Assembly (NCBI GenBank): GCA_010365215.1
Contig: JAAFGT010000007.1
Span: 1 to 64,000, forward strand
Reading direction: 5' to 3'
From: Acidipila sp.
GTDB taxonomy: Bacteria > Acidobacteriota > Terriglobia > Acidiferrales > UBA7541
DNA: 64,000 bases
Below are positions 1 through 64,000 of the stretch, in pieces. A program made the translations under genes and the position numbers. The notes beneath the pieces are model-generated. The model saw only the letters and a list, made by a program, of their open reading frames with translations, ran no database searches and was not told the origin of the DNA. The stretch's first letter is position 1; each line of letters begins with the position of its first letter.

Positions 1-1563
1 TCGCAGGCCTACATCCAGCGACATGACGTGCGCCTCGCGCAACGGGTCAATGGGCGGGTTGGTCACCTGCGCGAAGCGCTGCTTGCAGTAATCCCACAGC
101 GTGCGGTGGAGCGAAGAAATGAACGCCGGCGGCGCGTCGTCACCCATGCTCCAATCCGCCTCTTTTCCTCCTGCCAGTGATGCAAATACATGCTTGAACT
201 GATCCTCGGTCCATCCCAGCGCCGCGGCAGTCCGTTTGGGCTGCCGCGGGCTCTCTGGTGACGCCACTACGTCCGCCGATAATCTCCGCGCCGGCACCTG
301 GGCGCGGTTCGTCGAGCAGCGCGCCACCCTGTCCAGGATCTGCCCCCAGCGCTCGAACGTCCCCGTCACGGGATTGGCCACCAGCATCTCGCCCGGGCCC
401 AGACGCTGGCGCTCCGCCACACGCGCTTCGCTCACGTCCATAAGTCCCGCTTCGGAGCCCGCCATCAGCAGCCCGTCACGCGTCAACAAATAGCGCATGG
501 GGCGTAGACCGTTGCGGTCGAGTTTTGCCCCAACGATCTGGCCGTCGGTAAATATCATGGCCGCCGGACCATCCCACGCCTCACCTCTGCCGCAAAAGGA
601 TTCCAGTTGGGCTCGCACGTTTTCCGCCAGCGTGGGATCTTTTTCGAACGCCGGCGGCACCATCCCCAGCAGCGCTTCCTCGGGCGTCTGCCCTTCCAGC
701 AGGCGAACTTCAAAGCCATTATCGAAACTTGCCGAGTCGCTGACGTTGTCCTCGAGCGCGTGAAACCATTCACCCACCTTCAGGCGGCCGCGCAGGGCGC
801 GCTCGCGTGCGGCCAGCCACCGGCGATTACCTACAATGGTGTTGATTTCACCGTTGTGCGCGATGTGCCGGAAGGGTTGCGCAAGATTCCAGGAAGGCTG
901 CGTGTTGGTGGAGTAGCGTTGATGGAAGATGGCGAACGTCGTCTCAAATCCGCTATCGCGCAGATCGGCGTAAAACTCCGGCAGGCGCCGCGGGCTCAGC
1001 AGTCCCTTGTAAACGATGGTTCTCGAAGAGAGCGAACAGAAGTAGGTGCCCTCCGGCGCCAGGGATTCCGCGCGTTTGCGCAGCAGCGCCAGCCGCGATT
1101 CAAAAGAAACCGTTTCGTCATCGCCTACCGGGGCGATAAAAAAGTGCCAGATCCGCGGTGCGATTTCACGGGCTCGCCTGCCCAACACCTCCAGGGCCAC
1201 GGGCACGCGTCTCCATCCCAGGATGCGCAGCGGCTCGCCCGCCGCCGCCCGGCCGATGGCTTCACGAACTTCCTGCTCGCGGTCCGCGGCTAGAAACACC
1301 ACTCCAACGCCGAAGCGTTCGGGCAGCTCAATCCCTGCTTCTATTGCCTGGGCGCGAAAGAATTTTTCGGGCAGCGCGGTAAGCAAACCGGTGCCATCGC
1401 CGCTGGCTCCGTCCGCATCCACTCCCCCGCGATGCGACAGCCGTTCCAGCGCGCCAACCGCCAGGCCGACAATTTCGTGGCTGGGACCTCCGCCTAGTCG
1501 CGTGACAAACCCTGTGCCACAAGCGTCGTGATCCGGATGCCCCCAGTGCGGGTGACGAGCCAT
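1..1563 (-). CDS. gltB: Glutamate synthase large subunit, N-terminal part (cut by window edge)
   Basis: Encodes the glutamine amidotransferase half and the start of the central domain of glutamate synthase, which makes two glutamates from glutamine and 2-oxoglutarate in the cytoplasm. The frame is open from an ATG at 1563 to position 1 (521 codons). Near the N-terminus is DACGTGFV, with Cys15 as the expected N-terminal nucleophile exposed after propeptide removal, followed by LSHRGGVDADGASGDG, typical of class-II amidotransferases. Further signature stretches are FHQRYSTNT, AHNGEINT, NGLRP and, close to the edge, FAQVTNPPIDPLREA. The start has GAGGG just upstream. No frameshift is visible in this part. 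The FMN/3Fe-4S synthase domains lie outside the window. Confidence 0.95.
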   Translation of the reverse strand, partial: MARHPHWGHPDHDACGTGFVTRLGGGPSHEIVGLAVGALERLSHRGGVDADGASGDGTGLLTALPEKFFRAQAIEAGIELPERFGVGVVFLAADREQEVREAIGRAAAGEPLRILGWRRVPVALEVLGRRAREIAPRIWHFFIAPVGDDETVSFESRLALLRKRAESLAPEGTYFCSLSSRTIVYKGLLSPRRLPEFYADLRDSGFETTFAIFHQRYSTNTQPSWNLAQPFRHIAHNGEINTIVGNRRWLAARERALRGRLKVGEWFHALEDNVSDSASFDNGFEVRLLEGQTPEEALLGMVPPAFEKDPTLAENVRAQLESFCGRGEAWDGPAAMIFTDGQIVGAKLDRNGLRPMRYLLTRDGLLMAGSEAGLMDVSEARVAERQRLGPGEMLVANPVTGTFERWGQILDRVARCSTNRAQVPARRLSADVVASPESPRQPKRTAAALGWTEDQFKHVFASLAGGKEADWSMGDDAPPAFISSLHRTLWDYCKQRFAQVTNPPIDPLREAHVMSLDVGLR

Positions 1564-1818
1564 GCCCTCTGTTATCCCCGGCGCGTCCACCGATGTACAA
1601 CGCACAGTTGTAATGTATGGAATCGTTTATTTGGATGGAGGCGATTCCTCCCGCCCAGCGCTGATATCTGAAGCCTGATTTATGCAGTCCGCGCGCCGGG
1701 CCGCTGGCCAGCCCGTTCGCGCATAGACGGATCCGGCGCGGCAACGTGCCCGTACCGCGCAGGAAATTTACCGGGAGGCTAAGAAGCTTTATTGCTGCTG
1801 AAGAATTAGAATGCTTCC

Positions 1819-2577
1819 ATGCTTGGCTTCTCGACGGTTATAGCCCTGCGCGCCGCGCTGGTGTTTGTGCTGGTAATCCCGGCCTTCGCCCAGCAAGAGC
1901 GTTCCTCCGCCGAGCAGCAGCTCTTCGAATCCGCGAATCGCGAGCGCACCTCCAGGGGTCTTCCCGCTCTGCAATGGTCCGAAGCGTTGGCCCTGGCCGC
2001 GCGCAAGCACGCGCAGTGGATGGCCCAGCAAAATTCCATCTCGCATCAATATCCCGGCGAGCCCGCGCTGGTCGCGCGGCTCTCCGCGGCCGGCGCGCGC
2101 TTCAGCGTAGCCGCTGAAAACGTCGCCGAGGGTCCCAGCGCCTCGGTCATGCACTCCGGGTGGATGAATTCTCCTCCGCACCGGGCGAATCTGCTGGATC
2201 CGGATCTCGATTCCGTGGGCATCGCCGTGGCTCAGCGCGGCCGGCAACTCTTCAGCGCTCAGGATTTCTCGCGAGCCGTGGTCAGTCTCTCCTTGGAAGA
2301 CCAGGAAGAAAAGCTGGGCGATTTGATTGAGGCGCGCGGCCTGAAACTCGTCGATGCCGGCGACGCGCGCAGACTTTGCGCCGACAATCACGCGCACTTC
2401 AGCCACACGCGCCCGCTGGCCTATGTTTTTTTTGAAGCGGTGGATTTGGGAGTACTGCCCGAAAAACTCGAAGAGAAAATTGCCACCGGCCGCTTCCGCT
2501 CAGCAGCGGTCGGGGCCTGCGCCACCGGCAGCGCCGCCGGATTCACGCACTATCGTCTCGCCGTCCTGCTTTATTGA
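1819..2577 (+). CDS. Secreted CAP (SCP/PR1-like) domain protein
   Basis: A 252-residue protein with an N-terminal signal peptide (hydrophobic residues about 5-22, ending PAFAQQ) and then a CAP/SCP domain. Recognisable CAP elements are NRERTSRGLPALQWS, AARKHAQWMAQQ, a mid-domain AENVAEG and SGWMNSPPHRANLLDPD, matching the His/Glu cavity residues of bacterial CAP proteins. About 100 residues after the domain have no family I recognise. The molecular role of bacterial CAP proteins is generally unclear, so only export and fold can be called. It is divergent from gltB, with about 255 bp between the two starts in which I see no other gene. Confidence 0.85.
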   Translation: MLGFSTVIALRAALVFVLVIPAFAQQERSSAEQQLFESANRERTSRGLPALQWSEALALAARKHAQWMAQQNSISHQYPGEPALVARLSAAGARFSVAAENVAEGPSASVMHSGWMNSPPHRANLLDPDLDSVGIAVAQRGRQLFSAQDFSRAVVSLSLEDQEEKLGDLIEARGLKLVDAGDARRLCADNHAHFSHTRPLAYVFFEAVDLGVLPEKLEEKIATGRFRSAAVGACATGSAAGFTHYRLAVLLY

Positions 2578-2616
2578 CTTCAGAAGGGAAGCGTAACCGC
2601 TCAATAGTGAAGAAAT

Positions 2617-2666
2617 AAAAAAATGATGAGCCGTCTAGAACTCCTTTCCGGAGTTCTGGACGGCTC
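2617..2666 (-). terminator. Rho-independent terminator of katE
   Basis: A 17-bp stem (2628-2644 paired with 2650-2666, one G-T wobble, 5-nt loop) is followed on the minus strand by a run of seven T (2623-2617). It starts 19 bp past the catalase stop codon. On the plus strand there is no T-run after the hairpin, so it serves katE rather than the CAP gene. Confidence 0.9.
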
Positions 2667-2684
2667 GGCAATACTCCTGGAAGA

Positions 2685-4796
2685 TTACTTTTCGGCTTCG
2701 CGTTCCCAGAACCGCCCGGTTCGTGCCGCGGCAATAAAACCTTTCACTCCTGCCTTGCCCGAGAGATCTACGATACCTGCTTGTTCGGCCAACCCGGCTT
2801 GCTTCGACAGCGCCGGGATTCCCGAAAATCCCACCGCCTTGCAGTGCCGTTCCGCATCCATCAGGAAGCTCACGGCATTTGGATCGCTGGCCAGCTTCTT
2901 GTCGCCTTCCGGCCCTGCCAATATCACCACGGCATCAAACACCACGGACGGTGACGCGCGCAGGGCCATCTCCGCCGGATGCAACTGACCCTGGGCGTCG
3001 TGCTCGCCCTCGATCTTTCCGGCTATGATCGCGGCTTTGGCGCCTTCGTTTTCGATTTGCGACACCACGTCCTTCATCACCCGTGCGTTGAACCCGGCGC
3101 CCAACAGCACGCCCACTTTGCGCCCGGCTAGCGTTGGAGGAAATTTCCCGTAGAGCCGCAGCGCGGGGCTCGGCTTCAGGTCTATCGGAGCTTTCGCGGG
3201 CGTAATCTTCTCCGCTTTTCCTTCTGCGCCCAGCGCGCCGATCACCGTGTCGGCCAGACCCCGATCGATCAGTTGCAGGTGGCCCAGCATTCGCAGCCGG
3301 ATGGCTTCCGTCTCCAGCTTGCCCAATTCGAAGATCAGCGCGTTCGCCAGATGCTTCTGCTCCGGTGGCGTAATGGATTTGTAGAAGAGCCGTGCTTGCG
3401 AGTAGTGGTCGGAGAAAGATTCAGACCGCACGCGAACCGGGTTTCCTTCCATCGGTCGCACCGAGGTGGTAAATCCGCGCTGCATCGATTCCCGTGGCGC
3501 GTCGGGGGCAAGTGAATTCGGCTCGTAGGCCACCCGGCCCGTGGGCACTTCCATCTGGTGAATTCCATCGCGTTGCAGATTGTGGAATGGACACTTCGGC
3601 CGGTTGATCGGCAGCTGGTGAAAATTGGGCCCGCCCAGGCGGCTCAATTGCGTGTCCAGGTAAGAAAACAGCCGGCCCTGCAGCAGCGGATCCTCTGAAA
3701 AATCCAGTCCGGGCACCAAATGGCTCGGGCAGAACGCTACCTGTTCCGTCTCCGCAAAGAAGTTGTCGGGATTGCGATCCAGCACCATCTTGCCCACCAT
3801 CTGCACAGGCACCAGCTCTTCCGGAATCACTTTTGTGGCGTCAAGAACGTCAAACTCAAAACGCTCCGCCATCGCTTCGTCAAAAATCTGCAGACCAAAC
3901 TCATACTCCGGAAAATCCCCGGCAGCGATGGCCTCCCAGAGATCGCGGCGGTGGAAGTCGGCGTCGGCTCCGTTGATTTTTACCGCCTCATCCCACATCA
4001 CCGAGCTGTTTCCCAGCTTCGGCCGCCAGTGAAACTTAACAAATTGAGTTTTTCCAGCCTCATTCACCAGGCGGAACGTGTGAATGCCGAAGCCTTCCAT
4101 CATTCTAAAGGAGCGGGGAATGGCGCGGTCGGACATCACCCACATGATCATGTGCATGGATTCGGGCATCAGCGAGATAAAATCCCAGAAAGTATCGTGC
4201 GCCGAAGCCGCCTGGGGAAATCCACGGTCCGGTTCCGCCTTCACCGAGTGAATAATGTCCGGAAACTTCAAGGCGTCCTGAATAAAAAACACCGGAATAT
4301 TGTTACCCACTAGATCGAAATTGCCTTCGGAAGTGTAGAACTTGACGGCAAATCCTCTCACGTCGCGCGCCAGGTCGGGCGATCCGCGCTCGCCGGCCAC
4401 CGTGGAAAATCTGACGAACACCGGAGTCTTCACCGCCGGGTCAGAAAGAAATGCCGCTTTGGTCACCGCTTTCATCGAGCGATAAGGCTGGAAATAGCCA
4501 TGCGCTCCGGCGCCGCGAGCGTGAACGATCCGCTCCGGCGTGCGTTCGTGGTCGAAATGCGTGATCTTCTCGCGCAGAATAAAATCTTCCAGCAGAGTGG
4601 GGCCGCGCTCTCCCGCGCGCAGCGAGTTTTGATTATCTGAAATAGGCAGGCCCTGATTCGTGGTCAGCGGAACATCAGCCGGGTTCGCCTGCTGATGGGT
4701 CTCGCCTCCGTTGCCTTTTACCTGGCTTGCACCGCCTCGGATCTGCTTCGATTCAGCGCTCGGTGCCTTCGGTTTCATGGTCTTTTTAGGCGGCAT
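2685..4796 (-). CDS. katE: Large-subunit monofunctional catalase (HPII type)
   Basis: A 703-residue clade-2 haem catalase that dismutates hydrogen peroxide. The frame is open further upstream, but the start at 4796 ([10 protein letters not shown]) has AAAGGA 8 nt before it and is preferred over 4844. The active-site His lies in [12 protein letters not shown] (His92), the distal Asn in [14 protein letters not shown], and the haem-ligand Tyr in [10 protein letters not shown]. The C-terminal ~160 residues (from [17 protein letters not shown]) form the class-I amidotransferase/DJ-1-like domain that separates HPII-size catalases from the ~480-residue small type. The N-terminal ~55 residues are Lys/Gln-rich, as in other HPII enzymes. 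It is divergent from the Crp/Fnr gene, so peroxide defence lies next to nitrosative-stress genes. Confidence 0.97.
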
Positions 4797-5001
4797 GGAT
4801 AGTGTCCTTTGCGAAGATTGGTTTTTTCTCAGCGGGCGCAGCACCGATTTTCAACGCACTTTGCGCGACCGCACCACGCATTATCTCTCAGTACGGGCAT
4901 ATCGCCAAACCAGCCCAAGTCCGCTTCGAATCGGCGCACATGGTTGTTGGAAGAGAACGAACTGCATCCATGGTAAAACCAGTACTGCGCGAGCGAGGCG
5001 A

Positions 5002-5697
5002 ATGACCGAGAACGTAGAAACGATCCTGAGAAAGACACCACTGTTCGCGAACCTGACGGAGAGCGAGATGCGCGCGTTGGCTGCGCGAGTTAGCAAGAGG
5101 CACTTTAAGCGGGGCGAGCAGCTCTTTGGTGAAGGCGACCCCTGCGTAGGGCTCTTCCTTGTGGCGTCGGGCAAGATCCGCATTTTCAAGTTGTCGGCTG
5201 CGGGCCGTGAGCAAGTGCTGGCTGTGGAGGGACCCGGCAGCTCGTTTGCCGAACTGCCCGTCTTCGACGGTGGAAATTATCCCGCCGCCGCGTCGGCTTC
5301 CGAGGACGCCGAAGTATTATTTGTCTCTCGCCAGGACTTTCAGAATTTCTGTCGCCAGCACCCTGAAGTCGCGCTCAAAGTGATTGCGGTGGTGGGGTCG
5401 CGTCTACGCCGCTTGGTAGGAATTATCGAGGACCTGTCGTTCACCACGGTACGGCAGCGGCTGATCGGCTTGATCCTGCGTCTGGCGCAGGCCAGCGGAA
5501 GCCCCACGAAGGAAGGAGTTCGCGTCGAATTGACCATGAGCCATCAGGACTTGGCGGCCGAGCTTGGCACGGTGCGCGAACTGGTCTCTCGAAATTTAAG
5601 CCGGCTCCAAGCCGAAGGGTTTCTGGACGTGGATGGCCGCAAAATTATAGTGAAAGACCTCCCGGGCCTTAAGCGCGAGCAAGCCTCTTCCGAATAA
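5002..5697 (+). CDS. Crp/Fnr-family transcriptional regulator
   Basis: A 231-residue regulator with a cyclic-nucleotide-binding-like beta roll (about 15-125), a dimerisation helix and a winged helix-turn-helix (about 178-220). The recognition helix reads GTVRELVSR: Arg192, Glu193 and Arg197 have the same spacing as Arg180/Glu181/Arg185 of E. coli CRP, which read GTGA half-sites. The N-terminal region has no Fnr-type Cys cluster, so an oxygen-sensing Fe-S centre is unlikely. The start at 5002 gives the usual family length; the upstream extension to 4711 overlaps katE antisense. It lies directly before ric and nnrS, suggesting a Dnr/Nnr-like role in nitric oxide response (inference). Confidence 0.93.
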   Translation: MTENVETILRKTPLFANLTESEMRALAARVSKRHFKRGEQLFGEGDPCVGLFLVASGKIRIFKLSAAGREQVLAVEGPGSSFAELPVFDGGNYPAAASASEDAEVLFVSRQDFQNFCRQHPEVALKVIAVVGSRLRRLVGIIEDLSFTTVRQRLIGLILRLAQASGSPTKEGVRVELTMSHQDLAAELGTVRELVSRNLSRLQAEGFLDVDGRKIIVKDLPGLKREQASSE

Positions 5698-5727
5698 TCT
5701 CCCCCGTTTTCATTTATTTCCGGGCGT

Positions 5728-5743
5728 AGTGACTTTGGTCACT
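5728..5743. promoter_or_regulatory. Crp-type palindromic operator upstream of ric
   Basis: AGTGACTTTGGTCACT is a perfect 6-4-6 palindrome. Written as AGTGA-N6-TCACT it has the GTGA/TCAC cores and spacing of the Crp consensus. It lies 50 bp before the ric start and 30 bp after the Crp/Fnr stop codon. The neighbouring regulator carries the Arg-Glu-Arg recognition-helix pattern that reads GTGA. The binding assignment is inference. Confidence 0.7.
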
Positions 5744-5793
5744 GCTCCCCAACTGCGCTTCCCCCAAACTGGTGGCGCATAAGGGAGGCGACC

Positions 5794-6516
5794 ATGAATT
5801 TCAATAGCCAAACCAAAGTGAAAGAGATTGCCCTGGCGAGTCCCGGAGCGACGCGGATTTTCGAGGAAGCTGGCGTGGACTACTGCTGCGGAGGAAACAA
5901 GTCTCTGCACGACGCGTGCGCGCATGCGGATGTGTCTTCAGAGGAAATCCTCAGTCGGTTGCGCGCATGCGGTGAACAGGTGGGACCCGCCGATGCCAGC
6001 TGGATTTCTGCGCCGCTGGGCGAACTGACCAGGCACATCCGCGAAGTGCATCACCGCTATGTTCGTGAAGCCATCGCGCGCGTGCCAGCCCTGGCGGCGA
6101 AAGTGGAAGCTAAGCATGGCAAAAATCATCCTGAGGTCGCGCATATTGAACAACTTTTTCTGGTGCTGGGCCAGGAAATGATCATGCACATGCAAAAGGA
6201 GGAACAGATCTTGTTCCCCTACATTGAGGCGCTGGAAAGGTCTGTCAAAGGATTCGGAACCGTGGAGCCGCCCTTCTTCCAGTCGGTGAAAAATCCGATT
6301 CACGCCATGATGAAGGAGCACGATTCCGCCGGAGATCTGGTGAAGCAGATCCGCCAAGCCAGTTCAGGGTTTAAGCACCCCGCCGACGCCTGCCCCAGCT
6401 ATCAAGCGCTGTACCGCGACTTGCTGGAATTCGAAGCCGATCTTCACCAGCATGTACATCTGGAAAATAACATTCTCTTCCCGCGTGCCGTGGAGATGGA
6501 AGCCGCGGCGGGGTAA
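5794..6516 (+). CDS. ric: Iron-sulfur cluster repair di-iron protein RIC (ScdA/YtfE/DnrN)
   Basis: A 240-residue di-iron protein that restores Fe-S clusters damaged by nitric oxide or peroxide. The N-terminal ScdA_N domain (1-60) carries the diagnostic pair in VDYCCGG (Cys31-Cys32). The rest is a four-helix hemerythrin-like bundle whose His/Glu ligands lie in HIREVHHRY, MHMQKEEQILFPY, HAMMKEHDSAG and HLENNILFPR. The start has GGGAGG 5 nt upstream. Its stop overlaps the next start as TAATG, implying translational coupling with nnrS. The Crp-type palindrome 50 bp upstream is the likely control site. Confidence 0.95.
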   Translation: MNFNSQTKVKEIALASPGATRIFEEAGVDYCCGGNKSLHDACAHADVSSEEILSRLRACGEQVGPADASWISAPLGELTRHIREVHHRYVREAIARVPALAAKVEAKHGKNHPEVAHIEQLFLVLGQEMIMHMQKEEQILFPYIEALERSVKGFGTVEPPFFQSVKNPIHAMMKEHDSAGDLVKQIRQASSGFKHPADACPSYQALYRDLLEFEADLHQHVHLENNILFPRAVEMEAAAG

Positions 6517-7931
6517 TGGAGCGCACCATGTCGATCGCACTCGAAGCACCCACAGCAGTCGCCGCCAGCGGGCGTCATGATTCGACGCCTGCCGCCGTGG
6601 TGATGGAAGTTGTCCGCGCGCGTGAGGCCTCCTATTCGCGTCTGCTCATGGCTTACGTCAGCTCGGGTCTCCTGTTCATGTTGCTCCCGGGCACTTTCCT
6701 TGGCGTGTGGAATCTCCTGCAAATCAGCGGACGCGAGAGCGTGGCGTCCGTTTCGCCGGCGTGGCTGCAGGCTCATGGCCATGCACAGGTATTCGGCTGG
6801 ATAGGCAGTTTTATTTTTGGCATCGGTTTTTATTCTATTCCCAGGCTGCGCGGTGCAACCAGGCCGGCCTTCGGTGCGGCCTGGGCATGCTGGGTAATGT
6901 GGACTCTCGGGGTGACGGCGCGCTGGGCGGCCAATGTCTACGGGTGGCAGTGGCGTTTGTTGCTTCCGCTCTCGGGCACTCTGGAACTCGCAGCGTTTCT
7001 CATTTTCTTCAGCGCAGTTTCGCAACACCGCCCTGACCTTGCCGGTAAGAACGGGCCTGAACACTCCGGTAAGAGCCAGCTCGACCCGTGGATCTGGGTG
7101 GTGATCAGCGCAAGTACAGGATTGATGCTGGTGCTCATCGCCAACCTGGCGGCGTGTATCTATCTGGCGTGGCGCGGTGCGGGACCTGCGCTGCCGCATG
7201 GTCCCGACCAGCGCTATCTCGTGTTGGTGACGTGGGGCTTCCTGGTGCCGTTCGTGTGGGGATTCAGTACCAAGTGGATGCCGGTCTTCCTCGGTCTGAA
7301 GGCAGTCCGCCCCAGACTGCTCCGGGCCGCGGTCGTGGTGAACTTCATGGGAATTGTTTTGGCGCTTCTGGGATGGGGCGCTGGAGCAACGGTCTTGTTT
7401 GTGGCGGGCGCCGCGTTGGCGATTGCAGCGCTACGCATGTTCGAAGCATCGCGGCAGGAGCCGAAAACACGCGGCATACATTGGAGTTTTCCATTCTTCG
7501 TTCGCATGGCTTACGGCTGGCTGTTGGCGGCGGCATTGCTTGGGGTAGGAGCGGCACTCTGGGATACATCCGGAGGGATTTGGGGCGCCTCCCGTCATGC
7601 CCTGACGGTGGGTTTTGTCGCCATAATGGTCATGTGCGTAGGCCAGCGCATTCTACCCGCGTTCGCGGGCATGCGGCCGTTGTGGAGTCCACGGCTGATG
7701 TTCATTGGACTCATACTCCTCACCGTGGGATGCGCTCTGCGCGTTTCCTGTGAAGTGATCGCCTACCAGGGATATGCCGATTGGGCCTGGACAGTGTTAC
7801 CCGACTCGGCGCTCCTCGAATTGGCCGGAGTCACCGCCTTTGCCGTGAATATTCTTGGCACGTTTATTCTGCAGCCCAGCCACGAACAGAAACTGCCACT
7901 GGTGGTGGGAATAAACCAGATAATTTCATAA
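6516..7931 (+). CDS. nnrS: NnrS-family membrane protein
   Basis: A 471-residue polytopic protein with about 12 hydrophobic segments. NnrS proteins are haem-binding membrane proteins induced by nitric oxide that protect cells during nitrosative stress. Family-like features are QAHGHAQVFGWIGSF with adjacent His residues in an early helix, SFPFFVRMAYGW, and ASRHALTVGFVAIMVM in a late helix. The first ATG (6516) overlaps the ric stop by one base; MSIALE at 6528 is an alternative. Adjacency to RIC and a Crp/Fnr regulator supports the nitric-oxide role. A distant haem-copper oxidase subunit-I-like protein is the main alternative. Confidence 0.82.
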   Translation: MERTMSIALEAPTAVAASGRHDSTPAAVVMEVVRAREASYSRLLMAYVSSGLLFMLLPGTFLGVWNLLQISGRESVASVSPAWLQAHGHAQVFGWIGSFIFGIGFYSIPRLRGATRPAFGAAWACWVMWTLGVTARWAANVYGWQWRLLLPLSGTLELAAFLIFFSAVSQHRPDLAGKNGPEHSGKSQLDPWIWVVISASTGLMLVLIANLAACIYLAWRGAGPALPHGPDQRYLVLVTWGFLVPFVWGFSTKWMPVFLGLKAVRPRLLRAAVVVNFMGIVLALLGWGAGATVLFVAGAALAIAALRMFEASRQEPKTRGIHWSFPFFVRMAYGWLLAAALLGVGAALWDTSGGIWGASRHALTVGFVAIMVMCVGQRILPAFAGMRPLWSPRLMFIGLILLTVGCALRVSCEVIAYQGYADWAWTVLPDSALLELAGVTAFAVNILGTFILQPSHEQKLPLVVGINQIIS

Positions 7932-8044
7932 GCGGATTGTGAAATACCGCGCTTATTCGCCAGTAGCGATTGGCAAAAAACGGAATTTGCACGCGCGGAG
8001 AGAATCACCTGGTTTGCACGCCAGCCACAAGTGGCCCTGGCCGG

Positions 8045-10606
8045 TTAATAATTCACTCGCAGCTCCCAGCCTCCGGGCGAATCCGGTATCGTGACGGTAA
8101 CCGCCTTCGCCTTCGCGTCGTAGCGCCAACCCCCGAGCGTGCCTTCGCCGCTGCGAAGCTCTCGCGGCTCGCGATCAGCGTTAAAAACCGTTACTTGGAT
8201 GCCGCGCCACCAAGGCTGAAAAGTTCCCTCGCGCGCCGATCCGCGAACGCGAACCGTTTTCTTGTCCCTCTCACACGTGTAATTCACGCGCAGATATACC
8301 CCTCGGGTGTACGCGAAGGTGTGTCCATCATCCAGATAGAGCGCGCCGCGACATTCCGCGCCGGGATAGACGCGCAGTTCAAGCGCCCCCTCGGGCGTCT
8401 CGCTGGTAGATTGCACCTGCGGCTGCTGAGGCAGTATGGCGCCCGCGCGCACGAAGATCGGAACCACGTCAAGCGCCGGCTTCACTTCCATTAGTGGTCT
8501 CGCCGCAACCATCTCCGAGCTCCAATAGTCGTACCACTCGCCCGGAGGAAATTTCGCTTTGTACGCATCGAGCGTCTCCTGGACCACCGGCGCGATCAAC
8601 AGGTCGCGTCCAAAAAGAAATTCGCGGTTCTCGTCGTAGAACTCTTCCGCCTGCGGGTATTCCAAAAACACCGGCCGCATCAAGGGAATGCCGGTACGGG
8701 TCATGGCTTCGACACCGGTGTAAATGTAGGGAAGCAGCCGATAACGCAATTCGATGTAACGCCGGCGGATGGCTTCCTGCTCCGGTCCGTGCACCCAGGG
8801 CTCCTGGTCGGCACTATCTTTGTGGGTATGGTTGCGAAAGAGTGGTTGAAATGCGCCCAGCTCAATCCACCGCGTCAGCAAATCCGCCGGCGGGCTGCCG
8901 ACAAATCCTCCCACATCCGCGCCCACCAGTGGATAGCCGGAAAGACCCAGGCCCAGCAGCGTGGGTATGGTCATCCCCAGATGGTTCCACGTGCTGCTGT
9001 TGTCGCCCGTCCACGAAGCGGCGTAGCGCTGCGCGCCCGCAAATGCCGCGCGGGTGAGCACGAATGGCCTTTCGTTGGGGCGCAGCTGCAGCACACCTTG
9101 ATATGTGGCGCGGGCATTCTCCATTCCATACACGTTATGGATCGCGTTGTGCCCCAGCGTGCCGCCGTCGTCCAGCCGGTGAACCACATCCAGGGGCATG
9201 GTCTTGTCCGCCCGGTTAAAAATTGCCGGCTCGTTCATGTCGTTCCAGAACCCGGAAATACCCACATGCACGAAATAGTTGTACAGCGAACCCCACCAGC
9301 GCCGCACACGCGAAAGCGTAAAATCGGGGAAAACGCACTCTCCGGGCCACACATCGCCGGTGTACAGAGATCCGTCCGCATTTTTCACGAAGGTGTCGCC
9401 AGCCAGACCTCCGTCATAAGGGCCGTAGCCCGATTCCTTTTTAATGTGCAGGTCGGTGATGGCCACGGTATGGAATCCGGCAGCGAGCAGATCGCCGATC
9501 ATCTGCTCGAAATGCGGGAACCGTTTGCGATCCACGGTAAAAGCCCGGTTGCCATCCTGGTAGTCGATATCGAGGTAGAGGGCGTCGGCCGGAATTTTCT
9601 TCGCGCGGAAGAGGCGCGCAATTTCGCGCACTCGCGCCTCGCTATCATAGCTCCAGCGGGACTGCTGGTATCCGAGGGCCCAGAGCGGAGGCAGCGGTGT
9701 ACGCCCAATCAGCGCAGTAAATTCTTCAATCACCGTCTTCGGCTCGGGCCCGGCAAAAAAATAATAGTTCAGCTCGCCGCCATCGGCGCCGAAGGAATAG
9801 TGCACAGCCGAATCTTCCCCGAAATCGAAGCTCGAGCGGTAGGTGTTATCCAGAAAAACGCCATAGGCTGTGCCGTGACGCAACCCGAGGAAGAAGGGAA
9901 TCGCCTTGTAAAGCGGGTCGGTGGACTCCTGCCAGGAATACGCATCGGTATTCCACATCGTGAAAACGCGATTGCGCCGGTTGAGCGGGCCGGCCTTGTC
10001 GCCCAGCCCGTAATAGAATTCCTCGGCGGGCATTTTCTTCCATGCGCGGACGCGAGCGCCATCCCACGCCATGGGCCGGGACGCATCGTCCGCCGACAAA
10101 ACATTTCCTTTGCGGTCGAGAAAGCTGATCACCACAGGTGAGCGTTTGACTCGCACCACGATGCCGCCCGCAGTCATGCGTACTTCATCGTCTGTTTCTT
10201 CGATCTTGACGGCCGGCCCGGCGGCTTGCTCCACCACCGCCCACGAACGGTCGGTCGCGAATCTGCCGTTCGTTGCCATGCGCACGCGAATCACTCCGTC
10301 GCGAAAAGCAGTTATGCGCACACGCGCGGGCTCAGCCACCAATTCGATTCCATCAGGAATGCGTTCCACTCGACCGACCGCGCCGAGATGTTGCCATCCA
10401 GCACGCTGAGCAGCGAGGGGAACCACAGCCGCGAGCAGCAGATGGAACGCGAACACTAAACGAAACGCCAGCACGAAACGAAAAAGGCCCCGGTGCGCGA
10501 TCCGGTGAGTAAATTGCTGAATCCTGCATTTAGCATTACGCAGCCTCGCGCTATCGGAAAGCAGGTGCGCGGAGTGCATCGGCGGTGAGATCGAGAATTT
10601 GCTCAT
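8045..10606 (-). CDS. GH31-family glycoside hydrolase (alpha-glucosidase/alpha-xylosidase type), exported
   Basis: An 853-residue GH31 enzyme. The nucleophile Asp is in GFWNDMNEPAIF (about residue 455) and the acid/base Asp in SWTGDNSSTWNHL. LGYQQSRWSYDSEARVREI and LPADALYLDIDY-like motifs mark the barrel, and beta-sandwich domains follow. The start at 10606 overlaps the MFS stop as TGATG, so translation is probably coupled. A hydrophobic export segment (about 42-68, ending LAAQ) follows a long N-terminal stretch, so the mature enzyme is probably periplasmic or outside; a start nearer the segment cannot be excluded. Third gene of the LacI-MFS-GH31 operon. Exact substrate cannot be told from sequence. 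Confidence 0.93.
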   Translation of the reverse strand: MSKFSISPPMHSAHLLSDSARLRNAKCRIQQFTHRIAHRGLFRFVLAFRLVFAFHLLLAAVVPLAAQRAGWQHLGAVGRVERIPDGIELVAEPARVRITAFRDGVIRVRMATNGRFATDRSWAVVEQAAGPAVKIEETDDEVRMTAGGIVVRVKRSPVVISFLDRKGNVLSADDASRPMAWDGARVRAWKKMPAEEFYYGLGDKAGPLNRRNRVFTMWNTDAYSWQESTDPLYKAIPFFLGLRHGTAYGVFLDNTYRSSFDFGEDSAVHYSFGADGGELNYYFFAGPEPKTVIEEFTALIGRTPLPPLWALGYQQSRWSYDSEARVREIARLFRAKKIPADALYLDIDYQDGNRAFTVDRKRFPHFEQMIGDLLAAGFHTVAITDLHIKKESGYGPYDGGLAGDTFVKNADGSLYTGDVWPGECVFPDFTLSRVRRWWGSLYNYFVHVGISGFWNDMNEPAIFNRADKTMPLDVVHRLDDGGTLGHNAIHNVYGMENARATYQGVLQLRPNERPFVLTRAAFAGAQRYAASWTGDNSSTWNHLGMTIPTLLGLGLSGYPLVGADVGGFVGSPPADLLTRWIELGAFQPLFRNHTHKDSADQEPWVHGPEQEAIRRRYIELRYRLLPYIYTGVEAMTRTGIPLMRPVFLEYPQAEEFYDENREFLFGRDLLIAPVVQETLDAYKAKFPPGEWYDYWSSEMVAARPLMEVKPALDVVPIFVRAGAILPQQPQVQSTSETPEGALELRVYPGAECRGALYLDDGHTFAYTRGVYLRVNYTCERDKKTVRVRGSAREGTFQPWWRGIQVTVFNADREPRELRSGEGTLGGWRYDAKAKAVTVTIPDSPGGWELRVNY

Positions 10607-11820
10607 CACCTCTCCGTGTGTGCCACGCGGGTGGCCAGGCCGTGTGTCGCTGGGCGCACCAAAATCATCATCGCCACCAGCGCCGCCAAAGGAATGATCA
10701 GTCCCTTCTGCAGGCTCCCGCTTCGCGTTGATTCCAGGCCCACCAGCCAGGGCATTGCCGCCCCACCCAGGCCAGCCAGCGTGAACATGAGCCCGCCGAG
10801 TCGACGGGAAGAGACGCCCAAGCCCTCCCAAAGCCAGGTCACCAAAATCGGAAAAATGGCGGCGAGTCCAAGTCCGGCGGCGCCTAACGAAAGCGTGAGC
10901 TGCATCGAACTGCTTGCTCCCAACATCGCGGCAGAGCTTACTAATGTCACGGCGAGTCCTCCGAGGACATAAATTTTCTCCGACACATGCCGCAGGATCA
11001 CCGGCGCCGCAGCCCGGCCCGCAACCAGCGCGCCCCAGAAGTACGACGGAGTTATCGCCCAGGACAGTTCCGCGGTCGTGCCCAGTCGTTTGGCAAAGGA
11101 TGCCGCCCAGCCCGCCAAAGAATTTTCCGTTCCCACATACAGGAAGAATAGGGCGCCCAGTGACACCAGAAACGGGTAGGACCACTGGCGTACTCCACTC
11201 GTGAACAATTCTTGCGCACGCCTGCGCGGCAATTCCGCCTGCGAGGGCAACAACCATGCCACCAGGCCAGCCGCCAACGCGCAAAACCCCGCCACAAAAA
11301 TCAGGAAAGTTTCCAACCGGTTTGCGCGCAAAGCCAGTCTGGCGAGCGGCGGGCAGCTTACAGCGCCAATCCCCCAGGCAAGATTCAGCAGGCTCAGAGC
11401 TGCCGCGGGCCGCGTCACCGACGCTTCGGCGACAAATAAATTCGTCCCGCTGATCGTTAACCCCAGGCCCATTCCAAATATCCCCGCCGAAAGCAGCCCC
11501 GCCGTCCAGGATCCCAGCCCCAGCGCGGCGATCCCCGCTCCGCTGGCCACGAATCCCGCGGCAATGGTGAAGCGATAACCCCAGGAGGGCAGCAACGCGC
11601 TGGATAAAGCGACCCCGCCGATTGAGCCGAGGAATTGCGCGGTGAAGAACAGGCCGGCTTGCGCATCGGAGAGCGACCAGCGCGAGGAAAGTCCAGGCAG
11701 GAGTGGTCCCAAAAGCGTGGTCGCGACGCCCGTGACCACAAACCCGGCGTTCAGAACCCGCACGGATAAATTGAGCCGCCGCACCTGAGCAGGAGCAGCG
11801 GCCTCTACAGGTGCAATCAT
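10606..11820 (-). CDS. MFS transporter (sugar permease-like)
   Basis: A 404-residue major-facilitator protein with 12 hydrophobic segments. The first half contains GPLLPGLSSRWSLSDAQAG and FFTAQFLGSIGG, as in fucose/glucose permease-like members. It begins 20 bp after the LacI stop and its own stop overlaps the GH31 start by one base, placing it in the middle of a LacI-MFS-GH31 operon. The likely role is uptake across the inner membrane of the mono- or oligosaccharide released by the neighbouring hydrolases (inference). Confidence 0.88.
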   Translation of the reverse strand: MIAPVEAAAPAQVRRLNLSVRVLNAGFVVTGVATTLLGPLLPGLSSRWSLSDAQAGLFFTAQFLGSIGGVALSSALLPSWGYRFTIAAGFVASGAGIAALGLGSWTAGLLSAGIFGMGLGLTISGTNLFVAEASVTRPAAALSLLNLAWGIGAVSCPPLARLALRANRLETFLIFVAGFCALAAGLVAWLLPSQAELPRRRAQELFTSGVRQWSYPFLVSLGALFFLYVGTENSLAGWAASFAKRLGTTAELSWAITPSYFWGALVAGRAAAPVILRHVSEKIYVLGGLAVTLVSSAAMLGASSSMQLTLSLGAAGLGLAAIFPILVTWLWEGLGVSSRRLGGLMFTLAGLGGAAMPWLVGLESTRSGSLQKGLIIPLAALVAMMILVRPATHGLATRVAHTER

Positions 11821-11840
11821 CCCTGCCCTCTGCGGCCTTC

Positions 11841-12902
11841 CTATTCCAACTGCCGTGCCCGGCAGGTCGACGCGCGAACGATCATCTCCGGCTCCACGGT
11901 TATCTCTTTCGGGTACGACCGGTCGTTGGGATTGGCGATCCGATCGAGCAGCGTGGTCGCGGCAATTTCGCCCATTTTCCGCAGCGGCTGGCGCACCGTG
12001 GTCAGCGCAGGATTCTGGAAAGCAGCGCTCTGAATGTCGTCGAAACCCACCACGGAGACGTCTTCGGGAACGGAATGTCCCGCTTCGCGCAACGCGCGGA
12101 TCGCGCCGATTGCGGAAATGTCGTTAAACGCGAAAAGCGCCGTGAATTTTGCGCCACTGGCCAGAAGTTTTTGCGTCACCTGATATCCCAGCTCGGACGA
12201 GGGGACGTCACCTTCGAGCTGCACCACCAGTTCCGGCTCCACGCGCAGGTCCAGTTGCCGTGCCGCTTCGCGGATGGCGTTCCAGCGCACGCGCGTGTCC
12301 GAGCTGAACTCCTGCCCTTTGATAAACACCATGCGGCGATGCCCCAGGGAGTGCAAGTGTTCCATTGCCAGGCTTGCGGCGCGCCGGTGATTCAGCGCAA
12401 GATTGGTCACCCCGGGGATGCTCCGGTGGCCCGACACCGCCACCACAGGCACGGGCAGTTGGTGCACCAGCGGAGTATCCACAGCGATGAGCCCCTCGAT
12501 AGACCGTTCCAGCAGGATCCTGGGATATTCCTCGAGCAGGTGCGGCTGATGCCGGTGGCTCACCACCATCGAAAGGTAACCTTCCCGCAGTAAATAATCC
12601 TCAATTCCGCTCATCACCAGCGCTGCGTACCCTTCGCTGATTTCCGGCACCACCACGCCCAGAGTAAAGCTGCGTTGCCGCCGAAGCGCTCGCGCCGTGA
12701 AGTTCGGCCGGTAGTTGAAGCGCCGCGCCGCGGCAAACACCCTTTCCTGGGTCTTGCGTGGAATCGAAGCTGCCGCGGGCGAGCGATTCATGACCAGGGA
12801 CACGCTGGCCGGCGATAACTTCAGATGATCGGCCAGGGATTTTAGACTGACGGGCAGAGCCGGGCTCTCCGCAGCGGAGTCGACGGCCCGTTTTCGCAGC
12901 AT
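11841..12902 (-). CDS. LacI-family transcriptional regulator
   Basis: A 353-residue regulator with an N-terminal LacI helix-turn-helix (VSLKSLADHLKLSPASVSLVMN, with hinge helix ...NYRPNFTARALRR) and a periplasmic-binding-protein-like effector domain (LGVVVPEIS onward, FNDISAIGAIRAL, VSVVGFDDIQSA). The start at 12902 gives normal family length; the longer frame to 13040 would cross the operator. It is first gene of the LacI-MFS-GH31 operon and divergent from the TonB receptor. A perfect LacI-type palindrome lies 84 bp before its start. It probably represses both arms until a sugar ligand binds (inference). Confidence 0.94.
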   Translation of the reverse strand: MLRKRAVDSAAESPALPVSLKSLADHLKLSPASVSLVMNRSPAAASIPRKTQERVFAAARRFNYRPNFTARALRRQRSFTLGVVVPEISEGYAALVMSGIEDYLLREGYLSMVVSHRHQPHLLEEYPRILLERSIEGLIAVDTPLVHQLPVPVVAVSGHRSIPGVTNLALNHRRAASLAMEHLHSLGHRRMVFIKGQEFSSDTRVRWNAIREAARQLDLRVEPELVVQLEGDVPSSELGYQVTQKLLASGAKFTALFAFNDISAIGAIRALREAGHSVPEDVSVVGFDDIQSAAFQNPALTTVRQPLRKMGEIAATTLLDRIANPNDRSYPKEITVEPEMIVRASTCRARQLE

Positions 12903-12949
12903 GCGCGGCAGTGTGACAGAAGGATAACGGGGCAGCAAGGTAAAAATCC

Positions 12950-12979
12950 TTGACAAAGCCTGCGCACGCAGACTACGCT
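12950..12979 (+). promoter_or_regulatory. Predicted sigma-70 promoter of the TonB receptor operon
   Basis: TTGACA (12950-12955) is followed after 18 bp by TACGCT (12974-12979). The -35 is perfect; the -10 is weak (TAnnnT). The LacI-type operator starts 7 bp downstream, so it would cover the start site and early transcribed region, which suits repression. Confidence 0.5.
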
Positions 12980-12985
12980 GCCCGC

Positions 12986-13001
12986 AGTAAATCGTTTTAC
13001 T
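12986..13001. promoter_or_regulatory. LacI-family operator palindrome
   Basis: AGTAAATCGTTTTACT has perfect 6-bp arms (AGTAAA/TTTACT) around a CG-containing centre, the usual form of LacI/CcpA-family operators. It sits in the intergenic region between the divergent LacI gene and the TonB receptor, so a single site could control both transcripts. Confidence 0.75.
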
Positions 13002-13082
13002 AAGCATGCTCGCGACCGCTCCGCACAAAGTCGCGACCATGCGAGCTTCGGTGATCGCTCATTACCGGGGCAAGGGGATGTC

Positions 13083-16000
13083 ATGTTGAGAAAGTTTCGC
13101 TCGCTCCAGTTCCTTCCGTTCGCCGTAATTTTCCTTCTGCTCGCCGGCCTGCCCGCCCGCGCCCAGTACAACGCCAGCATCGAAGGCACAGTGAAGGATC
13201 AGAATGGCGGCGGCGTTCCCAAGGCCTCTGTCTCGGCCACCGATCAGACCACCGGGCGCGTGCTTCAGACCGATACTGGCGACTCCGGTTTCTATCGCAT
13301 CCCCGGTCTCGCGCCAGGTAAGTACACGGTAGCGGTGGAAGGGTCAGGTTTCAAAAAGAGCGAAACGAAAGATGTCATCGTGGAAGCTGAGCAGGTCCGC
13401 GGCCTCGATATCGCCCTGGAGATCGGCACGGTCTCCCAAACGGTCGAAGTCAACGGCGACATCGCCGCTCCGCTGCAAACCGAAAACGCCAGTGTCAACA
13501 ACACGTTCGGTTCTGTTGAGGTTCTGGCTCTCCCTCAGTTCGGCAGGGATCCTTACGAGTTGATTCGCCTGACCCCGGGCGTATTCGGCGATGCGGCGCG
13601 GGCTGGGAATGGAAACGCTTTCGCGCTTCCCCAACAGGTAGGTCCCGGCGGCTCCAACAACGCCATTTTCCAGACCGAAAACCAGGTGCAAATTGTCTCC
13701 AACGGGCAGCGCGTCACGGCCAACGCTTACTATCTCGACGGAGCCAGCATCAACAGCTTGAGCAACGGCGGCGCGGCGGTGATTACGCCCAATCAGGAGT
13801 CCGTGCAGGAAATGGTAGTGACCTCCGCGTCTTACAATGCCCAGCAGGGGCGTAACTCCGGAGCGCAAATCGAAACCATCAGCAGGGCTGGCGCCAATGA
13901 CTTCCACGGAAGCGCCCTCGCGCACTTCAACGACAAAGGTTTCAACTCTTTTAATAAGTTCCTCGGCGCAAACAACGTGCCCCTGTCTTCCATCTCGTGC
14001 GAGGGCGGTTCGTTCAAGATTGTCGCCCAGCACTGTCCCACCAGGAACGATCAGAGGTACCGCGATTACGCCGCCAGCATCGGCGGCCCGATCATTCGCA
14101 ACAAACTCTTTTTCTTTTTCTCGTATGAGGGTTTGCGGTTAAGCAACACCATCGTCTCCCGCTCCGTGAAGCTCGAGACCCCGGCCTTTGAGCAGTATGT
14201 GAAGCAGGTGAATCCGAATAGCATCGCGGCGAAGATCTTCAGCACTCCCGGCATCACTCCGCGGATCACCAGCACCATTTCCCAAACGGACTGCTGCTCT
14301 CTCATCACCAATCCCGCGGACCCCAATTTCCATTCGTTGGGCACCTGGTATCAGCCCGGCATCGGCATCGGTCAGGCCATCGGCAACGGCCCCGACGGTA
14401 CTCCGGACTGGGGTATCTTTGACGTTACGCGGCCCAATTCAAGCACCGGCAACCAATACAACGGCCGCGTGGACTATGCGCGTGAAAAGGACCAGTTCTT
14501 TGCCAGCACTTATATTGTGAACCTTACCAACTTGAACGGCGGGATTAGGCCGATTGAGGATGTCGTTTTCCCAGGCAAAAACTATGTCGGTACCCTCGGT
14601 TGGACACGCACCATCTCGTCCACCCTCCTCAATGAGGCGCGCTTTAATTTTACGCGCTTCTCGTTCGACCAGTTGAAGCCGGTCGGTAATACCAACTACG
14701 GGATTCCGCAGATCCGCCTTTTCGACTTCGATGCCGGCGGCTTGGGCGACGTGGGTACCCTGCTGGGCATCGGGCAGTCCGGCACCACTCCGGGCAAGCT
14801 GGCGGAGAACACCTTTGATTTCCGCGATAACGTAAGCTGGCTTCATCGCAATCACGCTTTCCGGTTCGGTGTGGATCTTTCGCGCGAGCAGAACAACGAC
14901 AATGAGCCCGGCTTCGAGCGCCCCAATTACCAGTTCCGCGGCCTGCTGAATTTTGCCAACGACGCGTGCTGCTTCTTCGAAGGTTTGGGTTTCGACCCCA
15001 GGACCGGCGGCAATATCAATGGCCAGCGATACTTCCGCACTTCAGCGTATTCCTTGTTTGCTCAGGACGACTGGAAAATCCGTTCGAACTTGACCTTGAA
15101 TCTCGGCCTGCGCTGGGAATATTTTTCGCCGGTCACCGAAGATAAAGGGCTCATGAGCAACTACATCTTCGGCTCGCAAGGTTTCGTGAACGGCTCGGTG
15201 CAAACCGTGAAGCAGTTGTACAAGCCCGACAAAAACAATTTCGGCCCTCGCCTGGGGTTCGCCTACAGTCCCAACATGTGGCGCCAAAGAGTTGTAATCC
15301 GTGGAGGTTTTGGAGTTCTGTTCAACCGCCCGTACAACACCGAGTTCAGCAACATCCGCCAGAACACGCCCTATGTCGGCCAGGCCGGCACCTGCTGCTT
15401 CTTTGATCCGGGCAAGATTACCGGCCCGCCACCGGGCTCCGGCATTCTCTACGGAATTGGATCGAGCAGCTCTGCTACCAGTTTCGCGCCCAATCCTAAC
15501 TTCGCTTTTGGTGTCGCACCGGACGGCGCTCTCTGCGGCAATGCCGCGTGTACACAAATCATTAAAGTGGACATCTTCGGCGCTCTTCCCAACGAGCCCA
15601 CTCCCTACGTCTATGTGTTCTCGTTGCAAACGCAAGTCGACCTTTTCAAGAACTGGCAGGGCACCTTGGGCTATCAGGGGAGCAGAAGCCGCAAACTGGT
15701 TCGGACCATCGACTTGAATCGCTTCACTCCGGGTGACACCTTTGACGGCAATATTGACGGAGTCATGAGCTCCAGCGCGAACGGCGTACCCTGCGGCCCG
15801 GGAAACCCCGCTTGTCAGGCTCCCGTGGTAGTTGGCAATAACCGCTTCGCCAGGGTCTTTTTCCCGCTACCCGACGTCAACGCCAGCTTTGACGCGATGA
15901 TCGCTCAACTCACCCATCGCTTCTCCAGCGGGTTCACTTTCTCGACTTTGTACACCTGGAGTCATTCCATCGACACCACCTCTTATGAGATCGGGTTCCA

Positions 16001-16655
16001 GCAGACCGACCCATCCAATCAGGCCATCAACAAGGGCCGTTCTGATTTCGATGTGCGGCATAACTTCCAAATGTCCGGCTACTATGAGCTGCCTTTCCTC
16101 AGCCACCGTCATGATCTGGTGGGCACCCTGCTCGGCGGCTGGACGGTGGGAGGCGTTCTCGACAGGCACAGCGGGCTTCCGTTCACCGCGCTGATCGGAG
16201 CATGCAATCCCAGCAATGACCGGAACGGCGACTCGTACTGTCCCGATATGCCACAGGTATATACCGGCGGGAAAATCCCCTATCCCACGAAGCAGCAGTG
16301 GCAGAACGGAGTGTTCCCCAATCCGGCTGCCAGTTTCCCGGGAGCTTCGAATCCGCCAGCGCCGGGAACTTTTGGCCCTGGCTGCCATTGCCGCAACATC
16401 TTTACCGGCCCGGGCTACTTCGACGTCGATTTCTCCTTTGGCAAGAATTTCAAATTCCCCGGTACGCGAATGTTGGGCGAGAGGGCTGGCCTCGAGCTTC
16501 GCGCCAATCTGTTCAACGCCTTCAACATACTCAATCTCGAGCCATTGGCTCCCGCATCTTCGCCGACCGACATCACCAACACCGGCCAGTTCGGCCGGCC
16601 CCTGGATGGGCTCTCCGGCCGCGTCATCGAATTTCAGGCACGGTTTAGCTTCTAA
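13083..16655 (+). CDS. Oar-like TonB-dependent receptor with carboxypeptidase-regulatory domain
   Basis: A 1190-residue outer-membrane protein. A signal peptide (cleavage near PARAQ) is followed by a carboxypeptidase-regulatory-like beta-sandwich (about 30-110; IEGTVKDQNGGGVPKASVSA, GFYRIPGLAPGKYTV), a plug region (about 120-260) and a beta barrel ending in the aromatic FQARFSF. This size and order are typical of the Oar/TonB receptors expanded in Acidobacteriota. AAGGGG lies shortly before the start. Control by the adjacent LacI operator and the flanking GH39 and GH31 genes suggest import of an oligosaccharide across the outer membrane (inference). Confidence 0.93.
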   Translation: MLRKFRSLQFLPFAVIFLLLAGLPARAQYNASIEGTVKDQNGGGVPKASVSATDQTTGRVLQTDTGDSGFYRIPGLAPGKYTVAVEGSGFKKSETKDVIVEAEQVRGLDIALEIGTVSQTVEVNGDIAAPLQTENASVNNTFGSVEVLALPQFGRDPYELIRLTPGVFGDAARAGNGNAFALPQQVGPGGSNNAIFQTENQVQIVSNGQRVTANAYYLDGASINSLSNGGAAVITPNQESVQEMVVTSASYNAQQGRNSGAQIETISRAGANDFHGSALAHFNDKGFNSFNKFLGANNVPLSSISCEGGSFKIVAQHCPTRNDQRYRDYAASIGGPIIRNKLFFFFSYEGLRLSNTIVSRSVKLETPAFEQYVKQVNPNSIAAKIFSTPGITPRITSTISQTDCCSLITNPADPNFHSLGTWYQPGIGIGQAIGNGPDGTPDWGIFDVTRPNSSTGNQYNGRVDYAREKDQFFASTYIVNLTNLNGGIRPIEDVVFPGKNYVGTLGWTRTISSTLLNEARFNFTRFSFDQLKPVGNTNYGIPQIRLFDFDAGGLGDVGTLLGIGQSGTTPGKLAENTFDFRDNVSWLHRNHAFRFGVDLSREQNNDNEPGFERPNYQFRGLLNFANDACCFFEGLGFDPRTGGNINGQRYFRTSAYSLFAQDDWKIRSNLTLNLGLRWEYFSPVTEDKGLMSNYIFGSQGFVNGSVQTVKQLYKPDKNNFGPRLGFAYSPNMWRQRVVIRGGFGVLFNRPYNTEFSNIRQNTPYVGQAGTCCFFDPGKITGPPPGSGILYGIGSSSSATSFAPNPNFAFGVAPDGALCGNAACTQIIKVDIFGALPNEPTPYVYVFSLQTQVDLFKNWQGTLGYQGSRSRKLVRTIDLNRFTPGDTFDGNIDGVMSSSANGVPCGPGNPACQAPVVVGNNRFARVFFPLPDVNASFDAMIAQLTHRFSSGFTFSTLYTWSHSIDTTSYEIGFQQTDPSNQAINKGRSDFDVRHNFQMSGYYELPFLSHRHDLVGTLLGGWTVGGVLDRHSGLPFTALIGACNPSNDRNGDSYCPDMPQVYTGGKIPYPTKQQWQNGVFPNPAASFPGASNPPAPGTFGPGCHCRNIFTGPGYFDVDFSFGKNFKFPGTRMLGERAGLELRANLFNAFNILNLEPLAPASSPTDITNTGQFGRPLDGLSGRVIEFQARFSF

Positions 16656-16673
16656 TTCTCTTTACCTTGGTTC

Positions 16674-16703
16674 CGCGGGGGCGCCGCTCGCTGCGTCCCC
16701 GCG
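16674..16703 (+). other. Intercistronic GC-rich hairpin between TonB receptor and GH39
   Basis: An 11-bp inverted repeat (16674-16684 with 16693-16703, one mismatch, 8-nt loop) lies 18 bp after the receptor stop and 30 bp before the GH39 start. The following bases contain TCTTTTCTG but no uninterrupted T-run. It may reduce downstream expression or stabilise the receptor mRNA (inference). Confidence 0.5.
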
Positions 16704-16733
16704 TCTTCCCGGTCTTTTCTGTGGAGTCTCTCG

Positions 16734-18263
16734 ATGCCTCGCTCCAGTTTTGGCCGAAACGCTTTCCGCGTCGCGCTGCTGCTGGTAGCGGCGGTTCTGC
16801 CGGCAACCACGCTCCGCGCGCAATCCACTGCTTCGTCGGTGACCGTCGAAATCAATGCCGCCGCCGAGGCCAAGGCCTTCCCTCACTTCTGGGAGCAGAT
16901 GTTCGGCTCCGGCCGCGCCATCCTTTCCCTGCGCGAAAGCTATCGGCAGGATCTGCTCGCCGTCAAGCAGATCACCGGCTTCCAGTACGTGCGCTTCCAC
17001 GCCATCTTTCATGACGAAGTGGGCCTCTACGACGAAGACGCCGCCGGCCGGGCCGTCTACAATTTTTCTTACATAGACCAGATCTACGATGGCCTGCTGC
17101 AAAATCACGTTCGGCCGTACGTTGAGCTAAGTTTCATGCCCCGCAAGCTGGCCTCGAATCCCGCGGCCATTCATCCTTTCTGGTACAAGCAAAATGTCTC
17201 GCCGCCGGTGGATGGCGTGAAGTGGGAGCGGCTCATCGAGAGCTTCGCGCGCCACCTCGTCGAGCGTTATGGAGAAGAAGAAGTCGCGCAGTGGTATTTC
17301 GAGGTCTGGAACGAGCCGAACATTGATTTCTGGGCGGGTGAGCCGAAAGAGGCCACCTACTTCGATCTCTACGACCGCACCGCGCGCGCTCTAAAGAGCG
17401 TCAGCCCGCGCCTGCGCGTTGGCGGTCCGGCGACCGCGCAAGCCGCATGGGTCGACCGCTTTATCCTCCACACCGCCGAGAAAAACGTGCCGGTGGATTT
17501 TGTTTCCACTCACGTCTACGGCAACGATCTTTCCACCGATGTATTCGGCACCAAAGAAGAGATTCCGCGCAGCCAGATGGTCTGCCGCGCAGCCCGCAAA
17601 GTTTTCGATCAGGTCAAAGCTTCCGCGCGCCCTGACCTCCCCATCTTCTGGAGCGAGTACAACGCCAGCTACAAGAACGAGCCGGAAGTGACCGACGCGC
17701 TCTACATGGGCCCCTGGCTTGCCGACACCATTCGGCAGTGCGACGGGCTGGGCACTTCGTGGAGCTACTGGACGTTTTCAGATGTGTTTGAAGAGCAGGG
17801 AGTCGTGAAGCAGCCGTTCTATGGCGGGTTTGGAATAATCGCGGCAGGCGGTTACCCCAAGCCGGCCTTCCACGCTTTCCGGCTTCTGCACCTGCTGGGC
17901 GATCGTCGCCTTCCGGTAACCTCCGATTCCGCGCTGGTCACGCGGCGAGCTGACGGCGCTCTGGTCATCGCTCTGTGGAACCTCGTGCCGCCCGGCGAGG
18001 CTGGCGCGTCGCGCAACGTGACGCTCCATTTCACTGGCCTGTCCCATGCCCGCCATGCGCAAATGTGGCGCCTCGACCAGGATCACGGCGACGTGCTGCC
18101 CGCGTACGAACAAATGGGCCATCCTATCTATCCCACTGCGGCGCAACACGACCAGCTCCTCCGCGCAGCTTCTTCCACTCCTCCGGAAAAGCTCAAGCTT
18201 CGGGGCGCTGATCTCTCTGTGGTGCTTCCGCCCAGCGGCCTGGCCGTAATCGAAATCCGCTAG
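16734..18263 (+). CDS. GH39-family glycoside hydrolase (beta-xylosidase-like), exported
   Basis: A 509-residue protein with a signal peptide (hydrophobic 11-24, cleavage near LRAQ) and a GH39-type TIM barrel. The acid/base Glu is in YFEVWNEPN (Glu194) and the nucleophile Glu in IFWSEYNASY (Glu308). Early motifs FQYVRFHAIFHDE and a C-terminal small beta domain agree with GH39 beta-xylosidases and alpha-L-iduronidases. It is 78 bp downstream of the TonB receptor in the same orientation, so probably in its operon. The last 71 bp overlap the 3' end of the convergent GH144-like gene. Confidence 0.92.
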   Translation: MPRSSFGRNAFRVALLLVAAVLPATTLRAQSTASSVTVEINAAAEAKAFPHFWEQMFGSGRAILSLRESYRQDLLAVKQITGFQYVRFHAIFHDEVGLYDEDAAGRAVYNFSYIDQIYDGLLQNHVRPYVELSFMPRKLASNPAAIHPFWYKQNVSPPVDGVKWERLIESFARHLVERYGEEEVAQWYFEVWNEPNIDFWAGEPKEATYFDLYDRTARALKSVSPRLRVGGPATAQAAWVDRFILHTAEKNVPVDFVSTHVYGNDLSTDVFGTKEEIPRSQMVCRAARKVFDQVKASARPDLPIFWSEYNASYKNEPEVTDALYMGPWLADTIRQCDGLGTSWSYWTFSDVFEEQGVVKQPFYGGFGIIAAGGYPKPAFHAFRLLHLLGDRRLPVTSDSALVTRRADGALVIALWNLVPPGEAGASRNVTLHFTGLSHARHAQMWRLDQDHGDVLPAYEQMGHPIYPTAAQHDQLLRAASSTPPEKLKLRGADLSVVLPPSGLAVIEIR

Positions 18264-19725
18264 CGGGGTAGTCCGCGGCTGCCGCGCCGGTTGCCGCGCC
18301 AGTTGCCGCGGTCGAATGAAATCCGGCGCGCTCCATGCCCCGGCGCATTTCTTCATTCTTCATAAACGTTTTCCATACAAATTGACTGCGCGCATTCTCG
18401 GCCATAAGCATGGTAATTCCCAAGTCGATGCCGATCACGTCCGGGTCATACCAGCCGGTCTGCGGATTGAACGCGTCTACAAAGCCATAACGCTTCCAGG
18501 CGCGCTTGCCGAAGCGCTCCTTCATCGCCAGCAGAGTTTCCATGGCTTCCTGAGGCAGAAATGGCAGCGAGCCTCCCGCCGCGGAGGGCACCAGCGTCCC
18601 GTCGAGCGGGCCCATGGGCGGTGGTCCTCCCCACGCTTCATATCCGTGGGCCGAGTCCGAGGCGGAAATTCCCCACAAGTCCTCGCCCAGGTAGGGGAAC
18701 CGTTTATGCAGATCGATGCAGAACATGCGGTGGACGCTCGTGGCTCGCGCGGAGTTTTCGAAAAAATCGGCGTGCGCGTCGCGCTTGTCGCGGAAGTCAA
18801 ACCACGCTTGCGAGAAATGATGAACGAACAGCGGCGCATTCGAGCCAATAAACCGAATCCCTCTATATTCGAACTGCGGCCGGGTCCACGCCTCCCAGGT
18901 TTCCGCCGGCAAAGGATGGGTGGGGGAACCCAAGCCCAGCAGGTAAATCATCATCAACTCGTTGTAGGTGTCCCAGCGCGGCTTCAGAAATCCGCTTTCC
19001 GGTTTCCACCCGTGCGAGAGCGTCTTGCCGCCGTTGAGCATCCACGGCCAATCCACGCGCTCGTAAATCTGCGTGGCCAGCGTGCGAATTTCCCCGTCGT
19101 CAAAATGCTGCCGGCACGTGAGCACTCCACAGAGCAGCAGCGCCGTATCAATCGAAGAGACTTCCGCCTCCGCCACGCGCGCTCCGGTGTGCATGTTCAC
19201 CCAGTGATAGTAGAAGCCGTGCTCGCACTTCATCGACTTCCACAGAAACTGCAGGCAATCTCGCACACGCGTACGCACCTTCGCGGAGGGCAAGTAGCCG
19301 CGCTGGTCGCCGATGCAAAGCGCCGTTAGACCGAAACCCGTCGACGCGATGCTGGCCATCACCCTGGCATCTGGGCCGTTTGCCTGGCTGCGGTCTTTCA
19401 CCAGACCTGTATAGGGGTCCGCCTGTTCCCAGAAAAAAAGCAAATTAGCTTTTTCCATCTCCTCTAGAAACGCGTCTTCGGCGGCGGAAAATTTGAAGGT
19501 CGGCGCCGCCAACCTGCCGGATGCCTGTCCGAGCAGCGCGCGGATTGGCCCGGTCTCATGCAGCGCAGCGAATGGGGCGAGGCACGCTAAGCCCGCCGCG
19601 CGTCGCCATTCCCGCCGGGTTAAGCCCGAGGCCTGGCGCTGCTGTTCCGGTTTCAGCTCTCGCCGCACAGAATCGTCCGTCATCACTCCCGCATGGGTGA
19701 ACACTCCATAATTCATTATCGTCAA
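18193..19725 (-). CDS. GH144-like glucoamylase-family (COG5368) exported enzyme
   Basis: A 510-residue protein resembling the COG5368/GH144 group, which includes endo-beta-1,2-glucanases. Supporting blocks are NLLFFWEQADPYTGLVKDRS, IASTGFGLTALCIGD, KPRWDTYNELMMIYLLGLG and GPLDGTLVPSAAGGSLPFLP. Near the N-terminus, TRREWRRAAGLACLA looks like a twin-arginine export signal. Start choice is uncertain: 19725 is the longest frame, 19683 (MTDDSVRRELK) is the main alternative, and neither has a clean ribosome-binding site. The last ~25 residues, Ala/Gly-rich then basic, overlap the GH39 gene tail-to-tail. The role fits the surrounding glycan island; specificity is not certain. Confidence 0.83.
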   Translation of the reverse strand: MTIMNYGVFTHAGVMTDDSVRRELKPEQQRQASGLTRREWRRAAGLACLAPFAALHETGPIRALLGQASGRLAAPTFKFSAAEDAFLEEMEKANLLFFWEQADPYTGLVKDRSQANGPDARVMASIASTGFGLTALCIGDQRGYLPSAKVRTRVRDCLQFLWKSMKCEHGFYYHWVNMHTGARVAEAEVSSIDTALLLCGVLTCRQHFDDGEIRTLATQIYERVDWPWMLNGGKTLSHGWKPESGFLKPRWDTYNELMMIYLLGLGSPTHPLPAETWEAWTRPQFEYRGIRFIGSNAPLFVHHFSQAWFDFRDKRDAHADFFENSARATSVHRMFCIDLHKRFPYLGEDLWGISASDSAHGYEAWGGPPPMGPLDGTLVPSAAGGSLPFLPQEAMETLLAMKERFGKRAWKRYGFVDAFNPQTGWYDPDVIGIDLGITMLMAENARSQFVWKTFMKNEEMRRGMERAGFHSTAATGAATGAAAADYPASGFRLRPGRWAEAPQRDQRPEA

Positions 19726-19963
19726 GAATGCGAGCCGGGGAAAGGTTGAAACGACCTGCCGCTGCTATCCCGACAAAAATCGATCTACCAAACCCGCCTG
19801 AACCGCTGCCAGGCGATTTAAGCGAAGTATCCGCGATCCATTTTTGAGGTTGTGAACCTTGCACAACCGCGTGGACCGGAAAGAAACTGCCGCGGCCATT
19901 GACCCCCAAGTGTCCCACCTATATCATCCACAACTTCAAACCCATTTCTTCCGGAGGTTCACC

Positions 19964-22900
19964 GTGTCTAAGCGGATAAGTTTCATCCTGTTGATCGGAG
20001 CGGCGGGGCTGTTCGTCACTCCTTGTTTGCTCCATGCTCAACAGCCGCAAATTGCTCCCGATGTCTACGAGCAGCTTAAGTACCGCTACATCGGGCCGGA
20101 AGGCAATCGCGCTACCTCTGTCGCGGGCGTGCCGGGAAACCCTCTGGTGTATTACGTGGGCGCGGCGTCCGGCGGTATTTTCAAGTCCACCGACGGCGGT
20201 GTGCGCTGGGCCCCGATCTTTGACAACGAACCTGTGGCCTCCATCGGCTCGCTGGCGGTCGCGGCGTCCGTATCGTCTGGGCGGGAACAGGTGAATCGTT
20301 CATCCGCAGTCATATTTCCGTGGGCAGCGGAATCTATAAATCGCTGGACGCGGGTAAGAACTGGACCTCGATGGGACTCGAGAAGGTCGGCCGCATCGGC
20401 CGCGTCGAGATCGACCCACGGAATCCCGACAACGTTTTGGCCTGCGCCATGGGCCACGCCTATGGTCCCCAGCCCGAACGCGGCGTTTTTCGCACGACCG
20501 ACGGCGGAAAAACCTGGGTGAAGACGCTATTCGTAGACGAAAACACCGGCTGCTCCGATCTGGGTATGGACCCTAACAACTCGCGCATCCTCTTTGCCGG
20601 CATGTGGCAGATCGAAATTCATACCTGGGGACGCACCAGCGGCGGGCCGGGCAGCGGCCTATTCAAGTCCACCGATGGAGGGGCGACCTGGAAACGCCTG
20701 GAGGGTCATGGCCTTCCTCATCCGCCCGTTGGCAGAATCGCTGTGCGCGTTGCCGCGCGCGATTCGAACCGCGTCTACGCGGAGATCGAAACTGGCGACG
20801 GCGTCCCCCTGGGCAATAGTCCCGGCCAGATCGGCCAACTCTGGCGTTCCGACGACGGCGGCGACAATTGGCAGATGGTCAACTCCGACCGCCAACTGCG
20901 CGGCCGCACGCACTACTACACTCGCGAGGAAATCGCTCCGGACAATGAGAACGAAGTGTTTTTCTTCTCCGCATCGTTTTCCAGAACCCTCGACGGCGGT
21001 CACACGCTCACCAAAATGCCCGCAGACCCCGGCGGCGACAATCACGAGATGTGGATCGATCCGACCAACGGCGACCGCATGGCCGTGGTCAACGATGGAG
21101 GAGTGAATCTCTCCGTCAATCGCGGCCGCTCCTGGAGCCACGTGCAGCTTCCCATTGCGCAGATCTATCACGTCACCGTGGACGACCAGATTCCGTATTT
21201 CGTGTATGGCAACCGGCAGGATGGCCCGTCCTGGCGTGGCCCCAGCAACAGCCTGCAATTCGGCGGCTTCCTCGGCAACAACATTCCCCGCGGCGCGTGG
21301 CATCCCGTGGCCGGCGGCGAGAGTGGTTTTGCCGTGCCCGATCCCGTGGACAACAACATCATCTGGTCCACCGGCACCGGTACCGGCAGCGTTGGAGGCA
21401 CGGTGACCCGCTTCGATGAGCGCACCCACCAGAATCGAGAAGTCGAGGTCTGGCCGGACTACGTAGCCGGCGCTCCCGCCGCCGAGGTGAAGTACCGCTT
21501 CAATTGGGAATTCCCCATCGCCATCTCGCCCCACGACCACAATAAAATCTACGTCGGCAGCCAGTTTGTCCACGTCACCACCGATGGCGGAAACAGTTGG
21601 CAGATCATCAGCCCCGACCTGACCCGCAACGACAAAAGCCGCCAGCAAATTTCCGGTGGCCTCACTCCTGATAACATCGGCGTGGAATATGCCGGAGTGA
21701 TTTTTGCGCTCACGGAATCGGCGAAAGAGCCGGGCCTGATCTGGGCAGGCACAAACGACGGCCTCGTTCAGGTCACGCGCGACGGCGGAAAGAACTGGAC
21801 CAACGTGTCCAAGAATCTTCCCAACCTGCCCGAATGGGGCACCGTCGACAACATAGAAGCCTCGCGCTACGACGCCGGCACGGCTTACCTCACCGTGGAT
21901 TTTCATCAGGTGAATAATCGCGACCCGTTTGTCTATAAGACCACCGATTACGGGAAAACCTGGACGGCCATCACCGCGGGAATCCCGCACTCCATGCTCA
22001 GCTATGCGCACTGCGTCCGCGAAGATCCCGTACGCAAGGGACTTCTGTATCTGGGCACCGAAGGTGGACTGTATGTCTCCTTCGACGACGGGAAAAATTG
22101 GCAGCCGCTCCAGGCCGGCCTGCCGCACGCGCCGGTTTACTGGCTCACCATTCAAGAACGCTTCCACGATCTTGCCGTCGCCACTTACGGCCGTGGTTTC
22201 TGGATCCTGGACGACATCACGCCGTTGCAACAGATGACCACCCAGATGCTGGCTTCCAAAGCGAATCTTTTTGCGCCGCGCGACGCCTATCGATTTCAGG
22301 CTGTCGCGCAACCCGCCGCCGTGGAATACGACCCCACCAGCGGAAAAAATCCGCCCTATGGCGCGCCGATCAATTTCTATCTCAAATCCAATCTCGGGGA
22401 GAACGAAAAGGCCCGCCTCACCATCGCTGATGCCGATGGAAAAACCGTGCGGGAAATCGAGTGCCGCGCGTCAAGATCTGACGCCGCCGCAAAACCGCCC
22501 GCCGCGGACGAGGACGAGCCCGACGCCGACCCTCCGCCCTGCGAAGTCAAAGCGGGCATCAACCGCGTATGGTGGGATCTGCGCTCCGAGCGCAGCACGC
22601 AGATCCGCCTGCGAACTACTCCGCTCTACGCGCCCGATGTCCCCTTCGGGCCGGAAGGCTGGCGCAAACCTCCGGCCTTCGGTCGCCTCTCCACTTTGGT
22701 TCCGCCGGGGACTTATACGGTGTCGCTAGCGGTCGGCGATGAAAAGTTTACGCAGAAACTCAACGTACTAAAGGACCAGCATTCCACCGGCACCGAGGGC
22801 GACATCCAAGCTCAGACCCGGCTGCAGGCCGCGCTGCGCGACGAAACGAACTCCCTCTCTGGCGCGGTGAACCAGATTGAATCGCTTCGCGTCCAGATTG

Positions 22901-23268
22901 GCGCATTCCAAAAAGAGCTCGGAATCGATGACGCTTCGAAGTCTATTAACAAAGCTGCCGGCGACCTGGCGGAGAAACTTGTCGGCGTCGAAGGAAACCT
23001 GCTGCAGCTAAAGCTCACCGGCCGCGGACAGGATGACTGCCGGTGGTCCCCCATGCTCTTGCACAAGATCGCCTATCTCTCCAATCAACTCGACAGTACT
23101 GCGGATTTTCCGCCAACCACGCAGCAGGTGGCGGTGCAGGAAATGTTAAAGCAGCAGGGGGACAAAGCCCTTCAGGAATTTCAGCAAGTCTTGGCGAAGG
23201 ATGTAGCCGCTTTCAATGCCATGCTTCGAGAGCGAAATATTCCCAACCTATTTGTCAGAACGCCCTGA
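19964..23268 (+). pseudogene. VPS10/sortilin-type BNR-repeat secreted protein, frameshifted
   Basis: A large exported beta-propeller protein of the VPS10/sortilin-like BNR family common in Acidobacteriota. The start is GTG at 19964 with GGAGG 6 nt upstream, giving a signal peptide ending HAQQPQ. Repeated Asp-box motifs (STDGGVRW, TTDGGKTW, STDGGATW, TRDGGKNW) mark the propeller blades. The first ~100 residues are in one frame up to about 20269; the continuation (VWAGTGESF onward) is in another from about 20275. The 5 nt between (20270-20274) are too few: the family usually has a short Asp-Pro-containing link here, so 4 or 7 bases seem lost. The remaining ~980 codons are intact, so recent decay or a base-call error are both possible. 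Confidence 0.8.
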
Positions 23269-23304
23269 TGCGGGAGGGAGCTGCTACCTAAGAAATTCCA
23301 GGCA

Positions 23305-24696
23305 TCAAGTTTTTACCACCGGGAATGCTTGCTGATTCCAGGCAGTCATGCCGCCCAAAACATTTACAATCTTTCCGAAGCCCGCCTTAGCCAGAATGCT
23401 GGAGGCCATGCTGGAGCGGTATCCGCTTCCGCAAATCACATAAATCTCTGTGCCCCGCGGAAGTTCGTTCAGCTGTTTAGGCAAATTCCCAGCCATGATG
23501 TGCGTCGCTCCGCCAACATGGCCGGATTTCCACTCGCCGTCACTGGTCACGTCCAACACGAAAGCTTGGTTCGCATGAGCATGTAATTCTTCCACGGATA
23601 CTTGCGGGATATGCGCCTGTTCCAGGCCCCCTTCGATCCATGCGGCCATGCCCCCCTGGAGATATCCCTGCACGTCGTCCAGGCCCACTCGCACAAGCGA
23701 GCGGGTGGCCTGCTCATAATTCGTTGCGTCGTCGCCAATCAGGTAGATGGGGCGGTCGTAAGGCAGCACCCAAGCGGCCCAAGTGGAAAGATTCCGGCCC
23801 GCCCCGATACTGTACGCGCCGGGAATATGTGCTCCACCGAAGGCTTCCGGGCGCCGAAGATCCAGCATTACCGATTCAGCTTGCCCCACGTAATCTTGGA
23901 ACTGCTTCAGGCCGATTGCAGTTTTGCCTGGAATACAGCCCAGCAGCCTGGGCCCTTCCGCGTTTAAGCGCTTCATCCGTTTGTAATAATCGGGAAAGGG
24001 CGGCACGGAACCGAGAATCTTCTGCACGAATTTTGCTTCATCCGCTTCTGCAAAATAGGGATTGCACGCTCTTTCATATCCGAGCGTCGACTCCTGCCGT
24101 TCGGACATCCCCGACCCGCACAGCGAACCGGCGCCGTGGGCTGGATGAATCTCCACGCCGTCCGGCAGTTCGCGCAGTCTGCCGCGAAGACTGTGGAAGA
24201 GCTCACTCGCCAGCCGCTGTTTCGCGGCTTCCCCAAGAAGGTCGGGCCGTCCCAGCGATCCGACGAACACGAAATCGCCGGAAAGAAGCAAGGCGGGCAC
24301 GCTCCCGGAGCGCCGGTCGTCGTAAACCACAAACGACAAGTGCTCCGGCGTGTGCCCTGGCGTGTGCAGGGCCACGATTCGGACCGTGCCAACTTTAAGT
24401 TCCTGCCCGTCACGAAATTCCCGGTGCTTAAATTTATACGCGTATTCTTCACCGTCATCGTGCCCGCTCAGCCACAACTCCGCTCCGCTGACGTGCGCCA
24501 GCTCCAGCGCCCCCGAGGCGTAGTCCGCGTGAATGTGCGTCTCCAGAATATGAGAGATCGTAAGATGGTGAGCGGAAACGTACTGGAGATAGCTGTCTAT
24601 GTCGCGCTGGGGATCGATGACCACGGCCTTTCCGTCGGAGCTGAGAATGTAGGAATAGTGCGCCAGTCCCGCAACCTCGAACTTCTGCAACAGCAT
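23305..24696 (-). CDS. MBL-fold hydrolase fused to two rhodanese domains (persulfide dioxygenase-like)
   Basis: A 463-residue protein. The N-terminal metallo-beta-lactamase domain (1-235) carries THIHADY (His54, His56, Asp58), HTPGHTPEH and SGDFVFVG, as in ETHE1-type persulfide dioxygenases, which oxidise glutathione persulfide to sulfite. Two rhodanese domains follow: the first (about 260-350) lacks a Cys in its active loop (YLIGDDATN), while the second (about 370-460) has VICGSGYRSS with a candidate sulfur-carrying Cys. This order matches CstB/PDO-rhodanese fusions. The start lies 4 bp after the ArsR stop, with GAGGAGGTG inside the 3' end of arsR, so the two are co-transcribed. A role in sulfide/persulfide detoxification is likely. 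Confidence 0.9.
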   Translation of the reverse strand: MLLQKFEVAGLAHYSYILSSDGKAVVIDPQRDIDSYLQYVSAHHLTISHILETHIHADYASGALELAHVSGAELWLSGHDDGEEYAYKFKHREFRDGQELKVGTVRIVALHTPGHTPEHLSFVVYDDRRSGSVPALLLSGDFVFVGSLGRPDLLGEAAKQRLASELFHSLRGRLRELPDGVEIHPAHGAGSLCGSGMSERQESTLGYERACNPYFAEADEAKFVQKILGSVPPFPDYYKRMKRLNAEGPRLLGCIPGKTAIGLKQFQDYVGQAESVMLDLRRPEAFGGAHIPGAYSIGAGRNLSTWAAWVLPYDRPIYLIGDDATNYEQATRSLVRVGLDDVQGYLQGGMAAWIEGGLEQAHIPQVSVEELHAHANQAFVLDVTSDGEWKSGHVGGATHIMAGNLPKQLNELPRGTEIYVICGSGYRSSMASSILAKAGFGKIVNVLGGMTAWNQQAFPVVKT

Positions 24697-24700
24697 GCCT

Positions 24701-25054
24701 TCACCTCCTCTTTCTTGCGCGGCCGATCAACTCGGAATAATTCGTCCGCACGCTTTTAGTGGCGCTGTGGCAGACCAGGTCGCACAGCTCGAAGATGGTG
24801 GTATCGGCAATGGAATAAAAAATGCTGTTTCCATCGCGGCGCCGCGACAGTAAGCCGGCGTCATAAAGTGCCTGCAGATGTTTTGAGATATTGGGCTGAT
24901 TTCCCGAAAGGCGCAGAGTTATTTCGCCCACGCTTTGTTCGCCGGGCTCCAGGCATTGCAGGATCCGCAGCCGGGTGGCATCGCCCAGCAGGCGGAAGCG
25001 GCGCGCTACCAGGTCCAACATCTTGTCGCCTAATTCCAGCTTGACCGTAGCCAC
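24701..25054 (-). CDS. ArsR-family repressor (possible persulfide-sensing BigR/SqrR type)
   Basis: A 117-residue winged-helix repressor with a GTG start at 25054 and GGGAG upstream. The core FRLLGDATRLRILQCLEPGE and QPNISKHLQALYDAGLLSRRRDG is typical of ArsR proteins. It lacks the metal motif ELCVCD; instead it has Cys34 in the early helix and Cys91/Cys95 near the C-terminus, a layout like BigR/SqrR, where two Cys form a di- or tetrasulfide on persulfide exposure (inference). Co-transcription with a persulfide-dioxygenase-like enzyme supports that reading. Its probable operator lies inside its own promoter (25083-25094). Confidence 0.92.
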   Translation of the reverse strand: MATVKLELGDKMLDLVARRFRLLGDATRLRILQCLEPGEQSVGEITLRLSGNQPNISKHLQALYDAGLLSRRRDGNSIFYSIADTTIFELCDLVCHSATKSVRTNYSELIGRARKRR

Positions 25055-25067
25055 GCTTATTTCTCCC

Positions 25068-25103
25068 TTGACGTATTACACCATATGGGAATATAGTTGT
25101 AAA
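25068..25103. promoter_or_regulatory. Overlapping divergent promoters with ArsR-type palindrome
   Basis: On the minus strand TTTACA (25103-25098), a 17-bp spacer and TGTAAT (25080-25075) point towards arsR. On the plus strand TTGACG (25068-25073), an 18-bp spacer and TATAGT (25092-25097) point towards the small membrane protein and efflux genes. The palindrome ATAT-N4-ATAT (25083-25094) lies in the minus-strand spacer and reaches the plus-strand -10. One bound repressor could shut both directions. Element positions are seen; function is inferred. Confidence 0.6.
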
Positions 25104-25123
25104 GTGATTTAACGGCGGCCGTA

Positions 25124-25158
25124 GTCTTTAAGACTGTCTTCAAGACTGTTTTCAACAC
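25124..25158. repeat. Three tandem 11-bp palindromes at 12-bp pitch
   Basis: GTCTTTAAGAC (25124-25134), GTCTTCAAGAC (25136-25146) and GTTTTCAACAC (25148-25158) are each near-perfect inverted repeats and are spaced exactly 12 bp. They lie between the predicted plus-strand -10 box and the ribosome-binding site of the next gene, so they are part of its leader. They may be a cooperative protein-binding array or small RNA hairpins. Confidence 0.75.
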
Positions 25159-25182
25159 TGCCCGGCCGCAGGAGATCTCCAC

Positions 25183-25395
25183 ATGCCCAGTTGGCTGCCC
25201 ACGGTATTCGTTATGGTCGCTTACCTCGTGCTCATGCGCTGGATCCTCCCGCGCCTCGGCGTTCCCACATGAATGTCCGGTGCTTGCAGCGTCGGGTCTC
25301 GACGCCAAGGACGCTCGGAAAGGGGGCGTGGAAGTAAGCGAATGGATGAAACGAGGTCTGAACAAATAACCAAAGACTCCGCGATCCAAGGGTGA
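25183..25395 (+). CDS. Small membrane protein, candidate UGA-decoded selenoprotein (70 aa)
   Basis: The ATG at 25183 has GGAG 8 nt upstream. The frame encodes 29 residues with one membrane helix (about 5-22) ending ILPRLGVPT, then an in-frame TGA (25270-25272), then 40 more codons (MSGACSVGSRRQ..., a basic soluble tail) to a TGA at 25393-25395, 9 bp before tolC. If the first TGA is read as selenocysteine, Sec30 sits five residues before Cys35 in PT-U-MSGAC. A SECIS-like stem-loop follows the TGA. The alternative is a plain 29-residue peptide. Function is unknown; context (ArsR, persulfide enzyme, efflux) suggests thiol, sulfur or metal chemistry at the membrane. Confidence 0.6.
25283..25309 (+). 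promoter_or_regulatory. SECIS-like stem-loop downstream of in-frame UGA
   Basis: GCGTCG (25289-25294) and CGACGC (25300-25305) form a perfect 6-bp stem around the loop GGTCT. CTTG (25283-25286) and CAAG (25306-25309) extend it by 4 bp, with CA bulged on the 5' side. The GGT begins 23 nt after the TGA. A short stem with a GGU(CU) apical loop about 16-37 nt after UGA is the known bacterial SECIS layout, and the GGUCU loop also occurs in the E. coli fdhF element. Confidence 0.65.
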
Positions 25396-25404
25396 ATACC
25401 TCTA

Positions 25405-26847
25405 ATGAGGATTTGTACACGACAAGCCGCTGCACCAAGCCAAAGATTGTCAAAAGCGATTGGCCGGCGCCGGGAAGTTTCTCGCGCGGGCGCGTTCGCT
25501 GTACTGCTCGTGCTCCTTGCATCGCCATTCTCCGCGCAAGCGCAGCAAGCGCAACAACGTTCTCCGATTACGCTTCAGCAGGCGGTAAATATCGCCCTGG
25601 AGAAGAACCCGGAACGCAAAGCGGCGCTCGCCGACACCAAAGCCGCCTCCGCGGATGTGAAATCAGCTCGGGTTTTTCTCCTGCCGCAAGTTACTTTTAC
25701 CGAGACGGCCACACGTGGCAACGACCCGGTGTACGTATTCGGAAGCAAGTTGCGACAGCAGCGCTTTGCCACCACAGACTTCGCGCTGAACGTCTTGAAC
25801 ACTCCGGCTCCACTCGGCAACTTCGCCACACGCTTCGGTGGAACCTGGAACCTGTTTGATTCGTTCGCCAGCTGGCGTGCCGTCAATCGCGCAGAGCGCA
25901 GGAATGAAGCGGCGGCGCATCAGCTGGAACGTACCGACCAGGAGATCATCTACCGCGTTGTGAACTCCTACTACGGTGTGCTGCTGGCAAAGAAACATTT
26001 GGAGATTGCCGAGCAAAGCATGAAGACGGCGGGGTCGATCCTGGACCGCAGCAAAAATCGATTCGAGAGCGGCATCGTCGTGGAAAGCGATTTACTCACC
26101 GCTCGGGTACGGCAGGCGACGCGAAAGCAGGAACTCATTCGCGGCCAGAGTAGCCTGGCATTGGCACGGGCCCAGTTGAGCGCCTCCATGGGCGTCCCCC
26201 TGGAAAATGAATTCGAGCCCGCCGAGGCCCTGGCAGAAAGAAATCTTCCGGTAATCCCGCTTGAGGAAGCCGAGAAAAAAGCAGTCGAGACGCGTCCTGA
26301 CCTGAAACGCATCCGCTCGGAGGAGGCGGCACAGCAACAGAGCGTGGCGATCGCGAAATCATCCTTCGGCCCGCGGGTGAATGCGTTTGGAGGCTGGCAG
26401 GCTGACAATCCAACCTTCGGCGCTGCAGGTGGGAATAACTGGCTAGCGGGAATTGAGCTTCAGTTCGATCTCTTCGACGGCGGAGCCAAGCGGGCTATGC
26501 TTTCCCACGAACGAGCGTTGCAGGAGAAAGTCGCAGCCGTTAGGGAAATGGCCACGGATGCCACTCGCCTCGAAGTCCGTCGCGCCTATTATGACCTGGA
26601 TTCTTTCCGTCAACAGGTCGAAGTGGCTCGCGCAACCATCGCAGCGGCACAGGAAAGCTTGCGCATCAATCAGAACCGCTACGACTCGGGCCTCTCGACG
26701 ATCACCGATCTGCTTGGGGCGGAAGAAAGCGCACGACGCAGCCAGACCGATTATTGGGAGATTCTATATCGCTATCACACCGGATACGCCAACCTGGAGC
26801 TGGTCAGCGGGACTCTAAATCCCCAGTCTGCCGTGGTGGTGCCATGA
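25405..26847 (+). CDS. TolC-family outer-membrane efflux protein
   Basis: A 480-residue outer-membrane channel of an RND tripartite pump. It has a signal peptide (hydrophobic about 29-44, ending AQAQQ) and two OEP repeats with long amphipathic helices: the first begins ITLQQAVNIALEKNPE, the second includes VAIAKSSFGPRVNAFGGW and LRINQNRYDSGLSTITDLL. It starts 9 bp after the second stop of the candidate selenoprotein, and its stop overlaps the next start as ATGA, so the genes form one operon. An N-terminal extension of about 25 residues before the signal core is slightly long; no better start is visible. Confidence 0.92.
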   Translation: MRICTRQAAAPSQRLSKAIGRRREVSRAGAFAVLLVLLASPFSAQAQQAQQRSPITLQQAVNIALEKNPERKAALADTKAASADVKSARVFLLPQVTFTETATRGNDPVYVFGSKLRQQRFATTDFALNVLNTPAPLGNFATRFGGTWNLFDSFASWRAVNRAERRNEAAAHQLERTDQEIIYRVVNSYYGVLLAKKHLEIAEQSMKTAGSILDRSKNRFESGIVVESDLLTARVRQATRKQELIRGQSSLALARAQLSASMGVPLENEFEPAEALAERNLPVIPLEEAEKKAVETRPDLKRIRSEEAAQQQSVAIAKSSFGPRVNAFGGWQADNPTFGAAGGNNWLAGIELQFDLFDGGAKRAMLSHERALQEKVAAVREMATDATRLEVRRAYYDLDSFRQQVEVARATIAAAQESLRINQNRYDSGLSTITDLLGAEESARRSQTDYWEILYRYHTGYANLELVSGTLNPQSAVVVP

Positions 26848-27974
26848 GTCGCACCAAGCAAACAGTCGCAGGGGCTGCTCTGCTGATTGGAATTTTAAGC
26901 GCAGGCCTGTCCGGCTGTTCGAACCAACATCGTACCGAGGTCGCTGCGCCGGAAACGGAGAGCAACGTTGCGGTGATTGTCGCGCACAAGACATTCGTAC
27001 CGGACTGGCTGGAAGCCGTCGGTACAGTACGCGCCGCGCAGTCCAGTCAGATTGCCAGCCAGATGATGGCCAACATTCTCGAGATACGCGCGCGGGAAGG
27101 TGACCGCGTACAGAAGGGTCAGGTGCTCGCGGTCCTCGACGCCGCGCAACCTCGCTCCGCGGTGGACCAGACTACGGCAGCCGCGACGGCCGCGCAAAAA
27201 CAGGTCTCCGCCGCCGATGCCGACTTGGCGCTCGCGGAATCCACTTTGCAGCGATACCAGCAGCTCTACGACAAGAAATCCGTCAGTCCGCAGGAATTTG
27301 ACGAAATCAAAGCCCGCTTCCAGTCGGCCGAAGCGCGGCGCGATATGGCGAGGGCAGGACAGTTACAAACGAATGCAGCGCTCGCTCAAGCCCGAACTTC
27401 GCTTGGTTATTCGCTTATTCGCGCGCCGTTTGCCGGCGTAGTGACGGAAAAAAAGGCCGATGCCGGCGCGCTGGCCTCCCCCGGCATCCCCATCTTCACT
27501 ATCGAAGACACGCGGAGTTACCGGATTGAAGTGACGGTAGATGAGAGTGACATCCGCCTAGCCCACGTGGGGCAGACTGCCCCGGTGACCATTGATGCTC
27601 TGAACAATGCCCAGCTTTCCGGCAAGGTCGTCCAAATCGTTCCGGCTGCCGATTCGGCCAGCCGCAGCTTCCTGGTGAAAGTTGCATTGCCCGCTGATGC
27701 ACGCCTTCGGTCGGGACTTTTCGGGCGCGCGCATTTTGACCGTGGTGAGCGAAACGCGCTGTTAATACCACGCAAGTCCGTAGTGGAGCTCGGACAACTC
27801 CAGGGAGTTTACGTGGTCGACTCCACCCAGATAGCGGGGTTGCGTTACCTCACCCTCGGAGAGAGCACCGGAGAAAACGTCGAGGTCCTCTCCGGGTTAC
27901 AGGACGGAGAGAAACTCGTCGCGGCCCCCGGCGATCATGAATTGGGCGGCAAGCGAATCGAAATACGGCCATGA
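26844..27974 (+). CDS. RND efflux periplasmic adaptor (HlyD/AcrA-type) lipoprotein
   Basis: A 376-residue membrane-fusion protein. The N-terminus has a lipoprotein signal (hydrophobic stretch then LSGCSNQ), so it is probably lipid-anchored at the inner membrane. A lipoyl/barrel-sandwich domain ([22 protein letters not shown]), a helical hairpin (about 110-175) and [20 protein letters not shown] follow, then beta-barrel and membrane-proximal domains. The start overlaps the tolC stop (ATGA), and its own stop overlaps the RND pump start. It links the pump to TolC. Confidence 0.93.
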
Positions 27975-30900
27975 GCGACACACCGGCCAAACAGATCGGC
28001 CCAGTTCGCGTCCCGCGACTGGCCGGGCGCATTGCGCACATCTTCATTCAGTCCAAGCTGACGCCGCTGGTAATTGTTGGCGCGCTCCTCCTCGGAGCTT
28101 TTAGCATCCTGCAGACGCCGCGCGAGGAAGAGCCGCAGATTATCGTTCCCATGCTGGACGTCCTCGTCCAGATGCCCGGAGCGTCCGCCGAAGAAGTAAC
28201 CCAACGCGCCACTGTGCCCATGGAAAAATTGATCCGCGAAATACCGGGCGTGGAGTACATCTACTCCATTAGCCACCCCGGGCTGAGCATGCTGATCGTC
28301 CGGTTCTATGTTGGCACCAGGGAAGAGGACGCGATCGTCAAGACCTACAACAAGCTTTATTCGAACTTTGACCGGATTCCACAGGGAGTTTCACAGCCCA
28401 TCATCAAGGTGCGTTCGATTGATGATGTGCCGATTCTCGCTCTGACGCTGTGGGGAAAAAATTACAGCTCTTACCAGTTGCGCCGTATCGCCGGTGAACT
28501 GGAGCATTCTCTGAAGCAGTCGGATGACGTTTCCGAGACCACCCTCATCGGCGGACAGCCGCGTAAGTTACGCGTGGTTCTGGATACGCAGCGTCTTGCT
28601 GCTTACGCCCTCACTCCGGGCTCCGTTGTCGCGCAACTCGGGGCCGCGAATACACGCCGGCTAGCCGGTAGTTTTGCTCGCGATAACCAGGAGTTCCAGG
28701 TCGAGGCTGGCAACTTCTTCACCCGTCCGGAGGACCTCCAACACGTCGTCGTGGGGGTTCACGCAGGTCGCCCGGTCTACCTCCATGACGTGGTTGACAA
28801 GATCGAGGACGGCCCGGCGGAACCAGAGAATTACGTCATGTTCGCGAGCGCCCAGGGAACCACGGGGGGTGTGACCCATCCAGCCTATCCGGCGGTCACC
28901 ATTACCGCGGCCAAACGCAGGGGTGCCAACGCCACACTCATTGCTGAGAATGTTCTGCGCCACGTCGCCTCCCTTCGCGGCAATACGCTACCAAACGATT
29001 TGAACGTCACCGTGACGCGCAACTATGGTGAGACGGCCAAGGACAAATCCAACGAACTCCTCAAGCATCTTTTCATTGCCACGCTTTCCGTCACGTTGCT
29101 TATCGCCCTGGCGCTGGGCTGGCGTGAATCGGGAGTGGTCTTGTTGGCCATCCCGGTAACTCTCGCTCTGACTCTGGCTATTTTCTACCTCTACGGGTAC
29201 ACGCTGAACCGCGTAACGCTTTTCGCCCTGATCTTTTCCATCGGCATCCTGGTGGACGATGCCATCGTGGTGGTGGAGAACATCGTGCGCCATTTCCGGC
29301 TGCCCGAAAATCGCGGGCGGCCACTCGCCGACGTCACCGTAGAGGCCGTCGACGAAGTCGGCAACCCCACGATCCTTGCCACCTTTGCGGTGATCGCGGC
29401 GATCCTCCCCATGGCGTTTGTGCGCGGGCTGATGGGCCCTTACATGCGGCCCATCCCGGTCGGCGCTTCTTCGGCCATGATGTTTTCGCTGGTTGTGGCC
29501 TTTGTGGTTTCACCCTGGGCGGCGTTGCGGTTGCTGCGTCATTACGCCGATCGCCCCGACTCCGGGCACGAGGCGGAAAGCTGGACCACGCGGCTATACC
29601 GCCGGCTGATGAACCCGCTGATTCAGAATGCATCGTGGCGGTGGTCCTTCCTGGGCGGTGTAGTGGTGCTGCTGCTGGCAGCGGTGGCCTTTGTCCCGCT
29701 CAAATGGGTGCAGGTCAAGATGCTCCCCTTCGACAACAAAAGCGAGTTCCAGGTAATCGTCGACATGCCCGACGGAACTCCGCTGGAGCAGACCACTCGC
29801 GTGGCCCAGGCTTTGGGTAATTACCTCGGCCAGCAACCCGAGGTGATCAATTACCAAATCTACTCCGGTACCTCGGGTCCCTATAACTTCAACGGGCTGG
29901 TGCGGCATTACTTTCTGCGCAGCCAACCCAACCAGGCCGACATCCAGGTAAATCTTCTCTCGCTGGACCAGCGCAACGCGCAGAGCCATGAAATCGCCCG
30001 CAGATTCCGTCCGGAGCTCGACAAGATTGCTGCTCCCTTCGGCGCCCGAATAAAAGTGGCCGAAGTTCCGCCGGGTCCCCCAGTGCTGGAAACTCTTGTA
30101 GCCGAAGTCTACGGGCCGGACTACAAAGGCCAGACTGAACTCGCGGCGAAAATAAAAAAAGTTTTCCAGGAGACTCCCGGAGTGGTGGACGTCGACTGGT
30201 ACGTCGAAGATCCGCAGATCAAGTACGAAATGAAAGTGGACCTCGACAAGGCTGCGCTGCAAGGAGTATCAGCGGCGGAAGTCACCCGCACGGTCGAGAT
30301 AGGTTTGCGCGGGGCCACGGCGGGACTCTTGCACGACCCCGCATCTCGGGAAGATGTTCCCATCGAGGTTCGCCTCTCTCGCTCGGCCCGCTCAGGCATC
30401 GACGACCTCGGAAACCTGAAGCTGCCTGCAGCTTCCGGCGGCCAAGTCTCACTGCGTGAGATTACCAACGTCCGCAAGACCATCATCGATACCAGCATCT
30501 ACCGCAAAAACTTGCGGCCCGTGGTCTATGTTACCGGGGACGTCGCCGGCGAGATAGAAAGCCCGGTGTACGCCATTCTCAAGATGAGCGATGCGATTGA
30601 CAAAATCCCATTGCCCCAAGGCTATCGCCTGCAGCAATATTCCGGCACGGCGCTACCCGACCGCACCGACCGCCTCTCCATGAAGTGGGACGGCGAATGG
30701 CACATCACCGTCGAGGTCTTTCGCGACTTGGGCTTGGCCTTCGCTGCGGTGTTGGTGCTGATCTACGTGCTGGTGGTGGGATGGTTTGGATCATTTAAGA
30801 CGCCGCTGGTGATCATGGCTCCGATTCCGCTGACGCTTGTGGGCATTTTGCCGGCGCACGCGCTGATGGGAGCGTTTTTTACCGCGACCTCGATGATCGG

Positions 30901-31243
30901 CTTCATCGCCGGTGCGGGCATCATTGTCCGGAATTCGATTATCCTCGTGGACTTTATCGAGTTACGCCGCTCGCACGGAATGTCCCTGCAAGAAGCCGTG
31001 GTCGATGCCGGAGCCGTGCGCTTCCGTCCCATGTTGCTGACCGCAGCGGCTGTCGTCGTGGGTGCCAGCGTGATTTTGTTCGATCCTATTTTCCAAGGGC
31101 TGGCTATTTCGCTGATGGCAGGAGAGGTTGCTTCCACCGTGCTTTCTCGCATGACCGTTCCGGTTCTTTATTACCTGAGTGAACGCGGCGGTGAAAGCGC
31201 GCTCCCGGCCATGGACCCAAATTTCGTGCCCGGGGCGCATTAA
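27971..31243 (+). CDS. RND-family inner-membrane efflux pump
   Basis: A 1090-residue AcrB/MdtB-type transporter, slightly longer than the usual ~1040. It has 12 predicted helices with two large periplasmic loops. The proton-relay Asp pair is in [19 protein letters not shown] (TM4). The first loop begins [21 protein letters not shown], the second [21 protein letters not shown]. Substrate cannot be told; the lack of CusA-type Met triplets argues against copper/silver. Control by an ArsR protein beside a persulfide enzyme suggests a thiol- or sulfur-related or metalloid toxicant (inference). Confidence 0.93.
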
Positions 31244-31258
31244 AGAGGAGGCATTACC

Positions 31259-31447
31259 ATGACGTTAGACCGTTACATCAGACTTATCGCAGGCGCTTTT
31301 GTCCTGGTTTCATTGGCGTTGGGATACTGGTTGAATCCAACCTGGTTTCTCTTTACGGCCTTCGTCGGGCTGAATCTGTTCCAGTCCGCTTTTACCAACT
31401 GGTGTCCGATGATGACCATCCTTCACAAAGCAGGGGTGAAGGCCTAG
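31259..31447 (+). CDS. DUF2892 (YgaP-like transmembrane) small protein
   Basis: A 62-residue inner-membrane protein with GAGGAGG 7 nt before the start, 15 bp after the RND pump. It has two hydrophobic segments (IRLIAGAFVLVSLALGYW and TAFVGLNLFQSAF) and the signature FTNWCPMM with one Cys. This DUF2892 pattern is found alone or fused to rhodanese domains as in YgaP. Its place at the end of an operon divergent from a rhodanese-containing persulfide enzyme fits a sulfane-sulfur link. Confidence 0.9.
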   Translation: MTLDRYIRLIAGAFVLVSLALGYWLNPTWFLFTAFVGLNLFQSAFTNWCPMMTILHKAGVKA

Positions 31448-31577
31448 CCCTTTCATCAGTCGGTAGTAACTTTTGCGCCGGTTAATGCGCGGCGTGGGGC
31501 AGGCATAAAGAGCTTGGCGCCGGTGGTAGGTTTTTCGAAGTGTTTCCTAATTCGGTGGCAGCGAACCCTGCCGCCCG

Positions 31578-32486
31578 TCAAATTGCGTCGCCCCGCCTGT
31601 ACGAGGGCGCCGCCAGTGGCGCAAAGAGCCCGGACTTCAGCATCAGCATCATCACCGTAAAGTCCCCAGTGAGCTCGCACCCTGCGATCAGCACCACTAA
31701 AACGGGGGAATGCACATTGGCGTGCAAGATCGAAAGGAGTAACGTGGCCGCCAGCCCCACCAGCAGCACGAGTCCGAAGAAAGCCCGCGCGTAAGTTCCA
31801 CGGAGCCATTCCCGCAGAGTTTCCCGGGCGGCCGGAAGTGACCGGCTCATCCGGTAAAAATAAATTGCTAAAAGGAAAAGATTGGCTACGAGCAAGCCAT
31901 GCTCCAGCGCTTCGAGACCCGCGGGAGGAATTTCACCGCGCAGATCGCGAATGGTCAGTGACAGCGTGATGCCTCCGAGCGAGGCGTACATGAACAACAA
32001 GAGCGGCAGCAGGAGTGTTCGCCAGAAGGCTAGGCCCGCGGAAGATCTCATGACAAAACCGTCGTAACCCGCGATGAACACTGCGCAAGCCGCAGCCACC
32101 CCAAAATTTATATTGGCGGCTGACTTCGAAAGATGGATCCACGGTGCGTGCGCTTGCAGCAGGATGCTGATAAATCCAGTGGCCATAAAAACGCCCATGG
32201 CCCATATTCCGCGGGCAATCCACGAGCGGTCCGGCCGTCGGGCGGCCGCCAGAAAGCGCTCCGGCCGGCCGAGAAAAAGCATATGCGCGCTGTTCTTGCC
32301 CACGACCACGATCAGAAAACCCGCAATCATTCCCGCCACGTGGCCAGTGAGCAGCGACACCAGGAATAATCCTCCGCCGAGGCCGCCCAGGAAAAAAGCG
32401 GTTCCGATGAGCCAGTTCCAGTACCTCTGGCGGTGATATCCAACTGCGAATCGGTGTGGTGCAATCAACAACTCTCGTGTGGCCAT
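31578..32486 (-). CDS. NrfD/PsrC-type membrane subunit of a molybdoenzyme
   Basis: A 302-residue integral membrane protein with eight hydrophobic segments. NrfD/PsrC family traits are YWNWLIGTAFFLGGLGGGLFL, LGRPERFLAA and an early Gly-rich helix. Such subunits anchor an iron-sulfur/molybdopterin pair and exchange electrons with quinone. It is the last gene of the operon, 36 bp after the FeS subunit. It lacks haem-b His pairs of the FdnI type, supporting NrfD. Confidence 0.9.
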   Translation of the reverse strand: MATRELLIAPHRFAVGYHRQRYWNWLIGTAFFLGGLGGGLFLVSLLTGHVAGMIAGFLIVVVGKNSAHMLFLGRPERFLAAARRPDRSWIARGIWAMGVFMATGFISILLQAHAPWIHLSKSAANINFGVAAACAVFIAGYDGFVMRSSAGLAFWRTLLLPLLLFMYASLGGITLSLTIRDLRGEIPPAGLEALEHGLLVANLFLLAIYFYRMSRSLPAARETLREWLRGTYARAFFGLVLLVGLAATLLLSILHANVHSPVLVVLIAGCELTGDFTVMMLMLKSGLFAPLAAPSYRRGDAI

Positions 32487-32522
32487 ACTTTTTCTCCGTT
32501 CGATTACCGGAAGATTCGCGGG

Positions 32523-33137
32523 CTACGCGTCAAGATAGTAGACGTTCGGTTTCGTCTCGTACTCCGGCAGCAACGTCCAGCCCTTCCTTTCCTTCACCAG
32601 ACGCTGCAATTTGCCGTCTTCCTCCTCCCAATCGCCAAAAATGCGCGCATCGGTGGGGCAGGTCACCACGCAAGCCGGCTCCAAACCCTGATCCACACGG
32701 TGCGCGCAGAGCGTGCACTTGATGTTGGTTCCTTCGTCGAAGTCGGCGAACTTAATGGCTTCCATCGGACTGATTCCCTCACTGTTATATCCGTGCTCCA
32801 GCAGGCCGTGCTCGATGTAGTGGCGGTTCATGTAAGGGCAGGCCAGGTTGCAGGCGCGGCACCCGATGCACATATTGTGGTCCACCATCACAATGCCGTC
32901 GGGACGGATGTAGGTCGCTCCTGTGGGGCAGACCGCGGCGCACGGCGCATCCGAGCAATGATTGCACAGGGTGGGGAGGAAGGTGCGCGTGCTGTTGGGA
33001 TAGGTTCCCACCTCCTCAGTAATGACGCGCGAGAAGCTGATGCCTTCGGGTGTGCCGTTTTCTTGCTTGCAGGCCAGCGTGCACGCATTGCAGCCGATGC
33101 AGCGTTTGAGATCAATTACCATCCCCAGTCGGGCCAT
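32523..33137 (-). CDS. 4Fe-4S dicluster electron-transfer subunit (PsrB/NrfC/DmsB type)
   Basis: A 204-residue ferredoxin-like protein with four Cys clusters: CIGCNACTLAC near the N-terminus, CNHCSDAPCAAVCPTGA, CIGCRACNLACPY and a C-terminal group CTLC...CVVTCPTDA. This is the standard four [4Fe-4S] wire between a molybdopterin catalytic subunit and a membrane anchor. It carries no signal peptide, as expected for a partner subunit. It sits between the MoaD-like gene and the NrfD gene. Confidence 0.95.
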   Translation of the reverse strand: MARLGMVIDLKRCIGCNACTLACKQENGTPEGISFSRVITEEVGTYPNSTRTFLPTLCNHCSDAPCAAVCPTGATYIRPDGIVMVDHNMCIGCRACNLACPYMNRHYIEHGLLEHGYNSEGISPMEAIKFADFDEGTNIKCTLCAHRVDQGLEPACVVTCPTDARIFGDWEEEDGKLQRLVKERKGWTLLPEYETKPNVYYLDA

Positions 33138-33163
33138 CCACGCACCTCACAAAGTGACCTCGG

Positions 33164-33451
33164 CTAACCGCCGGCCAGGTGACGAATAATCGCCATGGTG
33201 ACGACTTGTTCGTCTCCGTGCAGCTGCCTGTCCAATTGATCTGCTTTCAAGCTCAATCCATCCACTACGATTGCAAAGTCCGACCGCAATTTGCCGTTGC
33301 ACACCAGGCGTTCGTAGAGGCAGCTGCCGTCTAGTGTAGGCAACTGGCGCAGCAGGTCGGCCACCGTGCCGCCTTCAAATTTCACCGTGCTGCGGCTGAA
33401 CCCCAGCATCTTGCGGGTGGCTCCCAGGGCAGCGACATTGGCTATTGGCAT
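33164..33451 (-). CDS. MoaD/ThiS-family sulfur carrier protein
   Basis: A 95-residue ubiquitin-like protein ending in the diagnostic di-glycine (RHLAGG), which is adenylated and thiocarboxylated to deliver sulfur. FEGGTVADLLRQLP and HGDEQVVTM agree with the MoaD/ThiS beta-grasp fold. Its position, 4 bp after the molybdopterin catalytic gene and before the FeS subunit, suggests a MoaD-like protein dedicated to the cofactor of this enzyme. No MoaE or ThiF-like partner is in the window, so it must borrow one. A different sulfur-transfer role is possible. Confidence 0.85.
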   Translation of the reverse strand: MPIANVAALGATRKMLGFSRSTVKFEGGTVADLLRQLPTLDGSCLYERLVCNGKLRSDFAIVVDGLSLKADQLDRQLHGDEQVVTMAIIRHLAGG

Positions 33452-33455
33452 GGCG

Positions 33456-35969
33456 TTACCTTTTCACGCGCTCGACGCGCACACGCGCCGTGGACTCCAG
33501 TCCGCCGGTCGCGCTGTCGGTATATTTCATAGACCCGGTCAGCAGCCGGTTGAAATGTGTTCCCCGCAGCTTCACTTGTTTGTTGGTTACGACGTCCCGG
33601 GTGATGGCATTGCTCACGCCGAACACCTGGGGATGGATACCCTCGACCACCTGCACCGGCCCTTCGATGCTTCCGCCCGGTGAAGTCAGGCGAATGGGGT
33701 CACCCGTCTTGAATCCCAATTTCCCCGCGGTGACGGAATTGATCAGGATCCCTCCGTGAATGGGATCCTTCTCGCTGACCTCCGTAAGCCACGGCATGAC
33801 CATGGTGTCGGCAAACGTGTGCAGGCTTTCTTTGAAGGTGATGGCGTAAAATTCGTACCCCGCCTTGCCGTCTTCTATGACCTGCGAGTTCTTCCAGAAG
33901 GGAAGCGGCTTGTAGTTATCGAGCGGCCAGTCCTGGAGTCCCACCTCGGCAAACTTTTGCCGCATCTCGTCGCCAGTACGCTTGATGAACTCGAAATAGA
34001 AGGGGATGCGCAAGCTGCCGTAAGCCAAGTAGGTTTCTTCCGGGGTGCGATAGCGCACCGCGTGCCCGTGCTCCTTGAACCACTCCAGTCCCTTTTCTTC
34101 CCCGTAGATGCTGCGGGCGTAGCGGTCCCAAAATTCGTCGACGCTGTGACGCTTTTCCGGCTCGAGCAGATACTGGGGCTTGGCCGTAAATCCGCAGACC
34201 ACATTTAAAAGATCATTCCAGTCATCACGAAAACCCAGCCGCTCGGATAATTCGGTGAGGATGTCGTAGGGGTCGCGGGTGTCGCCGAGAGGTTTGACCA
34301 CCGGTTGGCGCAAAGAGTGGCCGGTTACGGCGGGCGGCTCCAGGCAGTTGAGCAGCGTGGATTCGAGGAAGGTCTGGTCCGGCAGGAACACATCGGCCCA
34401 CTGCGTAGATTCGGTCTCCTGAATCTCAATAGCCACCACGAACTTCATTTGCTGGAAGATTTCCTCGATCTTGTCGGTCTCCGGCATGTTCCACCAGGGG
34501 TTGGAGTGGTAGATCAGCATGGCCTCCGGACGGTAATCCAGGCCGAAGCGCTCCGGGTTCAGCAGCGTTTCCGCATTCAGGTGGCCGGCGTCGAACCCGA
34601 TGGGGAACCACTCCATTAAATGGCTGGAATCCGGCGGGTACTTGAACGGCGGCGCGGGATGGAGTTGATGCGGTTCGGGCTTCAGCATGCCGTCTTCGCC
34701 TGGGCTGACGAAGAAACCGCGGTGATCGAGGGGCACGCCGAGATGGCCGCCGGGAACGTCGATGTTCCCCACCAGCATGTTGAAAAGCTTGAAGGTCATG
34801 TTGTCAAACAGGCCGTTGCCGTGCGATTGCGAGCCGCGGTAGTAATTGAGCGCGGCGGGACGATAAGGATAGGTCTTGCCCTCGATCTCCATCGTCGCGC
34901 CAATCTGCGCGGCGTCCACAAACTCCTTCGCAATTTTCCGGATGGTGGAGGCTGGTACAGTAGTGACTTCGGCCATCTTCTCGGGTGTGTTTTCCAGCAG
35001 GATGTCTTTCCACACCTGGAAGCCAGTGCGGAGTTTTATCCCCTGGTGGGAAAATGTTCCTTCGAGCGCCATGGATCCAGAGGGAGCCTCATCCCAGGCA
35101 TGCGGGGCATTTGCCTTCAAGTCCCAAACCTGGACTTTGCCGCTGGCATCCCGCACGTAATCGCCATCCTCCTTCACCAGATACGGCGCGTTGGTGTGGT
35201 CGCGGAGAAAGTCGCGGTCGTAGCGGCCCAGTTCGTGGATGAGCACATGCGCCATACCGAGGACGAAGGCGCGATCCGTGCCGGGAATAATCGGGATCCA
35301 CTCATCCGCTTTTGCCGAGGCCACGGAGCAGCGCGGGTCCAGCGACACCACTTTCATGCCGCGCATGCGCGCGTCGGCCATGCGCTTGGCGCTACCGGAA
35401 AGGTGCAGGTGGGAGGAGAATCCGTCGCCGGAGCCGATTTGAATCCAGTAGTTGCAATATTCGTAGTCGTTGATGGCGGCGAAGGACCCGTCCACGCACC
35501 CGTTTACTGGATGATAGGAACCGCCGCAGTAATTTCCCAGCGAAGTAAAAAAATTCGGTGAGCCGAAAACAGCGGGCCAGCCCCAGAAGAGAATTCGCTG
35601 GAAATCGCCGAGAGCACAGAGCAGCTTGCGGGGATCGTCCCGGCGCACTTTACCCAACTCCCGCGCAACAATCTCGTACGCTTCGTCCCAGCTGATCCGC
35701 ACCCATCGCGGATCCTCATGGAGACCTTTCTTGGGGTTGGTGCGCTTCATGGGGTGGAGCACGCGAGTGGAATCGTAAAGGCGGGCCAGGCCGGCGTTGC
35801 CTTTCGGGCAGAGCTTGCCGAGGTTGTCGGGGTTGGTGGGGTCGCCTTCGATTTTCAGCGCCACACCGTTTTCGACATACACTTTAATCCCGCAGCCGTG
35901 CAGGCACATGCCGCAGGTGCTCGGTATCCAACGACCTTGGCTCCGAGTCGCGGTCCTGGTGGTCGCCAT
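33456..35969 (-). CDS. Molybdopterin oxidoreductase catalytic subunit (DMSO-reductase family)
   Basis: An 837-residue Mo/W-bisMGD enzyme. The N-terminal Fe4S4 site is CGMCLHGC...LCPKG (Cys19, Cys22, Cys26, Cys54). Molybdopterin-binding blocks include YRGSQSHGNG, FNMLVGNIDVPGG and, near the C-terminus, GVSNAITRDVVTNKQVKL. A Cys in LGNYCGGSYH (Cys148) is the candidate metal ligand. No twin-arginine signal is present (MATTRTATRSQGRW), unlike PsrA/PhsA, so the subunit probably faces the cytoplasm. It starts 11 bp after the Rrf2 stop with GGAGAG upstream and heads a catalytic-MoaD-FeS-NrfD operon. Substrate is not certain; sulfur-compound, arsenic or organic-substrate oxidoreductases share this layout. 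Confidence 0.93.
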   Translation of the reverse strand: MATTRTATRSQGRWIPSTCGMCLHGCGIKVYVENGVALKIEGDPTNPDNLGKLCPKGNAGLARLYDSTRVLHPMKRTNPKKGLHEDPRWVRISWDEAYEIVARELGKVRRDDPRKLLCALGDFQRILFWGWPAVFGSPNFFTSLGNYCGGSYHPVNGCVDGSFAAINDYEYCNYWIQIGSGDGFSSHLHLSGSAKRMADARMRGMKVVSLDPRCSVASAKADEWIPIIPGTDRAFVLGMAHVLIHELGRYDRDFLRDHTNAPYLVKEDGDYVRDASGKVQVWDLKANAPHAWDEAPSGSMALEGTFSHQGIKLRTGFQVWKDILLENTPEKMAEVTTVPASTIRKIAKEFVDAAQIGATMEIEGKTYPYRPAALNYYRGSQSHGNGLFDNMTFKLFNMLVGNIDVPGGHLGVPLDHRGFFVSPGEDGMLKPEPHQLHPAPPFKYPPDSSHLMEWFPIGFDAGHLNAETLLNPERFGLDYRPEAMLIYHSNPWWNMPETDKIEEIFQQMKFVVAIEIQETESTQWADVFLPDQTFLESTLLNCLEPPAVTGHSLRQPVVKPLGDTRDPYDILTELSERLGFRDDWNDLLNVVCGFTAKPQYLLEPEKRHSVDEFWDRYARSIYGEEKGLEWFKEHGHAVRYRTPEETYLAYGSLRIPFYFEFIKRTGDEMRQKFAEVGLQDWPLDNYKPLPFWKNSQVIEDGKAGYEFYAITFKESLHTFADTMVMPWLTEVSEKDPIHGGILINSVTAGKLGFKTGDPIRLTSPGGSIEGPVQVVEGIHPQVFGVSNAITRDVVTNKQVKLRGTHFNRLLTGSMKYTDSATGGLESTARVRVERVKR

Positions 35970-35980
35970 CGTTGCTCTCC

Positions 35981-36454
35981 TTACCTCGGTGCCAGAATCA
36001 CTTCAGGCGCATGGTCGGCGTGGGCAAGCGGAAGCGGCATGGACTTACGCATTCGCGCCAAGTCTGCCACCGTCGTGCGATTGAGATAGTCCACAAACTG
36101 TTCCCGCACAGCGGCCCACATCGGGTGCAACATGCACTCGCGCGGATTCCCGCAGGGATGGTCTTCCAGAATGCAATCGTTCAATTGCGCGCCATCGATC
36201 GCCTGAACGATCGACAGGAGCCGGATCTGATCGGGCGGCACAGCCAGCTCGTAGCCTCCACCCGCCCCCCGGAGGGAGCGCAGCATGCGGGCCCGGCACA
36301 ACGGCAGAAACACCTTTCCGAGGAACGAGCGGGGAATATTTTCCTGATCGCAAATTTCCTGGCTGTTCGAGAACTTTCCCGGAGGCTGCTCGGCGAGATG
36401 GGCCATGGCCCGAATGGCGTAAGAGCAGGGCTTCGATAAAATGTTGTTTGACAT
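35981..36454 (-). CDS. Rrf2-family transcriptional regulator
   Basis: A 157-residue winged-helix regulator with the Rrf2 start pattern (SKPCSYAIRAMAHLAEQP), helix-turn-helix (SNSQEICDQENIPRSFLGKV) and wing (LRSLRGAGGGYELA). Three Cys in CILEDHPCGNPREC match IscR/NsrR/RsrR-type Fe-S ligation, so it probably senses iron-sulfur status, redox state or nitric oxide. The ATG at 36454 is preferred over the GTG at 36496, which would lie close to the operator. It is first gene of the molybdoenzyme operon, and a 16-bp palindrome ends 18 bp before its start. Confidence 0.92.
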   Translation of the reverse strand: MSNNILSKPCSYAIRAMAHLAEQPPGKFSNSQEICDQENIPRSFLGKVFLPLCRARMLRSLRGAGGGYELAVPPDQIRLLSIVQAIDGAQLNDCILEDHPCGNPRECMLHPMWAAVREQFVDYLNRTTVADLARMRKSMPLPLAHADHAPEVILAPR

Positions 36455-36471
36455 GACTAAGAGAGTTCCAT

Positions 36472-36487
36472 ATCTTGAAGTCAAGAT
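36472..36487. promoter_or_regulatory. Rrf2 operator candidate (perfect 16-bp palindrome)
   Basis: ATCTTGAAGTCAAGAT has perfect 7-bp arms (ATCTTGA/TCAAGAT) around AG. It lies between the divergent Rrf2-molybdoenzyme operon and the PAS-LuxR gene. Its minus-strand TTGACT could itself be a -35 element, so binding would block transcription. AT-rich 7-bp-arm palindromes are usual for Rrf2 proteins. Confidence 0.7.
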
Positions 36488-36558
36488 TCTCCCCACTCTG
36501 AATATTCGGCAATCGTCACTTTGACCTGGCCCCTGGGGCGATTGTCACGGGCTGCCAA

Positions 36559-37212
36559 ATGCTGGAACGAGAGCTCTTTACGCTACTGGAAGGTACCGCC
36601 GACGCCGCTTTCAGCGTGGACGAGCAAGGTTTGGTCCGTTCGTGGAACCGTGCCGCCGAAAAACTCTTTGGCTACTCCGCAACCAAGGTGCTGGACCGCC
36701 CTTGTGCCGCGCTGTTCCAGGGCCGAGGCCCACTGGGCAACACCGTCTGTTCTGAAGACTGCCCGGTACTCGAGTGCGTGCATGCGAAGCGCGAGGTTTC
36801 CGACTACGACTTGGAGGTGAAAGCAAGCAGCGGGCAACGCCTGTGGGTGAATGTGTCCATCCTGGTCTTTTTCGATGGCCGGACGAAAAGGCGACTGGTA
36901 GTGCACCTGGCCCGCGACATCACTCACCGCAGGAAGAAAGAGGAGTTGACTCAAAAGGTTCTCGGCGCTGCCCGTCAACTCGCCGTACTATCCAACGAAC
37001 GCGTGACCTCTGCACCCGTTTCACCCCTGACGGAGCAGGAGCGGCGCGTGCTCGCGCTGCTCGCGGAAGGAAAAAGCGCCGCCGATGTGGCGCGCGCGCT
37101 GCACATCACGCCACGCACTCTGCGCAACCACATCACCAACGCCGGCCGGAAGCTGGGGACCCGCAACCGCCTCGAGACCGTAATCCACGCCAGCCGGCAA
37201 AAACTGATCTGA
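36559..37212 (+). CDS. PAS-domain LuxR-type response regulator
   Basis: A 217-residue regulator: PAS domain (about 5-120; DAAFSVDEQGLVRSWNRAAE, then DYDLEVKASSGQRLWVNVSI) followed by a LuxR helix-turn-helix (about 155-215; PLTEQERRVLALLAEGKSAA, ITPRTLRNHITNAGRKLGT). The PAS loop holds a Cys group at CAAL...TVCSEDCPVLEC, which may bind a metal, haem or Fe-S centre or act as a thiol switch (inference). No receiver or kinase domain is present, so it is a one-component sensor. It is divergent from the Rrf2-molybdoenzyme operon and may regulate it or the downstream genes. Confidence 0.9.
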   Translation: MLERELFTLLEGTADAAFSVDEQGLVRSWNRAAEKLFGYSATKVLDRPCAALFQGRGPLGNTVCSEDCPVLECVHAKREVSDYDLEVKASSGQRLWVNVSILVFFDGRTKRRLVVHLARDITHRRKKEELTQKVLGAARQLAVLSNERVTSAPVSPLTEQERRVLALLAEGKSAADVARALHITPRTLRNHITNAGRKLGTRNRLETVIHASRQKLI

Positions 37213-37352
37213 ATTCCCTTGAGCATCGTCACCTGGCCTCAAGCGGCAACGAAACCACCCGGAATGCCCCCATTTCCAGCGCAGTTTGCGCAACGCAACA
37301 ATGGCGGTATCCTCAAGCGGACTTGAGTGGGCCATGCGCCGAGGTAATCGAG

Positions 37353-37676
37353 ATGAAAACCAAACTACCATCATCTGTACAAAATCTGCGGAAGTCATAC
37401 CCCGCCGTCTGGAAACATTTTGAAAAACTGGGAGAAGCATGTCATGAAGCAGGTCCGCTGGACGAGCGCACGCGGCGCATTGCCAAGGTGGCCATCGCCG
37501 CGGCAGCGCAGACCGAGGGAGGCGTTCATTCTGCGGTACGAAATGCCCGGGCCGCCGGCGTGTCAGCGAGCGAGGTCCGGCACGCGATTCTGCTTACGCT
37601 AACCACCATCGGCTTCCCCCGGGCCATGGCGGCATTGAGTTGGGCCGAGGATGTCTTGCGCCGCCGAGGTCGCTGA
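37353..37676 (+). CDS. Carboxymuconolactone decarboxylase/AhpD-like small protein
   Basis: A 107-residue all-helical protein with the carboxymuconolactone decarboxylase fold pattern: LDERTRRIAKVAIAAAAQTE, GGVHSAVRNARAAGVSASEVRHAILL and TIGFPRAMAAL. The CxxC of AhpD-type peroxidase reductases is absent from the usual place (AQTEGGVHSA), so peroxidase activity is unlikely; the conserved His remains. The start at 37353 has AGG 8 nt upstream; the longer frame to 36774 is antisense-like and overlaps the LuxR gene. It lies between the PAS-LuxR gene and the aldehyde dehydrogenase. Confidence 0.8.
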   Translation: MKTKLPSSVQNLRKSYPAVWKHFEKLGEACHEAGPLDERTRRIAKVAIAAAAQTEGGVHSAVRNARAAGVSASEVRHAILLTLTTIGFPRAMAALSWAEDVLRRRGR

Positions 37677-37754
37677 ATTGCTCGGCACCTCTGCTGCAAA
37701 GCTCGCTTCAAGAGTATGATTTCGGGCGCTGATCCGGTTTCTTGGAGGATAGGT

Positions 37755-39230
37755 ATGAACGTGTTTGCCAGCTTGAACCAGCAATTCATCGGAGGAAAAT
37801 GGCGCGACGGCGCCAGCAAGAAAGTGCTGCGAGACCAGAATCCCTACAACGGTCAAACCATTGCTGAATTCAAGCTGGGCAGCCTGGGCGACCTGGATGA
37901 AGCCTATCGCTCCGCGGCCGCGGCGCAAAAGGTGTGGGCTGAGGTCAACCCTTACGAAAAGCGCGCGACGCTGGAAAAAGCCATCACCTACGTGGAGGAA
38001 AACCAAGGCGCGATCACCGACATCATCATCGACGAGCTGGGCGGAACGCGCCTCAAGGCCTTCTTCGAAATCGGCCTGGTAAAAAATATCATCAAGGAAG
38101 CTTCCACCTATCCGCTGCGCATGACCGGGGAGATCTTGCCATCCACCGTCGATGGAAAAGAAAACCGGCTGTACCGCGTGCCGGTCGGCGTGGTCGGGGT
38201 GATCAGCCCATTTAATTTCCCGCTTTTTCTAAGCATGCGTTCCGTGGCCACGGCGCTGGGCGCGGGCAACGGCGTGGTGCTCAAGCCTCATGACGACACA
38301 CCCATCACCGGCGGCACCCTGGTGGGCAAAATCTTTGAAGCTGCGGGAATTCCCCAGGGCTTGCTGAATGTTATCGTCGCCGACATCGCCGAACTGGGGA
38401 ACGCCTTTGTCGAGCATCCCATTCCCCGGGTTATTTCGTTCACCGGCTCGGAGGCCGTCGGCCGCAAAATCGGCGAATCCGCGGGCCGCTGCCTGAAGAA
38501 AGCCATCCTGGAGCTGGGCGGCAACAGCGCGCTGATCGTTCTCGCCGATGCCGACCTCGAGTACGCCCTGAACGCCGCAGTGTTCAGCCGGTTCACCCAC
38601 CAGGGGCAGATCTGCATGTCGGCCAACCGCATTCTGGTGCATCGCAGTCTGTATCCACAATTCCTGAAGAAGTATGTGGCCCGCGTCTCCGGCCTGAAGG
38701 TCGGCGACCCGCGCGACCCGCAGACCGACATCGGCCCGTTGATCAACAAGACGCAGGCGGAAACGCTCGCGCGGCAGATTCAACAGGGTGTGGCCTCGGG
38801 AGCGCGGGTGGCGTTGCAGGGCAAGGTGGAGGGCAACCTCGCCTCGCCGACGATTTTTGCGGATGTGAAGCCGGAAATGTACGTGGCGCAGAATGAAATG
38901 TTCGGACCGGCGGTGTGCGTGATGGCCTTCGACACCACCGAGGAAGCTATCGAAATCGCCAATCGCAGCGCCTATGGCCTCAGCGGCGCAATCCATACAC
39001 GTGACGTCGAGTTCGGCGCGGAGCTGGCGAAAAGGATCGATTCGGGCGCGGTGCACGTGAACGACGGCACCATCAACGACGACCCGCTGGTGGCTTTCGG
39101 CGGCGAGAAAGCTTCCGGCACTGGCCGGCTCAACGGGCGGTGGGCGCTCGAGGAGTTCACCACGCTCAAGTGGGTCTCCGTGCAGCACAAGCCGCGCCAC
39201 TTTCCCTTCGAGCCGGCGCCCGGCTCGTAG
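37755..39230 (+). CDS. NAD(P)-dependent aldehyde dehydrogenase (benzaldehyde/vanillin type)
   Basis: A 491-residue ALDH that oxidises an aldehyde to the acid. The catalytic Glu is in LELGGNSALIVL (Glu253) and the nucleophilic Cys in HQGQICMSANR (Cys287). VGVVGVISPFNFPLFLSMR and SFTGSEAVGRKIGE mark the Rossmann half. Similarity of these blocks to benzaldehyde/vanillin dehydrogenases is recalled, not computed. The start at 37755 has GGAGG 9 nt upstream; 37716 is less likely. It is convergent with the monooxygenase operon, and an aromatic aldehyde produced by those enzymes would be a logical substrate (inference). Confidence 0.93.
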   Translation: MNVFASLNQQFIGGKWRDGASKKVLRDQNPYNGQTIAEFKLGSLGDLDEAYRSAAAAQKVWAEVNPYEKRATLEKAITYVEENQGAITDIIIDELGGTRLKAFFEIGLVKNIIKEASTYPLRMTGEILPSTVDGKENRLYRVPVGVVGVISPFNFPLFLSMRSVATALGAGNGVVLKPHDDTPITGGTLVGKIFEAAGIPQGLLNVIVADIAELGNAFVEHPIPRVISFTGSEAVGRKIGESAGRCLKKAILELGGNSALIVLADADLEYALNAAVFSRFTHQGQICMSANRILVHRSLYPQFLKKYVARVSGLKVGDPRDPQTDIGPLINKTQAETLARQIQQGVASGARVALQGKVEGNLASPTIFADVKPEMYVAQNEMFGPAVCVMAFDTTEEAIEIANRSAYGLSGAIHTRDVEFGAELAKRIDSGAVHVNDGTINDDPLVAFGGEKASGTGRLNGRWALEEFTTLKWVSVQHKPRHFPFEPAPGS

Positions 39231-39268
39231 CCGCGTTGCACCAAGACGTGCGCGCTGTTTGCGGCGCG

Positions 39269-40618
39269 TCAAACCGCGCGTGAAAAGTTCGCCCGGCCGA
39301 ATTTCTGCTTGATCTGGCCCATGGCCACGTTGGCGCGCCCCAGCATTGCCGACCGTATCCACGGGGAGCCGGTAATCTCTGTGATTTTCTTGCGCGCCGC
39401 TGCCATGTCGTCCACCCACGGGAAAAAACCATTGGGCGTAGAAAAGTTGCCGAAGAAAAAGTCGGCGAACGCCGGCGAGCGCGAAGCGGCCAGCAGCGCC
39501 TCCTTGGCCGGAGGGCGCAGCGGTTCCAGCAGCAGGTTGTTAAAAGTGTAGGCGGCCCTGCCGTGCCCATTCCAGAAAGCTTCGAAATTATCGGTCAGCC
39601 ACTGTTCGTCAAACGGGCGCGCGCCCCGCTCGACAATCCGGTCGGCGTAAAAACTGGCCATGCGCGTGGCATTGTTCGCGCCCTGGCCGCCGATGGGGTC
39701 GAACAACATCGCGGTATCGCCCACCGGCGCCACGAGCCGTCCGGAAGGCAATTTGCCGAAAGCTTTTCGCACCGTCGGAGGAAATTTCCCATTCAGCCAG
39801 GAGAAGGGATCGTTCCCGGCCAGCTCCATATCTTTAATGACATCGAAATCCCACGGCACCAGGTCCTTGACCACTCGTTTCGCGATCTCCACCACCTGCT
39901 CACCGGTTTTTGCTTCTCCGAATGCGTCCATGGGCCCGCCGGGTTTGGCCTCGAAGAGCACGCACCAGGTATGGCCCACCGATTTGTGGTAATAGGGCAC
40001 CCAGAAACACTCGCCGGCGTCGCCGAAAAAGTTGAACTTCACGGGCTGAAACGGGCACCGGCCGAGCCAGCCTCTCACCCCGGTGGCAATGAGCATGGTC
40101 AAGACGCGCTGCGGCTTGTCGTAGACGCTGCGCTCCGGATCGCGGGGGATAACCGCGCTGATGGCGCCTTTTCCCGCCGCGAGATAGGTCAGGTCTGACT
40201 CCCGGGCGATTTTTTCCAGGCCATCCAGGGTCACCTCTTCGATGTGCAGTTCGCCGCCGCGCGAGGTAAATTCCGTGAGCCACTTGCTGTTCTTCAAGCG
40301 CTGGTCCACGGCGTAGCCGCGCCTCTTGAATCTTCCGTGGATTTCCATCAACTCGTTGCCGACCGTGGGGCAGAAGCTCAGATGGACACCGTCTCCCGGC
40401 GGCGCCAGTTCACTCCAACCGCCCAGACCGAGACTTTCCTCGATGTCCACATTCTCGCCGTAGACGTACGCCGTGCCCGTGGGCGTGCTGCGTTCCAGCC
40501 AGTCTTCCGCATTGCGATCCGAGTACACCGCCACGCGATATCCCGCGCGCAGTAATTTATGGGCCAGGATCAATCCTGCTTGGCCGGCACCGACGATGGA
40601 AATCTTGCGCATGGTCAA
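39269..40618 (-). CDS. Styrene/indole monooxygenase-type FAD protein (StyA-like, divergent)
   Basis: A 449-residue group-E flavoprotein monooxygenase relative. The FAD-binding GxGxxG is in ISIVGAGQAGLILAHKLL, and the second FAD site in PVGDTAMLFDPIGGQGANNA, as in StyA. The middle region (FNFFGDAGECFWVPYY) is diverged from the other two copies here, so its substrate may differ. It contains no reductase domain and would need reduced FAD from a partner such as the fused StyB next door. It starts 60 bp after the StyA-StyB fusion gene in the same orientation. ATG at 40612 (MRKISIVG) is an alternative start. Confidence 0.9.
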   Translation of the reverse strand: MTMRKISIVGAGQAGLILAHKLLRAGYRVAVYSDRNAEDWLERSTPTGTAYVYGENVDIEESLGLGGWSELAPPGDGVHLSFCPTVGNELMEIHGRFKRRGYAVDQRLKNSKWLTEFTSRGGELHIEEVTLDGLEKIARESDLTYLAAGKGAISAVIPRDPERSVYDKPQRVLTMLIATGVRGWLGRCPFQPVKFNFFGDAGECFWVPYYHKSVGHTWCVLFEAKPGGPMDAFGEAKTGEQVVEIAKRVVKDLVPWDFDVIKDMELAGNDPFSWLNGKFPPTVRKAFGKLPSGRLVAPVGDTAMLFDPIGGQGANNATRMASFYADRIVERGARPFDEQWLTDNFEAFWNGHGRAAYTFNNLLLEPLRPPAKEALLAASRSPAFADFFFGNFSTPNGFFPWVDDMAAARKKITEITGSPWIRSAMLGRANVAMGQIKQKFGRANFSRAV

Positions 40619-40678
40619 TTCTTCATTCCGATTTCGGTCGCCGGGCGATTTTCTCGCTGCACCGTTCTTGCGCCGCGC

Positions 40679-42409
40679 TCATTCCGCGAGATCCGGATGG
40701 CGGGTGGCCACGCGGTAGCGCCCGGAGTGGAACACCAGGGGTTCCCCGTCAAACCACCGGTACTCTTTCACCTCTCCCAGAAAAATGATGTGGTCGCCGC
40801 CGTCGTACTTCTGTTTCACCGAACAGACGAAATGGGCGATCACCCCGGCCAGCAACGGGCAGCCCTCGCCGGTGTCCGCGCATTCCACGCCGGCAAACTT
40901 GTCGGGCAAAGGCGTGGAAAATTGCCGCGAGAGATGGTGCTGTCCCGCGCCCAGGACATTGATCGCGAAATGCGAGGCGCTCATGAAATCGGCGAAACTG
41001 GGAGCGTTGCGCGCCAGGCTCCACAGCACTAAAGGGGGGTCGAGCGATACCGAGGAAAATGAATTCACGGTGACGCCGACGCGCCGGCCCTCGGCGTTTC
41101 GCGTGGTGATCACCGTGACTCCGGTGGCGAACTGGCCCAGGGCTCTGCGGTAATCGCGCGCCTCGAAACGGCCGGCCGGCGGTTGCGCGGCCTTCTGTAA
41201 AAATGTCGCGGCTGCGGCCGGCTCCATAAACCACGGAAACAGCGCGCGCGGATCGTCAAAGCCGTTGATCACCGCTCGCGCCACGACCTTGCTCTTTCCG
41301 GCTTGCTCGAGAATGTTCAGGACATGTGGCGGAGGGCGCAACATGAGGTTGGTCCACTCGGTCACCCATTTGGCGTAGCCCGACCAGTAGCTGTCGAAGG
41401 CCTGCTCCATCCAGGATTGCCCCGCAGGCCGGGTGCCCTGTTCCAGGATGTACTCCAGGTAGAGCGCGGCGCATTTCGCGGCATTGTTTGATCCCTGGCC
41501 GGTGATGGGATCGTTCAGCACTACGGCATCGCCCATCCCCAGCACTTTTCGACCCGAGGGCAGCGTACCGACGGGCTTACGCACGCCGGGCGCAAGCCGC
41601 CCTGCGAGCACGCCGTTCGGGTCGGTGAGCTCGATCTCGCGGCAGCGCTCCGCTTCCCACGGCAGAAAAGTCTCCAAGATCCAGCGGCTCTTCGCCAAGT
41701 GCTCGGCGGGAGTGCGCACCTCGCTCCAGCAATCCATCGGACCGCCGGGCACGCCTTCGAAAACCATAATTTCGCAGGGTCCGCTGGTGGTCAGGGCTGG
41801 AAAAACAAAATACTCGCCGACGCCGGGGACGGCGCTGAAGCGGACGGCAGCGAAGGGATCGCCCGGACGCATGTTCTTGACGTAGGTGAGTGCCAGGGCG
41901 CGTTGTGGCTGGTCGTAAGGGGAGCGCTGCGGGTCGCGCGGGAATAGCTCGCCGAGCGCACCTTTTCCCGTAGCCACAATCACCAGGTCGTGGCTGCGCG
42001 CGTATTTTTCCAAATCGTCGATTCCCGCTTCTTGCACGCGCAGCTCGCCGCCGCGCTTGGTGAATTCCGCCATCCAGCCGGGAATCTTTACGCGCTGGTC
42101 CACCGACTGCGCATACTGCTCGAGCCGCTCCGCCCAGTGAAACGCTCTGCCGCCGTGCGGGCCCGGCACGGCAAAGCCGATGCCCTCGACTTGGGGACAT
42201 TCGTTCTCCCAGAAATTGATTCCCAGGTCGCGCTCGGTTTGCAGGGCAGCGTCGAACATACATTGGCTGGAGAGAACTCTGCCCTGCCGGACCTCGTCAG
42301 CGGAACGATCGGAGAGAATGGTTACCTCGTAGCCAGCGGCAAGAAGTCCCAGGCCAAGCTGCAGGCCGGACTGTCCCGCGCCGATGATGGCAATGCGTTT
42401 CATGGCCAT
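40679..42409 (-). CDS. styA2B: StyA2B-type fusion: styrene/indole monooxygenase plus flavin reductase
   Basis: A 576-residue natural fusion. Residues 1-~410 are a StyA-type monooxygenase (IAIIGAGQSGLQLGLGLL; GMGDAVVLNDPITGQGSNNA) and ~420-576 a StyB-type flavin reductase (FEARDYRRALGQFATGVTVI, VTVNSFSSVSLDPPLVLWSL, SASHFAINVL). The reductase part supplies FADH2 for epoxidation of styrene- or indole-like substrates. Self-sufficient StyA2B proteins are known from Rhodococcus opacus, where they pair with a separate StyA1; here too a second StyA-like gene follows directly. The upstream SDR is in the same orientation. Two in-frame ATG codons (42409, 42403) fit the start. Confidence 0.93.
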   Translation of the reverse strand: MAMKRIAIIGAGQSGLQLGLGLLAAGYEVTILSDRSADEVRQGRVLSSQCMFDAALQTERDLGINFWENECPQVEGIGFAVPGPHGGRAFHWAERLEQYAQSVDQRVKIPGWMAEFTKRGGELRVQEAGIDDLEKYARSHDLVIVATGKGALGELFPRDPQRSPYDQPQRALALTYVKNMRPGDPFAAVRFSAVPGVGEYFVFPALTTSGPCEIMVFEGVPGGPMDCWSEVRTPAEHLAKSRWILETFLPWEAERCREIELTDPNGVLAGRLAPGVRKPVGTLPSGRKVLGMGDAVVLNDPITGQGSNNAAKCAALYLEYILEQGTRPAGQSWMEQAFDSYWSGYAKWVTEWTNLMLRPPPHVLNILEQAGKSKVVARAVINGFDDPRALFPWFMEPAAAATFLQKAAQPPAGRFEARDYRRALGQFATGVTVITTRNAEGRRVGVTVNSFSSVSLDPPLVLWSLARNAPSFADFMSASHFAINVLGAGQHHLSRQFSTPLPDKFAGVECADTGEGCPLLAGVIAHFVCSVKQKYDGGDHIIFLGEVKEYRWFDGEPLVFHSGRYRVATRHPDLAE

Positions 42410-42483
42410 GTACTTCAGAAATCGTTCACAGCAGAAGGAAACGATTCGAGCGGCCGCGCGAATCTATCTCTTACTCTATCAAT

Positions 42484-43272
42484 TTATTCCATCAACTTGG
42501 CAATGGCCGGCGCGGCCATCTCCGGGCCCATCGCGGAGTAACCACCATCGACCGCGAGATCCGTCCCGGTGATAAAAGAGGCGTGGCTCGAGCAGAGAAA
42601 CAAGACCGCCTGGGCCACCTCATCCGGCTCGCCGACGCGGCCCAACAGGTGAAATGGGCCTCCCACCCGGTTGGTTTTCGCCTTGTCGCCGTGGGTGAGT
42701 TCGTTCATCACGCGGCTCCAGGTCCATCCGGGCGAAACGGAATTGACGCGAATCTTGTCGGGGGCCAGATCCATAGCCTCGTTGCGGGTTAGCTGGAGAA
42801 TCGCGGCTTTCGAGACGGGATAGAGCCAGCGTCCGGTTTGCGCAACCTTGGCGCTGATGCTGCCAAAATTAACCACCGCGCCGCCGCCGCGCTTCACCAT
42901 GTGCGCACGCACCGCTTTCAACATCATCACGCCGCCCACCACGTTGATGTTGTAGCTGTCCAGCCAGTCCTTGCGCGTGGCTTCGATGGCGCCGTCGATG
43001 TACACGCACGCCACGTTCACCAGGAAATCGATGCCTCCAAAAGCAGCAGCAGCGCGGTCGGCGCACGCCGCCACCTGGGCATCATCGCCCAGGTCGGTTT
43101 TTACGAACAGCGCGCCCTGGCCCAGCTCACCGGCGATCGAGGTGCCGCCGGGCTCGTCGATATCGGCTACCACTACGCGCGTGCCCGCGCGATGAAAGGC
43201 GCGCGCCACCTGGGCGCCGATCAGCGTGGCCCCACCGGTGACGATGGCTACCTTGTCCTTGAGTCCCTCCAT
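42484..43272 (-). CDS. Short-chain dehydrogenase/reductase
   Basis: A 262-residue classical SDR. The cofactor motif is TGGATLIGAQVARAFH (TGxxxxxG form, slightly altered), Asp62-type VVVADIDEP suggests NAD preference, and the catalytic YxxxK is in WLYPVSKAAILQL with the Ser in NFGSISAK. The substrate loop and C-terminus (GTDLAVDGGYSAMGPE) are normal. GGGAGGGG precedes the start at 43272, shorter than the open frame to 43326. It heads the SDR-StyA2B-StyA operon and could oxidise a hydroxylated product or handle the epoxide-derived alcohol (inference). Confidence 0.92.
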   Translation of the reverse strand: MEGLKDKVAIVTGGATLIGAQVARAFHRAGTRVVVADIDEPGGTSIAGELGQGALFVKTDLGDDAQVAACADRAAAAFGGIDFLVNVACVYIDGAIEATRKDWLDSYNINVVGGVMMLKAVRAHMVKRGGGAVVNFGSISAKVAQTGRWLYPVSKAAILQLTRNEAMDLAPDKIRVNSVSPGWTWSRVMNELTHGDKAKTNRVGGPFHLLGRVGEPDEVAQAVLFLCSSHASFITGTDLAVDGGYSAMGPEMAAPAIAKLME

Positions 43273-43594
43273 GCTGCCCCTCCCTGCTCGATTCCCGGCG
43301 CGCCCACTCGCTGTGCCGTGTGTCATCGAGGCCCGCGCGCGATAAATTTTATTTTCAGCGCCGGCGCCTCTGGCTGACCCTGGGCGGGAGCAAAACTATC
43401 ACGCGGTCTTGTGCCTCACAACCCGGAACTTGGCGCTGCGGGACTCGCGTATCCGGCGCCACTAATTCCGGCAGTGCACGCTCAGTATTTGTCTCAACAT
43501 TGCTTGACTTCGTCGCCGCCCGGTTGATAATGCAACTGACTCGCCGTAACCGCTCAATCCAGATGGCCGCTCAAATCCGCGGGGGGGAGGAAGA
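43273..43594. promoter_or_regulatory. Divergent promoter region of the aromatic/nitrile island
   Basis: This 322-bp gap separates the divergent SDR-StyA2B-StyA and StyA-nitrilase arms. The clearest element is TTGACT (43504-43509) with a 16-bp spacer and GATAAT (43526-43531) directed at the plus-strand StyA-like gene; its ribosome-binding site GGGGGAGG is just before 43595. I saw no convincing operator palindrome and no regulator gene immediately here. Confidence 0.5.
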
Positions 43595-44830
43595 ATGAGG
43601 AAGATCGCTGTCATTGGAGCTGGGCAGTCCGGCTTGCAGCTGGCCCTCGGCCTCCAGAAGCACGGTTACGCGGTCACCGTGGTTTCCAACCGCACTCCCG
43701 AGCAGGTGCTGGCCGGGCGCGTGACCTCCAGCCAGGCCATGTTTGATGCCGCCCTCCAGCCCGAGCGCGATCTGGGAATCAATTTCTGGGAGAAAGAATG
43801 TCCTCGCGTGGAAGGCGTAGCCTTCACCGTTCCCGCGCCGGACGGCTCAGGCAACAAAGCGATTTTCTGGGAAGCCCGCCTGGATAATTATTTCCAGTCG
43901 GTTGACCAGCGCGTGAAATTTTCAGGCTGGATGAAGGAATTCGCCAAGCGCGGCGGCGACCTGGTGATTAAGGATGCCACGGCGGAGGACATCGAGGGTT
44001 ATACAAAGAGCCACGACCTGGTGCTGATCGCCACAGGGAAGGGCGAAATCGGCAGGATGTTTGAGACCGACAAGGAAAACTCGCCTTACACCACGCCCAT
44101 GCGCGCGCTGGCGCTGACCTACGTGACCGGCATGGCGCCGCGCAAGCCGTTCACCGCCGTTTCCTTCAACTTGATTCCCGGCGTGGGCGAGTACTTCGTG
44201 TTTCCCGCGCTCAGCATCACCGGCGCGTGCGAGATTATGGTCTTCGAGGGCGTTCCCGGCGGGCCCATGGATTGCTGGAGCGACGTCAAGACGCCGGAGC
44301 AGCACCTGGCGCGCAGCAAGGAGATTTGTGAAAAGTTTTTGCCGTGGGAGGCGGAGCGCAATCACAGCCTCGAGCTTACCGACGCCAACGGCATCATGAC
44401 CGGCCGCTTCGCCCCGGTGGTGCGCAAGCCGCTGTGCCGTCTGCCCTCGGGCCGCATGGTTCTGGGGATGGCCGACACGGTGGTGACCAACGACCCGCTG
44501 ACCGGCCAGGGCTCGAATACCGCGAGCAAGTGCGCGGCAATCTATACGGCAAAAATTCTCGAGCGCGGCAGCAAGCCCTTCGATGCCGAATGGATGCAAG
44601 CCACGTTCAACTCCTTCTGGGAGTACGCGCAATGGGTGACGCGCTGGACGAATTCGCTGCTCATTCCTCCTGCGCCGCAGATTCTCGAGCTGATGGGCGC
44701 CGCGCAGCAGATCCATCCGCTGGCGCGCAGAATCGCCAACGCGTTTAACAATCCCCCGGACGTCAACCCGTGGTGGTTTGATGTGGGCGAAGCGCACAAG
44801 GTGATTGGCAAGATGCAGGCTCATGCTTAG
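43595..44830 (+). CDS. Styrene/indole monooxygenase-type FAD protein (StyA-like)
   Basis: A 411-residue StyA homologue, nearly the same length as the StyA half of the fusion and clearly its close paralogue: IAVIGAGQSGLQLALGLQ, FDAALQPERDLGINFWE, PGVGEYFVFPAL, VFEGVPGGPMDCWS and NDPLTGQGSNTASK are shared or nearly so. It has no reductase domain. It is first gene of the plus-strand operon and 48 bp before a nitrilase-superfamily gene, so a monooxygenase product may be the nitrilase substrate, or both act on a common indolic/aromatic compound (inference). Confidence 0.92.
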   Translation: MRKIAVIGAGQSGLQLALGLQKHGYAVTVVSNRTPEQVLAGRVTSSQAMFDAALQPERDLGINFWEKECPRVEGVAFTVPAPDGSGNKAIFWEARLDNYFQSVDQRVKFSGWMKEFAKRGGDLVIKDATAEDIEGYTKSHDLVLIATGKGEIGRMFETDKENSPYTTPMRALALTYVTGMAPRKPFTAVSFNLIPGVGEYFVFPALSITGACEIMVFEGVPGGPMDCWSDVKTPEQHLARSKEICEKFLPWEAERNHSLELTDANGIMTGRFAPVVRKPLCRLPSGRMVLGMADTVVTNDPLTGQGSNTASKCAAIYTAKILERGSKPFDAEWMQATFNSFWEYAQWVTRWTNSLLIPPAPQILELMGAAQQIHPLARRIANAFNNPPDVNPWWFDVGEAHKVIGKMQAHA

Positions 44831-44878
44831 GACGCTTCTGCGGGAAGCAATCGCAACGACTTAATCGAGGAGGCGGAA

Positions 44879-46009
44879 ATGATCGAACAATATATGGCTC
44901 TGGCCCTGCAGCCCACCATGCGCGGCTGCCTGCAGCGCTCGCAAGTGATGAGGAACATCGAGCACATTGGCGAGCTGATCGACGCTGCGGTGTGGCTTTC
45001 CGCCATTGATCTGCCCGTGCGCCTGATCTGCATCCCCGAGGGCTGCCTGCAGGGTTTCACCGATGAAGTGTTCGACTGGGATCACGAAAAATACGTGGAT
45101 GAGATGGCGTTGGAACTTCCCGGCCCCGAGACCGAAGCGCTGGGACGCAAGGCCCGTCAGCACAACGCGTACATCATCGCCCAGGCCAAGGTGAAACACC
45201 CCAAGTTCCCCAGGAAGTTTTTCAATGCGGCGTTTGTCATCGACCCTCACGGCGAGGTGATCCACAAGCATTACAAGCTGCAGGTATTCGCCCGCGAACA
45301 TTCCACCGTGCCGCACGACGTCTGGGACAAGTGGGTGGAGCTTTACGGCGACGGGCTCGACGCGTTTTTCCCGGTGGTGGACACGGCAATTGGCCGCATC
45401 GGCTGCGTGATCTGCATGGAAGGCTCGTTCCCGGAGACGGCGCGCGGGCTGGCCGTCAACGGCGCAGAAGTGCTCTATCGCCCGGCGTATCCCGAGCCCT
45501 ACGTGGCCAACGGCCTTTGGGAAGTGCAGAATCGCGCCCGCGCCCTGGACAATACCTGCTACGTGGTGGCCCCAAATCCCGCGAACTATTTTCTGATGCC
45601 GGATTCCACTGACGCCATCGACACCTTCGGCGGCCAGTCCATGATTGTTGACTACCAGGGCCGCATCCTTTCCGAGCACAAATACGGCGCGGGTCCCTCG
45701 TACGCCGGAGCGATCATCGACATCGAAGCGCTGCGGCAGTATCGCGCCCGCTCGCTGTGGGGCAACTGGCTGCGGGATCTGCGCACCGAGCAGTTCCGCT
45801 GCATCTATCAACAGCCGCTGTATCCAAAAAATCTCGGGCTCGAGAAGCATCCGGGACGCCACGCCGATCACGATGAGATTCGCCGCCGCGTGATGGCGGA
45901 TATGGTGGAGCGGGACATCTACCGGCCTCCTACCCATCAGAACACCGCGCCAGCGGAAACGCCCGAAGCCGAGCGCAAGGAAAAGCCGGAGAAGGTTCCG
46001 GCGGACTAG
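44879..46009 (+). CDS. Nitrilase-superfamily C-N hydrolase (active-site Cys present)
   Basis: A 376-residue carbon-nitrogen hydrolase. The Glu-Lys-Cys triad is visible as Glu in ICIPEGCLQ, Lys in HKHYKLQVF and Cys179 in GCVICMEGSFPE (Cys176 is also near). The N-terminus (LALQPTMRGCLQRSQVMRN) and the long C-terminal tail (from SLWGNWLRDLRTE) are shared with the product at 50503 but not with the typical nitrilase at 46047, so these two are paralogues. Substrate class (nitrile, amide, carbamoyl) cannot be told. The C-terminal ~30 residues are charged and low-complexity (PAETPEAERKEKPEK). GAGGAGG precedes the start. Confidence 0.9.
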   Translation: MIEQYMALALQPTMRGCLQRSQVMRNIEHIGELIDAAVWLSAIDLPVRLICIPEGCLQGFTDEVFDWDHEKYVDEMALELPGPETEALGRKARQHNAYIIAQAKVKHPKFPRKFFNAAFVIDPHGEVIHKHYKLQVFAREHSTVPHDVWDKWVELYGDGLDAFFPVVDTAIGRIGCVICMEGSFPETARGLAVNGAEVLYRPAYPEPYVANGLWEVQNRARALDNTCYVVAPNPANYFLMPDSTDAIDTFGGQSMIVDYQGRILSEHKYGAGPSYAGAIIDIEALRQYRARSLWGNWLRDLRTEQFRCIYQQPLYPKNLGLEKHPGRHADHDEIRRRVMADMVERDIYRPPTHQNTAPAETPEAERKEKPEKVPAD

Positions 46010-46046
46010 CGGCGCGCCGTGTTGGCGCAGCATTGAGGTGAGCTGG

Positions 46047-47174
46047 ATGCAACCAAAACAAAAAGTTCTGGGCGGGCGCAAGTCTGTGCGCGTGGCCATT
46101 GTCCAGACCCCGCCGGTTTTTCTCGACCGTGAGAAATGCATCGACCGCGCCTGCGAAAAGATCGCCGAAGCGGCCGGCCGCGGCGCCGAGCTGATCGTTT
46201 TTCCCGAAGCGTGGATTTCCGGCTATCCCTACTGGGGCGAAGGCTGGGAGTCCAATCTGCAGGGCTGGATTCCGGTTCGCGTGCGCTTCTACGACAACTC
46301 TTTGCTGATCCCCAGCGAAGACACCGCCAGGCTGGGCGAGGCCGCAGCCAAGGCCAATGCTTACGTGGTTATCGGCTGCAATGAAATGGATTCCCGGCCG
46401 GGTGTGCACACCATTTACAACTCCCTGCTGTTCCTCGACCGCTCCGGGAAAATCCTCGGCCGCCACCGCAAGACCATGCCCACCTTTGTTGAGCGCGCGG
46501 TATGGGGCAATGGCGACGGCAGCGACCTGGTGACCTACGACACCGACATCGGCCGCATCGGCGGCCTGATCTGCGGCGAGCATCTGATGACCCTGGTTCG
46601 CGCGCGCCTGATCGACCAGGGCGAGGATTTTCACATTGGCGTCTTCCCCGGCGCATTTTCGATTCACACTGGACCGAAACTCGAAGAGGCCGACACCACC
46701 GGCCAGTTTTTCTGGGGCCATACCAGTACGCGGGCGCACGCGCTGGAGGCGGGCTGCTTTGTGCTCTCCGCGTGCGGGTACATCACCAAGAGCGACCTGG
46801 GCGCGGATTTTCCGCTGATGGACACGGTAAATGTGGATTACGCCCACGGGGGAAGCCAGATTGTCGCGCCGTTGGGGATTCCGCTGGTGCCGCCGACCTC
46901 GGGCGACACGGTACTTTACGCCGACTGCCAGGCGGACATGATCAAAGTGTGGAAAGCCCTGCTCGACACCATGGGGCATTACTCGCGTCCAGACATCGTT
47001 CGCCTGCAATACTTGAAATCGCCCTCCCAGGATTTTTCGGAATTGGCGGTTCAGGCGTTCGAGAATAGCCCGCGCGACCTCGTGGAAGAAATCGCCGAGC
47101 GCCACGGCCTGAGCCGGGAAAATCTTCAGCCGGCGATCGAGCGGCTGGCGAAAGCAAGCACGAAATCCGGCTAG
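46047..47174 (+). CDS. Nitrilase
   Basis: A 375-residue classical nitrilase. The Glu is in VFPEAWISGYPYW, Lys in GRHRKTMPTFVERAVWG and the nucleophilic Cys176 in GLICGEHLMTL; CGEH instead of plain C-[GW]-E is a familiar nitrilase (branch 1) variant. Nitrilases hydrolyse an organic nitrile to the acid and ammonia. ATG at 46047 with GAGGTGA upstream is preferred over GTG at 46038. It lies 37 bp after the previous hydrolase gene and before a TonB receptor. The island would thus have two distinct nitrilase-type activities. Confidence 0.93.
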   Translation: MQPKQKVLGGRKSVRVAIVQTPPVFLDREKCIDRACEKIAEAAGRGAELIVFPEAWISGYPYWGEGWESNLQGWIPVRVRFYDNSLLIPSEDTARLGEAAAKANAYVVIGCNEMDSRPGVHTIYNSLLFLDRSGKILGRHRKTMPTFVERAVWGNGDGSDLVTYDTDIGRIGGLICGEHLMTLVRARLIDQGEDFHIGVFPGAFSIHTGPKLEEADTTGQFFWGHTSTRAHALEAGCFVLSACGYITKSDLGADFPLMDTVNVDYAHGGSQIVAPLGIPLVPPTSGDTVLYADCQADMIKVWKALLDTMGHYSRPDIVRLQYLKSPSQDFSELAVQAFENSPRDLVEEIAERHGLSRENLQPAIERLAKASTKSG

Positions 47175-47295
47175 CGCGCCGCGCCGTTGCGCGCCGTGCC
47201 GTAATATTTTATTCACCGGGCAAATTAATTGCTCTTCGTTTTGAGAAGTGGCAGACTCGTGGTCAAGTCAGGGGTGAAAACCGGGGGGGATTGGA

Positions 47296-50200
47296 ATGAA
47301 GCGACGCTCGTTTAAGCTAGCCTTGTTTTGCGCAGCCGTGCTTCTGGTGTTTACCGCGAACTCCGTCGCGCAGCAACTGGCCACACTCAACCTCACCGTG
47401 AACGATCCATCGGGCGCGGGCGTGCCCGGAGCCGAGATCACGCTAAAAAATAAAGACACCGGGGCCACGCGTACGGCGACGACCGGCGACGGAGGCCTGG
47501 CGGTGGTTGCGGGTATGCCCCCCGGCCTCTACGATCTCACCGCCGAGCACAGTGGACTCTCCAAGCGCACCGTGCCGTTGCAACTGTCCGTCGGCCAGGT
47601 AGCCACGGTCACGCTCACGCTCAGCGTTACCGCCGTATCCTCGCAGGTGGAAGTTTCAGCCGTCGTTCAGGGCGTGGACCCGGAGAAGGCTGAAGTCAGC
47701 CAGGTCATTGACACGCCTAAGATTCAGGATCTGCCCATCTCCGGCCGGGATTTTATTGACTTCGTGCTGCTCACGCCTTCCGTCAATATCGGCCGCAGCA
47801 CGGCGGTGGGCGCGCAGTCGCCATTCACCGAGACCGTGCTCAAGCTCAGCTTCTCCGGCGTCCGCGAAAGCCATACCACCTATTTCGGCCTCGATGGCAT
47901 TGACTACACCACCAGTATTTCCGGCGTGCAGCGCGTCAGCCCCTCGCAGGACTGGGTGCAGGAGTTCCGCGTGGTGGCCAGCCCGTATACCGGGGACAAC
48001 GGCCGCAATCTGGGATCGGTGGTGAATACCATCACCAAGTCGGGCACCAACGATGTGCACGGCTCGCTCTATGAATTCTTCCGCAATGACAATCTGGATG
48101 CCAAGAACCTGCTTTCCGCGCCCGGGTTCAACACCCTGCGCTTTAACCAGTTCGGCCTCGATGTGGGCGGTCCCATCAAACGCGACAAGATTTTCTACTT
48201 CACGGGATATGAGGGGCAGCGGCGCGCCGAATCTCCCATCTATTCGTCGCTGATCTTGCATTGCACGGATAATCCCGGCTGTTTCGGCCCCGGCAGCTCG
48301 AGCATCAACCAGGTGAAGCAGCTTCTTGGCCTGCAACCCGAGGTACTGGGCTCCATTCTCTCCGTAGATGACTACGACAAGTTCCTGCTCAAAACCAACG
48401 CGCTGATCACTTCCAGCACGTTTCTCAACGTCGCCTATCTGTTCAACGATTCGCGCAAGCAGAACGTGCGCGGCGCCGCGCCCGGCGAAGGCATGCCGTC
48501 TTCCTATCGCGACAATCCGGTCCGCGACCAGACCCTCTACGGCAGCCTGATCCACCTGTTTTCCAACCGCCTCACCAGCGAAACGCTCATGCAGTATGGG
48601 CGCAGGACCTTCGAGCTGATCCCCAAAGGCGAGGGCCTGGAGCCGGCCATTGCTATCCCCGACCTGCTTTCTTCCGGCGGATTTGTGGGCAGCGTGCGCT
48701 CTTACAAGGAACAGCACGTACAGTTCGCCGAAAACGTTACTTCCGTTCACGGCAATCACACCCTGAAGTTCGGCGGGGAAATTCAGCCCGTTTGGATCAA
48801 CACCCAAGTGACCTTGTTCAGTCCGGGCCTGGGAATTTTTTCGCCCGGATGCTTCTTTGGCGGTGTGGCGGTGGGATGCGCCGGGGCGCCTCCGGGCGTA
48901 TTCCCCGCAGGGACGGCGCTGGCTTTTCTTTTCCTGGAGCCCCGCCAGTTTTTCGGCCAGCAGCTGGCCCCGCGAACTTTGCCATTCTCTTCCGGCCTGT
49001 ATGCCGGCCCCAATCAGCAGGCTTTCAACGATTCCACCACCCTCGATTTCGAGCACACGCTGTGGTCGCTTTACGCTCAGGACCAGTGGAAAATCCGCCC
49101 CAACTTCACCATGACCCTCGGCCTGCATTACGACGTGGATACTTTCCCCTCCGCGAAGGAAGTCAAGATTCAGGGTAATTTCCATCCCACGAACTACAAC
49201 AATATTCAGCCGCGCATCGGCCTGGCCTACGCCTTCAATGGCGGCAAGAGTGTGGCCCGCGCCGGCTTCGGCGTCTTCAACTCGCCCTTCGTTTTCAGCG
49301 ATGTGCTGGTGAGCTGGATTGGCGCATCCGAATTCAGCTATATCAACCAGCCCTTGCTTCCCGAATTTGCCGATCCCACGCACAGCAAACTGATCGGCTT
49401 CGGAGCCTCCGGCGCGGTAGGCGCGCCCGGCCCCATCTTTGGCGCCGCCGGGTTCAGCAATTTTACGCACAACGGCGTGTACCCAAATCCCATGATGGGG
49501 CCGGTTCTGCAGTTCCCGCTGGGATACGCGCAGCGTAAATTCGACAACCCGTTTTCGGCGCAGGCCAGCCTTGAGCTGGAACATCAATTTGGCAGCGACT
49601 TTTTCGTTTCCGTGGGCTACCAGTGGATGCACGCCACGCGACTGCCGGTCTATACTTCCATTAACGGCGCGCCGGCACCGGGCTGCAACCCGGCAGTCAC
49701 CAGCGGATGCCAGCCGTTCTTTACCCCGGCCGATCCTAATTTCGGCTTTGTACTTTACGTGCAGCCCGTGGGATTCTCCATCTACCATGCCGGAACCGTG
49801 AGCGTGCGCAAGTCGTTCACCCACCATTTCGATTTCCTGGCGAATTACACGTTCTCCAAGTCCATCGACATCGCCACCACGGTCAACCTGCCCAACACCC
49901 CGGTGAATTTTCTTCATCGCGGGGCGGACCGCGCCGTGGGAGACAACAACGTTCCGCACCGCTTCACCCTGGCCGTACTCGGCGAATCCCCGAATACCTG
50001 GAACGTCGTTCTGCGGAATTTCAAAGCCTCGCTGCTCACCAATCTGCAGAGCGCGCGGCGCTCCAGCATCGTCGCCGGCTTCGACACCAATGGCGACCTC
50101 TTTCCCTTCTCGGACCGCGTGGGAACGATCGGACGCAATACCTACGTGGGAGATCCGTCGTACACCGTGGACGTGCGTCTCCAGCGCACCATTCCGTTTA

Positions 50201-50433
50201 CCGAGCGGTTCAAGGGCGACCTGAGTTTGGAAGTTTTCAACCTTTTGAACCGCGCCAACGTGCTGGAAATCGATCACACCTATGGCTTGCCGGATTTCGT
50301 TACCGCGGTTCCCCGGCACTACAAGGACGGAATTTCTCCTTCGCCGGCTTCGGGCGGCAATCCCTCGTTCGGCTCTCCTAAATTCGCCGGCGAGGCGCGG
50401 CAAATTCAATTGTCCTTCCGGTTGAATTTCTAG
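47296..50433 (+). CDS. Oar-like TonB-dependent receptor with carboxypeptidase-regulatory domain
   Basis: A 1045-residue outer-membrane receptor: signal peptide (cleavage near SVAQQ), carboxypeptidase-regulatory-like domain (about 28-110; LNLTVNDPSGAGVPGAEITL, GMPPGLYDLTAEHSGLSKR), plug region and a barrel ending with IQLSFRLNF. It is embedded between two nitrilase-superfamily genes in the same orientation, so it probably imports the compound degraded by this island (inference). An antisense frame of almost 1300 codons covers it but is judged a codon-bias shadow. Confidence 0.92.
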   Translation: MKRRSFKLALFCAAVLLVFTANSVAQQLATLNLTVNDPSGAGVPGAEITLKNKDTGATRTATTGDGGLAVVAGMPPGLYDLTAEHSGLSKRTVPLQLSVGQVATVTLTLSVTAVSSQVEVSAVVQGVDPEKAEVSQVIDTPKIQDLPISGRDFIDFVLLTPSVNIGRSTAVGAQSPFTETVLKLSFSGVRESHTTYFGLDGIDYTTSISGVQRVSPSQDWVQEFRVVASPYTGDNGRNLGSVVNTITKSGTNDVHGSLYEFFRNDNLDAKNLLSAPGFNTLRFNQFGLDVGGPIKRDKIFYFTGYEGQRRAESPIYSSLILHCTDNPGCFGPGSSSINQVKQLLGLQPEVLGSILSVDDYDKFLLKTNALITSSTFLNVAYLFNDSRKQNVRGAAPGEGMPSSYRDNPVRDQTLYGSLIHLFSNRLTSETLMQYGRRTFELIPKGEGLEPAIAIPDLLSSGGFVGSVRSYKEQHVQFAENVTSVHGNHTLKFGGEIQPVWINTQVTLFSPGLGIFSPGCFFGGVAVGCAGAPPGVFPAGTALAFLFLEPRQFFGQQLAPRTLPFSSGLYAGPNQQAFNDSTTLDFEHTLWSLYAQDQWKIRPNFTMTLGLHYDVDTFPSAKEVKIQGNFHPTNYNNIQPRIGLAYAFNGGKSVARAGFGVFNSPFVFSDVLVSWIGASEFSYINQPLLPEFADPTHSKLIGFGASGAVGAPGPIFGAAGFSNFTHNGVYPNPMMGPVLQFPLGYAQRKFDNPFSAQASLELEHQFGSDFFVSVGYQWMHATRLPVYTSINGAPAPGCNPAVTSGCQPFFTPADPNFGFVLYVQPVGFSIYHAGTVSVRKSFTHHFDFLANYTFSKSIDIATTVNLPNTPVNFLHRGADRAVGDNNVPHRFTLAVLGESPNTWNVVLRNFKASLLTNLQSARRSSIVAGFDTNGDLFPFSDRVGTIGRNTYVGDPSYTVDVRLQRTIPFTERFKGDLSLEVFNLLNRANVLEIDHTYGLPDFVTAVPRHYKDGISPSPASGGNPSFGSPKFAGEARQIQLSFRLNF

Positions 50434-50450
50434 CGGATTCCGGGAGCAGC

Positions 50451-50476
50451 ATGGCGCGCGCCGGCGTGCGCGCCAT
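50451..50476 (+). other. Intercistronic hairpin after TonB receptor
   Basis: ATGGCGCGC (50451-50459) and GCGCGCCAT (50468-50476) form a perfect 9-bp inverted repeat with an 8-nt loop, 17 bp after the receptor stop. There is no T-run, so it is not a standard terminator; it may separate expression levels of receptor and downstream enzymes. Confidence 0.55.
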
Positions 50477-50502
50477 CCTCTCGCAATCCGGCAAGCAAAT
50501 TC

Positions 50503-51570
50503 ATGATTAAGCCCTACACCGCGGTCGGTCTGGTGCCTACCATCCGGGGCATCCGCTCGCGCCAAGACATCAAAATCAATCTCGAGCACCTCAAGCACCT
50601 GGTCAAAGCCGCCAATTGGCTCTCCGCGCTCGATCTCCCGGTGCGCCTGATGGCCTTTCCCGAAGGCGCGCTGCAGGCTTTTAACGACGAAGTCCTCGAT
50701 CTCGACCACGTCCAGTACGCGCGCGAGTGTGCCATTGATATTCCCGGCGAAGAGACCGAAGAGATCGGAAAAATCGCACGCCAGTGGAACTGCTTCATTA
50801 TGGCCCAGGCCAAAGCCCGCCATCCCGACTGGAAAGATCGCTTCTTCAACGTGGGATTCATTCTCAATCCCCAGGGCGAGGTGATTCTCCAGCACTACAA
50901 GGTCTCGCCCCTGTTTCCCGTGGAGCACTCCGTCTGCCCGCACGACATCTACGACTGGTGGATCGAGAAATACGGCCGCAACCTGCAGGCCTTTTGGCCG
51001 GTGGTGGATACCGAAATCGGGCGCATGGGCATCATGATGGCCAATGAAGGCTCCTATCCCGAGAATGCCCGGGCCCTGGCCATGAACGGCGCGGAAGTCA
51101 TTTACCGCGCGTCCTATCCCCACCCCGGCACCGGAAACGATATGTTCGAGATCCAAAGCGCCGCGCGCGCGCTCGACAATAATGTCTACGTGCTGGCACC
51201 CAATCTGGGCACCTACTACCTGTTTCCCGAAGACACCACGCCCATCGACGCCTTCGGTGGACGCTCCTACATCTTCAATTACAAAGGCCAGAAGGTGGGC
51301 AAGCTGGAATACAGCGGCGGTTCCAGCTATGTCTCCGGGGTGATCGATATCGAGGCCATGCGTGACCACCGCGCCCGCGCCAAGTGGGACAACTGGATGA
51401 AAGACCTGCGCACCGAGCTCTGCCAGATTATTTACGAAAAGCCCATCTATCCCAAGAATCTTTATCTCGATCGTGCGCCCATGAAGCACGCGGAGTACCA
51501 GGAAAAAGTGATTGACCGCCAGATCGCGCTGATGCACGAGCGCGGAATCTGGAAGAAACCCGAGCGCTGA
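50503..51570 (+). CDS. Nitrilase-superfamily protein lacking the nucleophilic Cys
   Basis: A 355-residue paralogue of the hydrolase at 44879, with matching N-terminus (VGLVPTIRGIRSRQDIKINL), Glu in AFPEGALQ, Lys in LQHYKVSPL and C-terminal tail (KWDNWMKDLRTELCQIIYEK). At the nucleophile position the sequence is GIMMANEGSYPE: Ala180 (GCC) stands where the paralogue has Cys179 (TGC). No other Cys is nearby. It is therefore probably not a hydrolase of the usual mechanism; a binding, regulatory or partner subunit role is possible. The frame is intact with conserved structure, arguing against simple decay. Confidence 0.88.
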   Translation: MIKPYTAVGLVPTIRGIRSRQDIKINLEHLKHLVKAANWLSALDLPVRLMAFPEGALQAFNDEVLDLDHVQYARECAIDIPGEETEEIGKIARQWNCFIMAQAKARHPDWKDRFFNVGFILNPQGEVILQHYKVSPLFPVEHSVCPHDIYDWWIEKYGRNLQAFWPVVDTEIGRMGIMMANEGSYPENARALAMNGAEVIYRASYPHPGTGNDMFEIQSAARALDNNVYVLAPNLGTYYLFPEDTTPIDAFGGRSYIFNYKGQKVGKLEYSGGSSYVSGVIDIEAMRDHRARAKWDNWMKDLRTELCQIIYEKPIYPKNLYLDRAPMKHAEYQEKVIDRQIALMHERGIWKKPER

Positions 51571-51617
51571 ACGGCGTCAGCAACCGGCACCTGCAAGCGC
51601 ACCGAGGAAACCCCACC

Positions 51618-52250
51618 ATGGCTTCCGACTCCCCGATTTCGCGGAAAGACTTTTTTACCGTGGATCCGCGCCGTTCCGCGCTGATCGTAATCGACATGCA
51701 GAATGCTTTCGTGGCCGAGGGTGCTCCCCTGGAGACGCCCGGCGCGCGCGCCATGATTCCGCGCCTCGAAAAGCTGATCCGCTTCGCGCGGGAACGCGCC
51801 GTCCCGGTCATCTGGACGCAGTCCGACCACCGCCCGCCCTACGGCGGCCTGATGCTGCGGAAATTTCCGGTGATCGGCGAGAAGCGGTGCCTGTGGCGCG
51901 GCGATGCCAGTTACCAGATGTATCCCGGCATGCTGCAGCCTGAAGAGGGCCAGGGCGAATACCGCATCGTCAAGCACAAGTTCGATGCCTTTTTTGAAAC
52001 CGATCTTGACGCCATATTGCGCTTTCACCGCGTGGAGACGCTGATCGTCACCGGCACCGCCACCAACGTGTGCTGTGAATCCACCGCGCGCTCGGCGTTC
52101 ATGCGCGATTACCAGGTGGCCTTCCCCAGCGACGCCAACGCCACATTCGACCAGGCCATGCACCAGGCCACTCTCAAAAACATCGATCTGCTCTTCGGCC
52201 GCGTGATGACCACAGCCGAATTGCTGGAGGAGATGGCCGCATCTAGGTAA
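51618..52250 (+). CDS. Isochorismatase-family cysteine hydrolase
   Basis: A 210-residue hydrolase of the isochorismatase fold. The triad is seen as Asp26 in ALIVIDMQNAF, Lys119 in RIVKHKFDAFFETDL and Cys152 in TGTATNVCCESTARSA. Relatives include nicotinamidase, N-carbamoylsarcosine amidase, ureidoacrylate and biuret hydrolases, all of which cleave an amide or carbamoyl bond. As last gene of the plus-strand nitrile island it could remove ammonia or a carbamoyl group from an intermediate (inference). AGGAAACC lies before the start; the gap to the previous gene is 47 bp. Confidence 0.92.
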   Translation: MASDSPISRKDFFTVDPRRSALIVIDMQNAFVAEGAPLETPGARAMIPRLEKLIRFARERAVPVIWTQSDHRPPYGGLMLRKFPVIGEKRCLWRGDASYQMYPGMLQPEEGQGEYRIVKHKFDAFFETDLDAILRFHRVETLIVTGTATNVCCESTARSAFMRDYQVAFPSDANATFDQAMHQATLKNIDLLFGRVMTTAELLEEMAASR

Positions 52251-52318
52251 GCGCACGGATTAGCTTCACGAGGGAAACTTTCCATAGCTTGCTTAATCGA
52301 CCAGATCAACCGCACTCT

Positions 52319-52882
52319 TCAATGCCGCTTCTTTTCTGCTGAATTTTCATCTCCGTGCTCTATTTTTGTCTTCGGGTTACGCACCAGAACGTGGTAGGCG
52401 ACGGCGTCCCAGGCGTTGTGGATACCGGTGAACAGTAGGAGGAGGACTGCGCCTCCGACGCCAAAGAGAGCCTCTCGCGTATGGAGCGATGCCTGCCAGG
52501 CCGAGAGCAGGAGGACGGCGTACCCGGCCAACGGCAGGACGACATGAAACAGCCAGTCTTCAAACACCGGACGGTACGCGCCTTGGCGGCGGATGAGCCG
52601 CGCCACGATAAGCGAGTACACAATTCCGCCAAGGCCGGTCAGGCCGCATAGAACCGCGAAGGGAGTGATCGTTCCCCACGGTGCGCGGATCAGCGCCGAC
52701 AGCAGCAGCACGGCGCAGAAATGCACGATTGTCGGCGTCGCGAATGCGGAGCCGGCCTCTGCGGCCCGTATTGGCGGCCGCTCGGCGATGAGCGTGATGA
52801 CAACGAATTGCAATCCGACCAATCCGCCCGCGGCCGAGCCGACGATCACATAGAAACTGTCCCAATCGCTAAGCTCTGACAT
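52319..52882 (-). CDS. Uncharacterised membrane protein, four to five helices
   Basis: A 187-residue hydrophobic protein I do not recognise. Hydrophobic segments are about 10-31, 47-65, 70-90, 105-126 and 132-155; the C-terminus is charged (KTKIEHGDENSAEKKRH). The first helix contains YVIVGSAAGGLVGLQFVVITL. The ATG at 52882 has GGAG 8 nt upstream and is preferred over GTG 52891. It stands alone between the nitrile island and the redox cluster. Confidence 0.7.
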   Translation of the reverse strand: MSELSDWDSFYVIVGSAAGGLVGLQFVVITLIAERPPIRAAEAGSAFATPTIVHFCAVLLLSALIRAPWGTITPFAVLCGLTGLGGIVYSLIVARLIRRQGAYRPVFEDWLFHVVLPLAGYAVLLLSAWQASLHTREALFGVGGAVLLLLFTGIHNAWDAVAYHVLVRNPKTKIEHGDENSAEKKRH

Positions 52883-52915
52883 CGCACTCACTCCTCAAAC
52901 TTTTCAAACCGATAG

Positions 52916-54863
<1,948 letters not shown>

Positions 54864-55002
54864 CTCATCCTCCTTCAAGACCGGCCAACGTCGTACCGAA
54901 GCCAGAGTGTGTCATTCTCCCGGCGCTCGACCGATTTGAGCGTTAGACGGACCAAGGGTTTACTTGCGGAGGTCATGCCTTTTGCATAAATTCAATACGC
55001 CT

Positions 55003-56791
<1,789 letters not shown>

Positions 56792-56797
56792 TCATAA

Positions 56798-57685
56798 ATG
56801 GTGCGCACCGACCTCAGTCTTCTTGCCGCGTTCCTCGCTACAGCGGAGGAGCGCAGTTTTACCAAGGCTGCCAAACGTCTGGGCGTTTCTCCCTCGGCCA
56901 TGAGCCACGCAATCCGGGGGCTGGAGGAAGGACTCGGAGTTCGGCTGCTTTCGCGGACCACACGGAGCGTGGCGCCGACCGAGGCCGGACAGCAGCTCCT
57001 GGCACGGTTGCGCCCAGCTCTCACCGACGTTCAGGACGCCCTCGACCAGCTTTCCGGATTGCGCGACAAACCCGTAGGCCGCTTGCGCCTGTTGAGCAAT
57101 CGTCTTGCGGCGTTAACCGCGCTTGCGCCGAAGTTGGGCACCTTCACGCGCGATTATCCGGATATCGTTCTCGACATCACCGCCGACGACCGCCGTATGG
57201 ACATCGTGGCCGGCGGCTTCGATGCGGGCATCAGCTTCGGCGAGTTCGTCGAAAAAGACATGATCGCGGTTCGTATTTCCGGCGAACTCCGGGCAGCCAT
57301 CGTGGGCTCCCCTGCTTACTTCAAATCAATGTCCAAGCCGAAAACGCCGCGAGACCTTATTAGTCATCGTTGCATTAACTTTCGGCACGGATCTGGCGGC
57401 GACGTGTACCGTTGGGAGTTCGACAAGGGCAGGAAGTCGTTGTCCGTTGCCGTAAACGGCCCGCTGGTCGTCGATGACGTGCAGATTCTGACGCGGGCCG
57501 TCTTGGACGGGGTAGGGCTGGCCTTTTTGTCGGAAGATTACGTTGCGCCGCAACTTGCAAGCGGCAAGCTTCTGCGCGTGCTGGAGGATTGGTGCCAGCC
57601 GTTCCCCGGCTTCTTCCTTTATTACCCAAGCCGACGTCAGCAGCCAGCCGCGCTATCTGCCCTGATCAATACACTTAGGCTGTAG
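56798..57685 (+). CDS. LysR-family transcriptional regulator
   Basis: A 295-residue LysR regulator with N-terminal helix-turn-helix (SFTKAAKRLGVSPSAMSHAI, RLLSRTTRSVAPTEAG) and a two-lobed substrate-binding domain (DIVLDITADDRRMDIVAGGF, then GVGLAFLSEDYVAPQL). These match the group often divergent from, and controlling, oxidoreductase genes in response to electrophiles. The 186-bp gap to the first aldo/keto reductase would hold its operator; I did not find a convincing T-N11-A palindrome. Confidence 0.94.
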   Translation: MVRTDLSLLAAFLATAEERSFTKAAKRLGVSPSAMSHAIRGLEEGLGVRLLSRTTRSVAPTEAGQQLLARLRPALTDVQDALDQLSGLRDKPVGRLRLLSNRLAALTALAPKLGTFTRDYPDIVLDITADDRRMDIVAGGFDAGISFGEFVEKDMIAVRISGELRAAIVGSPAYFKSMSKPKTPRDLISHRCINFRHGSGGDVYRWEFDKGRKSLSVAVNGPLVVDDVQILTRAVLDGVGLAFLSEDYVAPQLASGKLLRVLEDWCQPFPGFFLYYPSRRQQPAALSALINTLRL

Positions 57686-57830
57686 CGGCAGAGCGACGAT
57701 GCGTTTGCGAGGTTTTGGGCCATTCCAGCAAGCAAGCCCGCTAACATGCTTATGTAGCGGGAGTTATTTGACCTCAAAACTTTCACCGCCTCTCTAAAAA
57801 ACCCGTACAGGCTAACTAATTGAAAATAAG

Positions 57831-57905
57831 TGGTGAGCCGCCCAGGACTCGAACCTGGAACCTATTGATTAAGAGTCAATTGCTCTACCATTGAGCTAGC
57901 GGCCC
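57831..57905 (-). tRNA. tRNA-Lys (anticodon CTT)
   Basis: A 75-nt cloverleaf on the minus strand. The acceptor stem GGGCCGC pairs with GCGGCTC (one G-T); the D-arm is GCTC-AATGGTA-GAGC; the anticodon stem-loop is ATTGA-CTCTTAA-TCAAT, giving CTT; the T-arm is CCAGG-TTCGAGT-CCTGG; the discriminator is A and CCA is encoded. All stems pair fully, so it looks functional. Confidence 0.97.
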
Positions 57906-58020
57906 ACAGTCAACTGCGCAATTATACCTGGCACTTCGCAGGATGAGCAAGGCGCCCATCAAGCGTTGGCGAGCCTGCTGTTTCTGCCCAACAAGACGCC
58001 CCCAAACTCGAGTTTGCGAT

Positions 58021-58368
58021 TCACACGCTAATCCGCTCCACCTGCACCGCGGTCCCGTACGCCAGTACTTCGGTCACACCCTGCATCAGCTCGTTGGCAT
58101 CGTAGCGCATGGCCACGATCGCGTTGGCGCCGTGCTCGCCGGCATGCTGCACCATCAGCTCGAACGCGTCCTCGCGCGTCTTCTCGCACAGCTCGCTGAA
58201 CAGAGAAATATTACCGCCGATAATCGTCTGCAGCCCCGCGCCCAGAGATCCCAGGATACTGCGCGACCGCACCACGATCCCGCGCACAATTCCCAGATTT
58301 TTTACCACCCGATAACCCGGCAAATCATTGGCCGTGGTAACCATAAAATGATCGACGCGTGTCTGCAT
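58021..58368 (-). CDS. YbjQ/UPF0145 family protein
   Basis: A 115-residue cytoplasmic protein of the YbjQ/UPF0145 family, which forms homopentamers. Characteristic blocks are [28 protein letters not shown] (read in pieces), [20 protein letters not shown] and EVLAYGTAV. Function is unknown in the family; heavy-metal binding has been suggested. GGAGGCG precedes the start. It lies 26 bp after the DHH gene stop in the same direction. Confidence 0.92.
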
Positions 58369-58394
58369 CGCCGCCTCCTTGGTCCGCGCTCAAT

Positions 58395-59372
58395 TCACTC
58401 TCGCAAAATCGCGGCAATCTCCAGCGCCGCTTCCCGCGCCTTCTCCAGGTCGTGCGGCTCAAATGAAATCGCCGCCACTCGCGCGTGCCCGCCGCCGCCG
58501 AAGCGCTCGCACAGCGCTGCCAGGTTATGAACGATGGGCTCCTTGGTCCACGGATTCGAGCCCACGGAAACTTTCGCGCGCACCGCCGACCTGGTGATCC
58601 CCACCGTGTAAATGCAGCCGGGAAACAGATAATAAGGAATAAACTTATTGTAGCCTTCCAGGTCGTCGCCGCTCAGATCAAAAAACACCACGCGACCCTG
58701 GTCCTCCGCACGCAAACGAAAGATGTCCACCGATCTTTTATGGCGCTCCAGCAGCGCCGGCAGGTGTCGCGCCACCTCGGGCAGCTTCAGCACGTCGGCC
58801 AGTGAGCGCTCCGCCAAAGCCGGAACAATTTTTGCCGATAACCCCTCTTCCGGCGCCGCCTCGATCACCAGCGCGAGTCGCGTGGCCGGCTCCTCCAGCC
58901 CCACCGCCGCCTCCGCGCTGCGATGCTGCGCGCCGTCAATCACGTCGCCCCAGTGGATCAGTTCGGCCATGGGCGCGGCATCAAACCCGAACTTCTCATG
59001 CGCCACGTCCGCCAGAAATTTTGTGCAGGATTTGTATTCGGGGTTGTAGAACTTCTGGCCGGAAGCGTCCTTTCGGAAATGCTCCGCGTCGGCGGAGGAG
59101 AGGAACGCGCTCTGATGGTGGTCGAACCACCAGTTCAGTTTCGGCGAGCTCGAATATTTGAAGTCGACGATGGCATTCTGTTCGCCGTCGAACAGGTCCG
59201 CATTAAAAAGATTCCCCGCACGGTGGGTGAGCCCGGTCAGCGAGAATTCTGCGTCCCGGGCTATCCGCTCGCGGTAAAAACGCAGGAATACGGCCGACGA
59301 GGCCGCCCCATCAAAGCACCGATCGTGGAAACAGAGGCGAACCTTGACCATCTGTTTAGGACGCGCCAGCAT
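58395..59372 (-). CDS. DHH-family phosphoesterase
   Basis: A 325-residue protein of the DHH/DHHA1 superfamily (c-di-AMP/nanoRNA phosphodiesterases and RecJ relatives). Motif I is FHDRCFDGAASSAVF, the DHH motif is WWFDHHQSAF, and the C-terminal DHHA1 motif is ERFGGGGHARVAA. The first motif is FHD-x-CFDG rather than the usual DxDA, a variant seen in uncharacterised members, so the substrate may differ. ATG at 59351 (MVKVRLCF) is an alternative start. It may be co-transcribed with ybjQ. Confidence 0.88.
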   Translation of the reverse strand: MLARPKQMVKVRLCFHDRCFDGAASSAVFLRFYRERIARDAEFSLTGLTHRAGNLFNADLFDGEQNAIVDFKYSSSPKLNWWFDHHQSAFLSSADAEHFRKDASGQKFYNPEYKSCTKFLADVAHEKFGFDAAPMAELIHWGDVIDGAQHRSAEAAVGLEEPATRLALVIEAAPEEGLSAKIVPALAERSLADVLKLPEVARHLPALLERHKRSVDIFRLRAEDQGRVVFFDLSGDDLEGYNKFIPYYLFPGCIYTVGITRSAVRAKVSVGSNPWTKEPIVHNLAALCERFGGGGHARVAAISFEPHDLEKAREAALEIAAILRE

Positions 59373-59536
59373 GCATAGATAAGAATTCCCGCCTCAGCAA
59401 AGTCAATAAAGATGGCGTCTCCCAGCGTCGTTGTCAAGCGGAAAGCCCGGCTCGCGAAATACTCTCGCCGCAGGATTTTATTGGCCAGGGTAACATCACA
59501 CCGAGAGTCACCAAAAAATGCAGACCGCGGCGGCGT

Positions 59537-59998
59537 CTATTTCCCGGCCAGATTCTCTGCAATATCTCCCGCGATGGGAAGTTTGAAGCGTTCGCCCTGA
59601 TACGCTTTTAACATCAGCACGATCCACAGAACAAAACTGCCCATGCTGATCAGCCATAGCACGCCCAGTCCCATTGAAAAACCCCTTCCCGACATCGGCC
59701 CACCCATCATGAATCCATAACCGAACACCACGGCCACTAAAGTCCGCACAATGTGCAGCCCGCCAAACGTCACCAGTGACTGCGCCGCATGAAAGCGCAC
59801 CAGCGGCCGCTTGTCGATCAATAGAAAAATCAGCCCGGTCACCCATCCCAGCAGATAGCTCAGCGTGGCCGCTGCATTCTCCGAGAGTCCCGATTGGCTG
59901 CTCGCGCCGGCGGCAGCAGCACCTTGTGATTGTCCGCAATTCGGGCAAAACGGTGCGCCCCCCGCCACTTGCACACCACACTTGCGGCAGAATGCCAT
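59537..59998 (-). CDS. Zinc-ribbon membrane protein (DUF4870/Tic20-like)
   Basis: A 153-residue protein with an N-terminal zinc ribbon (CRKCG and CPNCG; Cys4, Cys7, Cys18, Cys21), a flexible Ala/Ser-rich link and three to four hydrophobic segments of the DUF4870 type (SYLLGWVTGLIFLLIDKRP, VRFHAAQSLV, then FKLPIAGDIAENL). The ATG at 59998 has GGAGAGG upstream; the longer frame to 60058 adds non-conserved residues. Role unknown; these proteins are widespread and probably structural in the membrane. Confidence 0.88.
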   Translation of the reverse strand: MAFCRKCGVQVAGGAPFCPNCGQSQGAAAAGASSQSGLSENAAATLSYLLGWVTGLIFLLIDKRPLVRFHAAQSLVTFGGLHIVRTLVAVVFGYGFMMGGPMSGRGFSMGLGVLWLISMGSFVLWIVLMLKAYQGERFKLPIAGDIAENLAGK

Positions 59999-60241
59999 CG
60001 CCCCTCTCCTTTGCTCACCTGCCTGGGAAATTCTTTGCGCCGAAACTATCAGATGCACCCGTTTACCGCAACTTGCTTCGCCCTAAGACTGTCGCCTGCC
60101 TGCGGCCCGTTGGGCAATTGCGTGCAGCTTTCCATTGCACAGAGGTGTATCCATTTGGTTCGCGGATTCGATTCCAATGCGATTGGCAGCCGCCCGGCGA
60201 TTCGCTACAATGCGCGGCTCAAGCTCAATCGGAAAATTATC

Positions 60242-61516
60242 TTGACCGACCCCACTCGCGACCCGTCTGCCTCCCCTCAGCCCACGCACAAATTTGCCGG
60301 ACTCGAATGGCCCAGCGACGTCACGCCCGCGGAGCGCAAAACGCTTCTCGCCGGCGGCCTCGGCTGGATGCTCGACGCCATGGACGTCGTGCTCTATTCC
60401 CTGGTTCTCGCCGAGCTGGTGCGCCAGTTCGGAATGACCAAGGGCGTCGCCGGCCTGCTTAACTCCGTGACCCTGGCGGCATCAGCCGTCGGCGGCCTGG
60501 CCTTCGGATTTCTTGCCGACCGTGTCGGCCGCAAGCGTGCCCTGATGCTTTCGATCCTCGTTTATTCCGGCGCCACGGCGGCCTGCGGCTTCTCGCACAC
60601 CTTGTTTGCGCTGGCGGTGATGCGCTGCATCGTCGGCCTCGGCATGGGCGGTGAGTGGACTACCGGCGCCGCGCTGATCGCCGAAACCTGGCGCGCCGCT
60701 CATCGCGGCAAGGCCCTCGGGCTCATGCAGTCCAGTTATGCCATCGGTGAAATGATCGCTGTAGCCGTGGTGTTTGTGGTTCTCCCGCGTTTTGGATGGC
60801 GCGCGGTCTTCTTCGTGGGAATCCTGCCGGCCTTCATTGTTTTTTGGATTCTCCGCTCCGTGCCCGAGTCCGAGCTGTGGAAGAAAAGCGCCGGCACCAA
60901 ACGCCCGTCGCTCTCGCGCTTGTGGCAAAAAGATTTGCGCCGCGACGCCATCCTCGCCACCGCCATGAACGCCTGCGGAATGTTCGGCTACTGGGGACTG
61001 TTCACCTGGATCCCCGGCTATCTCTCGCTGCCCATTGCGCAGGGCGGCCGCGGATTCGCCCTGGCCAGCTCCACTTCCTGGCTGCTGGTCATGGGCGTGG
61101 GCAAATGGTTCGGCTACGCGCTCTTCGGTTTCGCCGCCGACGCCTTCGGCCGCCGCCGCAGCTACGTCACCTACCTGATGATGGCCGCGCTGCTGGTGCC
61201 GCTCTACGGCAACGCCAGGAATCCCATCTGGCTGCTCATCCTCGGCCCCTTCGTGGCCTTTTTCGGCACCGGCTTCTTCTCCGGCTTCAGCGCGCTGGCC
61301 GCCGAACTGTTCCCCACGGAAATCCGCGCCACCGCCATGGGCCTGAGCTACAACATTGGCCGCGGCTTCTCCGCCATCGCCCCATTCCTGGTAGGCGCCA
61401 TCGCCGACCACTACGGCTTCCAAGCCGGCTTCTACGTCCTCGCCGCCGCCTTCTTCGTCGCCGCGCTCCTCGCGCTCTTACTCCCGGACACAAAAAGGAG
61501 TAACCTGACAATCTAA
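60242..61516 (+). CDS. MFS transporter, metabolite:H+ symporter type
   Basis: A 424-residue 12-helix major-facilitator protein. LGWMLDAMDVVLYSLVLAEL, GFLADRVGRKRALMLS and RCIVGLGMGGEWTTGAALIAE fit the aromatic-acid/sialate:H+ symporter group. No ATG lies at the expected place; TTG at 60242 with GGAAA upstream is my best start, and the longer frame back to 59930 looks non-coding. The 3' end is followed by a hairpin repeat that can act as its terminator. Substrate unknown. Confidence 0.85.
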   Translation: MTDPTRDPSASPQPTHKFAGLEWPSDVTPAERKTLLAGGLGWMLDAMDVVLYSLVLAELVRQFGMTKGVAGLLNSVTLAASAVGGLAFGFLADRVGRKRALMLSILVYSGATAACGFSHTLFALAVMRCIVGLGMGGEWTTGAALIAETWRAAHRGKALGLMQSSYAIGEMIAVAVVFVVLPRFGWRAVFFVGILPAFIVFWILRSVPESELWKKSAGTKRPSLSRLWQKDLRRDAILATAMNACGMFGYWGLFTWIPGYLSLPIAQGGRGFALASSTSWLLVMGVGKWFGYALFGFAADAFGRRRSYVTYLMMAALLVPLYGNARNPIWLLILGPFVAFFGTGFFSGFSALAAELFPTEIRATAMGLSYNIGRGFSAIAPFLVGAIADHYGFQAGFYVLAAAFFVAALLALLLPDTKRSNLTI

Positions 61517-61530
61517 ATAGACGGGTGGCG

Positions 61531-61597
61531 CATACATGGAGCCTTAGGGCGTTTTTGGGTGCCGCACCCTTCGGTCTCAAGGGTGCGGTTTTTGACC
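61531..61597 (+). repeat. Hairpin repeat, copy 1 (also acts as terminator)
   Basis: A 67-bp element: CATACATGGAGCCTTAGG, then GTTTTTGGGTG, then a 10-bp stem CCGCACCCTT (61562-61571) and AAGGGTGCGG (61579-61588) followed by five T and GACC. It is nearly identical to copy 2 at 62518. Located 14 bp after the MFS stop, it has the form of a rho-independent terminator. Confidence 0.8.
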
Positions 61598-61697
61598 TGT
61601 GGCAAGTTCAGACTACAGACCGGGCCACCCGCCGTTTCTGTGGTGACTGCTTTCGACTTGCTAGCCTGAGGCATACTGTACGGAATTAAGGAAGGCC

Positions 61698-62534
61698 ATG
61701 AACATGCGCTCTTTCTTCAGCCGTCTCCTGCAACCCCCAATTCCCAGCCGCACCAGAGTCGTCGCGCTGGTCGCACTTGTTCTTCTGCTCGCGTTGGTTT
61801 GGAGCAGCCCAGCCAGCCACAAAAGGCTCGACGACGCGGCGGCAAACGTCGAAATTCATGACGCGGCCAGGCAAGGCGACTTAGAGAAGATCCAGTCGCT
61901 GCTCAAAACCAATCCTGATCTGGTTTTCAGCGAAGACGACCAGGGATCGTCGCCTTTGCACATGGCAGCGTGGAGGGGCCAGAAAGACGTGGCGGAATTG
62001 CTGCTCGCAAGCGGGGCAGACGTCAATGCCAAAGACAACTTCAACATTACACCTTTACAAACGGCGGCGATGTTTGACCACAAGGACGTGGCGCAACTAC
62101 TGCTCGCCCACAAAGCCGACGTCAATGCCAAAAACAACAAAGGCACTACGTCTTTGCATTATGCGGCGATATCGGGCTACAAGGATGTGGTGGAATTGTT
62201 GCTGGCCAGCAAAGCTGACGTCAATGCCAGGCGCATCGACGGCGATACACCTTTAATCTGGGCGGCGATGACAGGCTCCAAGGACGTGGCGGAATTGCTG
62301 CTGGCCAACGGGGCAGATGTGAATGCCAACGGCCGTAACGCGCGTACACCTTTGCAAGTGGCGGCGGTCGCGGGCCACAAGGACGTGGTGGAATTGTTGC
62401 GCCGTCACAACGGTCACGAGCCGCTATGCGTAACAATTGATCAAGTGGATTGCTTTCGAGCACCCCGTCCCCCGTCCACAATCCTAGTCCCGCAGGCGGA
62501 TCTTGGTAGGGCGGGTGCACACATGGAGCCTTAG
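61698..62534 (+). CDS. Ankyrin-repeat protein with N-terminal membrane anchor
   Basis: A 278-residue protein with a single N-terminal hydrophobic segment (about 22-38, VVALVALVLLLALVW) acting as anchor or signal, then about six ankyrin repeats (50-245) with the usual TPLxxAAxxGxKDVxELLLxxGADVNAK pattern. Ankyrin repeats bind protein partners; the partner is unknown. The last ~35 residues do not look like ankyrin, and the final codons (HMEP-stop) come from hairpin repeat copy 2, so the C-terminus may have been replaced when the repeat arrived. GGAAGG precedes the ATG; 61704 is an alternative start. Confidence 0.88.
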   Translation: MNMRSFFSRLLQPPIPSRTRVVALVALVLLLALVWSSPASHKRLDDAAANVEIHDAARQGDLEKIQSLLKTNPDLVFSEDDQGSSPLHMAAWRGQKDVAELLLASGADVNAKDNFNITPLQTAAMFDHKDVAQLLLAHKADVNAKNNKGTTSLHYAAISGYKDVVELLLASKADVNARRIDGDTPLIWAAMTGSKDVAELLLANGADVNANGRNARTPLQVAAVAGHKDVVELLRRHNGHEPLCVTIDQVDCFRAPRPPSTILVPQADLGRAGAHMEP

Positions 62535-62584
62535 GCCGTTTTTGGGTGCCGCACCCTTCGGTTTTAAGGGTGCGGTTGTTGACC
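62518..62584 (+). repeat. Hairpin repeat, copy 2
   Basis: The same 67-bp element as copy 1 with about seven differences: CACACATGGAGCCTTAGG, then stem CCGCACCCTT (62549-62558) and AAGGGTGCGG (62566-62575), followed by TTGTTGACC. It supplies the last codons and stop of the ankyrin gene and may also terminate its transcript. Confidence 0.8.
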
Positions 62585-62914
62585 TTCCTTTCCATTCGGC
62601 GGCCCACGCGCTTCACCGAGTATTTTTACGAAACAACAGCGTGCCCGGCACGTTCCTGGAAAACGACGGCGCCGATAACAACTGAAAGTAACGAAGTGGA
62701 GGTGGCCCAACCGTAATAACGCCGCAGAGGGTTGCGAATCGAAGAAGAACCCGCACCCTTAAAATCGAAGGGTGCGGCACCCACGTCCTCTACCCTAAAA
62801 GGCTAGTAGGCGAATGATATACTCCCCCAGTGACAAGTCACCAAGAGAATCCTTACTTTAAATTCTGTGCGCCACCCGCCCATCAAGTGAGAGGCTAGTA
62901 AGCGGAGAGGTACC
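62535..62914. other. Gene-free stretch between ankyrin and membrane-protein genes
   Basis: This 380-bp stretch holds the right part of repeat copy 2 and the inverted copy 3 (62751-62784). Small frames here show no family pattern. A purine-rich GGAGAGG at its end is the ribosome-binding site of the next gene. I see no other gene. Confidence 0.6.
62751..62784 (-). repeat. Hairpin repeat, copy 3 (core only, inverted)
   Basis: CCGCACCCTT (62751-62760) and AAGGGTGCGG (62768-62777) with a 7-nt loop, then GCACCC. Read on the minus strand it matches the core of copies 1 and 2 (GGGTGCCGCACCCTTCG, then TTTTAAGGGTGCGG). The outer parts of the element are not conserved. Confidence 0.7.
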
Positions 62915-63292
62915 ATGCGACGCATTTTCTGGACCCTTGGCATGACTATAATCGGCCTGTTTCTAGGGTTGAAGACCCAACATAGCGAAGTGAACGTTGG
63001 AGAGGTAGCTATTGCGGGCATATGGGCCGGTTGTATCGGGTACGGAATCGGAAGCATTTTCGATCAGCGCCGTCGTCCTGGAACCCAGCTAATTATCTAT
63101 TGGGCGGTCACTCTGGCACTGCTAGGCCTCTTTTTCGGACAACTGCTACCAGTTGCTTCCTTCATTGTTCAGCTAGCGCTGGGTGGCCTCGTCGGGGCTT
63201 TGGTGGGTGCCCTCCTTGGAATTGTGCACCTAAGAGTAGCTCGACGTAAGTTTCAGGCTCCTCACGCGGGTGCCTCCGCCGGTTACCTATGA
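62915..63292 (+). CDS. Uncharacterised small membrane protein
   Basis: A 125-residue hydrophobic protein with about four helices (LGMTIIGLFLGL; IAGIWAGCIGYGIGSIF; LIIYWAVTLALLGLFFGQLL; FIVQLALGGLVGALVGALLG) and a basic segment (DQRRRPG) between helices 2 and 3. I do not recognise a family. GGAGAGGTACC before the ATG supports it as a real gene. It is followed by an unrelated gene 49 bp downstream. Confidence 0.65.
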   Translation: MRRIFWTLGMTIIGLFLGLKTQHSEVNVGEVAIAGIWAGCIGYGIGSIFDQRRRPGTQLIIYWAVTLALLGLFFGQLLPVASFIVQLALGGLVGALVGALLGIVHLRVARRKFQAPHAGASAGYL

Positions 63293-63341
63293 TTGCGTCA
63301 ACTGACCCTGTGGCTGAGGTCTCGGCATCAGGCGCTGGTCG

Positions 63342-63917
63342 ATGACAAGCGACAGCAAGAAACGGAAGAGGAAATATAAACGGAGGCAGAAAGTTGTACT
63401 AAAAGTGCTGCCGCCCGGGCTCATAGATGGTTTGCCCGAGGAGGACCAGCGGGCCATAACAGCAGTAGTTGGCAAACCAGTATTTTTCGTAGGATATGAG
63501 CGCAACGTGACCGTAAGACTCGAATTCACCGACAAGGACGATGCGATTCACTTGATCTGGGTTGAGCCGAAATTCATAAAACCATGGCGAGCTTCCTCGG
63601 TCCGAAAACTCTTTTGGGAGCAGCCGGAAGGGAATTCGAGTCACGCGAATAAACGTAATTCTTTGAGGGCTGGCAAGGAGAAAAGGCGGCAGAAGACGCT
63701 ACACCGAGGGCAGAAAGTGATTCTCAAGCCGCTGCCGCCCGAGGTCATCGGCAGCTTGCCCAGGGACGATCAAAAGGTCATATCGGCTGTGGTCGGAAGA
63801 CCAATCGTCTACTTTAGGAAATATGAGCGCGACGAAAGGGCAGAACTGGAGTTTGTAGATCACGACGACACAACTTACCTTATCTATATCGATCCGAGAT
63901 TTATAAAGCCCTGGTGA
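63342..63917 (+). CDS. Uncharacterised protein with two tandem ~70-residue repeats
   Basis: A 191-residue soluble protein made of two copies of one domain. Copy A (about 14-82) runs from RRQKVVLKVLPPGLIDGLP to VEPKFIKPW; copy B (about 121-191) from RGQKVILKPLPPEVIGSLP to IDPRFIKPW. Shared positions include QKV-LK-LPP, I-LP-DQ--I-AVVG-P and LEF-D-DD--HLI. The N-terminus and the linker are Lys/Arg-rich (KKRKRKYKRR; KEKRRQK), suggesting nucleic-acid or acidic-polymer contact (inference). The domain resembles small bacterial proteins of unknown function; I cannot name a family. Confidence 0.75.
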   Translation: MTSDSKKRKRKYKRRQKVVLKVLPPGLIDGLPEEDQRAITAVVGKPVFFVGYERNVTVRLEFTDKDDAIHLIWVEPKFIKPWRASSVRKLFWEQPEGNSSHANKRNSLRAGKEKRRQKTLHRGQKVILKPLPPEVIGSLPRDDQKVISAVVGRPIVYFRKYERDERAELEFVDHDDTTYLIYIDPRFIKPW

Positions 63918-64000
63918 AGGTGTCAGTGGCCGGTGGCCAATTGAGATTCTTCTCACTTATTTCTTGAATGCGGCACACGCACCCCTCGTCACTCGGAGGG

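Follow-up and report, generated by a model that had tools for sequence, protein, structure and literature searches.

The first gene of an efflux-type run in Acidipila sp. raises a question of decoding: is the TGA in frame at codon 30 a true stop closing a peptide of 29 residues, or is it read as selenocysteine (Sec) within a protein of 70 residues? In the window, i.e., the whole stretch of 64,000 nucleotides that was analysed, translation would start at 25183, SelB with the Sec-tRNA would decode the UGA at 25270-25272 as selenocysteine, directed by the hairpin at 25289-25305, and translation would end at 25395 to yield a single-pass membrane selenoprotein. Comparison with homologous loci strongly supports both the recoding and the existence of a family, and the gene product is very probably a membrane selenoprotein with Sec at the UGA.

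Gene, Reading Frame and Genomic Setting

The features of the region are the following.

23305..24696, minus strand: metallo-beta-lactamase/rhodanese fusion (persulfide-dioxygenase-like)
24701..25054, minus strand: ArsR-family regulator, divergent
25068..25097, plus strand: promoter-like TTGACG-18-TATAGT, putatively serving the selenoprotein-tolC-hlyD-RND run
25170..25174, plus strand: AGGAG ribosome-binding site, 8 nt upstream of the ATG; a G-rich stretch also precedes many homologue starts
25183..25395, plus strand: candidate selenoprotein gene, 70 residues, MPSWLPTVFVMVAYLVLMRWILPRLGVPT-U-MSGACSVGSRRQGRSERGRGSKRMDETRSEQITKDSAIQG; frame read, with 172 further distinct homologous loci
25195..25254, plus strand: membrane-helix codons (residues 5-24), from AlphaFold2 and hydropathy
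25270..25272, plus strand: putative UGA-Sec codon 30; aligned codon in 173 distinct loci
25285..25287, plus strand: Cys35, i.e., U+5, the position of the first Cys after U in 67 of 99 members
25289..25305, plus strand: SECIS-like hairpin GCGTCG-GGTCT-CGACGC, from the fold of the window and covariation in homologues
25405..26847, plus strand: TolC-type outer-membrane efflux protein
26754..27974, plus strand: HlyD-type membrane fusion protein, as a mechanically delimited ORF whose true start is probably further in
27971..31243, plus strand: RND efflux pump (ACR_tran)

The frame opens with an ATG, runs over 29 codons to the TGA at 25270-25272, stays open for 40 codons more and stops at 25393-25395, 9 bp before the ATG of tolC at 25405; all of this, together with the ribosome-binding site, reads as an earlier note made from the sequence alone had claimed. 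The single membrane helix proposed there agrees with the AlphaFold2 model of the window protein, where the helix spans residues 5-24 and residues 1-20 have a mean pLDDT of about 91. In the same protein, hydropathy over 19 residues peaks at 1.84 in the segment starting at residue 4, and the C-terminal tail is predicted to be disordered.

Respective to its surroundings, the gene is the first of the TolC/HlyD/RND run and divergent from the genes for the ArsR regulator and the metallo-beta-lactamase/rhodanese fusion. At two homologous loci (L083 and L094), a TTGAC...TATA pair is placed alike, with an ATAACTA...TAGTTAT-like dyad in the same interval, as would be expected for control by ArsR. Directly past the RND pump, an NrfD-type membrane subunit and a molybdopterin oxidoreductase form a polysulfide-reductase-like pair (31578-35969, minus strand), possibly a second sulfur link beside the selenoprotein. 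On the other side lies a large protein with Sortilin-Vps10/BNR repeats (20320-23268, plus strand), whose first part, overlapped by the ORF 19859-20521, may be divided between two frames around 20320-20521.

Family Extent and Shared Features

Searching 60 relatives yielded homologues whose TGA stands at the position found in the window, as well as one that has Cys there. With a profile built from these first homologues, members were found in 93 of 396 sampled Acidobacteriota genomes, and one short pattern gave 80 loci from 84,980 named species genomes, 79 with TGA and one with TGT. The record titles of these 80 loci name Acidobacteria, Deltaproteobacteria, Desulfuromonadales, Myxococcota, Rokubacteria and Planctomycetota and, for the rest, Spirochaetes, Calditrichaceae, Verrucomicrobia, KSB1, Bacteroidetes and Elusimicrobia. 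On these sequences, the putative selenoprotein family is spread over about ten bacterial phyla, bearing in mind that titles of MAG records may trail current taxonomy and that counts outside Acidobacteriota are lower bounds. No relatives were found in viral contigs or, by tblastn, on plasmids.

Beyond the window, 98 of the other loci were read. The family consensus is a helix followed by LxxW[VI]LP[RK][LFM]G[VI]xT-U, often then xxxxC, with a start-to-U distance of 28-31 residues in most members and Thr directly before U in 98 of 99. Conservation in the family alignment is best before the UGA and low past about residue 45. As for the Sec30/Cys35 pair put forward in the earlier note, which may serve in redox or metal binding, Cys35 is present in the window; among homologues a Cys at U+5 is common (67/99) and not universal, a third lacking it. 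Members carry a mean net charge of -0.7 on the N-terminal flank and +1.4 on the C-terminal flank, which suggests a topology with the N-terminus outside and the basic C-terminus inside, so that the conserved LPxxGxxT-Sec motif and the Sec itself would lie at the cytoplasmic face of the membrane.

Two variations were observed within the family. In a subgroup (L113, L150, L161, L163 and others), there is no Cys at +5 but T-U-AVP/GVP/AAP followed by Pro/Arg-rich sequence, and the hairpin comes 16-19 nt past the UGA; the subgroup is perhaps a functional subfamily. One genome (G087) has two copies of the gene (L159 and L171), the second being quite diverged (VLPRLGIDT-U-LSRSVC).

The Codon at the Sec Position

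At the 173 distinct loci, the aligned codon is TGA in 171 and TGT (Cys) in two, and never TAA or TAG, forms that would have shown since the genome search reads through every stop. By comparison, the final stops of the same genes are mixed, with TGA in 83, TAA in 49 and TAG in 39. The homologues do not, therefore, end at codon 29, the outcome that the earlier note had named as adverse: wherever TGA stands, the frame reads on. In 33 non-overlapping close pairs, 215 of 514 substitutions after the UGA fall at third codon positions, against 224 of 382 before it, a preference for the third position that is weaker past the UGA but persists. Both Cys forms (G046/L176 and L199) have TGT with the frame continuing, and neither genome has SelB over the cut-off; for G046, 99% complete, there is no SelB match at 1e-40. 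In these two cases only, Cys appears to take the place of Sec where Sec is not used.

The SECIS-Like Hairpin

The window hairpin has a stem of 6 bp, a GGTCT loop and a folding energy of -14.5 to -21 kcal/mol, with 22 nt between the UGA and the first G of the loop. As regards the stem-loop previously described, the 6-bp stem, the loop and the spacing stand; the 4-bp lower stem is the weakest part of the hairpin, and its partners change in longer folds. By itself, the hairpin is unexceptional, with folding z-scores from -1.7 to -0.1 and an equally good hairpin score at 2.8% of the 1632 TGAs of the window, so that single-sequence evidence could not have decided the question of recoding.

It is the homologues that raise the window hairpin above chance, by their own hairpins and by covariation. 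A bSECIS-type hairpin score of at least 12 is reached by 92% of members; among dinucleotide shuffles the share is 28%, and among the TGAs of the window it is 21%. In the unselected test of covariation, with columns fixed from the UGA, six pairs near +24 give 411 paired cells versus 306 +/- 10.6 in shuffled sequences. In a set of 41 distinct sequences with common spacing, preselected for at least four of seven pairs there, 94.4% of cells are paired and the stem shows 61 double-sided changes where 13.6 are expected, pairing falling below 43% when the partner is slid by one to three columns. The Cys form of G046, the one examined for a hairpin, lacks a bSECIS-type hairpin. No T-run was found after the stem of the window hairpin, and a search of Rfam returned nothing above chance.

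Sec Machinery and Association with SelB

The earlier note had asked for a look for selA, selB, selC and selD and had named the lack of selB/selC/selD as refuting, and the host genome (4.1 Mb, 98% complete) proves to hold SelA (545 bits), SelB (366.5 bits, over the cut-off), SelD (365.6 bits, its frame containing a single TGA) and a tRNA-Sec with anticodon tca. Of note, the host SelD (L018, G000:C88:24480-25442, minus strand) has its TGA at the active site, in AAKAAG-U-AAKLSP, with the hairpin-capable sequence GAGTCCCGGGACTC downstream, its pairing judged by eye; the host genome thus has at least one other Sec gene of the same layout.

In the phylum sample, 87 of 92 genomes with the Sec form have a SelB that passes the cut-off, versus 167 of 304 others, with p about 3e-14, a value that overstates independence because the sampled genomes are mutually related. 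The five Sec-form genomes without SelB over the cut-off (G113, G176, G185, G299 and G429) are fragmented or incomplete assemblies. Seen from the other side, 87 of the 254 SelB-positive genomes sampled in the phylum, about a third, carry the gene.

Alternative Readings of the UGA

Two other readings have to be weighed against recoding. Small membrane peptides are common, and the gene could encode one of 29 residues with a true stop at the UGA, the conserved hairpin behind it then being regulatory, as attenuator, terminator or mRNA stabiliser; the best conserved segment does precede the UGA, and the hairpin does begin shortly after it. Such a reading would nonetheless have to accommodate 171 TGA codons with not a single TAA or TAG in genes whose final stops are mixed, a codon-position bias that continues past the UGA, a stem with no T-run behind it, strong co-occurrence with SelB and, in two genomes that lack SelB, Cys at the exact codon with an open frame. 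The reading as a stop plus regulatory hairpin is contradicted by these Cys forms and was rejected; we consider it very improbable. Alternatively, an open frame after a stop and a hairpin might have come together by chance, since 2.8% of window TGAs match the score of the window hairpin, but the whole of the homologue evidence stands against it; refuted by conservation, this reading was likewise rejected, and its probability is negligible. Decoding of the UGA as Sec is the reading retained below.

Relation to Known Selenoproteins

No family of Pfam or NCBIfam matches the window protein, and for 36 members the same libraries gave no more than scattered weak hits, none of them related to selenoproteins. 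A profile search of the PDB found no solved structure at E below 0.2. Among the 119 prokaryotic selenoprotein families of the 2026 catalogue (PMC13188914), no entry has the LPxxGxxT-U motif. The uncharacterised bacterial selenoproteins Tso, Sao, KCU-star, OS_HP, DG, DW and DF described there resemble the family in that several are small or have short motifs, but their listed motifs are unlike LPxxGxxT-U, the Tso families (Haft and Tolstoy, 2025) having been compared via NCBIfam and the 2026 review (PMC13188914) only. On the open-access literature and profile libraries compared, this is a new selenoprotein family within a known kind.

That kind is the bacterial selenoprotein with a bSECIS element, e.g., FdhF of E. 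coli, with which the family shares the in-frame UGA, the presence of SelA, SelB, SelD and tRNA-Sec in the genome, and a hairpin 16-37 nt downstream with a G opening a small loop; the GGUCU loop of the window hairpin is the same as in fdhF. The family differs from the FdhF type in being a 70-residue membrane protein with a single helix, not one of the enzyme subunits whose fold is known, and in having almost no Cys counterparts. In eukaryotes, the small selenoproteins SELENOK and SELENOS likewise span the membrane with one helix and bear their Sec in a flexible tail. Compared by description, this likeness is one of architecture alone: the family, which does not belong with them, has a bacterial SECIS in the coding region, and its Sec immediately follows the helix instead of lying close to the C-terminus.

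With regard to the scarcity of Cys forms, glycine reductase selenoprotein A is the sole such protein named as being without Cys homologues (PMC12013277). It is also prokaryotic and known chiefly in the Sec form but, unlike the family, has a CxxU motif and a known enzyme complex, with no role as a membrane anchor. Methods for the discovery of selenoproteins depend on finding homologues with Cys or conserved domains of some length (PMC12013277, PMC13188914), and the near absence of Cys forms together with a first part of 29 codons may explain why the family was overlooked by standard discovery.

Possible Function

Most likely, the protein would provide a membrane-anchored Sec redox site directed against damage by reactive sulfur, peroxide or electrophiles; where a Cys is present five residues on, it could form a selenenylsulfide with the Sec. 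This reading, with reactive sulfur or thiol/peroxide stress as the probable target, is suggested by the neighbours in Acidobacteriota (DUF302, rhodanese, ArsR, OsmC, thioredoxin and RND efflux). At 38 of 173 loci (e.g., L088, L105, L128 and L130) a DUF302 gene lies within 1.5 kb, with hardly any farther out, and DUF302 may share a pathway with the selenoprotein. Within the same distance, thioredoxin occurs at 16, rhodanese at 14 and ArsR at 14 of the 173 loci, and the Pfam tallies of adjacent genes also include TauE, OsmC and class-V aminotransferases. No recurrent sulfur gene was found among neighbours outside Acidobacteriota, which weakens this functional reading; the role in reactive sulfur is rated as somewhat unlikely.

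In the host, the selenoprotein would be made together with the RND efflux system under the control of the divergent ArsR regulator, an arrangement that bears on two further proposals. The protein could chiefly be an AcrZ-like accessory component of membrane complexes, RND pumps for instance, its Sec sensing redox state and not serving catalysis. The window gene heads an efflux run, and 37 of 173 loci have RND genes near it, as a rule upstream and in constant order, yet most loci have none nearby and many members stand alone or next to other redox genes; we hold the proposal to be unlikely. Binding of a metal or metalloid by the Sec and Cys residues at the membrane, with delivery to efflux, would be in keeping with the RND operons, the ArsR-type regulators within 1.5 kb at 14 loci and the Sec...Cys spacing that two thirds of members share. 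Against it, a third of members lack the Cys at +5 and the top neighbour tallies contain no P-type ATPase, MerA or other metal-specific gene; we hold this proposal to be quite improbable.

Significance

Coming back to the redox-site reading, a broader view is possible, if tentative: the family would be an uncatalogued and widespread class of single-pass proteins in which Sec is nearly irreplaceable, with Cys only where the Sec machinery has been lost, i.e., a counterpart of SELENOK/SELENOS performing selenol chemistry at the membrane surface (reduction of persulfides, peroxides or electrophiles) coupled to efflux. No profile library used names the gene, despite its presence in about a third of the SelB-positive Acidobacteriota sampled. 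With it, a small membrane protein devoid of known domains would join a catalogue whose characterised members mostly have a thioredoxin-like fold. The family would offer a natural test of why Sec persists where Cys hardly ever occurs, and it suggests that more short selenoproteins are hidden behind "stop" codons.
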